This document shows, in pieces, positions 1 to 64,000 of a stretch of DNA of 64,000 bases (its first letter is position 1; every line of letters begins with the position of its first letter). The stretch is from Nitrosomonas halophila (GTDB lineage: Bacteria; Pseudomonadota; Gammaproteobacteria; Burkholderiales; Nitrosomonadaceae). The stretch lies in contig NZ_FNOY01000011.1 in assembly GCF_900107165.1 (NCBI RefSeq), positions 1-64,000 of the forward strand. The letters run 5' to 3'. Below the pieces are notes generated by a model, which saw only the letters and a list, made by a program, of their open reading frames with translations, made no database searches and had not been told where the DNA came from. A program made the position numbers and the translations under genes.

Positions 1-8
1 TACTAAAA

Positions 9-80
9 ATGGCACTACATCACCCTGCAGAAATAATCGCTATTGATTATAAAAGAATTTTTTTCTGATTTAGAGCAAAA
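9..80 (+). pseudogene. Detached 5' end of the partition actin gene
   Basis: An ATG at 9 opens a 19-codon frame. Its residues 9-14 read IIAIDY, which resembles the first strand and phosphate-1 loop start of actin-like ATPases. The frame stops at TGA (66-68). It is in the same frame as the ORF starting at 81, whose first family-like residues (WVKLAYG) come only after a G/T-rich stretch. I infer that the original N-terminus was separated from the rest by a short insertion carrying a stop. A chance resemblance over six residues cannot be excluded. Confidence 0.4.
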
Positions 81-1073
81 ATGGGGGGTTTTGGGTGGTT
101 TTGGGGGAAAAAGCTGCGAACTTGGGTTAAGTTGGCTTACGGTGTAAAAAATGGCTCTATCTCCCCCAAAACAATTCTACGTCCAGCAGGTGCGGCGCCA
201 GCAGACCGTTTTGGTTCACGCTTCGATGGCAGAACTCAGGATGATTTCCTGCATGTGATGGTGGATGGCAAAGCATTTGTTGCCGGTGTCTCACCGGACC
301 GCGCTGCGATGTGGAGCCGATCACTTCATGCGGACTATACTTCCAGCGAATCCTACAGGGCACTTTTCAAGTCGGGGTTGCTGCTCTCCGAAATGGAACA
401 GATCGATATGCTGGTGACCGGGTTGCCGGTTTCGCAATATATGGATGAAGACAGAAAGAAAGCCTTGTCGGAATCGATGACGGGCATTCACACCCTCACG
501 CCCAAACGAACCGTGGAAGTCAAGAAAGTCAAAGTCGTGCCGCAACCGATCGGCGGTTTTCTCGATTTCATCGCGAGAACCGATGAGGATATCGAAGACG
601 CGAGAGTGCTTGTCATCGATCCCGGCTTTTTCTCGGTCGATTGGGTGGTAATCAGCAATGACGAAATTCATAAGCAGTCATCCGGAACGAGCCTCAATGC
701 TTCTTCGGTATTGCTCGAAGAAGTTTCTCGGTTAATCGGCAAAGATCATGGCGCGGGTGTAAACATCGAAACAATCGAGCATGCCATCCGCCAGGAGAAA
801 TCATTCATTCTGGTTTTGGGTCAGAAAGTCGAAATCTCTCCCTATATCCAGGAAGCCAAGAAAACCGTTGGCCCGGTCGTTACCGAATCGATCCAGAAAG
901 CGTTGCGCATCGAAAGCAAAATGGTCGACCTGATCGTACTGGTCGGAGGCGGCGCCGTATTTTTCCGGGAAGCGGTGCAGGAATCCTTTCCTCGACTGAG
1001 GACCATCATGACACAGGATGCCGTCTATTCCAATTGCCGTGGTTTCTGGCTTATGGGGGCAGCCTATCAGTGA
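81..1073 (+). CDS. ParM/StbA-like actin-type plasmid segregation protein
   Basis: This 330-residue protein resembles the ParM/StbA family of actin-like ATPases, which form filaments that push sister plasmids apart. Visible motifs are the phosphate-2 region around residues 175-185 (VLVIDPGFFSVDW) and the adenosine motif near residue 290 (LIVLVGGGAVFF). The first 20 residues (GGFGWFWGKK and so on) do not look like the family, and the usual DxG phosphate-1 loop is absent from this frame. A better N-terminus lies just upstream behind an in-frame stop, so the product may be N-terminally damaged. The small downstream gene overlaps its stop codon, as expected for a ParM plus adaptor operon. Confidence 0.75.
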   Translation: MGGFGWFWGKKLRTWVKLAYGVKNGSISPKTILRPAGAAPADRFGSRFDGRTQDDFLHVMVDGKAFVAGVSPDRAAMWSRSLHADYTSSESYRALFKSGLLLSEMEQIDMLVTGLPVSQYMDEDRKKALSESMTGIHTLTPKRTVEVKKVKVVPQPIGGFLDFIARTDEDIEDARVLVIDPGFFSVDWVVISNDEIHKQSSGTSLNASSVLLEEVSRLIGKDHGAGVNIETIEHAIRQEKSFILVLGQKVEISPYIQEAKKTVGPVVTESIQKALRIESKMVDLIVLVGGGAVFFREAVQESFPRLRTIMTQDAVYSNCRGFWLMGAAYQ

Positions 1074-1327
1074 GCAGCATCAGGATCGTTCTGACCATCA
1101 ATCCGCATTTGAATCCAGAGCTTTTTGATGAACTGAATCGGCTGCCAACGAGAACGAGAGCCGAACGAGTCAGGACGTTGGCAACTATAGGCATAACCGT
1201 TTGCTCTGGCCAGATGGTTATGCCAAGCCCCCCGGAAAGTGATGCGGCCGATGCCAATCACATGAGCCGAGCACATGGAGAAAGCCGTGCAATCCGCGTA
1301 GCGAAGAAACTGAGCAGAGGGATATGA
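1070..1327 (+). CDS. Small partner protein coupled to the ParM-like gene
   Basis: The 85-residue product starts at GTG 1070, which overlaps the TGA of the parM-like gene (GTGA), implying translational coupling. The N-terminal half (ELFDELNRLPTRTRAERVR) looks like a small helical or ribbon-helix-helix DNA-binding domain. Position and size fit the ParR/StbB-type adaptor that links the actin filament to the centromere site. I do not recognise a specific family, so the role is inferred from synteny. Confidence 0.6.
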   Translation: MSSIRIVLTINPHLNPELFDELNRLPTRTRAERVRTLATIGITVCSGQMVMPSPPESDAADANHMSRAHGESRAIRVAKKLSRGI

Positions 1328-1411
1328 TTAATCCATACGGCCCGGCATAGGCGCGCTGCATGCCGGGTCAACTTCTGGTCGGAACCGATCAAACAAGGCA
1401 AGGTAAACTCT

Positions 1412-1918
1412 TCATACGATCCTAGTTCTGCAGAACGGACACCGCTCGGTATATTTTTTCCCGGAATCATATATGAATCTGGCATCACAGGTGCGGCACT
1501 TGGCAAACATGACGATCTGTATGCCCACATCACGCGCGGCAAAGTAGGCCGCATTGATATCAAGATCGGTTGTATTGATCAGCTGGAAATCTTTCCAGGC
1601 ATTCAGCAGGCTTTGGGGCGTCAATGACAGGTGATGTAATTTATAATTGGCAAGCGCAGGGACCGAAACACTATAGACGATTTTGTGGATGGATACGAAT
1701 GCCGCTAGTTTTGCCGCTGAATCATAATCCTCGATAAAACTCAGAACCGTATCCGGAAGCCTGCCATTTTTGGGGCTGGCGCCATGAATTTCCTTCCAGA
1801 GCTTGCGCAAAATTCTTGTACCGAGACCCGTCAAACTTCTCACGATAGACAACCGCAACCCAGCAGCAATAAGATCACGCGCAATTTGCAGATTATCCAG
1901 ATCGGCAAGACAAACCAC
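1412..1918 (-). CDS. FlhC-like transcriptional activator subunit (SetC/AcaC type)
   Basis: The 168-residue protein has the FlhC layout: an N-terminal helical segment (LADLDNLQIARDLIAAGLRL), the region SLTGLGTRILRKLWKEIHG, the segment SPKNGRLPDTV, and a C-terminal zinc site with two CxxC pairs (CRTCDARF and CPFCR, residues about 142-165). In SXT/R391 elements and IncC plasmids, FlhD/FlhC-like pairs (SetDC, AcaDC) switch on the transfer operons, and the flagellar FlhDC are relatives. The GTG start abuts the TGA of the FlhD-like gene (TGAGTG), so the two are co-translated. Flagellar genes are absent here, so a conjugation role is much more likely. Confidence 0.8.
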   Translation of the reverse strand: MVCLADLDNLQIARDLIAAGLRLSIVRSLTGLGTRILRKLWKEIHGASPKNGRLPDTVLSFIEDYDSAAKLAAFVSIHKIVYSVSVPALANYKLHHLSLTPQSLLNAWKDFQLINTTDLDINAAYFAARDVGIQIVMFAKCRTCDARFIYDSGKKYTERCPFCRTRIV

Positions 1919-2191
1919 TCAAGTTCTCCTGGTGGGAAGAGATACCACATATGTGGTCCGATAGGATTTTGGCATATTCATTAACTGAATCATTTCTGAT
2001 TCTGATAACCTTATACCTAATAGGCTTACTCCTGCAGACTGAGCAAGCTCGCCAATTTCTTCCACACTCATCTCGGACAGCTTATCTAAAATAGAACGTG
2101 GAATACCGGACAGCAATTCTCCTGAGTTGGATTTAGCTGCGTCCCTGGCCATGATCAGGTACTGATAATTGATAGAAAAGATATCTTTCAT
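1919..2191 (-). CDS. FlhD-like transcriptional activator subunit (SetD/AcaD type)
   Basis: This 90-residue protein matches the FlhD pattern: an N-terminal helix (IFSINYQYLIMARDAA), a middle region with the Ser/Pro segment SGIPRSILDKLSEMS, and a short helical C-terminus. FlhD-type subunits form a heterohexamer with FlhC and activate sigma70 promoters from a distance. It is the first gene of a two-gene minus-strand operon with the FlhC-like gene. Its start lies 85 bp from the divergent HTH gene at 2277, so the intergenic region is the likely control point for both. The family assignment rests on the paired context as much as on the sequence. Confidence 0.7.
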   Translation of the reverse strand: MKDIFSINYQYLIMARDAAKSNSGELLSGIPRSILDKLSEMSVEEIGELAQSAGVSLLGIRLSESEMIQLMNMPKSYRTTYVVSLPTRRT

Positions 2192-2276
2192 GCTCTTTTT
2201 CCATAAATTGTTACCTAATTAGAATAATACTCTTTTAATATATGTTGTCAAATAATTTAATACAAAAGGAGCTATT

Positions 2277-2687
2277 TTGAACGCCGAGGAAATTGCCTTA
2301 AGGTTGAGGCAATGGAGGAAATCCATAGAAAAAACTCAGATAGAATTTGCTGAATTAGCCGGGATCAGCATCACCATCATCAGAAAATGCGAGGGTGGCA
2401 AGAGTATTCCAGGCGGCCAGTCATTGATTGCTTTCTCAAAGACAGGCGTCAATCTGCACTGGCTGTTGACTGGCGTCGGTGAAATGACCGCTCCGGGAGA
2501 GCCTGTTGACTTACGCCCGTTTCTTTTGAGATTACGCGCCCTGGAAGAACAAATGGTGGAACTCGACGATGAAAAATGTTCCGCCATCCTGGACGGACTC
2601 TCCGCCAGAATTCAGGAAGCGAGAAAGATGGCCGAACTGGAAAGAAAGATCATCGCCATCAGAAAAAAAATGGATGGAGAGGAGTAA
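2277..2687 (+). CDS. Small XRE-type helix-turn-helix regulator
   Basis: A 136-residue protein. Residues about 4-60 form an XRE/Cro-CI type HTH (RLRQWRKSIEKTQIEFAELA, then ITIIRKCEGGKSIPGGQSL) and the C-terminal third is a charged coiled coil likely to mediate oligomerisation. There is no S24 autopeptidase domain, unlike SetR of SXT. The start is TTG, supported by a strong AAAGGAG at 2265-2271. Being divergent from the FlhDC-like activators, it probably represses or balances them, as the Acr/SetR regulators do in related elements. That role is inference. Confidence 0.75.
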   Translation: MNAEEIALRLRQWRKSIEKTQIEFAELAGISITIIRKCEGGKSIPGGQSLIAFSKTGVNLHWLLTGVGEMTAPGEPVDLRPFLLRLRALEEQMVELDDEKCSAILDGLSARIQEARKMAELERKIIAIRKKMDGEE

Positions 2688-2753
2688 GAGTTAATCAGCA
2701 AGCATAATGAATGGCAACAGGCAGGATTATGGATACACAGTCGATCGAAAAAG

Positions 2754-3760
2754 TATTTAACCTGAGTTCGGGATAAGAAAAGTAGAGGTGAGCGCCTACT
2801 TTTTGCGTAAGATTATGTTTTCCTACATAAATCTACCGTATCCAGGAGACGCTCATGGACAGTTTAACCGAACTTTTTTGCCTGATAGATGATTTTTGCC
2901 GCCAGTTCGAGCCTGCTTTAGAGCGTCATCTTCTGGAAGCAGGAGTAAAAAAGCGTAAGCGTTGCAGCGAATTGAGCTTGTCGGAGTTGATGACTTTGGC
3001 CATTTTGTTCCATCAGTTGCGCTTTCGCCAGTTCAAGAGTTTTTACCTGATTTACGCATGCGGTCACTTGCAGGCTGAGTTTCCGAAGCTGCCGAGCTAC
3101 CAACGATGCGTGGAACTCCTGCCCCGCTGTGTGATTCCCCTGGCGGCCTTGTTCGAGGTGCTCAAAGGCCAATGCGACGGGATTTCCATCGCCGACGCTA
3201 CTGCGCTCGCCGTTTGCGATAACCGGCGCATTGCTCGCCATCGGGTTTTCGCAGACAGCGCCAGGCGCGGCAAGACTTCGATGGGTTGGTTCTATGGATT
3301 CAAGCTCCATGTTATCATCAACTCGAAGGGCGAACTGATTCGCCTCCGGCTCACTGCTGGCAATGTCGATGACCGTAAGCCCATGCCCGACCTCTGCCAG
3401 GGGCTGTTCGGCCAGCTGTTCGCCGATAAGGGCTACCTCGCTCACTGGCTCACTGAGACACTGGCCCGGCAAGACCTTCAGCTCATTACCCCTCTCAAGA
3501 AAAATATGAAACCTGTGCCCCGCACCGAGTTTGAAAAAGCTATTTTGCATCGTCGTTCCCTGATCGAAACGGTCTTTGACGAATTGAAGAACCTTTGCCA
3601 GATCGAGCACACTCGCCATCGCTCTCCCTTCAATTTCCTCGTCAATCTGATGGCTGGTATCGTGGCCTACTGCTTGGACGATAGCAAGCCTACCCTGAAC
3701 CTGACCAGGAATAATAGCTTGGCCAAAGCTTGAGGACTTATCCCGAACTCAGGTTATTTA
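2754..3760. mobile_element. IS982-family insertion sequence with 6-bp target duplication
   Basis: The element spans 2760-3754 (995 bp). Its ends are perfect 18-bp inverted repeats, ACCTGAGTTCGGGATAAG at 2760-2777 and its complement at 3737-3754. It is flanked by the direct repeat TATTTA (2754-2759 and 3755-3760). One transposase gene fills it. The insertion falls between the HTH gene and the ribosome-binding site of the small membrane-protein gene at 3771, so it may separate that gene from its promoter. The clean ends suggest a recent, intact insertion. Confidence 0.95.
2855..3733 (+). CDS. IS982-family transposase
   Basis: The 292-residue protein is full length for IS982 transposases. DDE catalytic residues are visible: D in ISIADATALAV (about 111), D in LFADKGYLAHW (about 191) and E in RRSLIETVFDELKN (about 239). 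GWFYGFKLHVIIN, typical of the family, precedes the second Asp. It catalyses cut-and-paste movement of the element and is flanked on both sides by its inverted repeats. No frameshift or stop is seen, so it is probably active. Confidence 0.95.
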   Translation: MDSLTELFCLIDDFCRQFEPALERHLLEAGVKKRKRCSELSLSELMTLAILFHQLRFRQFKSFYLIYACGHLQAEFPKLPSYQRCVELLPRCVIPLAALFEVLKGQCDGISIADATALAVCDNRRIARHRVFADSARRGKTSMGWFYGFKLHVIINSKGELIRLRLTAGNVDDRKPMPDLCQGLFGQLFADKGYLAHWLTETLARQDLQLITPLKKNMKPVPRTEFEKAILHRRSLIETVFDELKNLCQIEHTRHRSPFNFLVNLMAGIVAYCLDDSKPTLNLTRNNSLAKA

Positions 3761-3770
3761 GGAGTTGATC

Positions 3771-4112
3771 ATGAGCACCATGAAGAGAAAAATCGAATCC
3801 GTGGCAAAAGTGCTGCTCTACCTCGTTATCGCTTCGTACATTATTCTGAATGCAGATACGGTTGACGCAGGCATGGTGGCATTCTATCTGGGATTGTCCG
3901 CCGTTATCTGGGCAGTGCTCTGGTTTCTGTTTGTATTTGTCAGGGATGCAATCATCGCATTTGGCTGGAAAAAACCAGAATTTTCACTTCCGCAGCATGA
4001 ACGTGAGGATGTCGAAATGAATAGAGCCGAGGAAAGAAATGATGGTTTATCGTTAAATCTCTCTGACACGACAGATCCACATGACCCTTCTTTCCGGCTA
4101 TTCGATAAATAG
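3771..4112 (+). CDS. Small two-helix inner-membrane protein of unknown function
   Basis: The ATG at 3771 is preceded by AGGAG (3760-3764), and the IS target duplication ends at 3760. The 113-residue protein has a basic N-terminus, two predicted membrane helices (about residues 10-27 and 34-57, YLGLSAVIWAVLWFLFVFV) and a polar, acidic C-terminal tail. I recognise no family. It lies convergent with the end of the tra operon, and its native promoter may have been displaced by the IS insertion. Confidence 0.6.
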   Translation: MSTMKRKIESVAKVLLYLVIASYIILNADTVDAGMVAFYLGLSAVIWAVLWFLFVFVRDAIIAFGWKKPEFSLPQHEREDVEMNRAEERNDGLSLNLSDTTDPHDPSFRLFDK

Positions 4113-4142
4113 AGCATTTATGCCCTATGGCTGGATGATTCA

Positions 4143-7091
4143 TTATTTGCCTTTTTCTCCTGGCACCTTCGGTATCAGATTCCGAATACTATCCATCTTT
4201 GGATCCTGAGGAGCTCCCTGCTGCATACGTTGTTGCTGAGCCTCAGGCACTGCTGCTCCTGGTACAGCAATAGACATGTCGATACCAGGCACTTTATCCA
4301 GAAGTTTCGAGCCGAGACTATCGGGCAGCGAACCTGCAGCGGCGTTACTTCCTGCGATCCCCGCAAGAGGCTGAGAACCAGGATCGGTCATTCTCACGGC
4401 TTTTTCCTGCAGCGGCCCACCCCGACTCTCCACATTGACGTTACCGGCACCCAAAGCCTGGATGACGCGCTCCCTGGCCTCCCCAAACCTTCCGGGCATC
4501 TCACTTGTAGCCATTCTATCCGGCGATACATCCGCTGATCCGGAAAAACCGGAAACAACATTTGTCGAACTGCCATGGAATGCCCGCACGCCTGCCGCAC
4601 CCCCCATCATCTGTGACTGCTCGACGAAGAAGTGCCGAATGTCGTCCGGCGAATTGAACTGCGGTGCATTAGAGGACACCATTGATTCCATGTGTTCTTT
4701 GTAGAAAGTGTCAAGGAATGGCACTAACAGTTCAGGATTTTTCTCGGCCATTTCAGACACAGTCGATCCGTCGAAATTTCGACCGAGATAGGAGTTGTAC
4801 TGTGTACTCATCCACCCCATGAATCGATGGTACATGCTCGCTTCAAACGCGCCCGAACTCTCCCTCAACTGGCCTGCCATTTCCTTGTAGGATTCTGATC
4901 GCTGGAGATGCGCTGTCGCCATATCGGCATGGGTTCGCGACTCGCTGAAGCTCGAACTGATTCCTTCCACCGCGCGGCGCGCCGATTCGTCTGACCGGTC
5001 AAAACTGGCGCTACGAATAGCCTGTTCGGCCCGGCTCAGCGCTTCGGAGTGCCCATCCTTTTGCAAATACCCCACGGCAGATTTCAAGGTTTGCTCTGCG
5101 CTGGCTGATGATCCGCCACTCATTCTTGCGGATGCCTGGACTGCAAGAGGCAGAAGCATATTAAGCGCTTGGGGATTTTTGATCAAAGCTTGTCCAATCC
5201 CAAGAATTTCTGCACTTTGTCCTTGGCTTAACCCATGATCCCTGGCAAACGTATTGGCGATCTCTCTCACTTCGTTCACGGCTTGCGAAAATCCGATCTG
5301 ACTGCTGGTCCCAGTTTGGGTGCCGGTGCGTTCACTTATGCCATGAGATCTGGCAAAGTCGAATGCTTGCTGCAAGCCAGACGCATAGATTTTGGCGGAC
5401 GTGACCATCTCACTGGCAGCAGCCGTCTGTGCCGATTCCGACTGTTGCTGAAAGGTGCTGGCCATGCGCTCGCCGAATGTCAGGCGCATGCTGGTATTGT
5501 GGCGGATCAGCGATGAGTCGAATGCTTCCTGACCGTTTGCCAGATGAGTCGTGATGATGCCGTTACTGCCAGCCGAATAATGAACCGGTGCACCCGTGCG
5601 AGTAATGGGTTGCGTGTTGTACTGCCACATGGTCTGATTGTCCACCCCGAGCTGCCCCATGCTGACGTTTCCCTGGGAGGCTGCCGCAGCAAAACGGGCG
5701 GCCTCCGCTCCCACCGGAGATCTCAGCACGCTGCTGAATGCGGCGGCGCCAAGAGACAAACCCTCAACCATCATCCAGGCGATGGTAGGAACGCCTACCG
5801 CAGCAATCATGCCGGCGATCGCCTGATCGGATATCATCAGATTGTTGAGGTAAGTGTAGGTCATCATCGACATGCCGCCGTGCGCCATTGCGTCAGCCTG
5901 TTTGGAGGAATACATCGTGACGATGAAATTCATGACGGCATAAAGAGGCGGCCAAAGCTGGATCCACAGCAGGCTTTTAGCGTACATCGCCAACGCCCGG
6001 ATGCCGTAATGACCGAGTACGACCACGATCAGCAAGGCCAGCGGCGCCAGTGCGTACTGGACCATCTCGAGGATGTTCCGCATCTTGGGCATGACCTGCT
6101 GGCCGACCGCCGCCATGACCTTGTAGGATTCGGAAGTCGAGCGCAGCGCCTGAACTTCGGCGAGCGCTGTCGTGGCAGTGGCCGCATCTCCGATTTGGGC
6201 CGGTATTTTATACTGCGCATCCAGGAACTGATTCATCACCATACCCTGGCGAATGATTTCTGGCGCACTGGCGGCTATGCTGGTATAGAGATTGGCGGAC
6301 GTGACAATCTGGCTTTGCGTCAGTGCCTGGCGCATGGCAAGCGGGACAGTCGGATTGAGCGCGTTGGCCAGATCCCCGATGGTCGAACCGACCACCGTGT
6401 CGATCTGACCAGTCAGAACAGCGTAGGCTTCGGGGCAAGTCTGTGGGTCCATCATGACGCCAGCAGGCAGCTCGCGGAGCTCGACGTAGCGGGCAATGTT
6501 TGTTCTGCCGCTGAGATACGCCCAGATATCCGGTTGCCGAACGATCTCGTGGGGCGGAACGAAACCAGTCGCAAATTCCGGATAGACGCACTCCCGAATG
6601 AAATCCATCATGTTGGCCGAGAGGACGGGACTGCCCGACCTGGCCATCAATATATCGCGGATCACCCTCGCGCCAAAAAGCGTCCCGGAACGGCGGAACT
6701 GCACGTCGTCGGGAAGCGAAAAGACTGTCTCGAACGATGTCGTCAGCCAATCTCCGATCTGACTGACACCACCGGCCAGCAGCGCCATGCCAAGCGGCAC
6801 ATTGGCGACTGGCTGCGGATTGGGATTGGCGCTGGTGCGATCGATCACCAGCACGGTCGCCTTGGGTACCAGCAGCAACCCATGCAGGAAGGCAAGCATG
6901 ATCACCCAGCGCCACATATCTTCCAGCTGACTACGTCCGGCCAGCACCGCAATGGTTATGGAGATGAGCGCCACAATGGCAAGCAACCGCACCAGCCCCA
7001 AAAAATCGGAGCTGTTGGTCAGGGATGCCACCGCATTGAACAATGCGATCAACTCGTCTGTATTCCAATAAGAGAAGACCTCGAAGTTCAC
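4143..7091 (-). CDS. traG: TraG, mating-pair stabilisation and pilus assembly protein
   Basis: The 982-residue protein is close to the length of F TraG (938). The N-terminal third has several membrane segments (for example LVRLLAIVALISITIAVLAG near residue 33, then helices around 350-380 and 420-450) and the Cys-containing periplasmic region of TraG_N. The long polar C-terminal region is rich in Ser, Gln and Ala, like the part of F TraG implicated in stabilising mating aggregates and in entry exclusion. The start is GTG 7091, just after the traH stop, with no strong Shine-Dalgarno sequence. It is the last gene of the transfer operon. Confidence 0.9.
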   Translation of the reverse strand: MNFEVFSYWNTDELIALFNAVASLTNSSDFLGLVRLLAIVALISITIAVLAGRSQLEDMWRWVIMLAFLHGLLLVPKATVLVIDRTSANPNPQPVANVPLGMALLAGGVSQIGDWLTTSFETVFSLPDDVQFRRSGTLFGARVIRDILMARSGSPVLSANMMDFIRECVYPEFATGFVPPHEIVRQPDIWAYLSGRTNIARYVELRELPAGVMMDPQTCPEAYAVLTGQIDTVVGSTIGDLANALNPTVPLAMRQALTQSQIVTSANLYTSIAASAPEIIRQGMVMNQFLDAQYKIPAQIGDAATATTALAEVQALRSTSESYKVMAAVGQQVMPKMRNILEMVQYALAPLALLIVVVLGHYGIRALAMYAKSLLWIQLWPPLYAVMNFIVTMYSSKQADAMAHGGMSMMTYTYLNNLMISDQAIAGMIAAVGVPTIAWMMVEGLSLGAAAFSSVLRSPVGAEAARFAAAASQGNVSMGQLGVDNQTMWQYNTQPITRTGAPVHYSAGSNGIITTHLANGQEAFDSSLIRHNTSMRLTFGERMASTFQQQSESAQTAAASEMVTSAKIYASGLQQAFDFARSHGISERTGTQTGTSSQIGFSQAVNEVREIANTFARDHGLSQGQSAEILGIGQALIKNPQALNMLLPLAVQASARMSGGSSASAEQTLKSAVGYLQKDGHSEALSRAEQAIRSASFDRSDESARRAVEGISSSFSESRTHADMATAHLQRSESYKEMAGQLRESSGAFEASMYHRFMGWMSTQYNSYLGRNFDGSTVSEMAEKNPELLVPFLDTFYKEHMESMVSSNAPQFNSPDDIRHFFVEQSQMMGGAAGVRAFHGSSTNVVSGFSGSADVSPDRMATSEMPGRFGEARERVIQALGAGNVNVESRGGPLQEKAVRMTDPGSQPLAGIAGSNAAAGSLPDSLGSKLLDKVPGIDMSIAVPGAAVPEAQQQRMQQGAPQDPKMDSIRNLIPKVPGEKGK

Positions 7092-7098
7092 GCCCGCT

Positions 7099-8520
7099 CT
7101 ACTTCAGATCGATGTTGGAATTGAACAATGCCAAGGTATTGCGCAGATCGTTCGACACCGCACTCATCATGGTCTGGTTGATGAGTTGGAGGTTTCTGGC
7201 TTGCTGTGCGATTCCGATGCCTTTCTGGTAGGCATTCGCCACACTGTCGGCCATCTCCTGCTGAACCACCCGGGAATCTTCCTGAAGTTTTTCGATATTC
7301 TTGACGGCAACGGCATCCTGCAACCCGCGCGCATTCAGCAACGCCTTATTCATTTCCCTGAGCGCTGCCGTCATGAAATTGGAAGCGACCTCGGTCGCAA
7401 TGATTTCCGAATATTCATCGAGCGCAGCCGAGGAAAAAGGCATGGAGGCCGCCATCGACAACAGTTTCCAAAGTGGCGTGGCCGATTGTGTCAGAAAAAA
7501 TTTCTCCGTATCACTGAAACCCTGGGGTGCGCGCGTATCGATGTTGCCAATGCCTTTTTTGACAATTTCCCGGACACGCCAGGCAAACGGAATGATGTTG
7601 ACACTGTCTTCAACCACATTTTCGCAATCGTTGCCCGCGCAGCGCCACACCGTAATGTTTTTGCCATGCTCCGCAACATTGCCGATCAGATCCTTGAATT
7701 CGAGCGTTCTACCAAAATAATGCAATTGCGGCACTTCGTTTCCTGTCTCTCCCGTGCCCCTGACGATGACTGTCCCGACCAAGCTCATCATCAGCTCCTT
7801 GATGTGCTCCGGCGCGTTCAGGCTGCGCATGGCCTCCCAGGCAACGTTGCCTGGATTGAGATAGGCCTTCAGTTTTGGATCGGCATTGGAGGCGTCCTGC
7901 AATGTTTCCTTTCTCGCGGCAAAGTCGCTCATCCAAGACGACAACCCATCCAGGGAATCATTGAATTTGTTGAGCATCGTGGCACCGTTGCTCTGTGCAT
8001 TGATCTGCTCCTTGGCTTGCTGCGCCATCTGCGGCAGCGGCGTCATGCCAACGAGTGCCTCCGCCGCTCGGCAGGAATTCATGTTGAGCAAGCCGTTCGC
8101 ATTTTGTGCGACATGCTGCAGACTCTTGAGCAAATCGGCCAGATCCGGCGAAATGGACTGCACGGCGATCATGAAGGCATAACCCAGTGCGTTGTTGGCG
8201 ATGTTCTTCAGCAACGCCGTAAAACGGTCCACATTGATGTACGAGAACGAGCCCGCATGCAAATCGATACCGCCACAACCGGCCCGAAAGGTCGGTGGCG
8301 CAAGGCTCGCCAACTGATAGCTGACCATTGGGGTACGCATATAAATGGATCCACCGCTATAAAACGATCCGGTTTGTCCCTTGACTGCCTGGGGTGTCGT
8401 GACGTTGCCGTAAACACCCATTGCATTGAACCAGGCATTCATATCCGCGCTGATGTTGGAAAGCGCGGGGTTACTCGATGCTGCCAGAATCAGAGTCAGG
8501 ATAAAACAGGCTTTGCGCAT
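7099..8520 (-). CDS. traH: TraH, F-type conjugative pilus assembly protein
   Basis: A 473-residue protein with a signal peptide (RKACFILTLILAASSNPALS) and the TraH pattern, including the conserved N-terminal segment GSFYSGGSIYMRTP, a Cys near residue 75 in RAGCGGIDLHAG, and a coiled-coil C-terminus. TraH is periplasmic and works with TraF, TraU, TraW and TrbI in pilus assembly and retraction. I chose ATG 8520 because GGAGAGACCC precedes it; the TTG 12 bp upstream is weaker. It lies between traF and traG in the canonical order. Confidence 0.93.
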   Translation of the reverse strand: MRKACFILTLILAASSNPALSNISADMNAWFNAMGVYGNVTTPQAVKGQTGSFYSGGSIYMRTPMVSYQLASLAPPTFRAGCGGIDLHAGSFSYINVDRFTALLKNIANNALGYAFMIAVQSISPDLADLLKSLQHVAQNANGLLNMNSCRAAEALVGMTPLPQMAQQAKEQINAQSNGATMLNKFNDSLDGLSSWMSDFAARKETLQDASNADPKLKAYLNPGNVAWEAMRSLNAPEHIKELMMSLVGTVIVRGTGETGNEVPQLHYFGRTLEFKDLIGNVAEHGKNITVWRCAGNDCENVVEDSVNIIPFAWRVREIVKKGIGNIDTRAPQGFSDTEKFFLTQSATPLWKLLSMAASMPFSSAALDEYSEIIATEVASNFMTAALREMNKALLNARGLQDAVAVKNIEKLQEDSRVVQQEMADSVANAYQKGIGIAQQARNLQLINQTMMSAVSNDLRNTLALFNSNIDLK

Positions 8521-8540
8521 GGGTCTCTCCAATCATGCCA

Positions 8541-9317
8541 TCAATAGGCATCACCCGGCTGGGTCGAAGTCAGAATATGAATCCGCTCGATCATCTCCTG
8601 CGACGAAATCACGCCGGAACCCAATGGCACCAGCCGCTTGTCGCGCACATTGCCCAGCACCATCAACGGCACTTCCTCCACACCCAGCCTTGCAGCCAGG
8701 CCATTGTCCCGGCGCGGTGCCGGATACCGGGGCAACCCAGCTCCATCGAGCGATACCGGGAAAATCGTGATCCCGTGCGTTTGACTCAGCCAGGCAAGGG
8801 TTTCCGACATGACATGGCAGTATGGACAATCCGAACGAAAGAAGAAGAAAATCCCCCACTCCTTGCCGAGCTTCTCCAGTGTATCCATTCGGACCGCCCG
8901 GCGCGTCTGTCGATGAACATCGAGTGCCGCATTGTTGACCGGGCGCTTCAATTCATAATTGAGCGCCGGTGTCTGCCAGATCACCCGCCGCCAGACATCG
9001 GAGAAAACAGATGCCATCTCCATGGAGTGATTTTGCAAATCGATGTAGGCCGCTACATTCTCTGGAGTGGGCTCCAGAATGGCGAGCGCACGTCTGCCCT
9101 TCAGCGCCTTTTGCAAGGCCTCCAGTTTTTGAATGGCCCGTGCCTGGGGTGTAGCCGATTCTTCGGAGGGTTCGGAACGTTCTTCCGGTCCAACCTCGCA
9201 GTACCAGATGAATTTCGAGTGGTCGCAATGCCAGGCAGAGGGATAGTCTATGCTGGAAGCATTCGCGAACGCCCAAGCAGAAAACGGAAAGAACAGAATG
9301 GGAATAAAAAAAATCAT
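8541..9317 (-). CDS. traF: TraF, thioredoxin-fold pilus assembly protein
   Basis: The 258-residue protein has an N-terminal signal sequence (IFFIPILFFPFSAWAFA) and a C-terminal thioredoxin-like domain with a CPYC motif near residue 164 (FFFFRSDCPYCHVMS). This is notable because F TraF itself lacks the CxxC while several other F-type systems retain it. It probably catalyses or supports disulfide formation in periplasmic Tra proteins. It follows trbI directly and precedes traH. Confidence 0.9.
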   Translation of the reverse strand: MIFFIPILFFPFSAWAFANASSIDYPSAWHCDHSKFIWYCEVGPEERSEPSEESATPQARAIQKLEALQKALKGRRALAILEPTPENVAAYIDLQNHSMEMASVFSDVWRRVIWQTPALNYELKRPVNNAALDVHRQTRRAVRMDTLEKLGKEWGIFFFFRSDCPYCHVMSETLAWLSQTHGITIFPVSLDGAGLPRYPAPRRDNGLAARLGVEEVPLMVLGNVRDKRLVPLGSGVISSQEMIERIHILTSTQPGDAY

Positions 9318-9318
9318 C

Positions 9319-9663
9319 TCATTTCGCTCCCATGCGCAGTCTGACCCACTCGGTCATATCCGGAATGGGGGCACCCTCGACAGCATTGCTTGGTTTTTTC
9401 ACCAGACTGGCCGCGTTGAGTACGGAACATCGGCAAGAATCCGCCAGCTGCTGCAAGGCGATGTCGATCCTGATCGCCTGTGCCTGGGCTTCCAGCATGG
9501 CGGATTCATCCTGTCGTTTGGCGAAGGCTGCTGCCGACTCGTTGAACAGGCTCGCGACATCGACCGTCACAAATCGTGGAAACGGATGCGTATAAATCCA
9601 GGCACTACCGACGATGAAGCTTGCGAGCACGCTGAACACCCAGGTGATGACGAACCCTTTCAT
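9319..9663 (-). CDS. trbI: TrbI-like F-type transfer protein
   Basis: A 114-residue single-pass protein: an N-terminal membrane anchor (FVITWVFSVLASFIVGSAWI) and then a periplasmic part starting FVTVDVASLFNESAAAF, as in F TrbI, which affects pilus retraction. The ATG overlaps the traC stop (ATGA), implying coupling. In related systems traW, traU and traN follow here. In this window traF comes next instead, so those three are missing from their usual place. Confidence 0.75.
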   Translation of the reverse strand: MKGFVITWVFSVLASFIVGSAWIYTHPFPRFVTVDVASLFNESAAAFAKRQDESAMLEAQAQAIRIDIALQQLADSCRCSVLNAASLVKKPSNAVEGAPIPDMTEWVRLRMGAK

Positions 9664-12218
9664 GACGGATCACAGCTCCGCTGCAACAGTGTCTCGATCG
9701 CTTCGGCCACCGACATGCCTTGCCTGGTCAGGGATTTGATGGCCTCATAGTCCTGGGCGCGGGTCGAATAAAGCATCATGGAGAATGGATCGAGTATCAG
9801 GCGTCCGACACCGGACCCCAGCGGGCAATGCACGTAGATTTCCGAATACAAACCATGCTCGGTCGTCACACTGGCCATCTGACGCCGGGTCCACTCATTG
9901 AGAGACAGCTTGCCTTCCTTGCCCAGGCGCTCGATGGATTCCGGTTTCTGCCGAAGCAAAAACAGCCAATCGGCATTCTCGATCATGGCACGGGTCGCAT
10001 CGGTCTTGTAGTAATCCTCGACCGATTGCGTGATGGTGCCGAACGCACCCCCGTATTTTCGTGCACGCCGGTAGCCCGCCTCGATGAACGAGGCGCTGGC
10101 GCCCTGTCCCATCAAATCCCACGCCTCATCGATGATGACGAGCTTCTTCAATGATCGATCCAAATACATCTCCTGGGTGATGCGGTACATCACCAGTTGC
10201 ATGACGACCGACTGCAGATTTTTCTTGGACTTCAGCTCCTCCAACTCGAGCACGATGAGATTTTTAGTGAACGCGATGTTCGCTTCCCCTTCGAAATAGG
10301 AAGCATAGATGCCATACCGGGTATAGGGTTCGAGCGCTGCCGCCAGGCGGTGCATATCGCGCACGTTCTCTTCGTTCTCCGAAGGCTCGTTCGATTTCAG
10401 AAAATCATAAATGTCGGTAATCGTGGCTGACTTGCCTTTCTGATCCCACACGCGCTTGATCGCGGAGACCAGAATGGAGTAGCTGTAATTGTCCAGTTTC
10501 TCCTGCGGGCTGGCCATTTGGGCGACCAGCGGGAGCAGCAGCTCCATATCGTGATTGATATCCATCACCATGGAGAACGGATTGAGGCATAACCGGTTGC
10601 GCCGCTCGTCGGTGAATTCGATGAATTCACCCTCCAGCATTTCACACAGATTCTTGTAGGAGCGGCCGATATCGATGATCCATACCTTGGTACCCGTGCC
10701 CAGATAGCGAAACGCCATCTCATTGACCAGCACCGATTTACCCGAACCGGACAAGGCCGCGACGGCAAAATTGAAATTACCGCTATTGTTGTCGAAAAGA
10801 TCGAATGACATGATCTGCCCGCGCCGGCCAAAGAGCGTCAGTATCGGTGTCCCGGTGCCTTTCCATTCAGCGATCAGCGGCGCAGTCATCACCGCATTGT
10901 CCGCTGTCTTGGTGCCAACCCGTCCAAACACTTTCAGATCGGCCTGCATCGCCTGGGTCAAGGTACAGGGCAAGGCCGCGACGAGTGCATGGTGCTGGAG
11001 ATAGACGTCCTTCGACAGATCGATCCCGCGCGCCTGCCAGACCGCGCGCACGGCATGCTCGCAGCGCGCGGCATCCTCCCTTCTGGATACCAGCGTTACC
11101 TGGTGAAACATCTGCACGACGTTTCTGCCATTGCTGAACGCACGCAACACCATATCCCAGTCCCGTTTACGGTCCTGCAGATCGGGCTGGAACCGTGCCA
11201 TGACGGACGATGCCGCTTGTGTTGCGCGCGCGGCTTTCATCTGCGCCTTGGTTTTGGCACTTTCGAAATCCAGAACGATGGCGCCCATCGTGATCATGAA
11301 TGGACAGGGAATCGCAAGAGAGAGCCGAAAGTAATCTCCAATCAGCGCATCCATGTTGCCGAGCCGGAAATACTTCGGATACTGCATGACCGAGAAACAT
11401 TGCAAGGCCGTCTCCACCCCGCCGTTCTTCCGAAACTTGATGAAGCTATCTGCGACCGCCGAGGCAACCTCGGTGTTTGAAACCTGCTTGCGGATCGGCA
11501 ATGTCTCGTCGTACTCGATCACTTTGCGCCGCCTGCCGAGCATACGTTCATGATCAAAAAAATCGGCCACGAAATTGATCAGGTTCGAAGGCTCCCAGTC
11601 CTTGCCGGGCAGCAGCGAAGAACGCAAGACAGAATGCACGCTTTCCCGGATACGGATCGCTTCTTCGACATCTGTCACGTTCTCCGGATCGAGCGGCAAG
11701 GTAATCGATATGACGCACTGAAAATCGCGCAAGAGATAGGCATGATTGGAGAAAAATGATTTACCGGTACCACTCAGATAATGATCGATGCGGCGGCGTG
11801 ACAACCTGCGAAAGGTATTCTGGCTGCGCGACCCACCAGGTTCGGGGTCGATGGGTAGGAAAGTCGACTGTGTTCGCAATACCGGCAGAATATGCGGACT
11901 GGCGTACAGGGAAATCTGTATGCCAGTGCCTGCCGGACACGAGAGAAACAAACTGGTCAGCACCCTCTCCATTTCTTCATTGGATCCGGTCTGCGGATGT
12001 GTCTCGATGCAGAAACCGAGATTTTGCATCGGTTTCTCACTGAATGCGCCCTGATCCAGCACGAACAATTTCTCTTCTGGCAGCCAGGACGAATAGGGAA
12101 GCATGCCGCTCAGGCGCGGAATGGTCGAGAGCTGTTCAAGCAGTTTGCGAGGGACCGCATCGGCGGGGTCGAACCGCTCGCCCAGAAATATCGTTTTCAG
12201 ATTGGCCAGTACACTCAA
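9660..12218 (-). CDS. traC: TraC, type IV secretion ATPase (VirB4 family)
   Basis: Cytoplasmic ATPase that powers pilus assembly. From the chosen start it is 852 residues. Walker A (ALSGSGKSVLVNE) lies near residue 490 and Walker B (LVIIDEAWDLMG) near 696. The N-terminal part matches the TraC_F_IV domain (SWLPEEKLFVLDQG). The TTG at 12218 overlaps the traV stop (TTGA) and has GGAGG just upstream, so it is preferred over a start further upstream inside traV. It sits between traV and trbI, as in other F-type operons. Confidence 0.95.
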   Translation of the reverse strand: MSVLANLKTIFLGERFDPADAVPRKLLEQLSTIPRLSGMLPYSSWLPEEKLFVLDQGAFSEKPMQNLGFCIETHPQTGSNEEMERVLTSLFLSCPAGTGIQISLYASPHILPVLRTQSTFLPIDPEPGGSRSQNTFRRLSRRRIDHYLSGTGKSFFSNHAYLLRDFQCVISITLPLDPENVTDVEEAIRIRESVHSVLRSSLLPGKDWEPSNLINFVADFFDHERMLGRRRKVIEYDETLPIRKQVSNTEVASAVADSFIKFRKNGGVETALQCFSVMQYPKYFRLGNMDALIGDYFRLSLAIPCPFMITMGAIVLDFESAKTKAQMKAARATQAASSVMARFQPDLQDRKRDWDMVLRAFSNGRNVVQMFHQVTLVSRREDAARCEHAVRAVWQARGIDLSKDVYLQHHALVAALPCTLTQAMQADLKVFGRVGTKTADNAVMTAPLIAEWKGTGTPILTLFGRRGQIMSFDLFDNNSGNFNFAVAALSGSGKSVLVNEMAFRYLGTGTKVWIIDIGRSYKNLCEMLEGEFIEFTDERRNRLCLNPFSMVMDINHDMELLLPLVAQMASPQEKLDNYSYSILVSAIKRVWDQKGKSATITDIYDFLKSNEPSENEENVRDMHRLAAALEPYTRYGIYASYFEGEANIAFTKNLIVLELEELKSKKNLQSVVMQLVMYRITQEMYLDRSLKKLVIIDEAWDLMGQGASASFIEAGYRRARKYGGAFGTITQSVEDYYKTDATRAMIENADWLFLLRQKPESIERLGKEGKLSLNEWTRRQMASVTTEHGLYSEIYVHCPLGSGVGRLILDPFSMMLYSTRAQDYEAIKSLTRQGMSVAEAIETLLQRSCDPS

Positions 12219-12823
12219 AACGGATCCTCCAGATCGTACATGTCCTCTCGTGGAAGAGTGTCTGGATACTGATTCTGTGGCGGGGCAGCGGGAGCAGTGA
12301 AATGACCGCCCGGCCATCCCGTCTTCTTGTCCTGGTGGCTGGCATCCTTGCCGATTTCACCGGTTTTCAAGGTCGTGGGGCGATACCAATCGATGATGCG
12401 CTGCCGGTTGTGTTCGACCATCCAGCGGCCATAATCCGCCACCATATAAAGATAGGACTGATCATGCAGATCACCGTCCGCATCCTCCCAGGGCGCCAAC
12501 CATATGCGCAGTATTTTTGGCCTGGTATGGACAGGCTCACCAGAAACGGGCGTTTGGCCGACGATGGAAGGCGATGCGCGCGTGATGGAGAACGCTGCAG
12601 GCAGTGTCTCATCAATGCGCGGTTTTTCTGCCTGCGCCTTCACGGCAGGTTGTTGCAGTCCTGGCAGATTGTCCTCGACTGCATTGGCGTAGACACCTGA
12701 CAACGACGAGCAGGAAATCCCATCAGGGGCCTTGCACGAGAACTTGCTCTGGCTGTCCAGGCCGGATAACGTGGAACAGCCACTCAGCAACAGTACGGCC
12801 AGAAAGTCCGGGTGCCGCTTCAA
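12215..12823 (-). CDS. traV: TraV, outer-membrane lipoprotein of the core complex
   Basis: This 202-residue protein has a lipoprotein signal (FLAVLLLSGCSTLSG) with the lipid-modified Cys at about residue 16, followed by paired Cys residues (KFSCKAPDGISCSSLSG) typical of TraV. It is the VirB7-like member that forms the outer-membrane ring with TraK and TraB. The TTG start overlaps the dsbC stop (TTGA). It lies between dsbC and traC. Confidence 0.9.
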   Translation of the reverse strand: MKRHPDFLAVLLLSGCSTLSGLDSQSKFSCKAPDGISCSSLSGVYANAVEDNLPGLQQPAVKAQAEKPRIDETLPAAFSITRASPSIVGQTPVSGEPVHTRPKILRIWLAPWEDADGDLHDQSYLYMVADYGRWMVEHNRQRIIDWYRPTTLKTGEIGKDASHQDKKTGWPGGHFTAPAAPPQNQYPDTLPREDMYDLEDPF

Positions 12824-13545
12824 GGCCGGGCTCCTTCGGTCAATAGTGCTGCTATTTCAGCAGCAGACCGGTACCCCTGCAGCAGGGTGCCATCCTCCAG
12901 AATCAAGGTGGGGGTAGCGTCGATGCCAAGCCGCCCGGCAAGCGAAATATTTCGCGCAATCGGGTGCTCGCAGTCGCTCTCATCCGCACTTTCCGGCAGC
13001 TTACCTTGGTGCATCAATGCCTCCCACGCGGCTACCCTGTCCTGGGCGCACCAGACCCGGCGGGCCTTATCCCATGCATCGGGATGCAATTGCGCGATCG
13101 GGAACAGGTAGGTATAGATGGATACATTGTCCAGCTTCGGCAATTCATTCTCCAACTGCCTGCAATAGGGACAATCCGGATCCGAAAAAACGAACAACTT
13201 GCGCTCGCCCCGGCCCCGGACAACTTCGATGGCATCTTCGATCGGCAGTACCGAGACATCGATCCGGTTCAAGGTTGCCAAAACGTCTGCGGTCAAATCC
13301 CGCTGCTCGGCCATATCAAACAGATGACCAAAAATCAGGTAACGAGCGCTTGGATCGGCATAAGCGATATTTTTGCCCATGACAACCTCGAAAAGACCCG
13401 CTATCCGGCTCTCATTCACGCGCGTGATGGTCGTTGCGGGATATAGTGTTCGCAGGCGTTGCGCCACCTCGGTTGCCGTGTCCGTCGCCTGAACAGACAG
13501 GCTGACCACCATACCCAGAACCCAGGCAATAGGTCTTGTAGCCAT
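12820..13545 (-). CDS. DsbC-like thiol:disulfide isomerase of the transfer operon
   Basis: The 241-residue protein has a signal peptide, a DsbC-type N-terminal dimerisation domain (residues about 25-90) and a thioredoxin fold with CPYC near residue 125 (FVFSDPDCPYCRQLE), plus the cis-Pro segment GIDATPTLILEDG. Such isomerases are encoded in SXT, IncC and other F-type transfer operons, presumably to fold Cys-rich Tra proteins. AGGAAGG precedes the ATG. A chromosomal housekeeping DsbC is unlikely given its place between traB and traV. Confidence 0.93.
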   Translation of the reverse strand: MATRPIAWVLGMVVSLSVQATDTATEVAQRLRTLYPATTITRVNESRIAGLFEVVMGKNIAYADPSARYLIFGHLFDMAEQRDLTADVLATLNRIDVSVLPIEDAIEVVRGRGERKLFVFSDPDCPYCRQLENELPKLDNVSIYTYLFPIAQLHPDAWDKARRVWCAQDRVAAWEALMHQGKLPESADESDCEHPIARNISLAGRLGIDATPTLILEDGTLLQGYRSAAEIAALLTEGARP

Positions 13546-13548
13546 ACT

Positions 13549-14787
13549 TTAACCTTCCTCTTCCATGATTCTGCGCGGCTTTCCGCGCAACGCGCCAAAA
13601 TCCACCAAATCCTGTTCCGGCCCCAACTCAAATTCAATCCCCTTGGTCAGCACCACTTCCACGACCCGCCCCGCATCGATTTCAATGACCGGAAACAGTT
13701 GCTCCGCCAGGCGGATGTAATACTGGGAAACACGGTCAAGCGATCGCCCGATTCCCGCCCCAAGCCCCGCCCGGAACTGATTGGCCGTACCCGAAATGGT
13801 GCCGACTGTGCCCAACGGACTGGTGCTGAACGATGTCGCGCTTTGCTGCAGGCCACGCCCGATGCCAGAAATGATTCCTGTCATGAGCGCATTGGCGATG
13901 ACCTGGCCCTGTTTGCTGATCAATCTTCCGCGCAGCCCCGCCTTGCCATCCTCGCTCACGATATAGCCCTTGGCAGCGAGGTCGATGACCGCTCCGTTTT
14001 TCAACGTACAGGAAAGCGATTCTAGTCTGAGATAAGCACGCTCCGAACTGATATCGCCGAAACCCGAGCCCAGCATGAAGCATTCCTTGAGTTTTGCCCG
14101 GTAACGGTTGGGCAGAAAGGCGTTGTCCTGGACTCTCAGCAATACCGGCATCGGGTTGTTCTGTGCCTGACCACCCGTTGGCGCATCCATTCCGCCCAGC
14201 AGAACGGCCCGCATGAAAGTGCCGGATGGAATGTAGGTTTTGTGGCTTGCAGGCTTCTCCTCACCATCAGTCATGCTGGGCGAGGTTGCGATCTGGAATA
14301 CGGCAATCCCCGGTAGGGGTGGTATCGCCGATTCAGGAAGTGGTTCCGGCAAATACGGTTGGGGCGCGGGCATGTGAACGACTTTCTCAGGCTCCGGCAC
14401 ACTGGGTTCCGGTGGCAATGGCGCTGGCAGCGGTGCGAAAAAATTCCCGGGTTGAATGGCTGGTTCGCCTGTTTTTCGTTCCAGCTCGGTAATTTTTTGC
14501 CGCATCGAGCGGATGATTTCATCCATTTCCTTCAGTTGCTGCGAGGATTGCGTCATCCAGATTTCCCGTGGATCAATCTGCGCGCCGGGTGCCACGATAC
14601 TTCTGGTGCCAGAATTCTGCTCCATAGCCTGCGGAAGCATCGGCTCCTGCCTGTCCCACAAATAAACCCCACCAAAAACCAGTGTAAAAAATACTGCCGC
14701 CAACATGCCAAGCAACAGATACTGCCTGGATCTGACGGAAAGATTTTTCAGGCGATCCGTGTAATCCGGCCCGTTGGCGTTACTCAT
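13549..14787 (-). CDS. traB: TraB, VirB10-like core-complex scaffold
   Basis: The 412-residue protein has a short cytoplasmic N-terminus, one membrane helix (YLLLGMLAAVFFTLVFGGVY, about 25-45), a coiled coil (about 75-105), a Pro-rich linker (about 118-155) that spans the periplasm, and a C-terminal beta-barrel domain (from about 185, including YIPSGTFMRAVLLGGMDAPT). This is the TraB/VirB10 architecture linking the inner and outer membranes. The first 8 bp overlap the end of traK. Confidence 0.95.
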   Translation of the reverse strand: MSNANGPDYTDRLKNLSVRSRQYLLLGMLAAVFFTLVFGGVYLWDRQEPMLPQAMEQNSGTRSIVAPGAQIDPREIWMTQSSQQLKEMDEIIRSMRQKITELERKTGEPAIQPGNFFAPLPAPLPPEPSVPEPEKVVHMPAPQPYLPEPLPESAIPPLPGIAVFQIATSPSMTDGEEKPASHKTYIPSGTFMRAVLLGGMDAPTGGQAQNNPMPVLLRVQDNAFLPNRYRAKLKECFMLGSGFGDISSERAYLRLESLSCTLKNGAVIDLAAKGYIVSEDGKAGLRGRLISKQGQVIANALMTGIISGIGRGLQQSATSFSTSPLGTVGTISGTANQFRAGLGAGIGRSLDRVSQYYIRLAEQLFPVIEIDAGRVVEVVLTKGIEFELGPEQDLVDFGALRGKPRRIMEEEG

Positions 14788-15499
14788 CAGTCCGCTCCAG
14801 GATCACATATACATCCGAGGTTTCGGCAGGACTCAGCACCGGACGCTCGACCGATACCGCAACCACCCCTTGCCGGTACAGTTCCCGCTCGTCGATCACC
14901 ATCTGCTTGCTGGAGATATTCGTCAGGCGGTACTTTTCTCCCCTGTAAGGCCCTTCAACCAATTTGGTGAGCACGAACATCGCGTCATGCCACAATGGCA
15001 CAACTCGATTGGTTGATTGGGTTTCCATGATGGCTTGCTCCGAATCCAGCGCCAGCAACATATGCTTGATCACGCGATTGCGTTCCATGTCCTTCCCCGC
15101 CATCGACGCTTTTTGCGGTGACCGCCCCTTGATCACGATGGTATCCGAGGGCGTATCGATCACCGACAGCAACAGTTTCCAGGTTCGGTTCGATTCGTCT
15201 GAAACAAAAGCACTGATGTTGGGCTTGTCGGTCGCGGGTTTGAGATAGGCGGCACCCGCATCCTGGTCGGCGGTCACGGTAAAATCCCCCTCGGCACCGT
15301 AAATCCGGCGGATACGAGTGCCTTCCACGCGCATAAGTGTCGGTTCATCGCGGGATATTACGGCATGCATGGTTTCGTCCGGATCGCCTTCGAGTATCTG
15401 CGCGCCATACGCATCAAGACTGCTTAGCAGTAGCAGCATCGATATCAAACAGATTTTGCCGGTTCGTTTCCCTGAAATCTGAAACATATAGTTTTCCAT
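14780..15499 (-). CDS. traK: TraK, VirB9-like outer-membrane core protein
   Basis: The 239-residue protein has an N-terminal signal sequence (KRTGKICLISMLLLLSSLDA) and the secretin-like TraK domain, including GAEGDFTVTADQDAGAAYL and a C-terminal beta-domain. It forms the outer-membrane ring with TraV and TraB. The start overlaps traE by up to 86 bp. ATG 15499 and ATG 15487 are both plausible, and neither has a strong Shine-Dalgarno sequence, which suggests coupling to traE translation. Confidence 0.9.
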   Translation of the reverse strand: MENYMFQISGKRTGKICLISMLLLLSSLDAYGAQILEGDPDETMHAVISRDEPTLMRVEGTRIRRIYGAEGDFTVTADQDAGAAYLKPATDKPNISAFVSDESNRTWKLLLSVIDTPSDTIVIKGRSPQKASMAGKDMERNRVIKHMLLALDSEQAIMETQSTNRVVPLWHDAMFVLTKLVEGPYRGEKYRLTNISSKQMVIDERELYRQGVVAVSVERPVLSPAETSDVYVILERTDE

Positions 15500-16019
15500 T
15501 GAGATATTTGAAACCGATCATGAACGTGGCATCACGCTCGCCAGCCCGCTTGTCGGATACCCAGGTATGCAATTTGCCGTTGAGCGCCACCCGCAGATGC
15601 CGATCATCGACGGTAATGTCCTGCACCGAGAATTGCGAGGAGGCCTGGTTTTTCTTGAGGAATTCAGAGCGTGACGCCATTTCGGCTTGCAGTCGTCCAA
15701 ATTCGGAAGGTAGTGCGTATTTGAGAAACAGTTCATTCTGATAATTCAGGCCGGAAGGCGTCACATTGAGCGCGAGTCCCGCATACCAGTAAGCCATCTC
15801 CTCGAGGTATTCCCTGGAAACCATGCTGGATGAAACCCAGAAGCTTTGCTTGATCTGGGGTGGCACGAGTATGGTGCGCGCTTCTCCGATCAGGTTGCCA
15901 ATCGCCATGGCTTCTATGAGCGCAATCAACACCAGCACGGCCGACAGGATACGCATGAAGCGAATTTCCTGCGTGGCATTGTCCCGCTCGAGGAGGTAAC
16001 GCTTGAATAACATGTTCAC
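15414..16019 (-). CDS. traE: TraE, VirB8-like inner-membrane protein
   Basis: A 201-residue protein with one N-terminal membrane helix (FMRILSAVLVLIALIEAMAI) and a periplasmic domain (SMVSREYLEEMAYWYAGLAL and onward) characteristic of TraE. It bridges the inner-membrane complex and the core. The listed start is GTG 16019, overlapping the end of traL; ATG 16013, six bases downstream and preceded by GGGGTG, is an equally good start. Confidence 0.92.
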   Translation of the reverse strand: MNMLFKRYLLERDNATQEIRFMRILSAVLVLIALIEAMAIGNLIGEARTILVPPQIKQSFWVSSSMVSREYLEEMAYWYAGLALNVTPSGLNYQNELFLKYALPSEFGRLQAEMASRSEFLKKNQASSQFSVQDITVDDRHLRVALNGKLHTWVSDKRAGERDATFMIGFKYLNGKLYVSDFRETNRQNLFDIDAATAKQS

Positions 16020-16312
16020 CCCAGAAAATAACGTAATCCGGAAGGCGGCAAAGACTTCGGCTGGATAAACAGACTACCGGGCAGCCACCAGTAAAGCACA
16101 TGAATGGCGAATCTCGGATGCCTGCCAGCTTTCATCCGGCCATAAAGCCAAGCCGCCACGGGACCGAAGATCAGCCCGGCCAAGGCCGCTCCGATGGCTA
16201 GCCCCACACCAAAAATCATGACAGCCAGCACCAGTTGGTCGATTTCCCACCAGAGAAAGCGTTCCCGGGCGTCGAGCGACGTCGGGATATAGCCAGTTTC
16301 ATCGCCATTCAT
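16016..16312 (-). CDS. traL: TraL, F-type pilus assembly membrane protein
   Basis: A 98-residue inner-membrane protein with the family segment YIPTSLDARERFLWWEIDQL followed by two close hydrophobic helices (about 27-62). TraL is a VirB3-like component that acts with TraC. It is placed between the pilin gene and traE, as in other F-type systems, and overlaps traE by 4 bp. Confidence 0.93.
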   Translation of the reverse strand: MNGDETGYIPTSLDARERFLWWEIDQLVLAVMIFGVGLAIGAALAGLIFGPVAAWLYGRMKAGRHPRFAIHVLYWWLPGSLFIQPKSLPPSGLRYFLG

Positions 16313-16323
16313 GATCGGCTTTC

Positions 16324-16620
16324 CTAGATCGTTGCGGTCATGATGACTTCAATGATTCCCGGGGTGAATTGCATGAATATGGCAAACCCGACTCCTGCAA
16401 GGATCGGAATGGGATTGACCCGGGCTATCGATATGATGCCGCCCAGTGCAACAGCGGCCACCGAGATGGCCTTTCCGCCAAACCCCAGCACCAGGTCTCT
16501 AAAAAAGTCATACAGCGCGTTGAACGACGTACCCGTCGTCCCCGCAACCGCATCACCGGCGACACACAACGATACGAGCAATAATAGGTACACATAGATT
16601 CGTTTCTCAAGTCGCATCAT
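16324..16620 (-). CDS. traA: TraA-like F-type conjugative pilin
   Basis: The 98-residue prepilin has a long signal sequence (YVYLLLLVSLCVAGDAVA, with probable processing near AVAG) and two hydrophobic helices separated by a short polar loop, as in F pilin (GKAISVAAVALGGIISIARV, then PIPILAGVGFAIFMQF). GGAG lies just upstream of two adjacent ATGs (16620 and 16617); the second is better spaced. Its position directly before traL supports the call. Confidence 0.85.
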   Translation of the reverse strand: MMRLEKRIYVYLLLLVSLCVAGDAVAGTTGTSFNALYDFFRDLVLGFGGKAISVAAVALGGIISIARVNPIPILAGVGFAIFMQFTPGIIEVIMTATI

Positions 16621-16840
16621 GCACTCCTGATTTCAATGTTTGATGACAGATAATGGATTTCACCAGCCAGCCGAAGCCTATCCCCAAAGCAATCCCGCCG
16701 ATCTGCGTCTGAAAGTCGTTCTCAAACAACGCGCCCGGCAGCAAAACGCCCATTGCAATAAAAGCCCCGGCAATAGTCATGTCCCTGATCGCAGCTTTCG
16801 TTCGAGGAATTCTTGCGCCAGAATCGATGTTTTCATTCAT
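16607..16840 (-). CDS. Small membrane protein preceding the pilin gene
   Basis: A 77-residue protein with two hydrophobic segments (DMTIAGAFIAMGVLLPGALF and GGIALGIGFGWLVKSII). ATG 16840 is preceded by AAGGAAA, and the gene overlaps both neighbours by a few bases. I do not recognise a family. By position it could help pilin insertion or be a pilus accessory protein, but this is inference. Confidence 0.6.
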   Translation of the reverse strand: MNENIDSGARIPRTKAAIRDMTIAGAFIAMGVLLPGALFENDFQTQIGGIALGIGFGWLVKSIICHQTLKSGVHDAT

Positions 16841-17417
16841 CTTGATTTTCCTTCTCAATGATTAGAATCTCGACGCGCCGGTTGCGTGCGCGTCCCCGCT
16901 CCGTGTCGTTCGGCACCAGATAGCAGCAACCACCCCTGGCAATGATTTCCAACGGATTCTTTACGCCAAGCCGCTCGATCCAGGCAGCGACTTGCTTTGC
17001 CCTTGCATGGGCGAGTTTCTGGTTGTAGGCCTTGTCACCGGTACTGTCGGTATAGCCCGTAATGCGAATGCGATCGTCGTCTCCGAGCGCCTTCAGCAGA
17101 TCACCCAGCGCCAGCGGCAGATCGGGATTTTGCTGGTCGAAACCGAACTGCACCAAGATGGGCCGGGAAGAAGTCTGGGGCAGGTCCGTTCGATGTGTCT
17201 GATCGATGGCAGAAGTGATCGCCATCCCTTGAATGGGAGATTTACCAGTTGTTAGCGGACAATTGATGCCCACCTCGCAGATACGCCAATCCTCATCGAA
17301 CCAGGCAATTTCGTGGAAACGTATGACCTGTTCTTGCTGCGCCCAGACAGATTTCGGCTGTGGCCGCAGCGTGCAGGCGACAAGCGAAACGAGCATGGCA
17401 ATCAAAAGCACGCGCAT
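16833..17417 (-). CDS. OmpA-like peptidoglycan-binding lipoprotein
   Basis: The 194-residue protein has a lipoprotein signal (LLIAMLVSLVACTL, Cys at about 15) and a C-terminal OmpA-like domain (ILVQFGFDQQNPDLPLALG, ITGYTDSTGD and RARNRRVEILI). It should anchor the envelope-spanning transfer complex to peptidoglycan. It lies between the lytic transglycosylase gene and the pilin block, so the two wall-related functions are adjacent. Confidence 0.88.
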   Translation of the reverse strand: MRVLLIAMLVSLVACTLRPQPKSVWAQQEQVIRFHEIAWFDEDWRICEVGINCPLTTGKSPIQGMAITSAIDQTHRTDLPQTSSRPILVQFGFDQQNPDLPLALGDLLKALGDDDRIRITGYTDSTGDKAYNQKLAHARAKQVAAWIERLGVKNPLEIIARGGCCYLVPNDTERGRARNRRVEILIIEKENQDE

Positions 17418-17836
17418 TACCGTCGCCGCCCGATTCGATCGAGAGCCGCCTGCACTTTGCGGGCGTAACGGATACGCTTGTCGGGGGATTTTGCGTTGTA
17501 GGCCCCAATGGCGTTCCAGTTGTAACCGAGTGCATGGAAATTGTTCGCCAGCACCCAGGCCCCGACAAAAGTGTTGATGCAGGGATCAAAAAGCGCCTGC
17601 TCGTCGATGCCGTATGGGCCGAGTTTGCCAAGCCAACTGCTATTGATCTGCATGTGGCCGATATCCCGGCTGCCGTTCCGGTTACGGTTGACCGCCCGAT
17701 GGTTGCCATTGGATTCGACCATGGAAATCGCTTTCAGTAGATCCGGATGAATCCGGTAACGCTGTGACGCTTCCTGGAAGCATGCCGCCTGGGCGCACAA
17801 CGGAAACAGCAGGATCGATATCAGATAGGGTTTCAT
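17417..17836 (-). CDS. Lytic transglycosylase of the transfer system (VirB1-like)
   Basis: ATG 17836 gives a 139-residue protein with a signal peptide (YLISILLFPLCAQA) and an SLT domain. The catalytic Glu is in KAISMVESNGNH (about residue 40), followed by RDIGHMQINSSW and IGAYNAKSPDKR, all diagnostic. It opens the peptidoglycan for the secretion channel. A longer upstream extension in this frame would run into the DUF4400 gene and lacks the signal peptide, so I reject it. Confidence 0.92.
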   Translation of the reverse strand: MKPYLISILLFPLCAQAACFQEASQRYRIHPDLLKAISMVESNGNHRAVNRNRNGSRDIGHMQINSSWLGKLGPYGIDEQALFDPCINTFVGAWVLANNFHALGYNWNAIGAYNAKSPDKRIRYARKVQAALDRIGRRR

Positions 17837-17907
17837 GACCAGAATCGTACAAACAAAGCGCACACGAAATCCTGGCCAAAGCGATACAAAACTGCTCTGT
17901 TTCGCGA

Positions 17908-18504
17908 TTAAATACGTTTTTGCAGATTCGCCATCCATATCCAAAGCGAATAGGCCATCAATACCAGCATGGTGGGCGCGCTCAATGCTGGCAATGGCAC
18001 CGGCACAAACAGCCAAACAAACAGCAAAACCGATGTCAGCAGGAAAAGGGAAGCGCCCACTCTCAGGCGCAGCGGGCTCTGTGAGACGAACATGGTCTTG
18101 CGGATCTCCCGCACATACAACCCATCGGCGGATGCGGCCAGCAACAGCGGGAAGACGAGCAACCCCCAGATCACCAGCGAATACATCCGGTACGCAAAAA
18201 CATCGATCCACAGCAAAGTGGTATAGATACGATCGAGCAGCCAGCTGTCGATTTCCCGGCCACCATTCAACCAATCAGCGGCTTTTTCTGCTTCCTTGGA
18301 AAAATCGATCATAGCCAGGGACGATCTGGATACTATCCACTGGTTGGCCATGTCTCCCGCCCAATGAACCATTTGCTGCCGCTCGACAGCGCGTGTCTGT
18401 TCGACGATCTGCTTGGGAAGCCATACCCAGGTTGCCATCAACCCGATCGAGAAGAGCATGACAAGAATCGTACTCCAAGGGTTACGCCGATAAGTATTAA
18501 CCAT
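17908..18504 (-). CDS. DUF4400-type membrane protein, first gene of the transfer operon
   Basis: A 198-residue protein with an N-terminal helix (STILVMLFSIGLMATWVWL), a soluble middle and a C-terminal cluster of membrane helices (YSLVIWGLLVFPLLLAA; SLFLLTSVLLFVWLFV). This matches the DUF4400/TraJ-like proteins found beside traD in SXT and IncC transfer regions. GGGAGGA lies upstream of the ATG. It begins the long operon that ends at traG, while traD lies 1.7 kb away on the other strand. Confidence 0.8.
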   Translation of the reverse strand: MVNTYRRNPWSTILVMLFSIGLMATWVWLPKQIVEQTRAVERQQMVHWAGDMANQWIVSRSSLAMIDFSKEAEKAADWLNGGREIDSWLLDRIYTTLLWIDVFAYRMYSLVIWGLLVFPLLLAASADGLYVREIRKTMFVSQSPLRLRVGASLFLLTSVLLFVWLFVPVPLPALSAPTMLVLMAYSLWIWMANLQKRI

Positions 18505-18547
18505 CTGTTATCCTCCCAACGCTACGTTAAAGGTTTTATAAGTTAAA

Positions 18548-18563
18548 TAACGCGCGCGCGTTA
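18548..18563. repeat. Perfect 16-bp palindrome with a CG alternating core
   Basis: TAACGCGCGCGCGTTA is a perfect palindrome 44 bp upstream of the first transfer-operon start and 56 bp from the first iteron. It could be an operator for the transfer operon, or part of the replication origin where alternating CG can adopt unusual structure. No function can be assigned from sequence alone. Confidence 0.5.
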
Positions 18564-18618
18564 CGCCCTCAAAAACAGTCAAATTCATACGCCATTACAA
18601 TAAGTTGGAATTACCACT

Positions 18619-18719
18619 GGTAGCTGAAACCACGTATCACCGGTAGCTGAAACCACGTATCCATCCACAGGCAACGGTAGGTGAAACCACGTATTGCACT
18701 AACTTGGTGAACCACGAAT
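18619..18719. repeat. Iteron array beside the replication gene (probable oriV part)
   Basis: Two exact copies of the 19-mer GGTAGCTGAAACCACGTAT (18619-18637 and 18642-18660, 23 bp apart), a third with one mismatch (18676-18694) and a degenerate fourth (about 18704-18719) that enters the 3' end of the replication gene. Direct repeats next to a RepA-type initiator are the usual binding sites of that initiator in theta-replicating plasmids. The 23-bp register puts the first two copies about two helical turns apart. Confidence 0.8.
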
Positions 18720-19721
18720 CAATGCACTCACCAAACGTTTGACGTTGCGTGTATAGAACGACACGCGGACATTCGCCAACCGGCTTGCCTTCGATACGCT
18801 GAAACGGTATTCGGGTAAATAATCGGACAGGGCGATCTGTTTGATGGATTCGTGGAATTGTTTGAGCAGCATCTTGCTACCGCTTTTCTCGTGCAGCAGC
18901 GGCAGACCGATCGACCATTTCGCTTGATGTCCGCAGTGTTTGCGGGCCAGTTCATACAGGCGGCGCGCAAGCGGCTTGCGCAAACGGAAGTAGTCCGGGT
19001 GGATGGTCAACACTTCAAATGCCTGCACGGCGTTGTAAAGCCACTCCGAGAGCGTGACTTCGACCGCGACCATGCGCTCATTGGCCGGTGATTTTTCGAT
19101 GATCTTCCAGCGGTCTATGATGCCGAATCCCTCACGGATGCGGCGGCCATTTGTCCTGATATCGGTACTGATCATGGTGCCGCGCAACCGTTCGAAGGTT
19201 TCATGCAGTCGCTGGTAGTCGTCACCACTCACGCCGCGATTGGTTGCCACCAGAAAATCGTGCACCGTGAAGCGCACAGCTCGCAGCCTGGCATCCTCAC
19301 GGCCCCGGTTGAGGGCCTCGTTCAGTTGCGACACGACGTAGATCAACACGTCCTTATCGAATAGCGTCGCTCTTCCCAGCACACTGGGGGTGACTTTGAT
19401 CGACTTCGATCCATCCTTGCTCACCCATGACCAGATACTCAGATCGGGCTTGGTCGATAGCGTGAAGATCGGCGCTTCCATACTCGCGCTATCGTCCTTC
19501 AACGCATAATCGATCAGATCGGCAAGGAAGAATGCTCGCCCTGGGTGACGGACTGGAATCAGTCCTTTGCTCGATGCGGTGGGTGAATCATTTTCTACGT
19601 TCTCGGTGGAATGGTACTCGGGGGGATTCAGCTGTTTGCTTCTCTGGCGCAGTGCTTCGATTTTCCGCACCAGCAAATTCTCGCTGGCGGTTGATGCGGA
19701 AATTTTTTTATCCCGTTCCAT
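18699..19721 (-). CDS. repA: RepA-type plasmid replication initiator (RPA family)
   Basis: This 340-residue protein looks like the RPA replication initiator family. It contains RAFFLADLIDYALKDD, then RFTVHDFLVATNRGVSGDDY and a C-terminal winged-helix part (YFRLRKPLARRLYELARKHC). Initiators of this kind bind iterons to open oriV, and an iteron array lies directly downstream of, and overlapping, its 3' end. This shows the block has or had its own replicon, as IncC-type plasmids and some integrative elements do. No strong Shine-Dalgarno sequence precedes the ATG. Confidence 0.85.
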   Translation of the reverse strand: MERDKKISASTASENLLVRKIEALRQRSKQLNPPEYHSTENVENDSPTASSKGLIPVRHPGRAFFLADLIDYALKDDSASMEAPIFTLSTKPDLSIWSWVSKDGSKSIKVTPSVLGRATLFDKDVLIYVVSQLNEALNRGREDARLRAVRFTVHDFLVATNRGVSGDDYQRLHETFERLRGTMISTDIRTNGRRIREGFGIIDRWKIIEKSPANERMVAVEVTLSEWLYNAVQAFEVLTIHPDYFRLRKPLARRLYELARKHCGHQAKWSIGLPLLHEKSGSKMLLKQFHESIKQIALSDYLPEYRFSVSKASRLANVRVSFYTRNVKRLVSALIRGSPS

Positions 19722-19851
19722 CTGCGCTTTTTAGCAAAAGGCAGGTGGAAAACGTGACCGAAAAGCAGCCCGATGGGTAACGTTTCGGTGATATTTTCAA
19801 GCACCGGTCCGGCATAATAGCAATTGAAACTCACGAGGTTGAAAAACCAAC

Positions 19852-20238
19852 ATGCCAAACGATTGCTGGATATACGATGGCCCGCCAGATTATGTGAACG
19901 TCAAGTTACCGCCACTCCATCCGTCGGAAGGCGGTGGATATATTTTGCTGTTCTGCCTGGATAACGGCACGATCCGGTTGTTTTCGAGCTGCAATCCGGG
20001 CAGCTGTGTTTCCAGTTGGAACTATACGGTTAGACGCTTCGGTCTACCGGGAACCACGAAGGTGTTGGTATCGAAGCCTTTCTTGCGCTATACGGCTGTC
20101 AGAAGACAACTGGGCGAGTCCTTGAAGCCATACAAGGACAAACAAACGGATGCCTACCGGATCGACGAGGACACACTTGCTCTCGAAGCGGGCAAGGTCT
20201 TCGCGGCGGTTGAAGCGCTGGCGGGAGAAAATGTCTGA
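19852..20238 (+). CDS. Conserved-context protein upstream of traD, function unknown
   Basis: The 128-residue protein overlaps the traD start by 8 bp, so it is translated with traD. Residues 25-100 (GGYILLFCLDNGTIRLFSSC, then a Trp and TTKVLVSKPFLRYT) vaguely recall the T5orf172/Mug113 branch of the GIY-YIG fold, but the catalytic Tyr/Arg/Glu pattern is not evident, so I do not assign nuclease activity. It may be an accessory transfer factor. Confidence 0.55.
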   Translation: MPNDCWIYDGPPDYVNVKLPPLHPSEGGGYILLFCLDNGTIRLFSSCNPGSCVSSWNYTVRRFGLPGTTKVLVSKPFLRYTAVRRQLGESLKPYKDKQTDAYRIDEDTLALEAGKVFAAVEALAGENV

Positions 20239-22030
20239 CGTTCACGATTTCGACAATCCCTGGCGCAAAATTCACGAGTGGCCGATGGCTTGCATATGGT
20301 TCGGGACCGCTGGCATGACTTATCTCGTTGCCTACACGACGCCTGTACCAATCGGATTGGGCACTGCTCTGGCTGGTTTTTGCGCCGTTATCGGGCTCTA
20401 TCGAGGTATTCAGGCAGGGAAAAGATACCGCGATATTCACCGCATCCATCTGTCCGAAAAACAGTTCATCACGATACCGAAAGTCATCAAGCTTGCCCAG
20501 CAGGCGATCAGGAAGCGCAGCCTATGGCTTGGCAGCGGCTTCCAGTGGTCGGATATCGAAGCAGGCAGAATGCATGCCCTGATTGGACGCGGCATTGCGA
20601 ACCAGTTCGGCAAGGAGATTCTGCACAAGGAAGGTGCCTACTGGCTGCATGGGTTGGCGCCAGAAAAACCATTACATGCGGATATCGAAAATCTTGTCGG
20701 CCACACGCTGATCGTCGGCACGACCAGGGTCGGCAAAACCAGGCTGCTCGATCTGCTCATCGCACAGGCAATCGTGCGCCAGGAGCCGGTCATCATCATC
20801 GATCCGAAGGGAGATCACGGGCTTGCCGATAATGCGCGCCGAGTCTGCGAAGCGATCGGACAACCGGATCGTTTCGTGTTCTTTCACCCCGCCCATCCGG
20901 AACGCTCGGTCAGTATCGATCCGCTACGCAACTGGAACAGAAAAACTGAACTGGCTAGCCGGATCGCGGCGCTCATTCCATCCGAGACCGGTGCCGATCC
21001 ATTTACCGCTTTCGGTTGGAAGGTGCTGAACGACATCGTGAACGGGCTGATCGCAACCGGCACACGGCCTAATCTGGTGCAGTTACGAAAGTATATCGAG
21101 GGCGGGCCGGACGAGTTGCTGTTGCAGGCATTGCGCCAGCATTTCAAGCGCCACATCCCAGACTGGGAATCGAAAATCAACCGGTTCGTGAAGCAGTACA
21201 GGGGGAACCAACCACTCGCCTATACCAGCTTTTACAAGGAAGTCGTGAGCCATGAAGCACAATCGATCGATCTGGATGGCTTGATCTCGACTTTCGAGCA
21301 CAATCGTGAACACTTCCAGAAAATGATCGCATCACTGATCCCGATCCTGTCCATGCTGACGAGCGATCCGCTCAAAGAACTACTGTCGCCAGATTTCCAG
21401 CCAGGACACGCGCGCAACGTCACCGATGCCGCAAGAGCGATCAATGCGGACAGGGTATTGTATATCGGGCTGGACTCGCTTGCCGACGGCACAGTCGGAA
21501 GCGCCATCGGATCACTGCTGCTCGCCGATCTGACCGCTGTTGCGGGAGACCGCTACAACTATGGAATCGAATCGATGAAACCCGTCAATCTATTCATCGA
21601 TGAAGCGGCCGAGGTCATCAACCAACCGACGATCCAGCTGATGAACAAAGGTGGCGGAGCACGCTTCAGGGTGACGATCGCGACACAAACCTTCGCGGAC
21701 TTCGCCTCGCGCCTGGGCGACGAAAACAAGGCTCGGCAAGTATTGGCCAACACCAACAACAAAATCGCGCTTCGGGTGCTCGATTCGGAAACCCAGCAAT
21801 ATATCGCAGATGGTATACCCAAAATCAAGGCACGCACCATGTCGGTCATGTACGATCACGGCATCAATGCCGAGATGAACGATAACAATGCCGGATACCG
21901 CGAACAATCACGAGAGGAAGAAGCCGACCTGATCCCCCCTGCCCTGCTCAGTGAATTGCCGCCATTGCATTATTTTGCACGCTTGTCCGGCGGGAGGACG
22001 ATCAAGGGGAGGATACCGATTTTGAGGTAG
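20231..22030 (+). CDS. traD: TraD, type IV coupling protein
   Basis: A 599-residue protein with two N-terminal membrane helices (about 20-60), Walker A near residue 168 (VGTTRVGKTRLL) and Walker B near 456 (NLFIDEAAEV), followed by the motif-III-like segment RFRVTIATQTFADF. It delivers relaxase-DNA to the secretion channel. The length and the HLSEKQFITIP region resemble the SXT/IncC TraD rather than F TraD, which has a longer C-terminal tail. ATG 20231 overlaps the upstream gene. The relaxase gene that usually precedes it is not here. Confidence 0.95.
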   Translation: MSDVHDFDNPWRKIHEWPMACIWFGTAGMTYLVAYTTPVPIGLGTALAGFCAVIGLYRGIQAGKRYRDIHRIHLSEKQFITIPKVIKLAQQAIRKRSLWLGSGFQWSDIEAGRMHALIGRGIANQFGKEILHKEGAYWLHGLAPEKPLHADIENLVGHTLIVGTTRVGKTRLLDLLIAQAIVRQEPVIIIDPKGDHGLADNARRVCEAIGQPDRFVFFHPAHPERSVSIDPLRNWNRKTELASRIAALIPSETGADPFTAFGWKVLNDIVNGLIATGTRPNLVQLRKYIEGGPDELLLQALRQHFKRHIPDWESKINRFVKQYRGNQPLAYTSFYKEVVSHEAQSIDLDGLISTFEHNREHFQKMIASLIPILSMLTSDPLKELLSPDFQPGHARNVTDAARAINADRVLYIGLDSLADGTVGSAIGSLLLADLTAVAGDRYNYGIESMKPVNLFIDEAAEVINQPTIQLMNKGGGARFRVTIATQTFADFASRLGDENKARQVLANTNNKIALRVLDSETQQYIADGIPKIKARTMSVMYDHGINAEMNDNNAGYREQSREEEADLIPPALLSELPPLHYFARLSGGRTIKGRIPILR

Positions 22031-22142
22031 TTTCCAGTGGATTGCTGGTGGCGACCCTGGGTATCAACTTGTATGTACCGTTTCATGCCAATCACGCTCT
22101 AGCTAGCGTCATAATATTTATATCACGCAGTGTCCGCATGAT

Positions 22143-22287
22143 TCACCCTTTGCCCGTCTCATCGGAGCGCGCTACTGCACAGCCGTCATTATTGGATAGC
22201 ACATCACTACCGGCTGATTCTCCAGATTCGGATTAAAGGCGCGTTCCAGCTGATATAGAAGTTGTTGACGTTCACTAACTCGAACAT
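22143..22287 (-). pseudogene. umuC: 5' remnant of umuC (error-prone polymerase V subunit)
   Basis: Directly downstream of umuD, the reverse strand begins MFELVNVNNFYIS, the classic UmuC start. After a small deletion the other frames continue NPNLENQPVV and then LSNNDGCAVARSDE, also UmuC-like. The rest of the gene (more than 1 kb in UmuC) is absent and a stop follows. I infer a truncated gene with at least two frameshifts, so the cassette cannot make polymerase V. Confidence 0.8.
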
Positions 22288-22321
22288 TGGTTTGCTAATG
22301 GGAATGTCGCCTGCAGCCATA

Positions 22322-22792
22322 TCACACGACAAAGCGAGCGACTGTTCCCACCACGACACCCCATACTTGTAATTCCTCGTGCTCCTGGAAACAAATGGGT
22401 GGATAAGCTGGATTCTCAGCGTGCAGTTCGATGATACCGTCACAAGCATATAGCCGCTTTACCGTATATTCGTTATTAATCACCGCGAGGACGATGTGTC
22501 CGTGCTTGGGTTCAACCGACCGATCCACCACCAGCATATCGCCATCGTGAATATGTGCTCCTGTCATGGAATCACCAACCACATGAAAGAAGTACGTTGC
22601 GACTTTATTGCGTACCAGATAATTATTGAGATCCAGCCCTTTTTCTACATATTCCTCTGCAGGAGAGGGAAATCCAGCGGAAATGCGATGCTGTAGCAAC
22701 GGTAAGATACAAACAGCAGGATCAATTGCGGCTGGCTGCAGAAAAGGCAGCGTCGTTGTGCTAGAACGATCAAATGGTACGATGGTTGTCAT
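22322..22792 (-). CDS. umuD: UmuD-like SOS self-cleaving protein
   Basis: The 156-residue protein is an S24/LexA-fold peptidase. It has the cleavage site in SAGFPSPAEEYVEKGLDLN (about residue 39), catalytic Ser in GDSMTGAHIHDGD (about 75) and catalytic Lys in EYTVKRLYA (about 111). RecA-stimulated self-cleavage normally gives UmuD', the partner of UmuC. Its neighbour umuC is a remnant, so the surviving UmuD could only act with a polymerase encoded elsewhere. It is divergent from the SRAP gene. Confidence 0.93.
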   Translation of the reverse strand: MTTIVPFDRSSTTTLPFLQPAAIDPAVCILPLLQHRISAGFPSPAEEYVEKGLDLNNYLVRNKVATYFFHVVGDSMTGAHIHDGDMLVVDRSVEPKHGHIVLAVINNEYTVKRLYACDGIIELHAENPAYPPICFQEHEELQVWGVVVGTVARFVV

Positions 22793-22862
22793 AGCGAATG
22801 CTTTAGGTCATGATGGGAATTACAGTATAAAGCACTCATTTGGCGAATAACAATGTAACGAT

Positions 22863-23528
22863 ATGTGCGGACGATTTGCCTTAGCTTACCCTCGTTCCAA
22901 ACTGATAGACTGGTACCATGCAGCATCGATGCCAGACATCGAGCCGCGTTATAACATCGCGCCCACGAGCAATATTCTAGCGATTCGTGACAGTGGAAAT
23001 GGCTTGGAAGGAACGATAATGCGTTGGGGACTGATTCCCCATTGGGTCAAGGACACGAAGAAGCTGCCGCTGCTGTTCAATGCACGCGCAGAATCGCTAG
23101 CAACCAAACCCATGTTCAAACATGCCTTCAGAAGGCAACGCTGCCTCATCTCTGCTTCGGGCTTCTACGAGTGGAAACTGCAGACAGGCAGCAAAAGCAA
23201 ACAGCCTTACTATATCTGCGCCAAAGACGGTCCACTCTCCTTCGCAGGATTATGGGAAACCGCGACAGTCGATGAAGTCACAATCAATAGCTGCACAATC
23301 ATCACCACAGAAAGCAATGCCTTGATGCGCCCCATTCATGACCGCATGCCTGTTATTCTTCCACCCAAGGTATGGGATGCCTGGCTGACGCCTGTCCAGC
23401 AACCCGACGACACGCTTTTATCCCTTCTACAACTTTCTGCCGAGCCAATGCAATTATGGCCAGTATCGCCTGCGGTGGGACGGACGAGTAATCAGGGAGA
23501 GCAGTTGATTCAACCGGTCAATGAATGA
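22863..23528 (+). CDS. SRAP-domain abasic-site protein (YedK/HMCES family)
   Basis: A 221-residue SRAP protein: the catalytic Cys2 (MCGRFA), Asn in RYNIAPT (about 37), Glu in SGFYEWK (about 103) and His in [12 protein letters not shown] (about 160) are all present. The family forms a covalent thiazolidine crosslink to abasic sites in single-stranded DNA and shields them. It overlaps recD2 by 4 bp (ATGA), so the two are co-translated. Presence beside umuD suggests a DNA-damage module. Confidence 0.95.
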
Positions 23529-25732
23529 GTTCATCCTCTCACTCACCTCATGGCGCTGATAATCCGCTGGAAAAACTACAGGGATCGGTCGAGCGGGTTA
23601 CCTTCCATAGCGAGTCATCTGGTTTCTGTGTCTTGCGAGTCAAGGTCAAGGGCCATAGAGAACTCGTCACAGTGATTGGTTCAGCGGCTTCTGTCACGGC
23701 TGGTGAATATATCGAATGTTCAGGTTTCTGGGTCAATGACCGACAACATGGTCAGCAGTTTAAAACGGTTTCTATAAAAATCGTGCCGCCTACTACTTTG
23801 GAAGGGATCGAGAAGTATTTGGGATCTGGCATGATCAAAGGCATTGGCCCCCATTTTGCCAAAAAACTCGTGAAAGCCTTCAGTGCTGATGTGTTTGATG
23901 TAATCGAACTCACACCGGAGCGGTTATTGACGCTACCTGGAATTGGCAAAAAACGGCTAGAACGTGTTACCAGTGCCTGGTCTGAACAAAAAGTGATCCG
24001 GGAAATCATGGTGTTCTTGCAGTCGCATGGCGTGAGCACCTCACGCTCTGTGCGTATCTACAAAGCCTATGGAGAACAGGCCATCGACAAGGTGAGGGAA
24101 AATCCCTACCGACTGGCTTTGGATATTCGCGGTATCGGTTTCAAGACGGCTGATACATTGGCACAGAAATTGGGAATCGCACCAGATTCTTTGATCCGCG
24201 CACAAGCTGGGGTACGCCATGTTTTGCAGGAATGGTCAAACGACGGGCATTGTGCTGCAGTACGGGAGACATTGTGTACGATGGCGGTCAAATTACTGGA
24301 AATACCCGCACCCGTTATTGATGAAGGGATAACTGCGGAGCTCAATGAAGGCAATCTGACAGCTGAAACCATCGATCAACACGAGACCGTCTTTCTTACT
24401 CCGCTTTATAGAGCGGAAGTAGGATGTGCCAATCATCTGCTTCGCCTCAATCAAGGTAAAGCCCCATGGGGAGCCATTGATGCTCAAAAGGCTATCCCGT
24501 GGGTCGAAGAACAAACCGGGCTAACTTTATCAACCTCCCAGCGTGCAGCAATAGAATTGGCGCTGCAGCATAAAGTGACGGTCATCACGGGTGGACCAGG
24601 TGTGGGCAAAACTACTTTGGTTAACAGTATTCTGAAAATTCTTACCGCCAAACATGTCAACATTGCCCTATGTGCGCCTACCGGCAGAGCAGCCAAGCGG
24701 CTTTCTGAATCCACAGGGTTAGAAGCCAAGACCGTCCATCGACTGCTGGAATTTGATCCTGCCATTTTTGCCTTCAAGCATAACGAAGAAATTCCTCTGG
24801 CATTGGATTGCCTGGTAATCGATGAGTCATCCATGATGGATGTAACGTTGATGAATCAGTTGTTAAAGGCTGTTCCTTCCAATGCAGCATTATTGATTGT
24901 CGGTGATGTGGACCAACTGCCATCCGTTGGCCCCGGTGCAGTATTGGCAGATATTATCGACTCGGGGAAAATTGCAACAGTCAGGTTGACTGAGATTTTC
25001 CGGCAAGCGCTAACATCTAAAATCATCACTAATTCGCATCGGATTAACCAGGGTCATTTGCCACAATCCGATAGCTCTCAGGCATTGAGTGATTTTTATT
25101 GCATTTATGCAGAAACGCCAGAAGAGATTTTTACCAAATTGATACAGGTAGTGCTCGAACGGATACCGCAACGATTTAATCTTGACCCGGTGAGTGACAT
25201 TCAAGTACTGACACCGATGAACCGAGGAGGTCTAGGCGCACGTTCGCTTAACATTGAACTGCAGCAACGGTTAAATGGGTCGAGTGAGCCAAAGGTAACT
25301 CGCTACGGCTCAATTTATGCGCCGGGAGACAAAGTCATTCAGCAGGTGAACAATTACGATAAAGAAGTATTTAACGGGGATATTGGTTCAGTTGTTTCTA
25401 TCGATGTTGAAGAAAGCTTGTTACAGATCAAGTTTGATGATCGCACCGTGGATTATGAATTTAATGAGCTGGATGAAATTTCCCTGGCTTACGCTATCAG
25501 TATTCATAAGGCGCAAGGCTCCGAATATCCGGCGGTGGTTATTCCACTGGCGATGCAGCATTACATGCTTTTAGAGCGGAACTTACTCTATACAGGCGTC
25601 ACCCGTGGCAAGCAGCTGGTTGTGATCATTGCACAATCCAAAGCATTGGCCATGGCGGTAAAGAGCCAACGCTCACAACGTCGGGTAACCAATTTGACCT
25701 CCCGACTTCAACAATTGGTTGAAAAAAATTGA
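23525..25732 (+). CDS. recD2: RecD2-like SF1B DNA helicase
   Basis: The 735-residue protein has an N-terminal OB-like and helix-hairpin-helix region ([13 protein letters not shown], about 136-150), Walker A near residue 358 ([10 protein letters not shown]), Walker B near 432 ([10 protein letters not shown]) and the C-terminal SH3/helicase motif [14 protein letters not shown]. This is the RecD2 layout, a 5'-3' helicase acting outside RecBCD. It is coupled to the SRAP gene, suggesting a joint role on damaged or single-stranded DNA. A stretch without genes follows. Confidence 0.95.
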
Positions 25733-26163
25733 GGGCAACGATATATGCGGTGCAGGCAATCGACACTAAGTCTAGGTGCAGGTCGGTCCGTCCGCCGCCC
25801 GCAGGGGTTCCTGGGAGAGGTGCGCAAGCTGGCCCACGTCGCACACATAGCTGCCCACTGTGGTGCCGTTTTGGTGCAAGGGTGACTACTCCCATCCGGT
25901 TTTCTCGGGACACCCACTCTGGGAATCTTGGATCGTTTCTGCCGGTTTCCCCACCGCCGTTCACCACCGCTCGGTTTCTGGGGTGGTACTCGGAATTAGC
26001 TCGGCAAAGCAAAAAGTAACCGATTGTTTCAGATCAGAAAAGCCAGAAAACCGACCCATCAAATACAGCTCATTTTCGGAATTGGTTCGGCTTACTCCAA
26101 GCACATCAACACCAGCTGAAAAACAGGTAAGGATTCTTCGGCTAGCTGTAGGCATCAACCACT
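25733..26163. other. Gene-poor stretch between recD2 and the tRNA fragment
   Basis: About 430 bp without a convincing gene. Short open frames exist on both strands but lack ribosome-binding sites and family features. This is the probable junction between the element and host DNA. No integrase gene is visible here. Confidence 0.5.
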
Positions 26164-26218
26164 GAGCGGCGGACTGTTAATCCGCAGGTCCCAGGTTCGA
26201 GCCCTGGTCGGGGAGCCA
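26164..26218 (+). pseudogene. tRNA-Asn 3' fragment (probable attachment-site scar)
   Basis: From GAGCGG onward this reads as the 3' two thirds of tRNA-Asn. The anticodon stem GCGGA/TCCGC encloses the loop CTGTTAA (anticodon GTT at 26176-26178), followed by the T arm (CCAGG TTCGAGC CCTGG), the 3' acceptor strand TCGGGGA, G and CCA. The 5' acceptor strand TCCCCGA and the D arm are absent upstream, where unrelated sequence begins. Such 3' tRNA pieces are left when an element integrates into a tRNA gene. Confidence 0.85.
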
Positions 26219-26234
26219 CGTATATGTAACTATT

Positions 26235-26252
26235 TGTCGAATCTCGACATTT
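26235..26252 (+). terminator. Weak hairpin plus short T run after the tRNA fragment
   Basis: TGTCGA-ATC-TCGACA followed by TTT. It could be the original tRNA terminator. The stem is only 6 bp. Confidence 0.35.
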
Positions 26253-26314
26253 CCGAACTTCTTCAGCGCGCGTGCTGGAGTGATCGCCGGACTCCGACTC
26301 TTGCTCTCGCTCAG

Positions 26315-26363
26315 TGTAAAACGTCATCTCATTTGATACTGATTTGCCATTTCATTTGATACT
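26315..26363. repeat. Prophage right end with two transposase-binding sites
   Basis: After the terminal TGT, two 16-mers, CATCTCATTTGATACT (26325-26340) and CATTTCATTTGATACT (26348-26363), lie 23 bp apart in direct orientation. Their complements occur three times at the other end. They are the likely MuA binding sites R1 and R2. Confidence 0.92.
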
Positions 26364-26388
26364 GAATTTAACGCATTTTTCCCCTCTC

Positions 26389-27204
26389 TCAAATCTCCTC
26401 CACGCCCAATTTTAGGGCGCTATAAATAGCACTTTCTAGCGATATCCCTCGCTGTCCTGTCAGGTATCCGTAGATCTGATAATCCATCTTTGTTGGCAAG
26501 TCGGATGTCTTTTCATAGGCGCTGATGAAGACCGGGGTATGCACGCTGTTGCGTCTGGCAATTGCTTGCACAATTGCGCGTTCGGCGGATGTGAGCAATG
26601 ACAAATCCAGGGAGATGGTTTTTGATACCGGTCGTCTGTCGATGACAGTATCCCCTCCGTCTGTTCTATCAACTCTGGATTGATCCTTGAATCCGACTTC
26701 AGAGCCGAAGCTCATGCCTGAGTTTATTTGCGATGCCTGGCCGGCAACGAGTCGAGCCATTTCTATGAAGGCGTCCACCCCGGCCGGGTTTGTTACGATG
26801 ATCTCCAGTTTGCGGACAGATGCCTGAGTAACAGGCAAGAAGAAGTAATTCCCGCCGCCGTATGCAAAGCTACTCATATTATTTGCGGCAAATCCTGCTG
26901 GGGGCGGATAGACAAAATTGATTATCTGCACGCCGGAATCCACCACTGGGGAGCCATCAGCAGTATTCGTGAACAGCCGGGCGCGCACAGTGGAACCAAC
27001 CAGAAAATTTGCAAAGGCAATGCCCACTGCATTAATCGTCTGCGGTGAAGGCCAGGTAGCCGTAATTGTCTGGCTGCTAATCGCAGTACTGCGCCAGCAC
27101 GACGAGCGTTTGTCAGTCTTGAGATTCTCAACCGAAAACCCGCTGGCCGTGCTCGATGCTGTGAGTGATGCGTTTTTAACGGCATCCTCCGCGAGCATGC
27201 GCAT
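26389..27204 (-). CDS. Phage tail-tip protein, last gene of the late operon
   Basis: A 271-residue protein ending 74 bp from the prophage right end. The N-terminal half (SLTASSTASGFSVENLKTDK, then a beta-rich stretch) resembles discoidin-like tail-tip modules that read sequence differences as 'truncated' binding folds, and the C-terminal half is a mixed alpha/beta domain. I do not recognise an exact family. Its place after the S74 fibre suggests a baseplate, fibre-attachment or host-binding role. Confidence 0.65.
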   Translation of the reverse strand: MRMLAEDAVKNASLTASSTASGFSVENLKTDKRSSCWRSTAISSQTITATWPSPQTINAVGIAFANFLVGSTVRARLFTNTADGSPVVDSGVQIINFVYPPPAGFAANNMSSFAYGGGNYFFLPVTQASVRKLEIIVTNPAGVDAFIEMARLVAGQASQINSGMSFGSEVGFKDQSRVDRTDGGDTVIDRRPVSKTISLDLSLLTSAERAIVQAIARRNSVHTPVFISAYEKTSDLPTKMDYQIYGYLTGQRGISLESAIYSALKLGVEEI

Positions 27205-27207
27205 GGA

Positions 27208-27531
27208 TCAGATGCCCTCGGTGCGTTTGCGCACAATGTCCGCCCTGATCTCATCGATATTTGCCCACAGCCTGGCTTCCAGCGCCGTCAATAAATCCTT
27301 GAGATCCTGATCGGCCAGTGCGCGGCGCAGGGCGTCGCCATTCAGTTGATAGGTTTCCGGATGCGAGCCAGGCACCTGCTCGAACAACCCGCCGCGATCC
27401 TCGCCCACTGCGACATTAATATCAATCGCTTGGCCTGGGTAGTAGTTAATGCCAACTATTTTCTCCTTGGTCGCCAAGTGGAATTGACGCGGACGGATAA
27501 GTACATTCGGTGCTGGTTTGGTTTCTGCCAT
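27208..27531 (-). CDS. Small phage tail-region protein, function unknown
   Basis: This 107-residue protein sits between the S74 fibre gene and the last tail gene, separated by only a few bases from both. It has a beta-rich N-terminal half (IVGINYYPGQAIDINVAVGE) and a helical, charged C-terminal half (LLTALEARLWANIDEIRADI). A fibre-associated structural or assembly role is plausible from position only. Confidence 0.6.
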   Translation of the reverse strand: MAETKPAPNVLIRPRQFHLATKEKIVGINYYPGQAIDINVAVGEDRGGLFEQVPGSHPETYQLNGDALRRALADQDLKDLLTALEARLWANIDEIRADIVRKRTEGI

Positions 27532-27544
27532 GTTATGTCTCCTG

Positions 27545-29203
27545 TTAGTTTAACGACGCCTCGACCGCGACCAGGCGCGCCGAGAGCTCTTGCACTGCAT
27601 TGACCAGAGGGGCGATCAATGACACATAATCGGTATTCTTTCTGCCATCCACGCCCTCCCAATAAAGGGCGTCATCCTGCCCCGGCAATAGCTGCTGGAT
27701 GTCATCGGACAGGAATCCGTGATAACGCAGCGCTGGGTTACTGATCAATCGGTACACCTTTGGCGCCAGCTGGTTGATAAACGCCAGGCCGAGCGGTTCT
27801 GTCTCAATATCCTGTTTGAGCCTGCTATCTGACGTTGATTGAATGGTGATCGATGAACCGGACCCGGTTGAGGTTACGCCGGAAATGCCGGACACATAAA
27901 TGTTAAAGTGGCTGCTGCCGACTGTCGCCGTCCCAGAATTGCTGCCGATTGTCCGGCAAAAGGATGTGGCGTGATAATTGTCCACGCGGTCTGCATTGAG
28001 ATTGGTCACAATGCCTGTGTTTGTGATCTGCATCGAACCCTCGACACGGAGAGCAGTGCCACTGGTAGACCTTGCCATCACACCAAATCCGCCAGACGAA
28101 TTGTTAACCCCCTCCACACCACGCCCACCAGAATTGAGCGATGACCCGTATACCCCGGTAGACGAGCTGCCGCCATAGGCCCACCCCTCCACTGCACGGC
28201 CATTGCCGGTATGTGTCGCCAATATTCCCGCATTCAATAACGAATTCGATCGGCAGTACACACCTCCTCTATTACTCAGTCCGCCAGGATTAAACACGCC
28301 CGCATAATATTGCCCGTCTGCCAGACCCTGGCCACGGAAAACCCCCTGTCCCGTAATATCTATCCCAGCGCTGCCGGTGATGCTCCCCGCGTTAACCGTC
28401 CCCAAATTGGCCGAAATCGCGGACAGCGTTGTCACGTTTATTTTGTCGGATGTGATGCTGTTGGATGCAATCCTGGCTGCGGCCAGCGTACCGACTGTTA
28501 TCTCGCTGGCGCTGATCGTGCCGCCCCGGCGCCATGTGCCGCCGATCCGGAACCACATGACATTGGTGCTGCTATTAAAATGCGCATCGCCATTCACACC
28601 CCCGCTGGGATTGCTGCTCGAAGTCGTAAAAAAATTGGTGGTTGCAGAGGCCGGCGGTTTGCTCCCGCCGATATTGCTGTAATCGAGATTGGTAATCTGT
28701 CCGCCACCCGCGCCGATCAGCTGTCCGGACGCGCTCAGCGACACATGCGCGCCCTCATAGGCGTCATTTTTGATCGTCCCAAGCGTGGTGCCGTCTACCG
28801 TCGAGCTGGCTGCGATGATGCTGCCGGCCTGGATCGTCCCCTTGATAATGGCATCCTCGGCAGTCAGCAACCCAGTGCTGGCGTTGATCGTCACCTTGGT
28901 TACGCCGCCACTGTTTTTGCCGATAATCCCGCCCGCGCCGATAAACACGCCGCCCGAGCCGGTCCCGGTTTTGAACAGGTTGGAAGCGGTCATCACGATT
29001 GAGGTCGCGCTGTTGCTCAGGATCGCCTCGGTTTCATCTCCTCCGCCCGAGGCATAGGCGGCATTGATTACATCTTGGACAGGGATCCCGTTCAGGGTGC
29101 CGACGACATCCCCAGCCACCCCGACATCGCTGGGCAACGTAACAGGCTCGGTCCTCGTGCCCGACATGATAAACAGATCACGATCGTTAACCGTCGTAGC
29201 CAT
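27545..29203 (-). CDS. Phage tail fibre with C-terminal S74 self-cleaving chaperone
   Basis: The 552-residue protein has a Gly/Ser/Thr-rich beta-helical shaft (about 60-430) with repeated TIxAGSI-type strands, and ends in an intramolecular chaperone domain. The S74 catalytic dyad is visible in STSDSRLKQDIE (Ser and Lys near 458-462), followed by YRLISNPALRYHGFLSDDIQ and a terminal coiled coil. The chaperone trimerises the fibre and then cleaves itself off. It overlaps the preceding tail gene by one base and determines host adsorption together with the propeller adhesin. Confidence 0.9.
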   Translation of the reverse strand: MATTVNDRDLFIMSGTRTEPVTLPSDVGVAGDVVGTLNGIPVQDVINAAYASGGGDETEAILSNSATSIVMTASNLFKTGTGSGGVFIGAGGIIGKNSGGVTKVTINASTGLLTAEDAIIKGTIQAGSIIAASSTVDGTTLGTIKNDAYEGAHVSLSASGQLIGAGGGQITNLDYSNIGGSKPPASATTNFFTTSSSNPSGGVNGDAHFNSSTNVMWFRIGGTWRRGGTISASEITVGTLAAARIASNSITSDKINVTTLSAISANLGTVNAGSITGSAGIDITGQGVFRGQGLADGQYYAGVFNPGGLSNRGGVYCRSNSLLNAGILATHTGNGRAVEGWAYGGSSSTGVYGSSLNSGGRGVEGVNNSSGGFGVMARSTSGTALRVEGSMQITNTGIVTNLNADRVDNYHATSFCRTIGSNSGTATVGSSHFNIYVSGISGVTSTGSGSSITIQSTSDSRLKQDIETEPLGLAFINQLAPKVYRLISNPALRYHGFLSDDIQQLLPGQDDALYWEGVDGRKNTDYVSLIAPLVNAVQELSARLVAVEASLN

Positions 29204-30675
29204 TAGATCAGCACCTCAACACTGACAGAACCCCGATCCCAATCGGGCAACAGCCCGACCACCATACCAGCTTTTCCGGCCGTCAACCCAAAGCGCGGGT
29301 ATTTCAGAAGCACGCCTTGCCCCAGCTCCATCGGCAACAGCCGTGCGACAGCATCGAATGTCACGATGAAACGGGGCACCTTGAACAAATCCAGCAAGCG
29401 GCTGGCTTCTGCCAGTACATCCTGCTCCGTTAAAAAATAAGTATCCATTTGCTGGGGTTCGGCGTCGAGCCGGTAATTTGCCCGTGTCGTGGCATCGCTC
29501 GCCGTAACGGTCAACCACTCCTTATCATAAAGATCCTTGTGCGCATTGGGGATGCGCGTATCCAGCGCATTCAGCACCGTCCAGTTTTTTGCAAACCCGA
29601 GCTTGAAGGCCGATTGCACGGGTAGTTTGCGGATAATCCGCATCGAACCCACGAGCACATCACTTGCCGTGATCTCAAACAGATCACCCGGTGGCGGCAA
29701 TTCGATCCTGACCAATCGCATCAACCCGGCCCGGCTCATGACCACCCTGGCCCCCACCGTCGCCGCGATCTCCCCGCACACCGCCAGCATATTCTCGCGG
29801 GCGGACAAATAAACGCCCAATGGCTGAGGGTGGGCCGCATCAAAGCCGGTCAGGTTAGCCGTGTCGAGGTCGCCGGCAGAAAACCGGTTCACCGTTTCCC
29901 CATAACCCGTCACCAGACGCTCGATGATTTTCCGGGCCGTGTTGTTCCAGGTGGCTGACGGCTTGTCTCCCTGCACGCTGGCCGTGATCTTGCCGAATGG
30001 CTGCACCGACAGCGTGAATTTGCCGGTTGCCAGCGCAGCCGTGGCAGCCACCGGCACGCCATTGTCGCGCACTTCGATCAATCTCTCGCTGGGGCCATCA
30101 TGGAACTGATACTCCAGCGTAGCCGGATTGGCCAACAGCGGGCTGAGATTGTGGCACTCGCCAAACGATAGCGGAATCAACTGATTCTTGTTCTGAGTCG
30201 ATCCGCCCAGCACGGCTTCCGAAACCGGCCCGTTCAGCCGCTGGAGCTTGTCGCGCAACTTGAGATTGAGCGCATCGCGTGCACGGCTGCCGATGTCCTC
30301 GACCACCCCCGAGAAAATCACCTCGAAATCCGCCCGCGCCCAGCGCACATCCCCCAACAAGACCACAGCGGGCCGGTTGCTCCAAATGTCGTTCAGCCAG
30401 TCGTCCAACGCCCCGTCCTGGTTGGCAAGCTCGATATCGCCAAACGACAGCGAAGCGGATGTCTCCAGCACACTCAGCCGCTCAACCAGCCGCACAGACG
30501 ACCCCACCACAATCGGGTTATAGACCGTATTGGCCGGCGCATCGGTGGCATTGGACCGGAATGGGCGGTTACTCAAATAGCGCACTGTCTCGACCCCGCC
30601 GACCCGCACCGCAACTTCGACCAGGATACAGCGCACCGCCGATGGATCTGACAGCCAATCAGTGAAGGCGCTCAT
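29203..30675 (-). CDS. Phage tail hub / tail-tip structural protein
   Basis: The 490-residue protein directly follows the tape measure gene (4-bp overlap), where siphophages of the B3/D3112 type encode distal tail and hub proteins. It is mostly beta (VRCILVEVAVRVGG at the start; FGLTAGKAGMVVGLLPDWDR near the end). A hub or distal tail role is inferred from order and size. Confidence 0.75.
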   Translation of the reverse strand: MSAFTDWLSDPSAVRCILVEVAVRVGGVETVRYLSNRPFRSNATDAPANTVYNPIVVGSSVRLVERLSVLETSASLSFGDIELANQDGALDDWLNDIWSNRPAVVLLGDVRWARADFEVIFSGVVEDIGSRARDALNLKLRDKLQRLNGPVSEAVLGGSTQNKNQLIPLSFGECHNLSPLLANPATLEYQFHDGPSERLIEVRDNGVPVAATAALATGKFTLSVQPFGKITASVQGDKPSATWNNTARKIIERLVTGYGETVNRFSAGDLDTANLTGFDAAHPQPLGVYLSARENMLAVCGEIAATVGARVVMSRAGLMRLVRIELPPPGDLFEITASDVLVGSMRIIRKLPVQSAFKLGFAKNWTVLNALDTRIPNAHKDLYDKEWLTVTASDATTRANYRLDAEPQQMDTYFLTEQDVLAEASRLLDLFKVPRFIVTFDAVARLLPMELGQGVLLKYPRFGLTAGKAGMVVGLLPDWDRGSVSVEVLI

Positions 30676-33600
30676 CGCATCACCGCCTTGGCCTGGTCGC
30701 GCCAGGCTGCGCTCCCGGCGATATCCTGATTGCTCTGGATAATCATTTCCGCATTCATGCGCTGCGATTCGACCGCGACATTGATCAAGGCGCTGGTCTG
30801 CTGGTTCTGCTCGCGCCTAAGCTCCGCCAGCTCGCGCCGTAGCTCGGCGATCTCTTGCGCCATGTCCCGCATATGGCTGGCTGGCGTGACCGCCTCCGCT
30901 GGGTGGAGCATCGCCAGCCCGCCCTTGTGCACGAAATCCGTGCCGCGCTCGAACATCGGCAGATTGTTTTGCCTGGCCCACTGCTCGATGTCCGCGTAGG
31001 GCAGGCCCGAAGCCGATGCAACCCGAGAAAGCGTGATGCCATATTCCTTGGCGGTATCGTAGATCAGGCGCGGATTGGCGATGTTCTGCCAGACGAAATC
31101 CTTGATCTGCTGATCCGATATCGACAACCCGCCGCTGCCCTGGCTGATCACTGATTGATTGACAGCCAGCGCCCCGGACAGCTGCGAGCCCGAAACACCA
31201 TGCTTGACCGCCGCGGCCAGAATCTCGTCGCTGGTGCGACCCGGCGCGCTGGCAAAATCCCGGATTGCCTGGTTGGATATGGCAGGATTGCCCGGCCCTT
31301 GCAACACCGCCGCGATCAGCTCGTTCATCAGCGATTTGACATCGCCCAGCTTGTCATCGATATCGACCAGCCTGCCGACCGATGCTTCCATTGCCAACAA
31401 CTGCCGCTTGGCAATCTCCGCCTCGGTGTCGGCCACTTTTGCGGCGGAATCCAGCACGCTTTTAACGAAATTGAAATCGGCCACATATTCCGCCGACGAC
31501 GCATTATATATTTGCGAGGCTTCCAGGAACGCTCGCGCCGATTCCGGCAACCGGCGCAGCGCATCCTGATCGCCCGCGTTCGCGCCCAGCCGGTCCTGGT
31601 TGAACTGACGGCGCGCTTCCTCCAATCTCTGCTGAGGCGTCAGGGGCGAAAGATTGCCCAGCGACAGCGCATCGCTGGCGCTGCGCAGGTTGGTGGCCAG
31701 ATCCTTGAACCGGTTGGCAACCCCTTCCAGCGCCGCGCGCTCCCGGTTGTACGCCGCCACTAGCGCGGAACGGGTCGAAGCAATCAGGCTTTCGGCGGCA
31801 GCCAAATCATAGGTGGCGTCCGTCGTATCCTGCAACGCCGGATAGAGCGCAGCCAGGCCGTCTTTCACCTGCACGAACAACGGCGCCACATTCAGCATCC
31901 CTTGCAGCATGGCCTGAGAGATGCCGCCCGCCTGGCCGAACGACATCACCAGATCGCGGAACTGCCGCTTGCTCATCTCGGCGGACAAACCCAGCCTGGC
32001 CATTTCCTCATCCAACCGTTCGATGCTGGGCTGCAAGCGCTCCGCCTCGGTCAGAAAATTATCCGAGAAGAACTGCGCCTTGATTGCCAGCGCATCGATG
32101 CCGCCGGCTGCATCGACAAATGCCGACCGTTGTTCGAACGACACGCTGCGCAGGAAAGCTTTGGTCCCGTTCAGGCTGTTGCCCAGCGCCGCACCGAGAC
32201 CGGCCAGCACATTGAACTCAGCGTTCAGCCGTGTCACCGTCTGCAATGCCGACTCGCCACGGCGGCTGAATGCATCCAGGCCCGGCACCAGTGAGCGCGC
32301 CATGGCATCCGATATGCGCTGAATCTCCTCGCCGATCTGCTGCTCGGTCAGGAACTGGCCGTTTTCCGAAACCAGGCGAATCTGGGTCTGGAACGCATTC
32401 AGTGTATCCGTGCTCAGGCCCAGATCCTCGCCCATCCGGTTGAGGCTGCTGCCAACTGAATTGACGGTCTCATCGATCAACCCGATCACATCCCTGGAAA
32501 CCCGCGCCAGATCGGCGGCATAGTCCAACAGCTTCTTGTTGTCGGTACTGATCTCGCCGGTCAGCGCATCGACACGCGCGAAATCGTTTTTGTTTGAGCG
32601 GAACAATCCCCCTTTGGCCCTGAAAGCGGTCGTGATGTCACCCGATTCGAACCCTTGCGCACCGATCGTGCCCTCAAGCGTGGTCGCGCGCTGCTTGAGC
32701 GGACCTCTGCCAAACATGGCATTGACCGCGCCCCCCAGCACTCCGCCAACCGCTGCGCCGACAGGCCCGGCAATGGCTGCGCCAATCGCCGCGCCCCCTG
32801 CGGATGATATCGTCCCGTTAATACCCGCTATCTGCTTGTCACCGGCCAGCATGGACCCAGCCATCACGCCAAATGCCCCCGCGCCCAGCGTGCTCGCTGC
32901 GCTTGAAAACGCCGACCCGGCAGATGTCATGAAAGGCATCCCGGAGCCGCCCATTTTGGCCGACAATCCCAGAGATTGCCCAATCCCGCTGGTTGCAAAA
33001 CTGCTGGCCAGGCTGCCGGCACCGAACCCGCCATTCAGCAGGCTATATGCGGAAGAACCCAAACTGGCCATGTCCAGCAGGCTGCCGCCCCCCGCAAAAG
33101 CGGAACTGGATCCCAGCCCCAACATGCTCCCCAACCCCAGCGAGCGCGCGAATTTCATAGCCGCGATTTCCGCGACCATCTGCCGTACCGCGTTGCCCAG
33201 ACCCGTCACCAGTCCTTTGAGTCCATTGCTAAAGGGATCGAAAAAGAACCGGGAGAAGGCCGTCTGGATATTGCGCGCGCCCTGAATGGCATACTGCTCG
33301 ATCGCGCTGAAGGCACGCTGACCTGTCTGGCTGGTTTGCAGAAACTGGGCCTCGGCATCCTTCAGCGCCCGGTTGTAGGTTTCCTGTCCCAGACCCTTCG
33401 CCAGCAAGCCATCCAGCTCCCGCACCCGGGCGGCGTATTTTTCCTGACCGGTCATCACGCTCTGGGTCACTTGCTCGATCTTGCGCTGCGCGGCTTCATG
33501 CGCCCGGACCGCCTCGGTCTGCTCGGCCAGCGCTCGGGTTTTTTCTTCCAGGGCGTCGATCTCCGGCCCGGCCAATTCCAACACGCCCAGCCGGGCGGCT

Positions 33601-34859
33601 TCCATGCGACGGATCTCAATGCTGTTGAGACCGAGCTGCTCCACCTCGCGCTTGAGCGCCGCCAGGAAACGCTGGCTCTCCGTGACCTGGCTCTTGGTCG
33701 CCTTGGTCATGGCCTCCTGGCTGTCGATCAGCGGTTTTCTGGCCGGGATCAACGCATTAGAGGATGCCTTCAGCTCCGCCTGGGTGCGGATCAGCTGCGC
33801 GAGTTCCCGGTTCAGCTCGCGCAGCTTGGCTTTCTCAAAATCTATTTCCTGCTGCGACACCACAAAACCAAACCGGCCAGCGCGACGCTTTTCCAGCTCC
33901 CTGAGGTTTTCCTCGGTTTTGATGATCTCGGTGCGCACTGCTTGAACACCGCCCAATGCCTGGGCGCCGGACATCCTGCGCAGCGATTCGGTCAGCCAGT
34001 CCACCGTTTCGGCCAGCTTGGTGAACACCCAGCCCGCTTTGTCGCCCACGCCCATGGCATCGTTCAGCGCCAGCTTCAGTTCCTGCCACGCCTGGCCAAG
34101 CGTGTCCACAGCTCCCGCGTAGCCCATCGCCTCGGCCTTCGCCACGCCGCCATACTGCCTGGACAGTTCGTCCAGGATCATCGCCTGGGCATCGGCCAGC
34201 TGGTTGGTTTCGACCAGCGTCTTGATCATCTCGCGCTGCGCATCGGTAAATGACACCCCAGAGCGGCGCAAGGCATTGATGCCTTCCACCGGCGATTCCA
34301 GCGCCTTGCCCAGTTGCGTCATGGCGCCGGTCAGCCCCTGGCCGGTCACGGTCGCAAGATCGGCCGCCAGTTCGGTCGCGCGCGTGAAGGTATCGCCAGA
34401 AACCGAGCGGAACGTCAGCAGGATTTGCTGCGCCTGCTCCACGCCCTCGGTCGATTGCAAGGTTGCACGCGCCAACTCTTTCGCCTGGTTGCGCAACTGT
34501 TCGGCAGTGAAGCCGGCCGTTTGCCCGGTCGCCTTGATGATCGCTTCCGTGCGCAGCAGGTTGCGCTGGGCCGTATCCGATTCCTGAATCATGCCTCTGA
34601 ATAACTGCATGCCAGCCAAGGCAATGCCGGAAGCGCCCAGCAAGGACAGGGCGCGCGCGGCACTTCCCAGCCCGCTGGTCAGGCTGCTCAGGTTTCTGAC
34701 ATAGCCGCTGGTCTGGCTGGCGGATTGCTCCATCTCCCGGCCGGTCTTGCGGGTTTCATCTCCCAGCCCCTTAACGGCCTCTTTCGCGCTCCGGGCTTCT
34801 CCGACCAAGCCCTTGCCGTCTGCTGTCAGCTTGACGCCGACTTCCAAATCATTGGCCAT
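30672..34859 (-). CDS. Tape measure protein
   Basis: At 1,395 residues this is the longest gene of the phage. The N-terminal part is helical with the tape-measure pattern (LVGEARSAKEAVKGLGDETR; QILLTFRSVSGDTFTRATEL), a Gly/Ala-rich hydrophobic stretch lies at about 590-720, and a coiled coil is near the C-terminus (MAQEIAELRRELAELRREQN). It sets tail length and is ejected with DNA. At about 0.15 nm per residue it implies a tail near 200 nm. It follows the frameshifted chaperone pair, the standard siphophage order. Confidence 0.95.
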   Translation of the reverse strand: MANDLEVGVKLTADGKGLVGEARSAKEAVKGLGDETRKTGREMEQSASQTSGYVRNLSSLTSGLGSAARALSLLGASGIALAGMQLFRGMIQESDTAQRNLLRTEAIIKATGQTAGFTAEQLRNQAKELARATLQSTEGVEQAQQILLTFRSVSGDTFTRATELAADLATVTGQGLTGAMTQLGKALESPVEGINALRRSGVSFTDAQREMIKTLVETNQLADAQAMILDELSRQYGGVAKAEAMGYAGAVDTLGQAWQELKLALNDAMGVGDKAGWVFTKLAETVDWLTESLRRMSGAQALGGVQAVRTEIIKTEENLRELEKRRAGRFGFVVSQQEIDFEKAKLRELNRELAQLIRTQAELKASSNALIPARKPLIDSQEAMTKATKSQVTESQRFLAALKREVEQLGLNSIEIRRMEAARLGVLELAGPEIDALEEKTRALAEQTEAVRAHEAAQRKIEQVTQSVMTGQEKYAARVRELDGLLAKGLGQETYNRALKDAEAQFLQTSQTGQRAFSAIEQYAIQGARNIQTAFSRFFFDPFSNGLKGLVTGLGNAVRQMVAEIAAMKFARSLGLGSMLGLGSSSAFAGGGSLLDMASLGSSAYSLLNGGFGAGSLASSFATSGIGQSLGLSAKMGGSGMPFMTSAGSAFSSAASTLGAGAFGVMAGSMLAGDKQIAGINGTISSAGGAAIGAAIAGPVGAAVGGVLGGAVNAMFGRGPLKQRATTLEGTIGAQGFESGDITTAFRAKGGLFRSNKNDFARVDALTGEISTDNKKLLDYAADLARVSRDVIGLIDETVNSVGSSLNRMGEDLGLSTDTLNAFQTQIRLVSENGQFLTEQQIGEEIQRISDAMARSLVPGLDAFSRRGESALQTVTRLNAEFNVLAGLGAALGNSLNGTKAFLRSVSFEQRSAFVDAAGGIDALAIKAQFFSDNFLTEAERLQPSIERLDEEMARLGLSAEMSKRQFRDLVMSFGQAGGISQAMLQGMLNVAPLFVQVKDGLAALYPALQDTTDATYDLAAAESLIASTRSALVAAYNRERAALEGVANRFKDLATNLRSASDALSLGNLSPLTPQQRLEEARRQFNQDRLGANAGDQDALRRLPESARAFLEASQIYNASSAEYVADFNFVKSVLDSAAKVADTEAEIAKRQLLAMEASVGRLVDIDDKLGDVKSLMNELIAAVLQGPGNPAISNQAIRDFASAPGRTSDEILAAAVKHGVSGSQLSGALAVNQSVISQGSGGLSISDQQIKDFVWQNIANPRLIYDTAKEYGITLSRVASASGLPYADIEQWARQNNLPMFERGTDFVHKGGLAMLHPAEAVTPASHMRDMAQEIAELRRELAELRREQNQQTSALINVAVESQRMNAEMIIQSNQDIAGSAAWRDQAKAVMR

Positions 34860-34860
34860 A

Positions 34861-35253
34861 TTATTTCCGGTTCAGCACGGGCAACGCCGCGTCCTCCATC
34901 AACATGATTTGCTCGAAAATCTCCCGCCGCAGCCGTCGCTTGACGCCCATCAGCCGCAAGGTGCTCTCGATGGCCGGGCGCTCGATGCCCAGGTACTGCC
35001 CGGACATGGAATCCATCCGCCAACAGTGGCGCAATGCCAGAAACATCCGCAACGCCTGCTCATTCTCTGGCCAGACTGCAAAGCCGTCATGTTCCGCCTC
35101 TTCGAATTGCGCTTCGTGTGTTGCCAGCGCCTGTTGCCAGTCTTCCGGATCCTGCGCCCGCGCATCCACCACTTCGGCGCGGACAGGCCGGGCCGCCCAG
35201 TGCCGGGCGGCATCCATCAGTTTTTTCTTGCGGCTGCCTTGCCAAAACTGCAA
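34861..35253 (-). CDS. Tail assembly chaperone, -1 frame part (gpT-like)
   Basis: The frame is open for 130 codons, but its ATG has no ribosome-binding site. Residues from about 12 onward (LMDAARHWAARPVRAEVV and following) are most likely made only as the C-terminal part of a frameshift fusion with the preceding gene. The heptamer A AAA AAC (35220-35226) and a hairpin (35192-35211) sit at the junction. The predicted fusion is about 231 residues. The helical, charged composition fits a chaperone that binds the tape measure protein encoded next. Confidence 0.85.
   Translation of the reverse strand: MQFWQGSRKKKLMDAARHWAARPVRAEVVDARAQDPEDWQQALATHEAQFEEAEHDGFAVWPENEQALRMFLALRHCWRMDSMSGQYLGIERPAIESTLRLMGVKRRLRREIFEQIMLMEDAALPVLNRK
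35192..35226 (-). promoter_or_regulatory. -1 programmed frameshift signal (slippery heptamer plus hairpin)
   Basis: On the minus strand the zero frame reads AGA AAA AAC TGA. The heptamer A AAA AAC occupies 35220-35226 in exactly the X XXY YYZ register. An 8-nt spacer (35212-35219) follows, then a perfect 7-bp hairpin GCCGCCC-GGCACT-GGGCGGC (35192-35211). Slippage by -1 joins the 112-residue frame to the next frame at Leu-Met-Asp. Tail-chaperone frameshifts of this kind are known from lambda G-GT and many other phages. A AAA AAC is less slippery in E. coli than A AAA AAG, so the efficiency is uncertain. Confidence 0.9.
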
Positions 35254-35555
35254 TCCAGATAGGCGCTGACCAAGGCCGTGCGCACATAGGGAATCCCGAT
35301 CAGCAATTCACGCCGTTCCTCGCTGTAGTCGAATGGATCGCCGTCCGGATCGGCCACGCCTTGCCAGCCAACCAGTACCCGGCGCAGCAAATCTTCGTCA
35401 TTGCCGCCATCTTGCTGATAAATGGCCGTGAATTCATTCTGCGGCAGCAACTCGAACTCGGCATCAAACGTGCTGCGTGTGATGCGCCCGCCATCTCTGG
35501 GAATGCTGACCGGAACCGGCCAGATAACTGTTTTCTGTTGCTCGATCTTGAACAT
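35217..35555 (-). CDS. Tail assembly chaperone, zero-frame product (gpG-like)
   Basis: This 112-residue protein lies between the tail tube and tape measure genes, the place of gpG in lambda-like tails. It has a beta-rich start (TVIWPVPVSIPRDGG) and a helical C-terminus (RRVLVGWQGVADPDGD; RTALVSAYLDCSFG). The stop codon immediately follows the slippery heptamer, so most ribosomes should end here and a minority shift frame to make the longer fusion. Confidence 0.88.
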   Translation of the reverse strand: MFKIEQQKTVIWPVPVSIPRDGGRITRSTFDAEFELLPQNEFTAIYQQDGGNDEDLLRRVLVGWQGVADPDGDPFDYSEERRELLIGIPYVRTALVSAYLDCSFGKAAARKN

Positions 35556-35585
35556 GCTTGTTGCCTCTTGTCTCGTGGGTGGGGG

Positions 35586-36518
35586 TTATTCGGTCGCCAG
35601 CGACCATTCGTCATCGCCCGCGTCGGTATGGCGCAGGTTCATATCCATGCTGAGCATGGCCATATTCGAATCTTCCGAGTAGCGCGGATTGGTCAGCTGC
35701 ACCTGGCCGGCATTGAACAGCACCTTGTTGCCCGCCTGGGTGCCATGCTCCAGCGCAATCACGCCCGTGTCGCCAGACCGGCAGATGCCGATGAAATCCT
35801 TGACCGCGACCAGCGGCAGCTCGATCGTCACTTGGCCTGATGACGAACGCCCGACATAGTGCATCGACTCCGAATTCGGCCGGTTCTTGTATTCGTTCTG
35901 GTTGCCTTGGGTGATCACCATCGACGCCAGCGGCGCGGCATAGCCATGAATGGTGAATGTCGTATTGGCCTTGGTCATGGCGCGCGCGGGCTGGAACGCC
36001 GACAGATCCGGCGCACCCACGCTGGCATCGGTCACTCCGCCATACAACCCTTCGAAGGTGCAGTGCAGGAGCGGCACCTGCCCTTCGTTGAAGCGCAACT
36101 CCCAGCTGCCGAACGCGCCCAGCATCTTGTGCATCAGGCCATCCCAGTTGTAATGGAAGGTCAGCGACTCTTCGCCGCCCGAGATCGGCAAATATGTCAC
36201 CGGCCCGGTCGTGGGCGTGATCGTCTGCGAGGCCGCGCAACCGCGCAGAATCGGCCCGTAGCCTGGCACATCAGCCACCGCGCCAGCGCCAGAGAGTTCG
36301 ATATCGAACTCCATGGTCATGGTCTCGCCGACATTGATCTGTCCCCGGTTGCCGAAGTAAGGCAGCGCCTGGTTGCGATCGATATAGCGGATATTGGCCG
36401 GCACGGCGCTGAAGTTGAGCACCGACATGGCATCCGTCCCCACCACGGGCGCGGCATCGGTGCCGTAAGTGGTTTCGACTTTCGCCAGGATGATTTTCTT
36501 ATTCGCTTTCAAGCTCAT
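35586..36518 (-). CDS. Phage tail tube protein
   Basis: The 310-residue protein has the tail-tube look: MSLKANKKIILAKVETTYGT at the start, a central beta-sandwich (SLTFHYNWDGLMHKMLGAFG) and an Ig-like segment. It follows a small DUF2635-like gene with ATGA overlap and precedes the frameshift pair. No sheath gene is present upstream, which argues for a siphovirus tail rather than the contractile tail of Mu. Confidence 0.88.
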   Translation of the reverse strand: MSLKANKKIILAKVETTYGTDAAPVVGTDAMSVLNFSAVPANIRYIDRNQALPYFGNRGQINVGETMTMEFDIELSGAGAVADVPGYGPILRGCAASQTITPTTGPVTYLPISGGEESLTFHYNWDGLMHKMLGAFGSWELRFNEGQVPLLHCTFEGLYGGVTDASVGAPDLSAFQPARAMTKANTTFTIHGYAAPLASMVITQGNQNEYKNRPNSESMHYVGRSSSGQVTIELPLVAVKDFIGICRSGDTGVIALEHGTQAGNKVLFNAGQVQLTNPRYSEDSNMAMLSMDMNLRHTDAGDDEWSLATE

Positions 36519-36691
36519 TGCGCATCCCCTCCTGTGTTCGTATTCATGCTGGCCTCATCCCATTGCGGTACCGGTGCCTCGTTCTGGGCTGGGGCCGGAT
36601 TCCGCCGCAGGCCATCGTGCGGCCGCCGCTGGCCCGTCTCGGGATCGACGATATACGCCCCGCCGCGCCCCTTGTATGCATCGTTAAACAT
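36515..36691 (-). CDS. Very small phage protein, DUF2635-like
   Basis: ATG 36691 with AAGGAG upstream opens 58 codons ending in the ATGA of the tail tube gene. The product contains AYIVDPETGQRRPHDGLRRN, resembling DUF2635 proteins found at the same place in Mu-like phages (DPxTG followed by a short linker). Function unknown; perhaps a tail-assembly accessory. The overlap and good ribosome-binding site support it as real. Confidence 0.75.
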   Translation of the reverse strand: MFNDAYKGRGGAYIVDPETGQRRPHDGLRRNPAPAQNEAPVPQWDEASMNTNTGGDAQ

Positions 36692-36692
36692 C

Positions 36693-37130
36693 TCAGCTCC
36701 TTATAAAATGCGCCGTTAAAAAATCATCCTGCCACCACAGCACCTGGTCAGTCAGTTGCAGCAACCGGCCTCCCGCGTATTCGATCGGGTCGAAATCCTG
36801 ATCCGGCTGCCAACCATGCAGCACGGCCATGATTTCTTCGCGCAGACACAACAGATCCGACTGCGCGCGTTCTCCCCTGGCATCGCGCAAATTGCGCACC
36901 GCCAGGACGACCGAAAACCGGGCCGTGTTCTGCTGAGAAACCACCATGGTCCCAGTGCGCGACCCGTCCGGGCGCTCGGCACTGGGCAGCACATAGGCCG
37001 ATGGGAATTGCTTGATGTCGTAGGCGGCCTCGGCCAATCCGGCCGCCCCGGCGCAGCGGGCCAGCAGCGGCACATGCACAGAGAGCCGCGCAATGATCCA
37101 TTCCGGGTTGAACAGCTTGATCGCCATCAC
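36693..37130 (-). CDS. Probable tail terminator/completion protein
   Basis: A 145-residue protein located just before the tail tube gene. The fold suggested by the sequence (WIIARLSVHVPLLARC; QNTARFSVVLAVRNLRDA; FDPIEYAGGRLLQLTDQVLW) fits the alpha/beta tail-terminator (gpU/Gp37-like) group, which caps the tube and sets the head-tail joint. This is a context-supported family guess. Confidence 0.65.
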   Translation of the reverse strand: MMAIKLFNPEWIIARLSVHVPLLARCAGAAGLAEAAYDIKQFPSAYVLPSAERPDGSRTGTMVVSQQNTARFSVVLAVRNLRDARGERAQSDLLCLREEIMAVLHGWQPDQDFDPIEYAGGRLLQLTDQVLWWQDDFLTAHFIRS

Positions 37131-37432
37131 TGCACCCGCACCGGCAAAATGGCCGACAGCGCATAGCGCTCGTGCCCGACCAGGACTTCTACACGCATCT
37201 TGTAGAACACGCCATCCAGCCCGCCTTGCACCAGCTGCAACACCCTGGATCCGTCAATGACCGGATCGAGCAGCAGCATGGCCTGCGGGCTGTCGTCCTC
37301 GCCCTTGTGGCTCTGCACCGATACATCGGCAACCGCATCGATCCGATCCATCAAGCGGCTGAAATCGAACGTCAGCGTGATAATCTCCGCCGGGTCCTTG
37401 TCGGAAAGCACGCGCAGTCTAGGCAGCGACAC
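37127..37432 (-). CDS. Small phage structural-region protein, unknown
   Basis: The 101-residue protein overlaps the C-terminal end of the large adhesin gene by 14 bp and the next gene by 4 bp, so it is expressed in the same unit. It is beta-rich (PAEIITLTFDFSRLMDRIDA; VFYKMRVEVLVGHERYALSA). No family is recognised. It lies with the head-tail connection genes. Confidence 0.65.
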   Translation of the reverse strand: MSLPRLRVLSDKDPAEIITLTFDFSRLMDRIDAVADVSVQSHKGEDDSPQAMLLLDPVIDGSRVLQLVQGGLDGVFYKMRVEVLVGHERYALSAILPVRVQ

Positions 37433-40400
37433 AATAATTCCTTCTGGTAGCGGTTACAGTGTAACGAGGGCTTTGCGGCACCGAGCGGGGCGCGCCGTCG
37501 AGGTTGGCCGTTGCGGCAATCGACGCCACAGCCTCCGACTCGAACCAAATCGCGCTCGACAGCCCGGCCTCGGCCAGCCAGCCGCTTGCCGCCTCGCCAC
37601 GCAAACCCGGCCTCAGTGAAAGATCGCCTGCCGAGACGGCGCGCATCGATGCGATTGCGGCCAGATGGTTGCGAGCCGACAACGCACCGGTTGCGGAAAA
37701 ATCGGCCTGCGCTGCGCCCTCCAGCCATGAATCGCCAGCGGCAAAAGCTGCGGCCGCATCGGTCCTCACGCCAGCCGCCGCATGCAGATCGACCCAAGTG
37801 GAAAGATCCGCCACGCTTAACAAGCGCGTGCCAGCGCTGCCAGCAAACTCGGAGGGCTGCGTGATCGCCGCCTGCGCAAACACCCGCATGGGCGCATCAC
37901 TTTGCAAACTGAGCAGGGCATTGAGCGCAGCGACCGCATTTGCGCCCACATGGGCAGCGCTGTGAAATTGAGAATGGGCCGCCAAATCTGCCTGCGCGGC
38001 AAAACCTGAACGCGCCTGGCCGAACAGACCCTCACCGAGATTGATAGCCGCCTGCGCGCTGCTTGCCAGCGCCGCCTGGCCTGACAGCGTGACCCCGGTC
38101 AACAGATCGGCCAAAGACTGTGCGTGCGACCCGGCCCAGCCAGACAAATTGACATCCACCGCCAGGCCCGCCCAGGCTGACGAATGCTGCACCCCTGCGC
38201 CCGATAGCGATAGATGCGTCGTCAGCGCGCTGGCCTGGTCATGCCGGGTGAAAGACTCGGCATGTAAATGCGTCGCCGTAGTCAGCTCAGACTGGCTCGC
38301 CGTTTTCTGAGTCGCCGTACCTGAGAAACTGGCCGGCACAGCCAGTGCCGCCAGCGCGACGGATGAAGCCAATGCAACCGCCCCAAGCAGGAGGCTACCG
38401 TGCAATACTGAAGATACAGTGACTTGGGTATTGGATTGGGCATCCAGTTCTATGGGTTCGGGTAACGGCGGTGCGACCCAATCAGCGGGTTTGTAAACCC
38501 AAACCTCACCGTCATTGTTATCCTCCAATCCCATGAACACATCATAGCCGGGTATATATCGCCACTTGCCGAATATGCCGGTAGTGTTCTTGTGTTGCGG
38601 CACTGCCGGAGAAGTATCCGTTATTTCCTGTTCAGCTACCCAACCCGTGGAAGCTAAAGGGGTAGGCGGTGTGAAGCGCCAGACTGCTTCGCCACCAAAC
38701 CACATGACGAAATTACCGCGTACAGGATCGTAATCCAGCCCGATCTTATTAATTGTGGCGTCTGGATTGCCAACAATATAATCCAGATACCAATCACGGA
38801 AATCGGCCATGGATCCGGCAGCGGTACTGACGGACACGCTCTGATTGTCAACCTGAGAACCGGTTAATGACCAGTACACCAGCGGGGTAGTGCTATCACC
38901 CCCGTTTCTTGCAAATACTTTTCTTACCGGATCATATGCCCCTGCTGATTGCGGACTACCGCTCCAGTAAATACCGACACGCCCGATCTTGTCTTTTGTT
39001 GGGTCGTTAATATCATTGATCTGCATCCTGAATAGATGCTGATCTGTCGTTGTCCCCAGTCGCGCCCCAAAATAAATAACGTCTTTGCCAAACTCGTCGG
39101 CACGAGCGGTCACGCCGTTGACGTGCACGAGTTGCAGCGTGGAGGCATTGGCCCACCAGTCACGGTTGCCCCACATCTCGCCGCCAACGATCTCGGGATA
39201 TGCGCCCTCGCGCTGAACATGCGATCCTGTAGTACCACCTACCTTGTCAGGGTCGGCCTTGCCTGGATCGAACAGATACGGGCCTGTCCTACGAGTAGTT
39301 AGTGGATCGCCATCACGTGCAACAAAATGACTGCCGGAGTTGTAGACAGCGCCGCCGAACGCCAGGAAACGATCCAGCCGAGGCAAGAACGTGTTATTGC
39401 TGTACGTATGCGCGGAGGCTGGGGCGTTTTGCGCTCCGTCAATGGCCTGATAAGCCGCTGAAGAATCCGGAACCAACTCTATTTCGCTGGGCAATGAGCA
39501 CCGCTCCCATTCCAACGTACTTGCCCGCCAGCGATAAACATCATTCCCGGAATAGTTCGCATGGCCGCCGCCGTAGATGATCAAGTCGCCCCGGTTGCTG
39601 TCCCATGCGAAACCGCTCCACGCCTCGATTATCTTGGATGGCGTTGGATTACCTGCCCCGTACAGTGGTCGTAATTCTGCCGGCGCCCAAGCAGCAGAAA
39701 AGCTGTTAGTGTTGACCTTGGCCCAGGTCTTTTCTGGCATGGCCGCAACCAGCGGCCTAAGTGGGCCGCTCGCATAAGGCACTGGTGGGTCTGTAATGAC
39801 CAGGCCACTGGTAGTATATGGCAGCGGGTCGTCAAGGTCTGCGCCATAGCCTGTGCCGTTACGGGTCGCTATATGCCCAGCATATTGCCCGATGATCTCC
39901 GCGTCTGCTGTTGCAAAATCCCACAACTCAACGATACTGGACCCGTGTTCACCGGTCAGGGACTCGCCCTGCACGATGGCCATCAACTCGTCACGGGTGA
40001 GCCCCTTGTTAAGCAGTGCCAGCCAGGACACGCCGCCAGACCAGAATCGTTCTGTGTCAAAATCCGCTCTGCCGCCGATGATGATGTCACCGCCGTTTGA
40101 TGCGGACGACTGGGTAAACGATCCTCCAATCGCGTGGACTAGCGTATCGAGGGCAATAGTTCCAACTCTCACCGTGCCATCAACATTACTGGTGTACAGC
40201 AGTCGTTTGCCGGTGGTGGGTATGCCTGTCGCCCCAGTGGCGGAACTTTGCCCGTTTACGTTTACCTGCGCGGTTGAGCCGTTGCTGCCTCGATATAGAT
40301 TGATCGTATTGGCCGCGGCGAACTGGCCAGTACTTAGGACATAACTGGGGTTTGCCAGAGTCTGATCGACTGCCTCCACAACCTCGATCCACGTCCAGCC

Positions 40401-40478
40401 AGACGTTGGCAGAGTAAAATCCGCGTGACCCGGTACGCGGTAGTACCTGCTGGTGTTGGCGCCGAAGTTAACAGCCAT
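37419..40478 (-). CDS. Large phage adhesin: lectin-like, beta-propeller, Ala-rich repeats
   Basis: The 1,019-residue protein has three visible parts. Residues about 1-200 look like a concanavalin/LamG sandwich (FTLPTSGWTWIEVVEAVDQT; GGVSWLALLNKGLTRDELMA). Residues about 230-690 hold Kelch-like propeller blades (SGFAWDSNRGDLIIYGGGHA; RLDRFLAFGGAVYNSGSHFV; KIGLDYDPVRGNFVMWFGGE). Residues about 700-1000 are imperfect 22-25-residue units rich in Ala, Ser and Leu (pattern AxLxxxxxLxGxAxxxxxSxAxL). Surface or receptor binding is inferred. Its place between virion-completion and tail genes is unusual for a fibre. The Ala-rich part could be a shaft or an anchoring domain. Confidence 0.75.
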   Translation of the reverse strand: MAVNFGANTSRYYRVPGHADFTLPTSGWTWIEVVEAVDQTLANPSYVLSTGQFAAANTINLYRGSNGSTAQVNVNGQSSATGATGIPTTGKRLLYTSNVDGTVRVGTIALDTLVHAIGGSFTQSSASNGGDIIIGGRADFDTERFWSGGVSWLALLNKGLTRDELMAIVQGESLTGEHGSSIVELWDFATADAEIIGQYAGHIATRNGTGYGADLDDPLPYTTSGLVITDPPVPYASGPLRPLVAAMPEKTWAKVNTNSFSAAWAPAELRPLYGAGNPTPSKIIEAWSGFAWDSNRGDLIIYGGGHANYSGNDVYRWRASTLEWERCSLPSEIELVPDSSAAYQAIDGAQNAPASAHTYSNNTFLPRLDRFLAFGGAVYNSGSHFVARDGDPLTTRRTGPYLFDPGKADPDKVGGTTGSHVQREGAYPEIVGGEMWGNRDWWANASTLQLVHVNGVTARADEFGKDVIYFGARLGTTTDQHLFRMQINDINDPTKDKIGRVGIYWSGSPQSAGAYDPVRKVFARNGGDSTTPLVYWSLTGSQVDNQSVSVSTAAGSMADFRDWYLDYIVGNPDATINKIGLDYDPVRGNFVMWFGGEAVWRFTPPTPLASTGWVAEQEITDTSPAVPQHKNTTGIFGKWRYIPGYDVFMGLEDNNDGEVWVYKPADWVAPPLPEPIELDAQSNTQVTVSSVLHGSLLLGAVALASSVALAALAVPASFSGTATQKTASQSELTTATHLHAESFTRHDQASALTTHLSLSGAGVQHSSAWAGLAVDVNLSGWAGSHAQSLADLLTGVTLSGQAALASSAQAAINLGEGLFGQARSGFAAQADLAAHSQFHSAAHVGANAVAALNALLSLQSDAPMRVFAQAAITQPSEFAGSAGTRLLSVADLSTWVDLHAAAGVRTDAAAAFAAGDSWLEGAAQADFSATGALSARNHLAAIASMRAVSAGDLSLRPGLRGEAASGWLAEAGLSSAIWFESEAVASIAATANLDGAPRSVPQSPRYTVTATRRNYCVAA

Positions 40479-40510
40479 GGGGTTATATCCCTCGCCCTTT
40501 AACGCGTCTG

Positions 40511-41140
40511 TCAGTCAATGCTGAAAGCCATGCTGGCAGGCAGAAACGATGGCGCGCCATCGCCGTTGTTGATGGTCTTCGGTTGTGTGAGCATGCCCCA
40601 GTCCCAGGCATTGCCGCTGGACGCCGCGTCATATGTCAACCAGGCCGCCACCACCCCCCAGTTTGCAATCGGAGCGGGAAAATCGATGGCGACATTGTTG
40701 CTGGTCGTGCCGCTGGTGCCGGTTGAAGCGGTTTCCGTGCCGGGTCCCTGGGTGCCGCTGAAGTTGACCAGGCTGGCTGCGATGCTGGCGCGGGTGTAGT
40801 CGCCACCGGACACTTCCGGCAGATTGGCGGCCGCTTCGAAATCGGGGTACATCTCGGTCCAGACGGCAGTGCCGTCATTGACGGTGCCGCCCTGGGTCGT
40901 CGTCCAGCTGGGTTCACTGCCGCCGGTCGTGCCCGCTGTCGTGCAGCGGTACATATGCCCGTTGGGCGTGGCCGGAATGATGGTGTCGCCCAGGGAAACC
41001 GCCGTATTGCGGGCATCGTTCGAATAGCCGCGCGTAGCCAGGATCAGCGCTATGTGATAGGTGGCTGGCGGCGTCAATGGCTGTCCCCGGTAAAGAAAAT
41101 CCTGCAACTTGTTTTCTTTGTAATTGGTGGCTGCGGTCAT
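40511..41140 (-). CDS. Phage virion-associated protein, adhesin partner
   Basis: A 209-residue beta-rich protein immediately upstream of the adhesin gene. It carries GHMYRCTTAGTTGGSEPSW, a motif often repeated in phage tail and decoration proteins. Residues 1-40 look like an anchoring segment and the rest like a jelly-roll. It may attach the large adhesin to the virion. Confidence 0.65.
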   Translation of the reverse strand: MTAATNYKENKLQDFLYRGQPLTPPATYHIALILATRGYSNDARNTAVSLGDTIIPATPNGHMYRCTTAGTTGGSEPSWTTTQGGTVNDGTAVWTEMYPDFEAAANLPEVSGGDYTRASIAASLVNFSGTQGPGTETASTGTSGTTSNNVAIDFPAPIANWGVVAAWLTYDAASSGNAWDWGMLTQPKTINNGDGAPSFLPASMAFSID

Positions 41141-41622
41141 TTGATTGTCCTTTCAATATGCTGGTTAATGATGTCGAGTATGTTTTCCCTGTCATCGGTG
41201 TCGATGCCCAGATACGGCCTGGCCGGGATCACCACCTTTTTGACGCGCCGCGCGCTGCCATCCGCCAACCGGAAAAACAGGCTTTGCGCCGACCGGGGCC
41301 GGATCTCTCCGCCAAACTGATGGATAGCGGCGTAAATTTTATTGCTGCCCCATTCTGCGGCCGCGCTGTCTGCCCGGCTCACGATCGAATCGAGCAAATG
41401 CCGGTCCTGCACCAGCGTCTTGCCGCCATGCAGCCGGGCGCGCAGGCTCGGTTGCCAGGGCTGCCGGTCTGGCCCGGCCTGTTCCTGGAAGCGCCGACGG
41501 GTCGCGTTTTCGCCGTAGAACGCAATCGCGCCCAACATGCGCGCCGGGTTGCTTCCCAGCGCCATCAGCCTGCTCAGCGCATCCTGCAACTGCCGGTCGT
41601 CCACTTCCAGGCGTATGCGCAT
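41137..41622 (-). CDS. Phage virion morphogenesis protein (Mu gpG-like)
   Basis: The 161-residue protein shows the phage_tail_S/virion-morphogenesis pattern: MRIRLEVDDRQLQDALSRLM at the start, NPARMLGAIAFYGENATRRR, then WGSNKIYAAIHQFGGEI and PARPYLGIDTDDR. It helps complete the head-tail joint. It overlaps neighbours on both sides by 1-4 bp. Confidence 0.88.
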   Translation of the reverse strand: MRIRLEVDDRQLQDALSRLMALGSNPARMLGAIAFYGENATRRRFQEQAGPDRQPWQPSLRARLHGGKTLVQDRHLLDSIVSRADSAAAEWGSNKIYAAIHQFGGEIRPRSAQSLFFRLADGSARRVKKVVIPARPYLGIDTDDRENILDIINQHIERTIK

Positions 41623-42047
41623 CAGATAAACCCTTGCGAATCCCCGCGCTTGAACGCGGGCGAGGTGGCCGTCATCTGCGCGCCATTGTTGGAGCTTTGC
41701 ATGCTGCTGCTGTCGATCACGCCCAGCTTGGCCCGGCCTGCGGCCACGTCGCGCAACAGCGCGATGGCGGCCTGGTAGCGTTTCTCCACGATTTCTATCA
41801 TCCGGTCTTCATACAGCGCATAGCGGGCCAGATCGCACGCGATCCGCTCCAGCTCGATCGGCAGGGGGGCTGCCAGCGGCAGCGTATAGCGCACCGAGAG
41901 ATAGCCGTTGATCTGTGCATCGGCATCGGTCAATGCCCGTTCGATGACTGCCTGGTTGACCTCCCCCAGCCGCTCCCGGTCGGTCAGCTGAATCAGCTCG
42001 TTTTCGCCAAAGCGATCGATCAGGTTTTGCAGGCTGGCGTAGGTCAT
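41622..42047 (-). CDS. Phage head-tail connector, DUF1320 (Mu gp36-like)
   Basis: The 141-residue protein has the DUF1320 signature (MTYASLQNLIDRFGENELIQ; ADAQINGYLSVRYTLPL; IELERIACDLARYALYEDRM). It is placed after the capsid gene, as in Mu-like phages, and probably forms part of the head-tail connector. Confidence 0.92.
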   Translation of the reverse strand: MTYASLQNLIDRFGENELIQLTDRERLGEVNQAVIERALTDADAQINGYLSVRYTLPLAAPLPIELERIACDLARYALYEDRMIEIVEKRYQAAIALLRDVAAGRAKLGVIDSSSMQSSNNGAQMTATSPAFKRGDSQGFI

Positions 42048-42265
42048 TGGTCGTCAGCGCCGCATTCATCCACGGCCAGCATGGGCTCATGCCGGAGCTG
42101 CGCAATCTGCTCTGCGGTCAAATCAGCCAGCGCAATCATGCGAGGCCGCGGGCCGAAGGTGTAGCCCGCGCGGCGGAAGCGGCCGCCGAAAGTTCTGACG
42201 CGCAAGGCGCGGCCCTTCTCCTGGGGCGCTGCCGGTTCGGTTGTCTTGTCTGTCGCTCTTGCCAT
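42044..42265 (-). CDS. Small phage protein, Mu gp35-like
   Basis: The 73-residue protein (ALRVRTFGGRFRRAGYTFGP; LTAEQIAQLRHEPML) matches the small HI1506/Mu gp35-type gene found between the capsid and DUF1320 genes. The function is not established. It overlaps the DUF1320 gene by 4 bp. Confidence 0.8.
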   Translation of the reverse strand: MARATDKTTEPAAPQEKGRALRVRTFGGRFRRAGYTFGPRPRMIALADLTAEQIAQLRHEPMLAVDECGADDQ

Positions 42266-42338
42266 GTTGTCTCCTGTTACCCCTGACGAAATGCATTGGC
42301 TTCAGACGGAGCGAGAGCTACCCGCTCCGCCATCAGGA

Positions 42339-43391
42339 TTAGCCCGCGCCGGTCGAACCCAGCGCCAGCTGCCAGAAGCCATAGCCGCCTGCGGCTCTCG
42401 CTTCCGCGCCAAACTTGAACTTCTTGCGCATGAAGACATCATCGTTTTCCTGCCCGGTTTGCTCGACGAACACCGGCGCCTTGCGTTCCTGGTAGATGAA
42501 CGGCTTGACCGGTTTGGTGGTATCGAGCAGGAACCAGGCGGTATCAGAAGTCAGGCGCGCATCGACCACCACTTCTGCCGTGCCCTTGAACAGATTGGCC
42601 TTGCCATCGTCCAGCCGGTCGTTGTTGACCAGGGCGAGCGCGACATGCTCCAGCGCGGGCGGCACCAGCAACACATTCGGATTGATGTTGAGCGGGCGGC
42701 CTTCGTCGTCCTTGAACTTGCGCATGGCCGTGCGTGCCGCGCCATAGCTGGCGATGGCCGCCGCCTGGCTGGCCGCGCTCAGGGCCACGGTCAACTTGTT
42801 GGACACATTCGCGCCCGCCACCAGGTGGTCGGTATCGAAGAAATACTGCCCATCGAAACACAGGGACGTGAACCCGCCGTTGACCAGCGCCATCACAATC
42901 TCGTCCGGCAGCTGGGCGGCCGATTCCCCCGCCATCTGCGCCTGCGGGCCGTAGATCCCGAGTTGATCGTCTTCGATATCGTTGCGGTCCACCTCGATGG
43001 TGGCCTCCCAGTCCTTGTTCGGGATGGTGTAGGCAAACGCTTCCAGCGACTTGATATGCTTGTCGCCGATCCATTCCTTCATGCGCGGGAATTTCGACAA
43101 CCAGGCATAATCGTTCTGGCGGGTCGTCGAGGAAATGCGCATGCCGATTTTCGGCCAGACCGTCGGCGCTGCGCCAAAGGCGTTGTTGAAGGTCGTTTTG
43201 AGGCTGACAAAAACATTGTCAATGGTCTGCTTGTTGACCAACAGGCCGGCGAAGCCAACAAAGCTCAGCGGCTCCACACCCTCTGCCATCAATCCAAGCC
43301 CCTCCACCGGCGCTGCCAGCACAGCGAATGCACCCAGCACCATCACCGCCAGCATAAAAAGGCCAAGGGCAAATTTTGTCAATTTCTTCAT
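42339..43391 (-). CDS. Major capsid protein (Mu gpT-like) with an N-terminal signal-like extension
   Basis: The 350-residue protein is a Mu gpT-type capsid protein from about residue 51 (LLVNKQTIDNVFVSLKTTFN; MRISSTTRQNDYAWLSKFPR; TIEVDRNDIEDDQLGIYGPQ). Unusually, residues 1-50 begin with KKLTKFALGLFMLAVMVLGA, followed by an A-x-A site, and look like a secretion signal. AGGAG lies 5 nt before the ATG, so the extension appears genuine. An internal TTG near residue 50 could give the usual start but has no ribosome-binding site. Confidence 0.9.
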   Translation of the reverse strand: MKKLTKFALGLFMLAVMVLGAFAVLAAPVEGLGLMAEGVEPLSFVGFAGLLVNKQTIDNVFVSLKTTFNNAFGAAPTVWPKIGMRISSTTRQNDYAWLSKFPRMKEWIGDKHIKSLEAFAYTIPNKDWEATIEVDRNDIEDDQLGIYGPQAQMAGESAAQLPDEIVMALVNGGFTSLCFDGQYFFDTDHLVAGANVSNKLTVALSAASQAAAIASYGAARTAMRKFKDDEGRPLNINPNVLLVPPALEHVALALVNNDRLDDGKANLFKGTAEVVVDARLTSDTAWFLLDTTKPVKPFIYQERKAPVFVEQTGQENDDVFMRKKFKFGAEARAAGGYGFWQLALGSTGAG

Positions 43392-43427
43392 AGAATCTCC
43401 TGATTGATATTTCTGGTTTATCCGGGT

Positions 43428-43829
43428 TTACTCGACCCAAACGCCGTCGGCCTCGATGCCGATCACCTTGCCCGCCACCGAGCGGGTGCTGGTGCCGCTG
43501 GTCTTGGCAACCGTCTCGTCATCGACGATGTAACAGTTCTTGCCCAGATCGGCCTGCACCACGGCATCCGCGCCATGGTTCTTCCACTTGAACGCCTTCT
43601 TGCGCCGGACGTTGACAGTCTGCGCGCCATTTGCGCCCCCGCTGTTATCCACTCGCTCCTCGGCGCGGCCCAGATAGGTGAGCGTGGTCGCCACGGCACC
43701 AGGCGTGGCAAAGCCGGAGGCATTGAGCGCGACCAGCGCGCCGGCGTGGATCGTGACGCTGGTTGCAACCGGTACATTGACCAGTTCGCCATCCTGCATC
43801 GGGGTATTGCGGTCTGCTGATAAAGCCAT
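43428..43829 (-). CDS. Capsid decoration protein, DUF2190-like (Mu gp33 position)
   Basis: The 133-residue beta-rich protein (VPVATSVTIHAGALVALNAS; YLGRAEERVDNSGG) resembles the DUF2190 capsid cement proteins. It lies between the protease and major capsid genes, as in Mu-like phages, and probably stabilises the shell. Confidence 0.82.
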   Translation of the reverse strand: MALSADRNTPMQDGELVNVPVATSVTIHAGALVALNASGFATPGAVATTLTYLGRAEERVDNSGGANGAQTVNVRRKKAFKWKNHGADAVVQADLGKNCYIVDDETVAKTSGTSTRSVAGKVIGIEADGVWVE

Positions 43830-43860
43830 GTTTTCTCCTGGATAGTTGAGTCAGACGGAA

Positions 43861-44967
43861 TCAGTCGGACGGGCGCAGGTTTTTGCGGAAATCTTCCGGG
43901 CTGATATTCATGACGCGGCACAGGGTCAGCTGCTCATCCGTCAACGGCTCGCCCTCGCCACCGCCTGCGGGCGGTTTGCCGCCGGTCTGGTTGCCGCTCA
44001 GAGCAGCAATCGGTTGACTGGCTTCCAGGTAGGCCGTGAGCGAAGCCAGATCCTTCTTGCCCAGGTCGCGCGCCCAGTTTTCCTGCACTGGTAGCAATCG
44101 GCCTTCGGCCAGCGCGCTTTCCACCACCTCGTTCACCGTTCGCTCGCTTTGCTCGGCTTTCAGGCTGGCCAGCTCGCCTTGCAGCGCTTGCATGGCAGCC
44201 ACCGGCACAAACCTGGCCGGGTCCGGATTGTCCGCAACCGCCCGCAATGTGGTAATTTGCGCGTTCAGGCCGTTGACCAGCGCCACCAGATGGAAATCCG
44301 CGCGGCTGGCAACAGCTGGCGCACTGGCCTTGAGCTGATCGATGGCCTTTTGCAGCTCGGCCACCACTTCCTCGGTCGTCGCCGTCACCGGCAAATTGAG
44401 CAGCCAGCGCAGCTGCTCCAGCAGTTCATTCATAGTGAGACTCTCCTTGTCGGGATATAGAAGATTGATCTGGGATGCCGCGACGGCATCCATGCCATCG
44501 AGCGCCGGGTTATTGGTCAGCGCTGCGTTCAGCAGGCGCTTGACCGCGCCGGTCTGTTTGTCATAGGTAAAAACGGGGGAGATGTAGCGGTATTCCCCGC
44601 TCTCTATCATCTGGCTGGCGCGTGCGGTCCATTCGACATCGATTGCATACAGGCCCGAGTCGCGCCATTCGATCTGACTGAACCAGGCTGCCGCCGGCGC
44701 GGGCTGGCCGTTCTGTGCAGTGAGCAGCGTCTGGTGCTCGTAATCGACTACGGTGCGGTTCTTGCGCGTCAGGAATTCATCAATGATTCTGGCCGCGCGC
44801 TCGGCGTCGATCTGCCAGTGCGGCACATCATGCGGGCGGCCATCGGTAGCACGGAATTGCCCGGCCGGCAGCAATTGAATTTCATTGGCGGCCGTGACGC
44901 TGATCGCGCAGGCGGCAATGCCAACTGCTGCGGCGGGCTGATTCTGAAAGAAGTGTTTTCGATCCAT
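43861..44967 (-). CDS. Prohead protease/scaffold (Mu gpI-like)
   Basis: The 368-residue protein has an N-terminal Mu I-type protease domain (GRPHDVPHWQIDAERAARII; VVDYEHQTLLTAQNGQPAPA; YISPVFTYD) and a C-terminal helical scaffold (about 200-340). The family contains an internal scaffold start (Mu gpZ); a candidate here is the MNELLEQLRWLLNLPV Met near residue 180, preceded by a purine-rich stretch. It cleaves scaffold and capsid during head maturation. Confidence 0.92.
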   Translation of the reverse strand: MDRKHFFQNQPAAAVGIAACAISVTAANEIQLLPAGQFRATDGRPHDVPHWQIDAERAARIIDEFLTRKNRTVVDYEHQTLLTAQNGQPAPAAAWFSQIEWRDSGLYAIDVEWTARASQMIESGEYRYISPVFTYDKQTGAVKRLLNAALTNNPALDGMDAVAASQINLLYPDKESLTMNELLEQLRWLLNLPVTATTEEVVAELQKAIDQLKASAPAVASRADFHLVALVNGLNAQITTLRAVADNPDPARFVPVAAMQALQGELASLKAEQSERTVNEVVESALAEGRLLPVQENWARDLGKKDLASLTAYLEASQPIAALSGNQTGGKPPAGGGEGEPLTDEQLTLCRVMNISPEDFRKNLRPSD

Positions 44968-45032
44968 GCCGCCATGTTAATGACGGCAGGCAGGCGGGTT
45001 AAGGAAGCGTTAAATCCTCCTTATTCAATGAC

Positions 45033-45055
45033 TTATGTAAAAAACATGCTATCAT
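45033..45055 (+). promoter_or_regulatory. Candidate extended -10 promoter for the plus-strand phage gene
   Basis: TGCTATCAT (45047-45055) matches an extended -10 (TGnTATAAT-like), preceded by the short dyad ATGT-AAAAA-ACAT (45035-45047). It lies 50 bp before ATG 45105. No clear -35 is seen, as is common for extended -10 promoters. Confidence 0.4.
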
Positions 45056-45104
45056 TGCAAGACAGTATCAAGCAATGACCGATGATCAGACGCAGGAGAC
45101 CCCA

Positions 45105-45365
45105 ATGAATGAAACGTTGACCCGCAATGGGCTGACAACCGGCCAACAAAACGCCCGCAATGCCGCCAAGGCCAAGCGCAGCCCGCTGGAGCGCGCGCGC
45201 GACAACCCGAGATCGGTCAAACTGGCCGTGGCGGCATATTGCTATCACACCTGCAAGGCACAGACCGCCAGCAACTCGCACCTCACCAAACGCGCGATCA
45301 AAAATTGCGAAAAAACCGACTGTCCTTTATGGCCGCATCGCGGCTTCCAAACCCCTGCAAAATGA
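45105..45365 (+). CDS. Small Cys-rich phage protein on the opposite strand
   Basis: ATG 45105 with AGGAG upstream gives 86 residues. The C-terminal half (AYCYHTCKAQT; AIKNCEKTDCPLWPHRGFQ) has four Cys and a His arranged like a zinc-binding phage motif (NCx3-4DCPLWPxR) found in many phages with unknown function. It is the only plus-strand gene inside the late region and lies at the centre of the prophage, beside a structured noncoding segment. It could be a lysogenically expressed cargo gene. Confidence 0.75.
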   Translation: MNETLTRNGLTTGQQNARNAAKAKRSPLERARDNPRSVKLAVAAYCYHTCKAQTASNSHLTKRAIKNCEKTDCPLWPHRGFQTPAK

Positions 45366-45427
45366 CCCGTTTTTCGGGTATTTCCAAAAAACGGGATACA
45401 ACCCGATCAAACCCCCATTTTTTGGGG
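45365..45427. repeat. Three consecutive short hairpins after the plus-strand gene
   Basis: ACCCG-TTTTT-CGGGT (45365-45379, overlapping the stop codon of the plus-strand gene), CGGG-ATACAA-CCCG (45392-45405) and CCCCA-TTTTT-TGGGG (45413-45427). They could terminate transcription of the plus-strand gene, or be part of a larger DNA-binding site. Confidence 0.6.
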
Positions 45428-45430
45428 TAA

Positions 45431-45470
45431 TTTAACGGCGGTTAACGTGCGTTAATCGACCGTTAAAAAC
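45431..45470. promoter_or_regulatory. Helically phased TTAA motifs at the prophage centre (gyrase-site-like)
   Basis: The stretch reads as four 10-11-bp units each with TTAA: TTTAACGGCG, GTTAACGTGC, GTTAATCGAC, CGTTAAAAAC. TTAA recurs every 10-11 bp, as in DNA that wraps around a protein. The site lies 18.0 kb from the left end of the 37.1-kb prophage (48%). Mu carries its strong gyrase site at the same relative place, between structural genes and gene I. Function is inferred. Confidence 0.5.
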
Positions 45471-45589
45471 TCCTAAAATTTTCTAGCAATACCTTGGTAC
45501 CAAAAAATAAAAATAATCGCTTAAATCGAATTCTGATGCGTTTTAACGTTTCTTGTTTTTTTGGCCCTCAGGGCCTACAATTTACCCAT

Positions 45590-45692
45590 GCGGGTGTGAC
45601 ACGGTGAAACTCCCCCGGCCGTAGCACGGCAGCGATGCCGGCGCATCATGTGGGGTTGCCGGGAAACCGGAATGGGGGGCCCCACCACCCGC
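45590..45692 (+). ncRNA. Candidate 103-nt structured RNA with a multi-branched fold
   Basis: A perfect 7-bp closing stem (GCGGGTG 45590-45596 with CACCCGC 45686-45692) encloses three hairpins: GCCGT-AGC-ACGGC (45618-45630), GATGC-CGGC-GCATC (45634-45647), and GTGGGG/CCCCAC (45650-45655 with 45680-45685), which contains CCGG-GAAA-CCGG (45659-45670) with a GNRA tetraloop. CCCCC (45612-45616) could also pair with the G run at 45674-45679 as a pseudoknot. The GNRA loop favours the plus strand as the RNA, but on the minus strand it would be the 3' UTR of the gp30-like gene. I recognise no known RNA family. Confidence 0.6.
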
Positions 45693-45702
45693 ACACTCAT
45701 CC

Positions 45703-46872
45703 TCACTCAGCTTTTTTCAGCAGCCTTCTGATTTCTTCATTGCGCTTCACCTCGTTCGCAGACAGACGCCGGAAGCTGGTCATGAATATGACACGCCCTG
45801 TTTTGGTCGCTTTCACCACGGTCACATAACCATCCTGTTCCAGGATATAGATCATGCTCCGGCTGGTATCCTGAATCTGCTTGCCGTTCTCGATGGCGCT
45901 TTGCACAAAACCGTATTCTTCCGCCGTAATTTCTGGATGCACGGCTTGTTGCTTTTTCATGGTCTCGGCAGAGATGCGCACGGTATGCGTCTTGGCACCC
46001 ATCGCGGCAGCATCCCGATCCCGCAGCACGCCGATCGGAAACACGCCTTCAGGCTGATCATGGAATTTCCCGAACTCACCGCTTGATACCAGGCTCCGGA
46101 TCATGCCCGCAGCCAGCGTCTCATCCGCTGCATCCAGCTTGTCGGCGACGAATGCATTCAGGTTCTCGCGCCGACCGCCCGGCGGATAGTTGAAGGACGG
46201 ATCGACCCCTCTTGGAATCTGCTGCACTTCGCCGGTGCGCTTGTTGACGTAGGTATAGGTTTCTTCCTGCGGGGCGCGGTCCACCGTCAGCCCTCTTTGC
46301 GCCAGCATGCGGTCGGTCAGGGCAATCACCCCGCATTTGCAGTTATAGGCTTTGACCGGATAATGCGCTGCCCAGAAAGGATCATCCACCGGCAACACCA
46401 GGCCATCCCACGCCGAATGCTCCAGCCTGGGGTGTTCGCTGTTGTTGGCGTCGTACATCAGATAGGGGAAAGCTTCCTTGTGATCCTGGATGCGGGCCCA
46501 CTGGCCCTCGGAATGCGCTGTGCGCAGGTTGGTATCGAAGATCAGCTTCAATCGTCTGGGGCTGCCCAGCTCGACTTCCCGGACTTCGCCGGTTTGCGGG
46601 TCTGCCATTTCGGCGCGCCCCCACCAGCCCTTTTCCATCAGCAGCGGGCTAAGGTGGCTTCGGAACTGTTCAAAAGGGGTGCCCTCGGCCAGGGCATTAT
46701 CGACCGCTGCCCGGATATCGCGCAGGATATCGAGCTGCATGGCCTTGGCCACGGTAAAGGCTGCCTGGTGTTCCTGCTGCCAGACATCCTGCCAGCTGAA
46801 TCCGATCCGGTAGCCTTTCTGGCGGAAATAGGCAATTGCGTCCTCGGGCGGCAGGCGCTTGAATTCAAACAT
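45703..46872 (-). CDS. Mu gp30/F-like head morphogenesis protein fused to a PBECR-type domain
   Basis: The 389-residue protein has a head-morphogenesis domain (residues about 1-260; YRIGFSWQDVWQQEHQAAFT, FDTNLRTAHSEGQWARIQ, YPVKAYNCKCGVIALTDRML) typical of SPP1 gp7/Mu F proteins. The C-terminal 110 residues (PIGVLRDRDAAAM; KTHTVRISAETMKKQQAVHP; YILEQDGYVTVVKATKTGRV) look like the phage-Barnase-EndoU-ColicinE5/RelE-like nuclease (PBECR) group. Such fusions may carry an enzyme into the head. ATG 46872 overlaps the upstream stop. Confidence 0.85.
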   Translation of the reverse strand: MFEFKRLPPEDAIAYFRQKGYRIGFSWQDVWQQEHQAAFTVAKAMQLDILRDIRAAVDNALAEGTPFEQFRSHLSPLLMEKGWWGRAEMADPQTGEVREVELGSPRRLKLIFDTNLRTAHSEGQWARIQDHKEAFPYLMYDANNSEHPRLEHSAWDGLVLPVDDPFWAAHYPVKAYNCKCGVIALTDRMLAQRGLTVDRAPQEETYTYVNKRTGEVQQIPRGVDPSFNYPPGGRRENLNAFVADKLDAADETLAAGMIRSLVSSGEFGKFHDQPEGVFPIGVLRDRDAAAMGAKTHTVRISAETMKKQQAVHPEITAEEYGFVQSAIENGKQIQDTSRSMIYILEQDGYVTVVKATKTGRVIFMTSFRRLSANEVKRNEEIRRLLKKAE

Positions 46873-47179
46873 GCTCGGGTGTCCGTTGGAGAGGAATAAA
46901 CCACCAACCGTGAAAGGGCTCACCGGGCCGGTGCAGTGGCTGACCCATCGGCAGGCGATGGTTCCCGGCACGCGCCACCAATATATAACCCACCCCCTGA
47001 CGGGACAGGGCCGTGACGATCTCGCGCAGGTCGGCCCGCGACAGCTGGCCATGAAACCCGGTCAGAATCGCCACATCGCCATGCAGCCATACATTGCCGA
47101 CCGCGCGGTAATCCGGCTGGTCGGCGGGATCGCCATCGATCACGCGCAGCAGTTGGTGGCTCGGTTCCAGCCAGATCAT
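46865..47179 (-). CDS. Small phage protein between portal and head genes, unknown
   Basis: The 104-residue protein overlaps the gp30-like start by 8 bp. The sequence (AVGNVWLHGDVAILTGFHGQ; LREIVTALSRQGVGYILVAR) suggests a small alpha/beta fold; I assign no function. No clear Shine-Dalgarno sequence precedes the ATG. A hairpin lies 14 bp upstream. Confidence 0.6.
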   Translation of the reverse strand: MIWLEPSHQLLRVIDGDPADQPDYRAVGNVWLHGDVAILTGFHGQLSRADLREIVTALSRQGVGYILVARAGNHRLPMGQPLHRPGEPFHGWWFIPLQRTPEHV

Positions 47180-47192
47180 TCAGAAAATGGCA

Positions 47193-47208
47193 CCCTCACG
47201 CATGAGGG
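47193..47208 (-). terminator. Intergenic hairpin between two head-region genes
   Basis: CCCTCA-TGCG-TGAGGG on the minus strand, followed by TGCCATTTTC. It could partly attenuate transcription or protect the mRNA. The T run is short. Confidence 0.35.
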
Positions 47209-47223
47209 CACCAGTCAAATGGG

Positions 47224-47463
47224 CTAGATAGACAGCGCCAGCATGGCGCCAGCCATCATCCCGATCAGAAACGGCGCGCCCACCATCAAGGGCACGATCA
47301 GATCCCGCTTGGCGATTTCCTCGGCGACAATCTGACCAGGCGTTCTCACGGACGCTTCCAGGTCGTACAGCTCTTCCTGGATATACTCGTTCACATCCGA
47401 CAGCTTGTCTTCTATGGTGTCGCGCACCTGATCAAATCTGAAATTAATATTAGGCTCTGGCAT
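47224..47463 (-). CDS. Small phage protein with a C-terminal membrane segment
   Basis: AAAGGAGCAGCA precedes ATG 47463. The 79-residue product is acidic and helical (FDQVRDTIEDKLSDVNEYIQ) and ends in a hydrophobic stretch (LIVPLMVGAPFLIGMMAGAM). It lies between portal and head genes. The function is not known; I do not recognise a family. Confidence 0.65.
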   Translation of the reverse strand: MPEPNINFRFDQVRDTIEDKLSDVNEYIQEELYDLEASVRTPGQIVAEEIAKRDLIVPLMVGAPFLIGMMAGAMLALSI

Positions 47464-47491
47464 TGCTGCTCCTTTGTGGTTGATAAATCGT

Positions 47492-49060
47492 TCAATCGTC
47501 TGAGTCGTCTTGCTGATCGCGCACCCGGCCATAAATGGCGGCTGCGAATTGACCCTGGGCCAGCGCTTCCACCAGCGCATCGATACGCATCGCGCCAATC
47601 AGCTCCGGCAGCCTGCGCTGGAAATCCTCATAATCGGCTGCACTGGCAGCCAGCGCCATGATCGGGACGATCAATGGATCGGTCAGCTTTTCCCAGTCGC
47701 CGGCCAGCGCATCGCCGAACAGGTCGAAGGCATCCGCGCCCGTCTGGCTGGCAGCCGCCACTGCCGTGGCCGATTCCAGCGCAGGCGGTGGCCCGGCCAT
47801 GAATGGCTGGGGTGGCAGCAGAACCGGCTCGTCATTCTTTGGGGCAGGGATGGCCAGCTTGTCCATGACCCACGACACCGGAATCGGCATGCCGACATGG
47901 ACCAGCTTGGGCAAGGCATCCGAATAGATACCGATATCCTCCGGGGCCTTGAGATCGATCACGAACCGGGGCAGGCGGCGCATGTCCTCGACGGCCCCGA
48001 TATTGAGCACCAGCAGCGGATAGACCAGATCGCGCGTCAAGGTGCCGCACAGCTGCAAGGTGTCGGAAACGGCCAGATCGTGCCGGACTTCGTTGTGCAC
48101 GTTGCCCAGCGCGTGGGTGCTCGATTTGCCGTCTGCCTGGGTGGTCAGGGTACCGCCCAGGATGGCTTTGCTCTGGGTGCGCTCGCACCAGTCGAGCATC
48201 GCCTGGTAGGGCTCGTGGCTGCCCTTGGCGGCTTCCTTGAAATCGATATCCATCCCTTCTGGGATAATGCCGGCCGCGTCATGACCAATCTGCATCACGG
48301 CGCGCAGCAAGGTGTCCTTTTCATCGTCCCCGCTGCCGCTTGGATACGTGCCCAGGCGCAGCGGCAGGCCGTAGATTTCCAGAAACTCGGCCAGGTCGCG
48401 CACCGAATAATTCTTGAACAGGTAGGGCCAGGCCAGCACACGATGCAGCCCGGCGCGAGACAGGTAGCCCGATTTGGCCTTGTGCACATGCACAATCCAG
48501 CCAAACGGCTGCAAGGGCGCGCCATCGAGCGACAGATCGCGCAAGCGGATTTGCGTGCGCGTGTCACGGTCGGTCATGAACCAGCTCTGCGGGCGGTGCT
48601 CGATCGCTTTGGGAATCCAGTCGCGACCGAGCCGCTGCCATTCTATTTCCAGACAGGCAAAACCATGCCCGATGCCATCCAGGCAATCGAGCATCACATC
48701 TTCCAGGTTGGGCACATCGCTCATCAGCTCCTTGAGCGCGGCGGCGGTTTTTTTCTCGCGCGCGGAAGGGTTGCGTGGCGGCTCAATGCTCCAGCTGCCC
48801 GTCAGCAGCGCACGCTTGCGCTTGCTCATCTCGGCGAAGATATGGCCGTCCTTTTCCTCCATATCGACAAACAGATCATGCTGGGCGCGGATGTCGCCCT
48901 GTTCGGCGGCATCCATGACCCTGGCCAGCTTGGCCGGAGTCAATCCCCGGCTCGGGTGGCTGGCGTATTCGTGATGCAGATGCCGGATTTCGGCCGTCTG
49001 CGATGCCTTGAGCCGCCCGGTATCGATCGGGTTGCCATGCATATCCAACAGTTTTACCAT
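47492..49060 (-). CDS. Phage portal protein, DUF935 (Mu gp29-like)
   Basis: A 522-residue protein with the DUF935 portal pattern: AEQGDIRAQHDLFVDMEEKD, LTGSWSIEPPRNPSAREKKT, HVHKAKSGYLSRAGLHRVLA and AEFLEIYGLPLRLGTYPSGS. Twelve copies form the DNA entry vertex. It follows the terminase large subunit with a 7-bp overlap. Confidence 0.95.
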   Translation of the reverse strand: MVKLLDMHGNPIDTGRLKASQTAEIRHLHHEYASHPSRGLTPAKLARVMDAAEQGDIRAQHDLFVDMEEKDGHIFAEMSKRKRALLTGSWSIEPPRNPSAREKKTAAALKELMSDVPNLEDVMLDCLDGIGHGFACLEIEWQRLGRDWIPKAIEHRPQSWFMTDRDTRTQIRLRDLSLDGAPLQPFGWIVHVHKAKSGYLSRAGLHRVLAWPYLFKNYSVRDLAEFLEIYGLPLRLGTYPSGSGDDEKDTLLRAVMQIGHDAAGIIPEGMDIDFKEAAKGSHEPYQAMLDWCERTQSKAILGGTLTTQADGKSSTHALGNVHNEVRHDLAVSDTLQLCGTLTRDLVYPLLVLNIGAVEDMRRLPRFVIDLKAPEDIGIYSDALPKLVHVGMPIPVSWVMDKLAIPAPKNDEPVLLPPQPFMAGPPPALESATAVAAASQTGADAFDLFGDALAGDWEKLTDPLIVPIMALAASAADYEDFQRRLPELIGAMRIDALVEALAQGQFAAAIYGRVRDQQDDSDD

Positions 49061-50661
49061 GCGCCTCCTTGTCTATGCGCTTTGCCCGCGCCCTGATAGG
49101 CCATGCCCGCGTTGCGGGTCGTGGCCGCCATCCACAGCATGTGCAGGGCATCCGGGCCGTCGTCATGATCGGCCTTGGGAAAATGGCGCAGCTGATCGAT
49201 CAGGGTATTTTGCGAAGGGTGCAGCCGGATCAGCCGGTTGGCCATATGCGGCTGCAGCGATTCGATCCGCAACAGCTTGTCACTGCTGGGCTGGATCGCC
49301 CTGGCCGGGACCGGCACGCCACGCGCAGCCGAGCGCTTGACCAGCTCAGTGCGGAAGAATTCCTGGAACTGGACCGACTCCACCACCCACAGCAGACAGC
49401 GGTATTCCGCCTGAAGCGCGATCACGTCCTCAATGATGCGGTCCGGCAGGCGTTTCTTGATCAGCGCCTCGACCACATCCAGCACCCCGGTTTCCCGGCT
49501 GAAGCCGCCCACCAACAGGGCGGACGGGTCGCGGCTGGCGCCCTGTTTACCCAGGGAAGGGTCGCAAGCGCCAAAGAAACGCCAGCTGCTCAGCCGGTTG
49601 ACCCAGAAATGGATGCAATCGGCAAACGGCGCATCGTCTCCCGATACTGGGTCGTTCTGCTGTTCGCTGTCGAATGCCGGGCGCCCATCGCGGGCGCGCT
49701 TGAGCATCAGCTTGTAGAGCGGCTGCGCCTGCGGCCAGGCGACCACGGCGCCGGCTTCCATCTGCGTCGCGCGTTCGCTGTAGAAGGCGAGCGCTGCCGC
49801 TTCGCCCTGGTTGAGCAGAATTTCTTCCCAGCGGTCCCACAGATCCATGCGGTGCGGCCACTCGATCACGGCCCGGAACTTGCGCGCGCGCCACAGCGGA
49901 TTGCCGAGCAGACGGGCCAGCACCGAGTCATAGTGCAAAATGGTGCCGATGATGATCACATCCATGCTGTCATCGGCCGGGCCGAGCGAGAGCACGGTTT
50001 TCTTGAGCCAGGACTCCAGCTTGTCGCGCTGCTCGGGGCTGCGCACGTTTTCATCGTTTTCCAGATCATCGCCAATCACCAGATCGGGACGGTGCGGGCC
50101 ATGGCGCAAGCCGCGCATGCGCTTGCCCGAGCCGAACACCTGCACCTTGGCATCGTTGCGGGTCACGATGGTGCCCACCTGCCACACCCGGCCCTGGCCG
50201 CAGGCGTCCGGGAAATCCATCAACAGGCGCGGGTTGTATTGCAACTCGGCCTTGATCGCTTCCAGCATCGGCAGGGCCTGCTCCAGCGCATCCATGATGA
50301 TCACGGGGTAATGCTTGCGGCCCGTCACCACGCACCAGATGACAAATATCTGCGTCACCAGAGTGGATTTGGCGTTGCCGCGTGGGGCCGCGATCACATC
50401 ATGGTCCCCGCTGCCGTTATCGACGATCTCCGGCAGCCGCTGATACAGAAAATCGTGCAAGGTGGCATTGGCCGCCTTGATATAGTGCGGGAAGTAGGTG
50501 CGCGCGAAATATTCGAGATTTTGCCCGGCTTGCTTGAGCCGGGCCTGCCTGGCTGCGGGATCGGGCGCGAAGCCATCCACTTCGGCTTCGATCTGCTGGC
50601 GGAATTGCATCGCCAGCTGCGCGATCTCCTGCAAAAAGGCGCGGCGCGTGGTTTTACCCAT
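49054..50661 (-). CDS. Terminase large subunit (Mu gp28-like)
   Basis: The 535-residue packaging motor has an ATPase P-loop-like motif near residue 94 (APRGNAKSTLVTQIF), a Walker B-like stretch (PDLVIGDDLENDENVRSPEQ) and a C-terminal nuclease domain (FGACDPSLGKQGASRDPSAL, in which the Asp is likely catalytic). It cuts host-flanked prophage DNA in transposable phages. It overlaps the DUF1804 gene by 8 bp. Confidence 0.95.
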   Translation of the reverse strand: MGKTTRRAFLQEIAQLAMQFRQQIEAEVDGFAPDPAARQARLKQAGQNLEYFARTYFPHYIKAANATLHDFLYQRLPEIVDNGSGDHDVIAAPRGNAKSTLVTQIFVIWCVVTGRKHYPVIIMDALEQALPMLEAIKAELQYNPRLLMDFPDACGQGRVWQVGTIVTRNDAKVQVFGSGKRMRGLRHGPHRPDLVIGDDLENDENVRSPEQRDKLESWLKKTVLSLGPADDSMDVIIIGTILHYDSVLARLLGNPLWRARKFRAVIEWPHRMDLWDRWEEILLNQGEAAALAFYSERATQMEAGAVVAWPQAQPLYKLMLKRARDGRPAFDSEQQNDPVSGDDAPFADCIHFWVNRLSSWRFFGACDPSLGKQGASRDPSALLVGGFSRETGVLDVVEALIKKRLPDRIIEDVIALQAEYRCLLWVVESVQFQEFFRTELVKRSAARGVPVPARAIQPSSDKLLRIESLQPHMANRLIRLHPSQNTLIDQLRHFPKADHDDGPDALHMLWMAATTRNAGMAYQGAGKAHRQGGAW

Positions 50662-51154
50662 AGCGTCTGCCTATGCTCTCGCCAAACGGCAGCAGCACTT
50701 CTTCCATCGCCGCAGCGTGCTGCGGGTAGTCCGTCTGAATGAACTGCACCAGGTCACGCAGAATATCGGCGGCAAAGCTGAGCTTGTCCAGTTTCGGGTT
50801 GCCCTTGGACACGGCGTTCATGGTCTTGGAATAGGCATCCGAAATGCGCGACAGCACCTCGGCCTTCTCCAGCGGTTTGACATCCTTGCTGTCCTTGATG
50901 TCGTTCATGGTGCTCTGAAACAGCAGCATGAAATCCTCCAGCACCGTGGCCGTAACCGCTTCCGTCCCCAGGCTGGACATTCTGGCGGCCGCGCGGGCGC
51001 GGTCCCAGTCGTCCCCGTTCTTGAGCGCGCTGGATTTCCAGCGCGTGACGGTGCTGATCGGGATCTTGTAGCGGCGCGAGATTGCCTTGAGGTTTAACGC
51101 TTCATAGACAAAAGCCGCGCGCGCCTCGGCTACTTTATCGGGTGAATAGGCCAT
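50654..51154 (-). CDS. Terminase small subunit, DUF1804 (Mu gp27-like)
   Basis: The 166-residue protein has an N-terminal HTH (LKAISRRYKIPISTVTRWKS, about 22-41) and a long helical C-terminus, which is the DUF1804 layout. It probably recognises the packaging site near the left end and loads the large subunit encoded next. Confidence 0.9.
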   Translation of the reverse strand: MAYSPDKVAEARAAFVYEALNLKAISRRYKIPISTVTRWKSSALKNGDDWDRARAAARMSSLGTEAVTATVLEDFMLLFQSTMNDIKDSKDVKPLEKAEVLSRISDAYSKTMNAVSKGNPKLDKLSFAADILRDLVQFIQTDYPQHAAAMEEVLLPFGESIGRRYG

Positions 51155-51169
51155 GTAGAAAGCAAGCCA

Positions 51170-51388
51170 TCACAGGCCGATGGCATGCTTGCCCTTTTCG
51201 ATCATCAAGGCCACCCCGACCGACACCAACCCGCCACTGACCGCGCCGGTCATGGCCGAATGGCGCTCGATCTTGCGTACCCGGCCATCCAGACTGCCGA
51301 TCATGTCCTTGGTCTGGTTCTGGTTCTTAATCACCAGATCCAGCTTGCCCTTGATTTCCCCCAGCAGCATGGCTTGTTCGTTGGTCAT
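51170..51388 (-). CDS. Small membrane protein of the lysis region (holin-like accessory)
   Basis: ATG 51388 is preceded by AGAGGATCGCG. The 72-residue protein has a coiled-coil N-terminus (LLGEIKGKLDLVIKNQNQTK) and one hydrophobic segment (MTGAVSGGLVSVGVALMI). Its position next to lysis genes suggests a holin or antiholin function; unproven. Confidence 0.6.
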   Translation of the reverse strand: MTNEQAMLLGEIKGKLDLVIKNQNQTKDMIGSLDGRVRKIERHSAMTGAVSGGLVSVGVALMIEKGKHAIGL

Positions 51389-51600
51389 CGCGATCCTCTT
51401 TTTGTTGTCAATTCGTGTATCTGCTGGCATGCGATGCAGCGGGTCACGCCTCTGATGGCGCGTTGCCTGGCCAAAGGAATTTCACAGCCGCAGTCTTCGC
51501 AATGGCTGAGCGAGGGCGGCGCATCCGGCGCAATGGCGCGCCGCTGGGTGTATTCGTATTCAGCCAGCTCCAGCTGCTGGGCGAAATCCTCCGCTCTCAT
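51385..51600 (-). CDS. TraR/DksA-type zinc-finger protein
   Basis: The 71-residue protein has the C4 zinc motif of the TraR/DksA group (SHCEDCGCEIPLARQRA, then TRCIACQQIHEL). TraR-type proteins bind the secondary channel of RNA polymerase and mimic ppGpp/DksA. It overlaps the Rz stop and the next start by 4 bp each. It could redirect host transcription late in infection. Confidence 0.88.
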   Translation of the reverse strand: MRAEDFAQQLELAEYEYTQRRAIAPDAPPSLSHCEDCGCEIPLARQRAIRGVTRCIACQQIHELTTKRGSR

Positions 51601-52142
51601 GGCAAGCCATCGCCTATTTCTTTCTGGTCGGCGGGGTGGCGGTTGCCCACTCCACCAGCGCCTTGTGCCGCGCCTGGCACTCGTAATACAGAGCCGCGCG
51701 TTCCAGGCTGTTGCGCAGCAGGGTTGACAGCCGGCCATCCAGCGCTGGCGGCAGATCCGGACACAACGCCGTCAGCGAGGCGGGCGGCTGGCGCGGCGGT
51801 GAAATCTGTAGTGGGGCGGGCGTTGTAGAGGCGCAGGCCGTCAGCATCGAGGCTGCAATCGTTATAACCCGTGTTGCGATCGATGTTTTCATTGGCTTTT
51901 TCCTTGACATGGACATAGACCGTGCGCACCTGCTCGCGGTCGGCTTCAAAGGCGGCGGCCTGGCCATGGGTTTGCTCGGCTTCCAGCAGGGCCTGCTCGC
52001 GCGCGGCCCGCACGGCGGATTCGATCGCCTGGACTTGCCTGGCCTGGATCTCCGATTGCCCGTCTTCGCGGCCCTGGTAGTAGCCAGCCAGGAACAGCAC
52101 AATGGCCAGCAGCCAGGTCCAGTGCGTAAACAGCCAGCTCAT
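51597..52142 (-). CDS. Rz-like inner-membrane spanin
   Basis: ATG 52142 (overlapping the upstream stop) gives a 181-residue type II membrane protein: LFTHWTWLLAIVLFLAGYYQ is the anchor, followed by a coiled coil (ARQVQAIESAVRAAREQALL). This is the Rz layout, and an Rz1-like lipoprotein gene is nested inside it. Rz/Rz1 fuse the inner and outer membranes at lysis. Confidence 0.85.
   Translation of the reverse strand: MSWLFTHWTWLLAIVLFLAGYYQGREDGQSEIQARQVQAIESAVRAAREQALLEAEQTHGQAAAFEADREQVRTVYVHVKEKANENIDRNTGYNDCSLDADGLRLYNARPTTDFTAAPAARLADGVVSGSAASAGWPAVNPAAQQPGTRGSVLRVPGAAQGAGGVGNRHPADQKEIGDGLP
51614..51892 (-). CDS. Rz1-like outer-membrane lipoprotein spanin (nested)
   Basis: ATG 51892 opens 92 residues in another frame within the Rz gene. 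It has a lipoprotein signal (ATRVITIAASMLTACAST, Cys at about 19) and a Pro-rich mature start (PAPLQISPPRQPPAS), as in Rz1. The nested arrangement is typical of phage spanin pairs. Confidence 0.85.
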   Translation of the reverse strand: MKTSIATRVITIAASMLTACASTTPAPLQISPPRQPPASLTALCPDLPPALDGRLSTLLRNSLERAALYYECQARHKALVEWATATPPTRKK

Positions 52143-52369
52143 TTGGCCGCTCCCGCGCTGTAGCGGATAGACAGCAGCTTGCTGAGAACAGTATGCCCGC
52201 CGACCACACCCAGATAGATCAGCCAGATCTCGGCGCTGGGCGGCGCTTCGGCAAACAGCCCCCAGCGCAGAAAGACCAGCGTGGCGGCCAGGTAGGAGAC
52301 ATGCGCCCACAGCTTGCTCTGGGAGAGCATGCCGGTGCCACAGTCGGTAATCAGTTCACTTGCCTTCAT
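52139..52369 (-). CDS. Small holin-like membrane protein
   Basis: A 76-residue protein from ATG 52369, overlapping the amidase 3' end. It has two hydrophobic stretches (VSYLAATLVFLRWGLF and AEIWLIYLGVVGGHTVLSKL). Position between endolysin and spanin genes fits a holin. No specific family is recognised. Confidence 0.7.
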   Translation of the reverse strand: MKASELITDCGTGMLSQSKLWAHVSYLAATLVFLRWGLFAEAPPSAEIWLIYLGVVGGHTVLSKLLSIRYSAGAAK

Positions 52370-52838
52370 GGGTTTCTCCCAGCACATGGCCTGGCAGGGG
52401 CTGCATCTGGTTGGCCAGCCAATCGTCCACACTGAAGCCGGGGCAGGTTTTCTTGACCTCGGGCAGATCCCGGTGGCCCACCACCTTCACCCCCCGGTAG
52501 CGAACTATCAGGCTGGATACGCCATTGTGCAGACTCTCCCACTGGGCCGGGCTGAAGCGGTCGGTGCCGATCATGCAAATGCCGATGGTGCGGGCATTGA
52601 AGCCGCGCGCATGCGCGCCCACTTCGTCCAGATGGCGGCCGGTTGCAACCGCGCCATTGGTGTAGATCACAAAGTGATAGCCGATATGGCCCAGTTCTTC
52701 GTTCTGGCGCGCGCGCCAGTTCTGGTTGCGCCGAAAACCGGCCTGGCGGTGCCAGAGATCAATGTCGCGGACATCGTGCCAGCGGCCATTGGGTGTGGCG
52801 GCGCAGTGTATGACGAGGTGGCTAATGGGTCTGTTCAT
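52356..52838 (-). CDS. N-acetylmuramoyl-L-alanine amidase endolysin (T7 lysozyme type)
   Basis: The 160-residue amidase_2 protein has zinc ligands in HLVIHCAAT (His near 11), GVKVVGHRDLPEVKKTCPGF (His and Cys near 122-133) and the segment HIGYHFVIYTNGAVATGRHL. It cleaves the amide bond of peptidoglycan. No signal peptide is visible, so it depends on the adjacent holin-like protein for access. Confidence 0.95.
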   Translation of the reverse strand: MNRPISHLVIHCAATPNGRWHDVRDIDLWHRQAGFRRNQNWRARQNEELGHIGYHFVIYTNGAVATGRHLDEVGAHARGFNARTIGICMIGTDRFSPAQWESLHNGVSSLIVRYRGVKVVGHRDLPEVKKTCPGFSVDDWLANQMQPLPGHVLGETHEGK

Positions 52839-53062
52839 GCCATCCTCCGAAATGTTTTTGCTGCGCAGCGAAACATGGATATCAAGCGCGCTTTCCAGCG
52901 GTATCCAGGAGGATTACATTGATTCAGCAACCGCATACCGTGAAGCGCTTTTGCGAGCACTCGATCAGACCAGGCCATAAAGGGCGCGTAGGGGTCTGAA
53001 AGCATCGCCTGCTCGGCAGTGCGTTCTGGGTGTATTGGGCTTTGGCTTGAGTTCGTGTTCAT
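52835..53062 (-). CDS. Small phage protein upstream of the endolysin, unknown
   Basis: The 75-residue basic protein overlaps the amidase start (ATGA), so it is probably co-translated. Contents such as DPYAPFMAWSDRVLAKALHG and YRWKARLISMFRCAAKTF suggest an amphipathic helical protein. No strong Shine-Dalgarno sequence and no family are recognised. Confidence 0.5.
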   Translation of the reverse strand: MNTNSSQSPIHPERTAEQAMLSDPYAPFMAWSDRVLAKALHGMRLLNQCNPPGYRWKARLISMFRCAAKTFRRMA

Positions 53063-53147
53063 GCCGCCATGATGGCAGCAAGAACCGCATGAAATAAGGC
53101 TTGGGGGGTTCCGCCCGAAGGACTCGGGCGGGGGTCAGGGTTTCAGA

Positions 53148-53390
53148 TTATGCTGGATCGTCGGCGCTGTCAATCCCTGCTGCCAACGCTTGTTCGAGTT
53201 TGAGCAGATCTTGCTCGCACATCGCCAGCAGATCCATCACGGCGTGGGCGATGCCGACCGCGCAGCGGCTGGCGCGGCGCTGGGATGCGTCCTCGCCGCA
53301 CGGGATGGCTTCCGGGATATAGGCTGCAATGGCCTGGAGGCTGTCGAGGCGGCAGGCCAGATCATAGAAGGATTCCGGCATGCGGTTCAT
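53148..53390 (-). CDS. Small phage protein after Rha, unknown
   Basis: The 80-residue helical protein overlaps the end of the Rha gene by 4 bp. It contains FYDLACRLDSLQAIAAYIPE and AVMDLLAMCEQDLLKLEQAL. It is probably a regulatory or accessory protein; I cannot assign a function. Confidence 0.6.
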   Translation of the reverse strand: MNRMPESFYDLACRLDSLQAIAAYIPEAIPCGEDASQRRASRCAVGIAHAVMDLLAMCEQDLLKLEQALAAGIDSADDPA

Positions 53391-53947
53391 GCTTCACCTC
53401 CCATGGGCGTCAATGCGGGAACCTGCGGGCGGTTGTCCGGCCGGGCCAGCAGCCCGCAGGCTTGCATGCGGCGGCGGTGCTCGCGCAGGGTTCTGGGGCG
53501 GCGCTGGATCAGCAGGCAGATCTCGAACGTGGACAAGCCCAGGCGATCATATTTGGCGATCTTGGCCCACAGCGGGCGGGCCTTGAGCAGCTCCTCGCGC
53601 ATGGCCTCGTTGATGACCGGCTGGCGATGCTTGAGCGCGGTTTCCATGCGCTCGAACTCGTCAATGAAGGCGATCTTGAGCCGGGTCGCATTGATGCCCG
53701 TGAAGCCCATCGCCAGCAGCATGAAGCTCTTCTTGGTCAGGGTGTACATGGGTCTTCTCTCGCCTTTTGCGTCGTAATATTCAACGGGTCCAAAATTGGA
53801 CCGGTTGAATTCTCCAGCACACTCGGCCATCAATGACCGCAAATCACGCATCACGTGCTTATGCTCCTTACCGAAATACTCGGCCACGATAAGGGTGTTG
53901 GTGGTGGCTTGATCCCCTTGCAGGGTGACGATGGATTGGTTGTTCAT
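53387..53947 (-). CDS. Rha-family phage regulatory protein
   Basis: AAAGGAGCG precedes ATG 53947. The 186-residue protein has the Rha N-terminal domain (TNTLIVAEYFGKEHKHVMRD; SNFGPVEYYDAKGERRPMYT; MLLAMGFTGINATRLKIAFI) and a C-terminal HTH-like extension (RLGLSTFEICLLIQRRPRTL). Rha proteins of lambdoid phages interfere with growth in IHF-lacking hosts. It is the first gene after the candidate middle promoter. Confidence 0.88.
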   Translation of the reverse strand: MNNQSIVTLQGDQATTNTLIVAEYFGKEHKHVMRDLRSLMAECAGEFNRSNFGPVEYYDAKGERRPMYTLTKKSFMLLAMGFTGINATRLKIAFIDEFERMETALKHRQPVINEAMREELLKARPLWAKIAKYDRLGLSTFEICLLIQRRPRTLREHRRRMQACGLLARPDNRPQVPALTPMGGEA

Positions 53948-54288
53948 CTTTACGCTCCTTTTAGATGGAAATTCCCACGAAGGTCGTGGGCGGCCAGGCG
54001 CTCTAAACCGGCGTAAGTCGGCGGAGTTATTCCCGGTTGCCCGGTATTGTATTCCTCGCACACCCGGCCATCGGAAAACGATGGACGTAAAAAAACCACA
54101 GCTGACGGACGTGGTTGCCGCTTACGCATAACGGTGTTTAGATCACCTGCGGCGAACCGTACACCGGTTTGCCTGGGTTGTCAACCATTGCAGCCATTGC
54201 AGCCTTATGTAAAGAAAAACCCGTTTCCTTTACATAAAACTGCCGGGGGTGAATTGGCTATCTCCCGGCGGCGGGTCAGCACCCCTCG
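53948..54288. other. Noncoding control region between early genes and Rha
   Basis: About 340 bp without a gene. It contains the candidate middle promoter and dyad described separately, and the hairpin CCCACGA-AGG-TCGTGGG (53974-53990) 27 bp upstream of the rha start, which could influence its translation. Confidence 0.65.
54156..54237 (-). promoter_or_regulatory. Candidate Mor-dependent middle promoter
   Basis: On the minus strand: -35 TTGACA (54179-54184), a 17-bp spacer, and the weak -10 TACGGT (54156-54161). Immediately upstream lie two tandem copies of the 9-mer CTGCAATGG (54185-54202), and further upstream the perfect dyad TTATGTAAAG-N13-CTTTACATAA (54205-54237). A good -35 with a poor -10 and upstream repeats fits an activator-dependent promoter, and a Mor gene lies in the preceding operon. 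Confidence 0.55.
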
Positions 54289-54558
54289 TTACACATCGAA
54301 GCTTATCTGCTTGGCGCTGATTGCCTGCTCCGCGCACAGGGCGGCGGCTTCATTGGCCCGCTTGATGGCGGCGTGCATTTCCCGTTCCGCCAGCTCGACC
54401 TGTTCGAGTGTGGCGCGCAGGGCCGCCATGTCGGCCTGGTTTTCCGCCAGGTTGTGCACTTGTGTGGCCAGGTTGCGCAGCAGCGCGAAGCGTCTGCCGG
54501 CTGCATCCCGCGCCTGGATGCGGTATGCGTGGTATTCGCCAATGGCTTGATAATTCAT
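54289..54558 (-). CDS. Early-region helical phage protein, unknown
   Basis: The 89-residue protein is almost wholly helical (ALLRNLATQVHNLAENQADM; ALRATLEQVELAEREMHAAI), probably a coiled coil. It is the last gene of the early unit, ahead of the candidate middle promoter. No family is recognised. Confidence 0.6.
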   Translation of the reverse strand: MNYQAIGEYHAYRIQARDAAGRRFALLRNLATQVHNLAENQADMAALRATLEQVELAEREMHAAIKRANEAAALCAEQAISAKQISFDV

Positions 54559-54571
54559 GTGCGTGGCCTTG

Positions 54572-54874
54572 TTAGCTGTTGGCGGGTAATTGGTTGAGGG
54601 CGGATTCCAGCCTGGCCAGGGCCGCGCCCTGGCTCAAGATCCGCATGGATCTGAAATCAAGGGTCTTGCCTGCGGTGCGATTGCCTTTTGGCCTGCTCAC
54701 ATATCGCATTGGTTCCAGCTGCTCGGGCGTGATGTGGTAGAGGTAATAGTATCTGGCGGCAGCACCCGCGCCTGGGCGAATCTTCTCTCTGCGGATCTTG
54801 TGCCGCTTCATGATGCGCAGGGCTCCCCCATGGGTCACATTGAGGAAGGCGGCGATTTCATTGACTCTCATCAT
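54572..54874 (-). CDS. Small phage DNA-binding protein, unknown
   Basis: The 100-residue protein begins with a helix-turn-helix-like stretch (RVNEIAAFLNVTHGGALRIM) followed by basic residues (KRHKIRREKIRPG). It follows the Mor gene. A regulatory role is plausible but unproven. Confidence 0.6.
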   Translation of the reverse strand: MMRVNEIAAFLNVTHGGALRIMKRHKIRREKIRPGAGAAARYYYLYHITPEQLEPMRYVSRPKGNRTAGKTLDFRSMRILSQGAALARLESALNQLPANS

Positions 54875-54893
54875 TTTGCTTCTCCTTTTGCAA

Positions 54894-55298
54894 TTAAAAC
54901 AATGTTTGTTGTTTGGGGTTGTTTTTTCTCTCGGCCTCTCGCCTGGCGGTGGCCAGGATTTCGCCGATATGGCGTTCGGTCAGGCCGTATTTGCGGGCCA
55001 GTTGGCTGCGGCTCAGCGCCGGGTATTCGGCCATAATCTTGCTGTTGCGCAGTGCGGTGCGCAGCAGGTGGGCTTTCGGGATGTCGAAGTGTTCCTGGCC
55101 ACCGTAGTGCTCGCTCAGGATGCAGGCGGCTTCGCGCCCGACGAGATCGATCAGGATATGTTCTGCCGGGATATGCTTGGGCACGTAGAGGCGCACGCCG
55201 CCATAGTAATCGCATAGCTTCAGCGTGGCGGGCAGGCCGATCAATCCGGCGATTTCACGCAGGATGCCAGGCAGCAGGCTTTCGTCGATGTCATGCAT
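54894..55298 (-). CDS. mor: Mor-type middle transcription activator
   Basis: ATG 55298, overlapping the gemA end, gives 134 residues. The protein has the Mor domain layout: N-terminal dimerisation (DESLLPGILREIAGLIGL; LCDYYGGVRLYVPKHI) and a C-terminal HTH (SRSQLARKYGLTERHIGEIL). In Mu, Mor activates the middle promoter. Here a matching promoter candidate lies about 0.7 kb downstream. Confidence 0.92.
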   Translation of the reverse strand: MHDIDESLLPGILREIAGLIGLPATLKLCDYYGGVRLYVPKHIPAEHILIDLVGREAACILSEHYGGQEHFDIPKAHLLRTALRNSKIMAEYPALSRSQLARKYGLTERHIGEILATARREAERKNNPKQQTLF

Positions 55299-55716
55299 GG
55301 GTCTTTTTTCTGGCCTTGTAGTTGAGGGCGGCGATGATCTTGCGCAGCTGGTCGGGCTGGCACCATTCGGCGCGTTCGATCTTGAACATTTGCTGGCTGA
55401 TCCCATGGGCGTAGTGCCAGGGCAATTCCATTGCGGTCAGCAGCGCGCCGATTTTGCCGAGCAGCCCGGCATGCTGGGCGCTGGGCCGGTTTTTGGGCGC
55501 GCCTCTGGCTGCTTTTTTTGGCGGGCTGCGTCGCCAGCCCTTCTGTTCGAAGTGCGCCAGCAGTTGCTGCCGCCCGTTTGCGTCCAGATCGCGGCTGCTG
55601 CGCACCTTCGCCAGCTGCCACAGCAGTTGGCGGTAGGTGCAGTCATCCAGACCCAGCTGGGTTTTGGCGATGTGGATCAGGGCCAGTTCGCGTTTGCGTT
55701 GTTGTGGGGTGTCCAT
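55291..55716 (-). CDS. gemA: GemA-like early regulator (Mu gp16, DUF1018)
   Basis: The 141-residue protein has the GemA/gp16 pattern: ELALIHIAKTQLGLDDCTYR, LLWQLAKVRSSRDLDANGRQ and WCQPDQLRKIIAALNYKARK. In Mu, GemA modulates host gene expression and DNA supercoiling. It overlaps the mor start. Confidence 0.92.
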   Translation of the reverse strand: MDTPQQRKRELALIHIAKTQLGLDDCTYRQLLWQLAKVRSSRDLDANGRQQLLAHFEQKGWRRSPPKKAARGAPKNRPSAQHAGLLGKIGALLTAMELPWHYAHGISQQMFKIERAEWCQPDQLRKIIAALNYKARKKTHA

Positions 55717-55782
55717 ATCGTTAAATCTCCAAAAAAAAACTTGCTGGATAGCGCTAGGTTTAACGCTATCCGGCCAGCTTTC

Positions 55783-56304
55783 TTAAGGTTGTTCCTGCTC
55801 GAACGGGGTGATGACGAAATCTTCCACGCCGGTGATAACGTTCAGCCCGGCCACACCGCGCACTTCATCCGGTTCGTTGAGAATGGCTTCCTTGTTGACT
55901 TCCTCCTTGGTGCGGATGAAGCGCTCAAGGCCCAAGCGGCGCAGGGTTTCCAGCACCACTTGCTGCCCTCTTATGGACACGGAGGGCGGACGTTGACGCC
56001 ATTGCACTTCGCCGGTGATGAGGTTGGCGGTTTTGACGCGGCCGTTGTCGGTCAGCGCGTGGCGGTGGGCTTCGCAGTAGCCCTGCACGCCGGCTTGCAG
56101 GAGGTTGATCTGTTCCTTGATGGCGTCCATGCGCGGCTGAAAGTTTTGCGTGATGGCGGCAATTGCGTCGTTCATTTCGGTGCTGGTGCGGGTCAGCTGG
56201 CGTTGCAGGTCGCCGATCTTGCGAATGTCGGCGGCGGCGTCATCGCGGCTTTGCGGCACGTAGGCAATGGATTTGGTTTTGAGTCGGGCGGCATTTCTTG
56301 CCAT
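55783..56304 (-). CDS. gam: Gam-like host-nuclease inhibitor (DNA end protection)
   Basis: The 173-residue protein closely follows Mu Gam throughout, for example IAYVPQSRDDAAADIRKIGD, LQAGVQGYCEAHRHALTDNG, PPSVSIRGQQVVLETLRRLG and LERFIRTKEEVNKEAIL. Gam is a Ku-like protein that binds double-strand ends and blocks exonucleases. It lies in the early operon between unknown genes and GemA. Confidence 0.97.
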   Translation of the reverse strand: MARNAARLKTKSIAYVPQSRDDAAADIRKIGDLQRQLTRTSTEMNDAIAAITQNFQPRMDAIKEQINLLQAGVQGYCEAHRHALTDNGRVKTANLITGEVQWRQRPPSVSIRGQQVVLETLRRLGLERFIRTKEEVNKEAILNEPDEVRGVAGLNVITGVEDFVITPFEQEQP

Positions 56305-56322
56305 CGATTGTTCTCCTTGTGG

Positions 56323-56889
56323 TTAATGATTCGGTTTGGTTGCGTCAGCGGGTGCGGGGGGCTGCTCGCCCGCATGGGGCGCCGCTTGCGATTTGGCCAG
56401 GAATTGCTGCAACTGGCTGCGCACGGCTTCTGGCATCTCGCTTTTTGGGGCTTGCTCTGCTTGCCGGGCGCGCCCGGTTTGGCGGCGTATTTCCCGCGCG
56501 GCTTCGCCTCTGGCTTCGGCCTTGTCGGCAGCCGAAGCGATGATGGTCAGCAGATAGCCATGGCTTTTGATTGGCAGCGCGAGGCTATCCCGATTGCTGA
56601 GCATTTGTTCCAGTGCCATTTGCCAGGATGATGCGGGCGCGGGCCAGATGCGCCCCTTGTGCTCGATCTTGCCGGCCTGGATCATGGGCAGCAGTTCATC
56701 GAGCAGCTTGGTCAGGCGCACCATGGAAAGCGCCCGCTGGGCAGGCTTGAACAGTTGCACGTAGCCCAGCAGCAGATCCCCGAACGGGGTGAGGCTGAAT
56801 GCGCGCTTGACGGCGTTGCGCGCCGCAACGTCATTCAACCCGGCCTCGATCGGGAAATCGGTCTGGCAGCAGGGGCAGATCACTCGCAT
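56323..56889 (-). CDS. Early phage protein with an N-terminal zinc motif, unknown
   Basis: ATG 56889 overlaps the preceding 30-codon gene. The 188-residue protein begins VICPCCQTDFPIEAGLNDVA, a likely zinc-binding start, followed by a helical domain (LLLGYVQLFKPAQRALSMVR) and a Gln/Pro-rich tail. Homologues of this arrangement occur in Mu-like early operons. I do not know the function. A start further upstream would overlap two genes and is unlikely. Confidence 0.7.
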   Translation of the reverse strand: MRVICPCCQTDFPIEAGLNDVAARNAVKRAFSLTPFGDLLLGYVQLFKPAQRALSMVRLTKLLDELLPMIQAGKIEHKGRIWPAPASSWQMALEQMLSNRDSLALPIKSHGYLLTIIASAADKAEARGEAAREIRRQTGRARQAEQAPKSEMPEAVRSQLQQFLAKSQAAPHAGEQPPAPADATKPNH

Positions 56890-56972
56890 GTCAGCAGCAG
56901 CATGAAGACGGCCAGAAACAGCAGCCAGGCGGCAATCAGCCGGAAGCGGAGGGTTTGCTTGTCCAGTTGCAT
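56880..56972 (-). CDS. 30-residue membrane peptide
   Basis: GGGAGGG lies 8 nt before ATG 56972. The product is a basic start (MQLDKQTLRFRL) and one hydrophobic helix (IAAWLLFLAVFMLLLTCE). It overlaps the next gene by 10 bp. The good ribosome-binding site and overlap support a real gene; no function is known. Confidence 0.6.
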   Translation of the reverse strand: MQLDKQTLRFRLIAAWLLFLAVFMLLLTCE

Positions 56973-56974
56973 GT

Positions 56975-57400
56975 TCAGCGCCCTCCCAATGGGGTGGATA
57001 GGGTCCACTCCACTTGCACGCCGTCGAGGTTGGTGGCCATGGTTTTTTTCTCGACCCCATGCAGGCGGGTGATCTTGATCATGGCGCCCCCCAGCAGGTT
57101 GCAGCGTGGCGAGGGATGGAGGGTGACGCGGGCATTGCGGCTGCCTACGCTGATATCGAGCACGCGGTGGCCGGATCGCGCCAGGGTGATGGCGACGCGC
57201 TTGGCGTTGGTCAGGGCGTCCATGAGTTCCTGGTTGTGGCGGCCGATGCTGGCATGAGCCGGGGCGGGTTGCGGGGTCGCGGGCGCTGGCGCGTCGCAGG
57301 CGGTGGCCGGGTGGACGATCGGCAGGCCCGCTGCGCTGACCGCCTTGCGATTGCGCAGCCATGAATGGGTGGTGAGCAAGATGCTTTGAATCGGATTCAT
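56975..57400 (-). CDS. Early phage protein, unknown
   Basis: The 141-residue protein has an Ala/Pro-rich linker (CDAPAPATPQPAPAHASIGR) after an N-terminal basic segment, then a small mixed domain (LARSGHRVLDISVGSRNARV; KITRLHGVEKKTMATNLDGV). ATGA overlap with the upstream gene suggests coupling. No family recognised. Confidence 0.65.
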   Translation of the reverse strand: MNPIQSILLTTHSWLRNRKAVSAAGLPIVHPATACDAPAPATPQPAPAHASIGRHNQELMDALTNAKRVAITLARSGHRVLDISVGSRNARVTLHPSPRCNLLGGAMIKITRLHGVEKKTMATNLDGVQVEWTLSTPLGGR

Positions 57401-57735
57401 TGGGTGATCTCCTGGCTAATTTCTGGTTCGTGTGTTTGTGCGTCCTTATGCGCGCAGGTCTGGCAGGTGCGCCAGTGTTTCATGGCGCGCGGGCTGCTGG
57501 TCGGCGGCCGCCGGGTGTGATAATCCGCACATTGGGCATGGCTGATTTCCTGCCCCAGGTATGGGCATTCGACGCGGCCGTAAACAGCCATCACCCGTTG
57601 GGCGATGTGCTGCGGGCTGGCCGGGTATTTGTCGTGGAAGATCAGGCTGATGGCGGTTCTCGATACGCCCAGATCCAGCGCAACTTGGGTGATGCTGGTC
57701 TGCTCGATGGCCGCGATCATGAGTTCTCGCCACAT
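57397..57735 (-). CDS. Early phage HTH protein with a Cys-rich C-terminus
   Basis: AAGGAGG precedes ATG 57735, 7 nt away. Residues 5-40 form an HTH (EQTSITQVALDLGVSRTAIS) and the C-terminal half carries Cys pairs (ECPYLGQEISHAQC; WRTCQTCAHKD) that may bind zinc. It probably acts as a DNA-binding regulator within the early operon. Confidence 0.7.
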   Translation of the reverse strand: MWRELMIAAIEQTSITQVALDLGVSRTAISLIFHDKYPASPQHIAQRVMAVYGRVECPYLGQEISHAQCADYHTRRPPTSSPRAMKHWRTCQTCAHKDAQTHEPEISQEITQ

Positions 57736-58316
57736 AGCGCCACCTCCTTGCCGATGTTTTGATCAAAGAGCGTGCCTTGCGCGGGCCGCCAGATGGGCGC
57801 GATCGGGCCGGTGTCCTTGTTGTCCGGCAGCCAGTAGCGCAGGTGGCCGTTGGAAGTCGGGGCTTCGCCCGCTTCGCGCCGGGGCATTCTGACCAGGTAG
57901 CCTGCCCGTTCCAGGGCCTTGAGATATTTGCCGATGTTGTTGCGCACGGCCTTTTCTTCGCCCTGCACGACCAGCGTTTCGATTTCCGGCAGGCTGAATT
58001 TGCGCCGGATGCGGATGGCGCGCCAGACACGGGTACGCAGGCTGCCACGATGGATGCGCGCACCCGGTTGCGGGCCTCTCGGGCCTGATTTCAGTTTCGT
58101 TTCCCCAGCAGCCAGCGCTTGCTGGCCGGCGCTGGTCAGGCAATGGCCGCCCGTTTCGGTGCGCTCAACCAGGCCATGCTTGCGCAATTTGAGCAGTGCG
58201 TTTTCCACTTGCTTGGCCGTCAGTCCGGTCAGTTCAACCAGCCTGTCTTTGGTGATGCACGCTTTGGGGGCGTGCCGGCCGATGTCCCTGAGTAATTGTT
58301 CTGCTATCCAGGCCAT
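57717..58316 (-). CDS. Early phage winged-helix DNA-binding protein
   Basis: The 199-residue protein has two winged-helix-like parts: ITKDRLVELTGLTAKQVENA (about 22-41) and FSLPEIETLVVQ with VRNNIGKYLKALERAGYLVR (about 110-145). It follows the MuB gene by a few bases. Comparable genes occur after B in BcepMu-like phages. The role is unknown. Confidence 0.7.
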   Translation of the reverse strand: MAWIAEQLLRDIGRHAPKACITKDRLVELTGLTAKQVENALLKLRKHGLVERTETGGHCLTSAGQQALAAGETKLKSGPRGPQPGARIHRGSLRTRVWRAIRIRRKFSLPEIETLVVQGEEKAVRNNIGKYLKALERAGYLVRMPRREAGEAPTSNGHLRYWLPDNKDTGPIAPIWRPAQGTLFDQNIGKEVALCGENS

Positions 58317-58319
58317 TGC

Positions 58320-59057
58320 TCACCGGCCTCCTTTGATGAGTCGGGGGCGGCTCGCTTGCCAGTCGAGCGTGAGAGCGCGCCCTGCCATCGCTTCCAGGCC
58401 GACGCTGGCCAGGCCATTGCGCTTGCCTTCACGCTCCACCAGGGCAATGGCATTCATGACTTCACGCATGCGGCCTTTGCTTTGGCGATGGATTTCGCGC
58501 GCCAATTCGGGTTCTACAACCACTTCGCATTTCTGCTGGCAGGTCGCCATGACATCTTCCAAGGTTGCCGGGCCGAATGTCACGACATGCGCGATGCGGC
58601 TGCTGATTTGAAGATGCTTGCTGATTTTGGTCTGCACTTTTTCCATGCCGACCAGCACGACGGTGACTTCCGTCAGGTCGGACAGATCGCGGATGGCTTC
58701 GAGCACCTGGGCGTTGTTGCGCATGCAGTGATCGACTTCATCGATTACAATCGGGGTCTGGTTGCGCCCGAGATAGCCGGATACCCGCCCGAAGACTTCC
58801 TTGGAGCGGCCGGAGGGGTCCACTTTCAAGTTTTCGGCCAGCTCGGTCAGGAAGTAACGCGGGGTCCAGTCGGTTTTGGCGCGCAGGTAGGCAGCCCCTA
58901 CTTGCACGGCCCATTGATCGACGGTTTCCGATTTGCCGTAGCCCGCTTCCCCGGTGATCAGCAGCAGGCTGGATTCTTGCGCGCCGCGCCCTTCAACTGC
59001 GGCCAAGCCTTCCTTGAACCGCTCGTAGTTACTTGTTTTGACAAAAACGTTTTTCAA
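58320..59057 (-). CDS. MuB-like transposition ATPase
   Basis: The 245-residue AAA+ protein has Walker A near residue 41 (ITGEAGYGKSETVDQW) and Walker B near residue 105 (PIVIDEVDHCMRNNAQVL). MuB binds target DNA non-specifically, stimulates MuA and gives target immunity. It is placed directly after the transposase gene. It is shorter than Mu MuB (312) and lacks an N-terminal HTH extension, as in BcepMu-type phages. Confidence 0.93.
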   Translation of the reverse strand: MKNVFVKTSNYERFKEGLAAVEGRGAQESSLLLITGEAGYGKSETVDQWAVQVGAAYLRAKTDWTPRYFLTELAENLKVDPSGRSKEVFGRVSGYLGRNQTPIVIDEVDHCMRNNAQVLEAIRDLSDLTEVTVVLVGMEKVQTKISKHLQISSRIAHVVTFGPATLEDVMATCQQKCEVVVEPELAREIHRQSKGRMREVMNAIALVEREGKRNGLASVGLEAMAGRALTLDWQASRPRLIKGGR

Positions 59058-59114
59058 ATTTAAACTCCTGTCTTGCAGATTTGGATTAGTGGATAGGTTG
59101 CACGGTAATGGCTG

Positions 59115-61319
59115 TTATCGTGCGGCCGCCGATTCGTCTTCTTCGTTTTTCTCCTCCTTTTGTAGTTTTTCCAGTTTCCGCTCGGCAAAGTGGTCGTCGT
59201 CCGATGTCCAGACGATGCTTTCCCGGGCAAAGATTTCTTTCATGTCCCAGTAGTATTCCCCGTGCACAAAGTCGCGCAGCCATTGGATATCGTGCTGTGT
59301 CCAGTAGCCGCGATGATGCAGGTGCATGAGCCAGCGGTACTTTTCCGCGTCAGACGTGAACCATGGCCGCTTGTCGCCCTGCGTGGGCAGGACGCCGATG
59401 TTGGTCGCGTCGAACATGTCTTCCAGGTGTTCAGCCTCGATGGCCAGCGCCATGTCCGGACTTTGCTTGATCGGCATGGGGGGCAGCGTCTCGGCCGGCT
59501 GGTGTTCGAGGATGAGCGGCGGGTCGAGCTCGGCCTGCGCTTCTTCGATTCTGGCTTCAGCCCGCTTGATGCGTGCCTGGGCGCGCTTGTAGTTGGCCTG
59601 GTCGATGAATGACTGCGGAAAGTAGCGCTGCGAATTGGCTTCGAATTCGGCGATCGCCACCAGGCGGCCTTCACGATCTCTGACCCAGACCCGGCTGGCG
59701 TCGTGAATGTCGTACCCGACCCGCATGGTTTCGCCGTGGTAATGCGCCAGGTCATGGCTGAAGTAGCGATTGCCAAACAGGCGGATCTCGCCACGGGTGG
59801 TTTTGGCGGTTTTGTATGGCCGGAACAGGTCATTGCGATCATGGCCCGCGACTTCAACCGCTTGCCAGCCTTCGCTGATTGCCTGCGCCCAGGCGTCATT
59901 CGGGCTCTGGTGACGCCGGACGCCATCAGCTGTAACGATTTTCGGCAGGGATGAATGCGCCCGGTCGTTGTAGCGGTCGATCTCGCTCTGGCAGAAGGCG
60001 ATGAATGCCGGCCACTCGATCAGCAGTTTCGATCTGCCTGATGGCTGTAGCACTTCCTTGCGCGTGACCTTGAAGGCGCGCTGCTTGGCTTGCGGATCCA
60101 TGTCCTTGCCCATGTAGGTGGGCAGGGTTTTGGCGGCACGCACCCAAATGCTTTGCTGCACACGCTCGATCAGGCCACGCGCCTGGGAGGCATACGGCAG
60201 GCTGTGCGTCAGTTGGATGCCCAGCCGGGCCATGAAGCCGGTGACTTCGTTGTTCATCATGTCGTTCTTGAAGCCGGTGCCGTTGTCGACATAGAAGATC
60301 GAGGGAATGCTGCACGAGAGGCAGGCATGCCGCAGCGCATCGAGCACGGTCCATGACGATTCGGCCAGGCCGATGGAAAAGCCCACCACCTTGCGGGTGG
60401 CCACATCGAGCACGGTCGTGATTTCCGGCCGGAATGCGCGCCCATGAGCGGGATGCGCCACTTCTGCATCGAAGGTATGCCCATCGGCGGTATAACATTC
60501 GGCCGGCCACATGCCACGGGTGTCGCGGCGCACAAAGGGCAGGATGTTTTTGATTTGCCGGCTGCCCATGCGCCCATGGTGCTGGTCGACGTTGCTCATT
60601 TTTTCGATGAAGCGCATGCATGTCCGATAGGAAGGCGCTTTCACCCCGTCTGACAGGTTTCTCAGCAGCTGTTCATGGCAATATAGCAGGCTGGGTTTTT
60701 GCGGCTGGCTGTAGAGCCGCAGCAGCGCAGGCGCCCAGGCGGGTATGTTGTTGAAACTCCGATCATGCGGAGCCAGTTCCGTCATGGTGCCCTGGCCTTG
60801 CTCCATTTTCCGCAGCCAGCGGTAAACGCTGGCGCGCGATAGCACCTGCTTTTGCCCCATCTTCTTGGCACGTGCGATCTCAACCGCTGCTTGCAGGGTT
60901 TCCGGCAGCGCGCTGTTTTTCGACTGTTCGACAATTTCCAGGATGGCGGCTTCCTTGCCGATTTTGCTCGCCAGGCACTGCACTGCCTCGCAGATGGCCA
61001 GCCGCGCCGCAGCCACTTCGCGCTGCCATACTTTCAGATCACCGGCAGGCTTGAGCGCCTGGCTGATTTTCTCCAGATCCGCCCTGGCCGGTTCAGACTC
61101 GGCAGGCCGTGAGACAATCCGGCCCAATACCCGGTCGCGGATCAGCACCAGCACATCAACCGGCGGCAGGTATTCATAGCCATTGTTGCCGGGGCGCTTG
61201 CGCGCAACCCATTTTTCACGCTTGGCCTTCTTGAGCATCCCAAATTCTGTTGAGGGCAATCCAGGCAATTGCATGGCGGCCAGCTCATAACATGTGTAAT
61301 AGATATTGGTCTCACTCAT
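59115..61319 (-). CDS. MuA-like DDE transposase
   Basis: The 734-residue protein starts with a Mu-type winged helix (LPGLPSTEFGMLKKAKREKW), then HTH domains (VLSRASVYRWLRKMEQGQG) and an RNase-H-like core with D near residue 280 (CYTADGHTFDAEV), D near 345 (FYVDNGTGFKNDMMN) and E near 382 (ARGLIERVQQSIW). A C-terminal domain for MuB interaction follows. It binds the inverted end repeats described here and catalyses replicative transposition. The length agrees with the family (663 in Mu, longer in relatives). Confidence 0.97.
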   Translation of the reverse strand: MSETNIYYTCYELAAMQLPGLPSTEFGMLKKAKREKWVARKRPGNNGYEYLPPVDVLVLIRDRVLGRIVSRPAESEPARADLEKISQALKPAGDLKVWQREVAAARLAICEAVQCLASKIGKEAAILEIVEQSKNSALPETLQAAVEIARAKKMGQKQVLSRASVYRWLRKMEQGQGTMTELAPHDRSFNNIPAWAPALLRLYSQPQKPSLLYCHEQLLRNLSDGVKAPSYRTCMRFIEKMSNVDQHHGRMGSRQIKNILPFVRRDTRGMWPAECYTADGHTFDAEVAHPAHGRAFRPEITTVLDVATRKVVGFSIGLAESSWTVLDALRHACLSCSIPSIFYVDNGTGFKNDMMNNEVTGFMARLGIQLTHSLPYASQARGLIERVQQSIWVRAAKTLPTYMGKDMDPQAKQRAFKVTRKEVLQPSGRSKLLIEWPAFIAFCQSEIDRYNDRAHSSLPKIVTADGVRRHQSPNDAWAQAISEGWQAVEVAGHDRNDLFRPYKTAKTTRGEIRLFGNRYFSHDLAHYHGETMRVGYDIHDASRVWVRDREGRLVAIAEFEANSQRYFPQSFIDQANYKRAQARIKRAEARIEEAQAELDPPLILEHQPAETLPPMPIKQSPDMALAIEAEHLEDMFDATNIGVLPTQGDKRPWFTSDAEKYRWLMHLHHRGYWTQHDIQWLRDFVHGEYYWDMKEIFARESIVWTSDDDHFAERKLEKLQKEEKNEEDESAAAR

Positions 61320-61752
61320 GGCTATCCTCCATGGCGCGCTTCAATTGCTTGATTTGTTTGGTGGCTTCGTCCCGGATGCGCTCCAGTTGGCCCAGCTTGG
61401 CATCGAGCGCTTCCTGGCCGACGGCCAGTTTGGCGCCGATTTTCTGGGCGGCAAATGTGGTGAGCGTGTTGGCCCCGGTTGCAAGATCGAAGGCTATCGC
61501 CGTATCGAATGGCGGAATATGGTCCTCGCGCGATTCGGCGGTGTAGGCGTCCAGCATGTGCTTGCTGATGTCACGCCCGGGCAGGCGGCTCATTTTGGCC
61601 GCGATGTCGTAGCGATCATGGCCCTTGAGCGCCTCGGACATGGCATGCGCGATTTCCGCCCGGCAGGAAAGACTGCCAGGCGCGCTGGCTGGCGCCGGCG
61701 GCAGTTCATCGAACAGGCTTCTCGTCCGTGTATCACGCTTGGCAATCACCAT
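61312..61752 (-). CDS. Early phage protein before the transposase, unknown
   Basis: ATG 61752 lies two bases after the Ner stop. The 146-residue helical protein contains RSLFDELPPAPASAPGSLSC, IAHAMSEALKGHDRYDIAAK and a C-terminal coiled coil (LERIRDEATKQIKQLKRAME). Similar proteins precede transposases in BcepMu-like phages. The function is unknown; a DNA-binding role is possible. Confidence 0.65.
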   Translation of the reverse strand: MVIAKRDTRTRSLFDELPPAPASAPGSLSCRAEIAHAMSEALKGHDRYDIAAKMSRLPGRDISKHMLDAYTAESREDHIPPFDTAIAFDLATGANTLTTFAAQKIGAKLAVGQEALDAKLGQLERIRDEATKQIKQLKRAMEDSHE

Positions 61753-61754
61753 GG

Positions 61755-62096
61755 CTAGACACTCTGGCTGTTTGCCGGATTGACATTGCACGAATGGCCA
61801 GATGCGTTAACATTGTTGCGCTTGGCTTTGTAACGCCCCAGCCCGCGTTCGCCTCGCCCGGATTTGGGCGAGCCATCGGCACGATAACGGGATGGCCATA
61901 TAATATGGGGGTGAGTCCCCAGGTGCTCTGCGATGATGCGCTCGTACTTGGGGTACGGATGGTTCAGGCAGTTGCGCAGCACGCCACGACCCAATCCGTT
62001 GCGGATGGAAAGCTTGGATAGATCGGTCCCTGTTTTACGCACGGCCGCAATGATGTCGGCACGATGCCAGTCCTTCGAGGCTGGTTTTTTTGGCAT
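61755..62096 (-). CDS. ner: Ner-like winged-helix regulator
   Basis: A 113-residue protein from ATG 62096 (an ATG at 62111 is also possible). It has the Ner/Nlp pattern: KDWHRADIIAAVRKTGTDLS, LSIRNGLGRGVLRNCLNHPY and YERIIAEHLGTHPHIIWPSR. Ner turns down early and repressor promoters after infection. The promoter candidate at 62130-62158 lies directly upstream. The Asn/Ser-rich C-terminus is longer than in Mu Ner (75 residues). Confidence 0.9.
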   Translation of the reverse strand: MPKKPASKDWHRADIIAAVRKTGTDLSKLSIRNGLGRGVLRNCLNHPYPKYERIIAEHLGTHPHIIWPSRYRADGSPKSGRGERGLGRYKAKRNNVNASGHSCNVNPANSQSV

Positions 62097-62129
62097 GTTT
62101 AACGAATCCATAAATTTATACAAAACAGC

Positions 62130-62158
62130 ATGTTAAGAAATCTGTCCATACTTGTCAA
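62130..62158 (-). promoter_or_regulatory. Candidate early promoter (Pe) of the prophage
   Basis: On the minus strand: -35 TTGACA (62153-62158), exactly 17 bp, and -10 TAACAT (62130-62135). It reads into ner, the 146-residue gene and the transposase gene. The -10 overlaps TGTTAAGAA (62131-62139), the inverse of TTCTTAACA near the repressor start, so it is probably repressor-controlled. Confidence 0.75.
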
Positions 62159-62258
62159 CAACAATTGCGCAATAGACCGGACTTTTTTCTATTAATTTTC
62201 TTGGCCATTTGATAACAGGTTGATTTTTATGATATTTAAATCCGGTTTGTTCTTAACA
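62131..62258. promoter_or_regulatory. Candidate repressor operator pair between the divergent promoters
   Basis: TGTTAAGAA (62131-62139) and its exact complement TTCTTAACA (62250-62258) flank the early control region, one on the early -10 and one just past a possible repressor promoter (TTGATA 62209-62214, TATTTA 62233-62238). A third related site, CTTAACAATAT, occurs at 62252-62262 and again at 63208-63218. Confidence 0.5.
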
Positions 62259-62278
62259 ATATTCTCTACCCTTGCACC

Positions 62279-63034
62279 ATGAGTACAGAATGGTTTTCTG
62301 CTGCGGACCTTGCCAAATTAGGCGCTGAACTTGTAGCGAAACTGCCCACAACAGAAAGGGGAGCACTCAGGCACGCAAAGCAAAATTTATGGGAAAAAAA
62401 GGTTGTCGATGCCAAGGGAGGAAAAGGCGGGAAGAAATCTGTCTTTAGACCCCCAGACGAAATCCTGAAAAGGATTTACCTGTTTATGCTGGATAACCCT
62501 TATTTCCTGGATTCCGGTCAAAAGGGAATTCCCGCAGAGGATTACGCAAGGCACAAAGAGAATATTCTTGTGGCCAGGCGCGCCAAGTCTTCGTCTGGAT
62601 CACCCGCAGGGCTGAACGATTTTGTACTGGTGCCAAGATACGATGTCCGGGCAAGCGCCGGGCACGGCGAGATGGTTCATTCCGAACAAATTGTCGATCA
62701 CCTCGCATTCAGGAAATCATGGGTACGCTCGGAACTGGGCTGCACAGAGAAGGATCTGGCGCTCATCACTGTAAAAGGTGACAGCATGGAACCCACGCTA
62801 AGCCAGAATGATTTGATTCTGATCGATATGAGCAAGAACCTCATATCGGATAATGCGGTTTATGTTTTGCAGTACGATGGGTCGCTATGGGTCAAGCGCA
62901 TTCAGCGCAAGATAAATGGCTCGGTCATCATAAAAAGCGACAACCCTGAATACGAAATTGAAGAGCTGGATGAAGAGCAGGCCAGGTCGCTCAAGGTCCT
63001 GGGAATGGTGGTCTGGTATGGGCGCAAAATTTGA
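62279..63034 (+). CDS. Prophage repressor: Mu-type HTH fused to a LexA/S24 peptidase
   Basis: The 251-residue protein has a Mu-type winged helix at the N-terminus (WFSAADLAKLGAELVAKLPT; LRHAKQNLWEKKVVDAK; residues 4-60) and an S24 self-cleaving domain with Ser near 169 (VKGDSMEPTLSQND) and Lys near 205 (LWVKRIQRK). This combination implies release by RecA/SOS rather than the Clp-dependent control of Mu Repc. It maintains lysogeny and is divergent from ner. It is the only regulator on the plus strand. Confidence 0.93.
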   Translation: MSTEWFSAADLAKLGAELVAKLPTTERGALRHAKQNLWEKKVVDAKGGKGGKKSVFRPPDEILKRIYLFMLDNPYFLDSGQKGIPAEDYARHKENILVARRAKSSSGSPAGLNDFVLVPRYDVRASAGHGEMVHSEQIVDHLAFRKSWVRSELGCTEKDLALITVKGDSMEPTLSQNDLILIDMSKNLISDNAVYVLQYDGSLWVKRIQRKINGSVIIKSDNPEYEIEELDEEQARSLKVLGMVVWYGRKI

Positions 63035-63292
63035 GCAAATTTAACGTTTTTTATGTGTTTTTGAGTTGCGCCGGTTTTTCTAAAATCGCGAAATGCCGGG
63101 TAATGCAAGTGCATGAAGATAAAGATAAAAAACGACCTTCACAACTGTGATTTTTCTCTAGGACATAGTTGCGGACAATGACAAATGAATAATGCTTAAT
63201 ATTTAACCTTAACAATATCGTTTATCTATTTGATATATATGAACTTATCTGCGGCAATTACTGCGCGGCCAGCTGCATTTTTAATGCAATTA
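63035..63292. other. AT-rich noncoding stretch between repressor and left-end sites
   Basis: No gene is visible. It contains one copy of CTTAACAATAT (63208-63218) and AT-rich sequence. It may hold additional repressor-binding or host-factor sites of the left end. Confidence 0.5.
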
Positions 63293-63453
63293 AGTATCAA
63301 TTGAAATGGCAAACACTTCCTTTTGCCCTTATTTTCCTCTTTCAAGTCTCAAATAACTTTTTTTACCCAAATCCCCCTCAAACCCTTACCACACGCCACT
63401 TTCAACCCTTTTTTATCTTTCTCTCTAAGTCTCAAATGAAATGTCACCCCACA
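63293..63453. repeat. Prophage left end with three transposase-binding sites
   Basis: Sites AGTCTCAAATGAAATG (63428-63443, next to the terminus), a degenerate AGTCTCAAATAACTTT (63345-63360) and AGTATCAATTGAAATG (63293-63308) are inverted copies of the right-end 16-mers. The element ends in ACA at 63451-63453 followed by the CTCAG duplication. The three unevenly spaced sites resemble L1, L2 and L3 of Mu. Confidence 0.9.
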
Positions 63454-63458
63454 CTCAG

Positions 63459-63832
63459 CATCGAATTCCTTTCTTCTTCACCCAGCAATCCGAGCCTCCA
63501 CCTTCTCCTCTAATTTGTTTTGATTTTTGATTCTAGCTGTATCGGCAAAGACGCTTCACCTTCTCCGATGCTAGAAAACTGATTACTCGGGCTGCGTCTT
63601 AATCCAGACGGGTGACTAGTGTCGAGCGTACTGAATACGATGTACTCATGGCAACAATGGATATGGTTAATAGTCTATGCTGTTTAGTGGCAGGGTGTTA
63701 TTTGGACTATTAACAAAGGCAAGCTAGTGGGCGACACCTTTGATGTTTGATGATGTATTTCTTTGAATATCCGCAATTCTTTCCAATCTGCTATTACTAG
63801 TATTTTTTTTGATCTTCACCATAGGAATTGCT
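63459..63832. other. Host-side flank without a recognisable gene
   Basis: About 375 bp to the right of the prophage. There is no open frame with family features or a ribosome-binding site. It continues the sequence left of 26310 that the prophage interrupts. Confidence 0.5.
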
Positions 63833-64000
63833 TTAAGGTTTATGTCTAAAAACCTTTCTCATCATCCAATTCCAATCAGCAAGCATTATCAGGGGTGACC
63901 ATCTCATTACTTCTGCCTCTGTTTCAGTATGAAAAATTACATGAAGCCTGTGAAGACGATACTCTTTACTGACGCCGATATTTTCATCGTAACCAACCAT
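63833..64000 (-). CDS. Partial open frame at the window edge, unknown
   Basis: The minus strand is open for 55 codons from the window edge to a TAA at 63833-63835. The product contains LHRLHVIFHTETEAEVMRWS and MLADWNWMMRKVFRHK. It may be the C-terminal part of a longer gene, or a short complete one, because an ATG coincides with the edge. I do not recognise it. Confidence 0.35.
   Translation of the reverse strand: MVGYDENIGVSKEYRLHRLHVIFHTETEAEVMRWSPLIMLADWNWMMRKVFRHKP

Follow-up and report, generated by a model that had tools for sequence, protein, structure and literature searches.

A conserved structured RNA beside gene F of Mu-like prophages and the alternative RNAs found at the same place

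A 103-nt segment of the Nitrosomonas halophila genome, located at positions 45590-45692 on the plus strand of the window (the whole stretch of 64,000 nucleotides that was analyzed), almost certainly encodes a real structured RNA, as judged from the comparison of its homologs. The segment is a member of a conserved structured RNA family, designated RNA-A, and its delimitation relies on homologs with the same borders, covariance model matches and covariation. Judging from the loci compared, RNA-A is one of at least three alternative RNAs that occupy one phage slot. An earlier reading of the same DNA, made from the sequence only, had proposed a structured RNA without a known family at this position and had named a comparative search for homologs as one way to check it. 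This proposal has been upheld: homologs were found whose stems carry compensating changes, the covariation is strong and includes a pseudoknot, and no Rfam match lies at the element in the window or at its counterparts in the loci scanned.

Homologs, fold and covariation of RNA-A

With a 151-base query, matches were obtained in 8 of 101 genomes, the window's own genome being counted. Outside the window, seven full-length copies were present in six genomes, and an eighth genome gave only a 24-base match. These seven copies match the query from base 30 or 31 to base 133-136, which corresponds to about 45589/45590 to 45692-45695 and agrees with the borders that had been proposed from the sequence. 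A covariance model built from eight copies (R1) yielded 10 matches in 8 of 85 genomes of the genus, and pattern scans of viral contigs returned 14, 6, 14 and 45 stretches in partly overlapping sets. When R1 was run against 73 sources, a set without the re-fetched loci L029 and L040-L043 and without L039 (the same as L019), 72 were matched (73 matches), and the exception, L048, scored 34.7 bits with a second model (R2). The latter, built from 73 copies, found RNA-A in 8 of 399 genomes sampled from the order, 6 of 369 from the class and 13 of 398 from the phylum, with the genome of the window counted in all three. A single plasmid match of 30 bases (E 0.3) was dismissed.

The structure was evaluated on an alignment of 76 copies (75 distinct) fitted to a covariance model, from which repeats were omitted (L024, L031, L039, L056, L072, L077, L079, L082, L084, L085, L087 and L089) and outside which the copies found later remain. 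P1, the 7-bp closing stem (45590-45596 with 45686-45692), is paired in 98.1% of cells, and six of its seven pairs are changed on both sides. It is directly adjoined by P4 (45650-45656 with 45679-45685), in which 6/7 pairs are likewise changed on both sides. In P3 (45624-45625 with 45643-45644, and 45627-45631 with 45636-45640), which has a GNRA loop in the window, this applies to all seven pairs. P5 (45659-45662 with 45667-45670) is an optional hairpin with a GAAA loop that is missing in 16 or 17 of 75 rows; where present, 4/4 pairs are changed on both sides. Loops 2 and 4 kiss through a pseudoknot (45612-45616 with 45674-45678) that is paired in 100% of cells, with three of five pairs changed on both sides and with the variants CCCCC/GGGGG, CTCCC/GGGAG, CTGCC/GGCAG, CTACC/GGTAG and CTGAC/GTCAG all observed. 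P2 (45601-45605 with 45618-45622) is always paired and nearly invariant, without double-sided changes anywhere, and is therefore only compatible with the model. All these elements are on the plus strand.

Across this alignment, 98.8% of cells are paired, compared to 83.5% in shuffles; pairs changed on both sides number 26 of 35 (15.8 in shuffles), and double-changed cells number 343 (72.8 in shuffles). None of 500 shuffles reached the RNA-A values in paired cells, double-changed pairs or double-changed cells, and in a control with the partners shifted by 1 to 3 columns the pairing fell to 38-49%. A structure-free alignment yields nearly the same pairs, P5 being the least well aligned. Within the family, the junction core is conserved and the outer stems vary freely. 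The folding energy of the single sequence is unremarkable (z = -0.36 for the plus and -1.06 for the minus strand), with 64/200 and 27/200 shuffles, respectively, folding at least as well as the window sequence. Chance folding is thus excluded by the comparison across copies but not by energy, and the earlier argument that such nested perfect pairing is rarely accidental is not borne out by the energy test against shuffles.

The individual pairings that had been suggested are all present in the window, and their fate in the family differs. The 7-bp closing stem and the 6-bp stem are each fully kept in 68 of 76 aligned rows, the tetraloop-capped hairpin, which is optional, is kept in 59 of the 60 rows that have sequence at that place, and the C-run pseudoknot, previously called possible, holds in 75 of 76. 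Of the two 5-bp hairpins, GCCGT/ACGGC is intact in 36 of 76 rows and is not the conserved hairpin; a better partner for its 5' half is given by ACGGT/GCCGT, which is found in 75/76 rows, although this pairing hardly varies. Just one of 75 rows, the window itself, retains GATGC/GCATC, which is hence private to it.

In 30 RNA-A rows, 69 G-U cells and 0 A-C cells were counted, of which two near-constant U-G pairs account for 57 and leave 12; this count excludes two matches in A4 that scored 21 bits and were considered accidental. Because G-U pairs are present and A-C pairs absent, RNA-A was assigned to the plus strand.

Promoter, genomic address and alternative occupants

In the window, RNA-A lies between two minus-strand head genes of a Mu-like prophage and abuts, in antisense orientation, the stop codon of the first. 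This gene is F/gp30, encoding a minor head protein (45703..47052; phrog_220, E 1.8e-94); the other is I/gp32, encoding a head maturation protease (43861..44967; phrog_328, E 5.4e-117), beyond the opposite end of the slot. The earlier placement of the element within the 3' region of gp30/F has to be corrected, as it ends 10 nt beyond the F stop codon, on the opposite strand. Formal annotation of neighbors was mostly limited to F, I, portal, head and Mor genes. The F-I gap also contains a small Cys-containing open reading frame (45075-45365, plus strand), 5' of RNA-A on the same strand, for which PHROGs gave no match.

The 5' flank in the window reads TTGTTT-17-TACAAT on the plus strand, comprising a -35-like box (45553..45558), read from the sequence, and a -10-like box (45576..45581), supported by both the sequence and a count across flanks, which ends 8 nt before P1. 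A -10-like box just 5' of RNA-A (TAnnnT with at least four of six consensus bases, starting at -20 to -11) is found in 52 of 79 distinct flanks, compared to 0-5 in sixteen intervals farther upstream; for the -35 box, only column counts were made across copies. Because the -10-like box is enriched directly upstream, RNA-A is quite probably a stand-alone transcript with its own sigma-70 promoter and a start at P1 or near it. Inspection of the 3' flanks of RNA-A by eye revealed no common terminator.

A census of the slot was based on 128 loci with an F-profile match, reduced to 101 distinct F ends after the removal of re-fetched copies. RNA-A is located at 58 of these ends, RNA-B at 2 (L145 and L204), RNA-C at 19 and none of them within reach at 22, and two together were never seen; since most F loci had been fetched through RNA patterns, these counts are not frequencies. 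The distance from the RNA-A end to the F stop is -1 to +8 nt in 46/58 cases, and the others range from -48 to +34. Of the 22 F ends without an RNA in reach, four carry one at a greater distance, namely RNA-A in L027, L031 and L064 and RNA-C in L163. A fairer sample, fetched through the F protein (18 loci, of which two stop short of the F end, leaving 16), contains RNA-A at 6/16 ends (one being the window), RNA-B at 1/16 and none of the three at 9/16. In 10/10 named Mu-like phages, Mu included, none of the three RNAs is present at the F end, and the RNA-A model has no match in the F regions. Blastn searches against named phages gave no match for three RNA-A queries, one longer query from the window or two RNA-C queries.

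RNA-B, the different RNA that occupies the slot of L145 with a similar promoter, and RNA-C, whose pattern was found in 34 viral contigs, are unrelated in sequence to RNA-A, and the RNA-A model matched 0/35 B/C loci. RNAalifold predicts a cloverleaf for both. In RNA-C (34 distinct sequences), 819/850 cells are paired and 102 are double-changed, compared to 29.4 in shuffles (0/300), with 142 G-U and 6 A-C cells; in RNA-B (10 distinct sequences), 221/228 cells are paired and 14 are double-changed, compared to 4.1 in shuffles (0/300), with 10 G-U and 0 A-C cells. In both sets the arms fixed by the search patterns cannot vary, and P1 and P3 can and do. Under the same strict -10 test, RNA-C has a box in 6/28 flanks, compared to 0-3 in controls, and is less regular than RNA-A in this respect; TAnnnT within the last 22 nt occurs in 20/28 RNA-C flanks, a figure taken without control windows.

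Within the genus, 9/10 RNA-A matches are near a gene for a Mor-like late activator, in either orientation. In Nitrosomonas, RNA-A, RNA-B and RNA-C stand in tandem upstream of the Mor-like gene, and B/C sequence was detected in 10/101 relatives and not in the window's genome.

Two further observations concern the slot. A fourth RNA, "D", is suspected just past the F stop in L147 and L149, with GCGAGG/CCTCGC ends, a common GGGAAACNTCGCCATCC loop and a -10-like box before it; a pattern for it found these two contigs as the sole ones. In addition, the record of phage Mu marks a gyrase cut site in the G-I gap (L104:4340-4341), adjoining the place that corresponds to the slot.

Resemblance to tRNA and to known RNA systems

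The RNAalifold consensus of RNA-A comprises the 7-bp P1, the P2 and P3 hairpins, and P4 followed by P1, separated by junction linkers of 4, 1, 5 and 0 nt. This is close to tRNA, in which the junction linkers are 2, 1, 4-5 and 0 nt. RNA-A thus shares with tRNA a four-way junction, a 7-bp closing stem, a T-arm analogue stacked without a linker and a contact between the second and fourth arms, whereas it has no CCA end and no anticodon-like P3 loop (both judged by eye) and no T-loop, and its kiss is 5 bp long. The linker between P4 and P1 measures 0 nt in RNA-A and RNA-B and 1 nt in RNA-C, and a cloverleaf with a stacked T-arm analogue is predicted in all three. A canonical T-loop is absent in RNA-A and RNA-B; in RNA-C, TTCGAAT is present as a fixed part of the search pattern, within a T-arm (CCGG-TTCGAAT-CCGG). 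The Rfam family nearest to RNA-C is tRNA-Sec (RF01852), with 19.4 bits, below the gathering score of 47. The tRNA model (RF00005) has no match at RNA-A in the window, and ARAGORN predicted 0 tRNA genes in 7 loci and in 20 loci. The tRNA-like shape of RNA-A is somewhat likely to be meaningful.

At gathering scores, Rfam 15 gave no match at the RNA-A, RNA-B or RNA-C copies in the loci scanned; a permissive search returned two snoRNA families and an sRNA of Bacteroides, which were dismissed because their scores fell well short of the respective gathering scores. Self-cleaving ribozymes and RAGATH motifs resemble RNA-A as compact pseudoknotted RNAs near Mu-like phage genes; the strongest association of hammerhead and twister ribozymes is with genes of such phages (PMC10085705). 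RNA-A is set apart from ribozymes by the lack of a match at the element, a comparison made with Rfam families rather than with the published RAGATH alignments. Racrs, as described in another report (PMC10651486), are small phage-encoded RNAs with a proposed anti-host action that mimic CRISPR repeats; RNA-A differs from them in length and junction fold, and the CRISPR repeat families of Rfam, which are family models and not individual host repeats, have no match at the RNA elements in the loci scanned. The possibility that RNA-A is a tracrRNA was rejected, as the best anti-repeat in L127 (2950-2979) lies outside the RNA (9499-9591).

C4 antisense RNA (RF01695) is also a phage small RNA, with matches in five of the same loci (L003, L004, L005, L006 and L009), in the same Mor-side regions as RNA-A, RNA-B and RNA-C. 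These matches have separate coordinates, with none at the element, and the identification of RNA-A as C4 was rejected. A similarity of another kind is offered by the anti-CRISPR locus of the Pseudomonas Mu-like phage JBD69, where cargo is likewise carried among the head genes from F to I; there, the cargo is a protein, AcrF1, encoded in the G-I gap on the strand of the late genes, whereas here an RNA lies at the F end in antisense orientation. RNA-A was not found in the literature searched, a scope that excludes the original descriptions of the RAGATH motifs and of a set of 224 RNA motifs. A slot with alternative tRNA-shaped RNAs would be new, judged against Rfam 15 and not against the published RAGATH alignments.

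Possible functions and copies in other settings

The conserved junction core, the free outer stems, the likely promoter and the swapping with other cloverleaf RNAs in the slot fit a trans-acting cargo RNA. In such a scheme, RNA-A would be made while the antisense late operon is silent, in the lysogen or in early infection, and would act in trans as a protein-binding RNA. Its tRNA-like shape would allow it to occupy a host protein handling tRNA-like RNAs, with a tRNA-targeting defence enzyme, a tRNA-processing factor or a translation factor as candidate targets, and it would represent exchangeable anti-host cargo, as do the anti-CRISPR genes in the nearby G-I gap of the Pseudomonas Mu-like phage. 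The whole chain, from a conserved RNA with its own transcript to a trans-acting tRNA-shaped decoy serving as anti-host cargo, is put forward as a tentative proposal. A decoy or counter-defence role for RNA-A is a possibility with the balance against it, and that the decoy would be directed at a tRNA-handling protein is something we infer. Weighed against this chain are the lack of a visible common terminator, the missing CCA end, anticodon-like loop and T-loop of RNA-A, the invariance of P2, the arms of RNA-B and RNA-C that are partly set by the search patterns, the sparser -10-like boxes of RNA-C, the 9/16 empty F ends in the protein-fetched sample and the 10/10 in named phages, the different gap and orientation of the JBD69 acr gene, and the copies without recognized phage neighbors. 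More speculative is a wider generalization, according to which Mu-like phages would keep a dedicated slot behind F for swapped, sequence-unrelated, promoter-bearing, tRNA-shaped RNAs that would act as decoys or inhibitors of host proteins involved in tRNA handling or defence. Cells would sometimes adopt such RNAs, in two cases beside their own CRISPR arrays.

Several other functions have to be considered. A new self-cleaving ribozyme, whose junction core would cut the transcript and, for example, detach its own 3' end from the portion antisense to F, is unlikely; it is nevertheless regarded as a serious rival because such ribozymes cluster near Mu-like phage genes, hammerhead and twister being the types named in PMC10085705. 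A compact, pseudoknotted RNA with a strongly conserved core, freely varying outer stems and no visible terminator would suit this activity. However, no ribozyme family of Rfam 15 matches at RNA-A in the window or in the loci scanned, the F regions of 10 named Mu-like phages contain no hammerhead or twister match, a promoter that starts the RNA at P1 would leave little 5' leader to cut, and RNA-B and RNA-C have the same shape and not the core. Similarly improbable is a regulatory RNA that, like C4 RNA, pairs with a phage or host message and restrains, for instance, the late operon or a rival phage. A small prophage RNA with its own predicted promoter, antisense to the late operon and, in Nitrosomonas, also found upstream of the gene for the Mor-like late activator, is in keeping with such a role, but most of the conserved core is either base-paired or part of the junction, the C run of the loop is engaged in the kiss, and among the loci listed the antisense overlap with F does not exceed 48 nt.

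The fixed position at the F stop, with 46/58 distinct RNA-A ends at -1 to +8 nt, could also reflect a cis-acting element of the late operon between F and I, such as a terminator, a roadblock or a processing site. This explanation is given a low probability, as the G-U pairs favor the strand opposite to the late operon, copies exist away from F and in both orientations relative to the Mor gene, and RNA-A has its own predicted promoter. It is very improbable that RNA-A is a small mobile DNA element (MITE-like) with P1 as its inverted ends: the sharp borders, the inverted 7-bp ends, the occurrence at several genomic sites and two inverted copies in G034 would be expected of one, but the ends vary freely yet keep their pairing, no constant target duplication was seen by eye in the flanks, and both the kiss and the G-U bias suggest that selection acts on the RNA.

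The three phage RNA families unmatched by Rfam 15 have clear structures, likely promoters and a fixed position in the genome, which makes their function directly testable. If the tRNA-shape reading is true, they would constitute viral RNA cargo that is invisible to protein gene finders, in a phage group that also serves as an anti-CRISPR model.

Some RNA-A copies have no recognized phage gene alongside. In two genomes of one genus (L120:485-1587 and L123:1501-2668), RNA-A stands tail-to-tail with what is apparently the same non-phage gene, 5-6 nt past its stop codon. Copies at such odd places may represent remnants, or the cell may have adopted these RNAs. Three cases of nearness to a CRISPR array were noted as single observations, the first two with RNA-A at the end of the array: RNA-A lies 97 nt from an array with 27 exact repeat-word copies, beside a Cas9 gene (L118:1-1404 with L127:7665-9401); in Propionivibrio (L044:1445-3590), it lies 177 nt from an array with 35 exact copies, with F on the other side; and in L126:3408-7805, about 1.4 kb separate a copy from a third array. 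The descriptions "type I-F array", "Cas6-like" and "ferredoxin-like" (L044, L120 and L123), the last applying to the non-phage gene above, are by-eye readings of repeats or translations. Another copy is flanked by a type I methyltransferase on one side and a SoFic-like defence gene on the other (L131:6073-10923), and a cobalamin riboswitch (L097:448-664, minus strand) occurs about 0.8 kb from an RNA-A copy. Elsewhere in the window, Rfam gave a weak tRNA match at 26143-26207 (plus strand; 30.2 bits against a threshold of 29) and an sRNA-Xcc1 match at 53984-54069 (minus strand; 59.2 bits).
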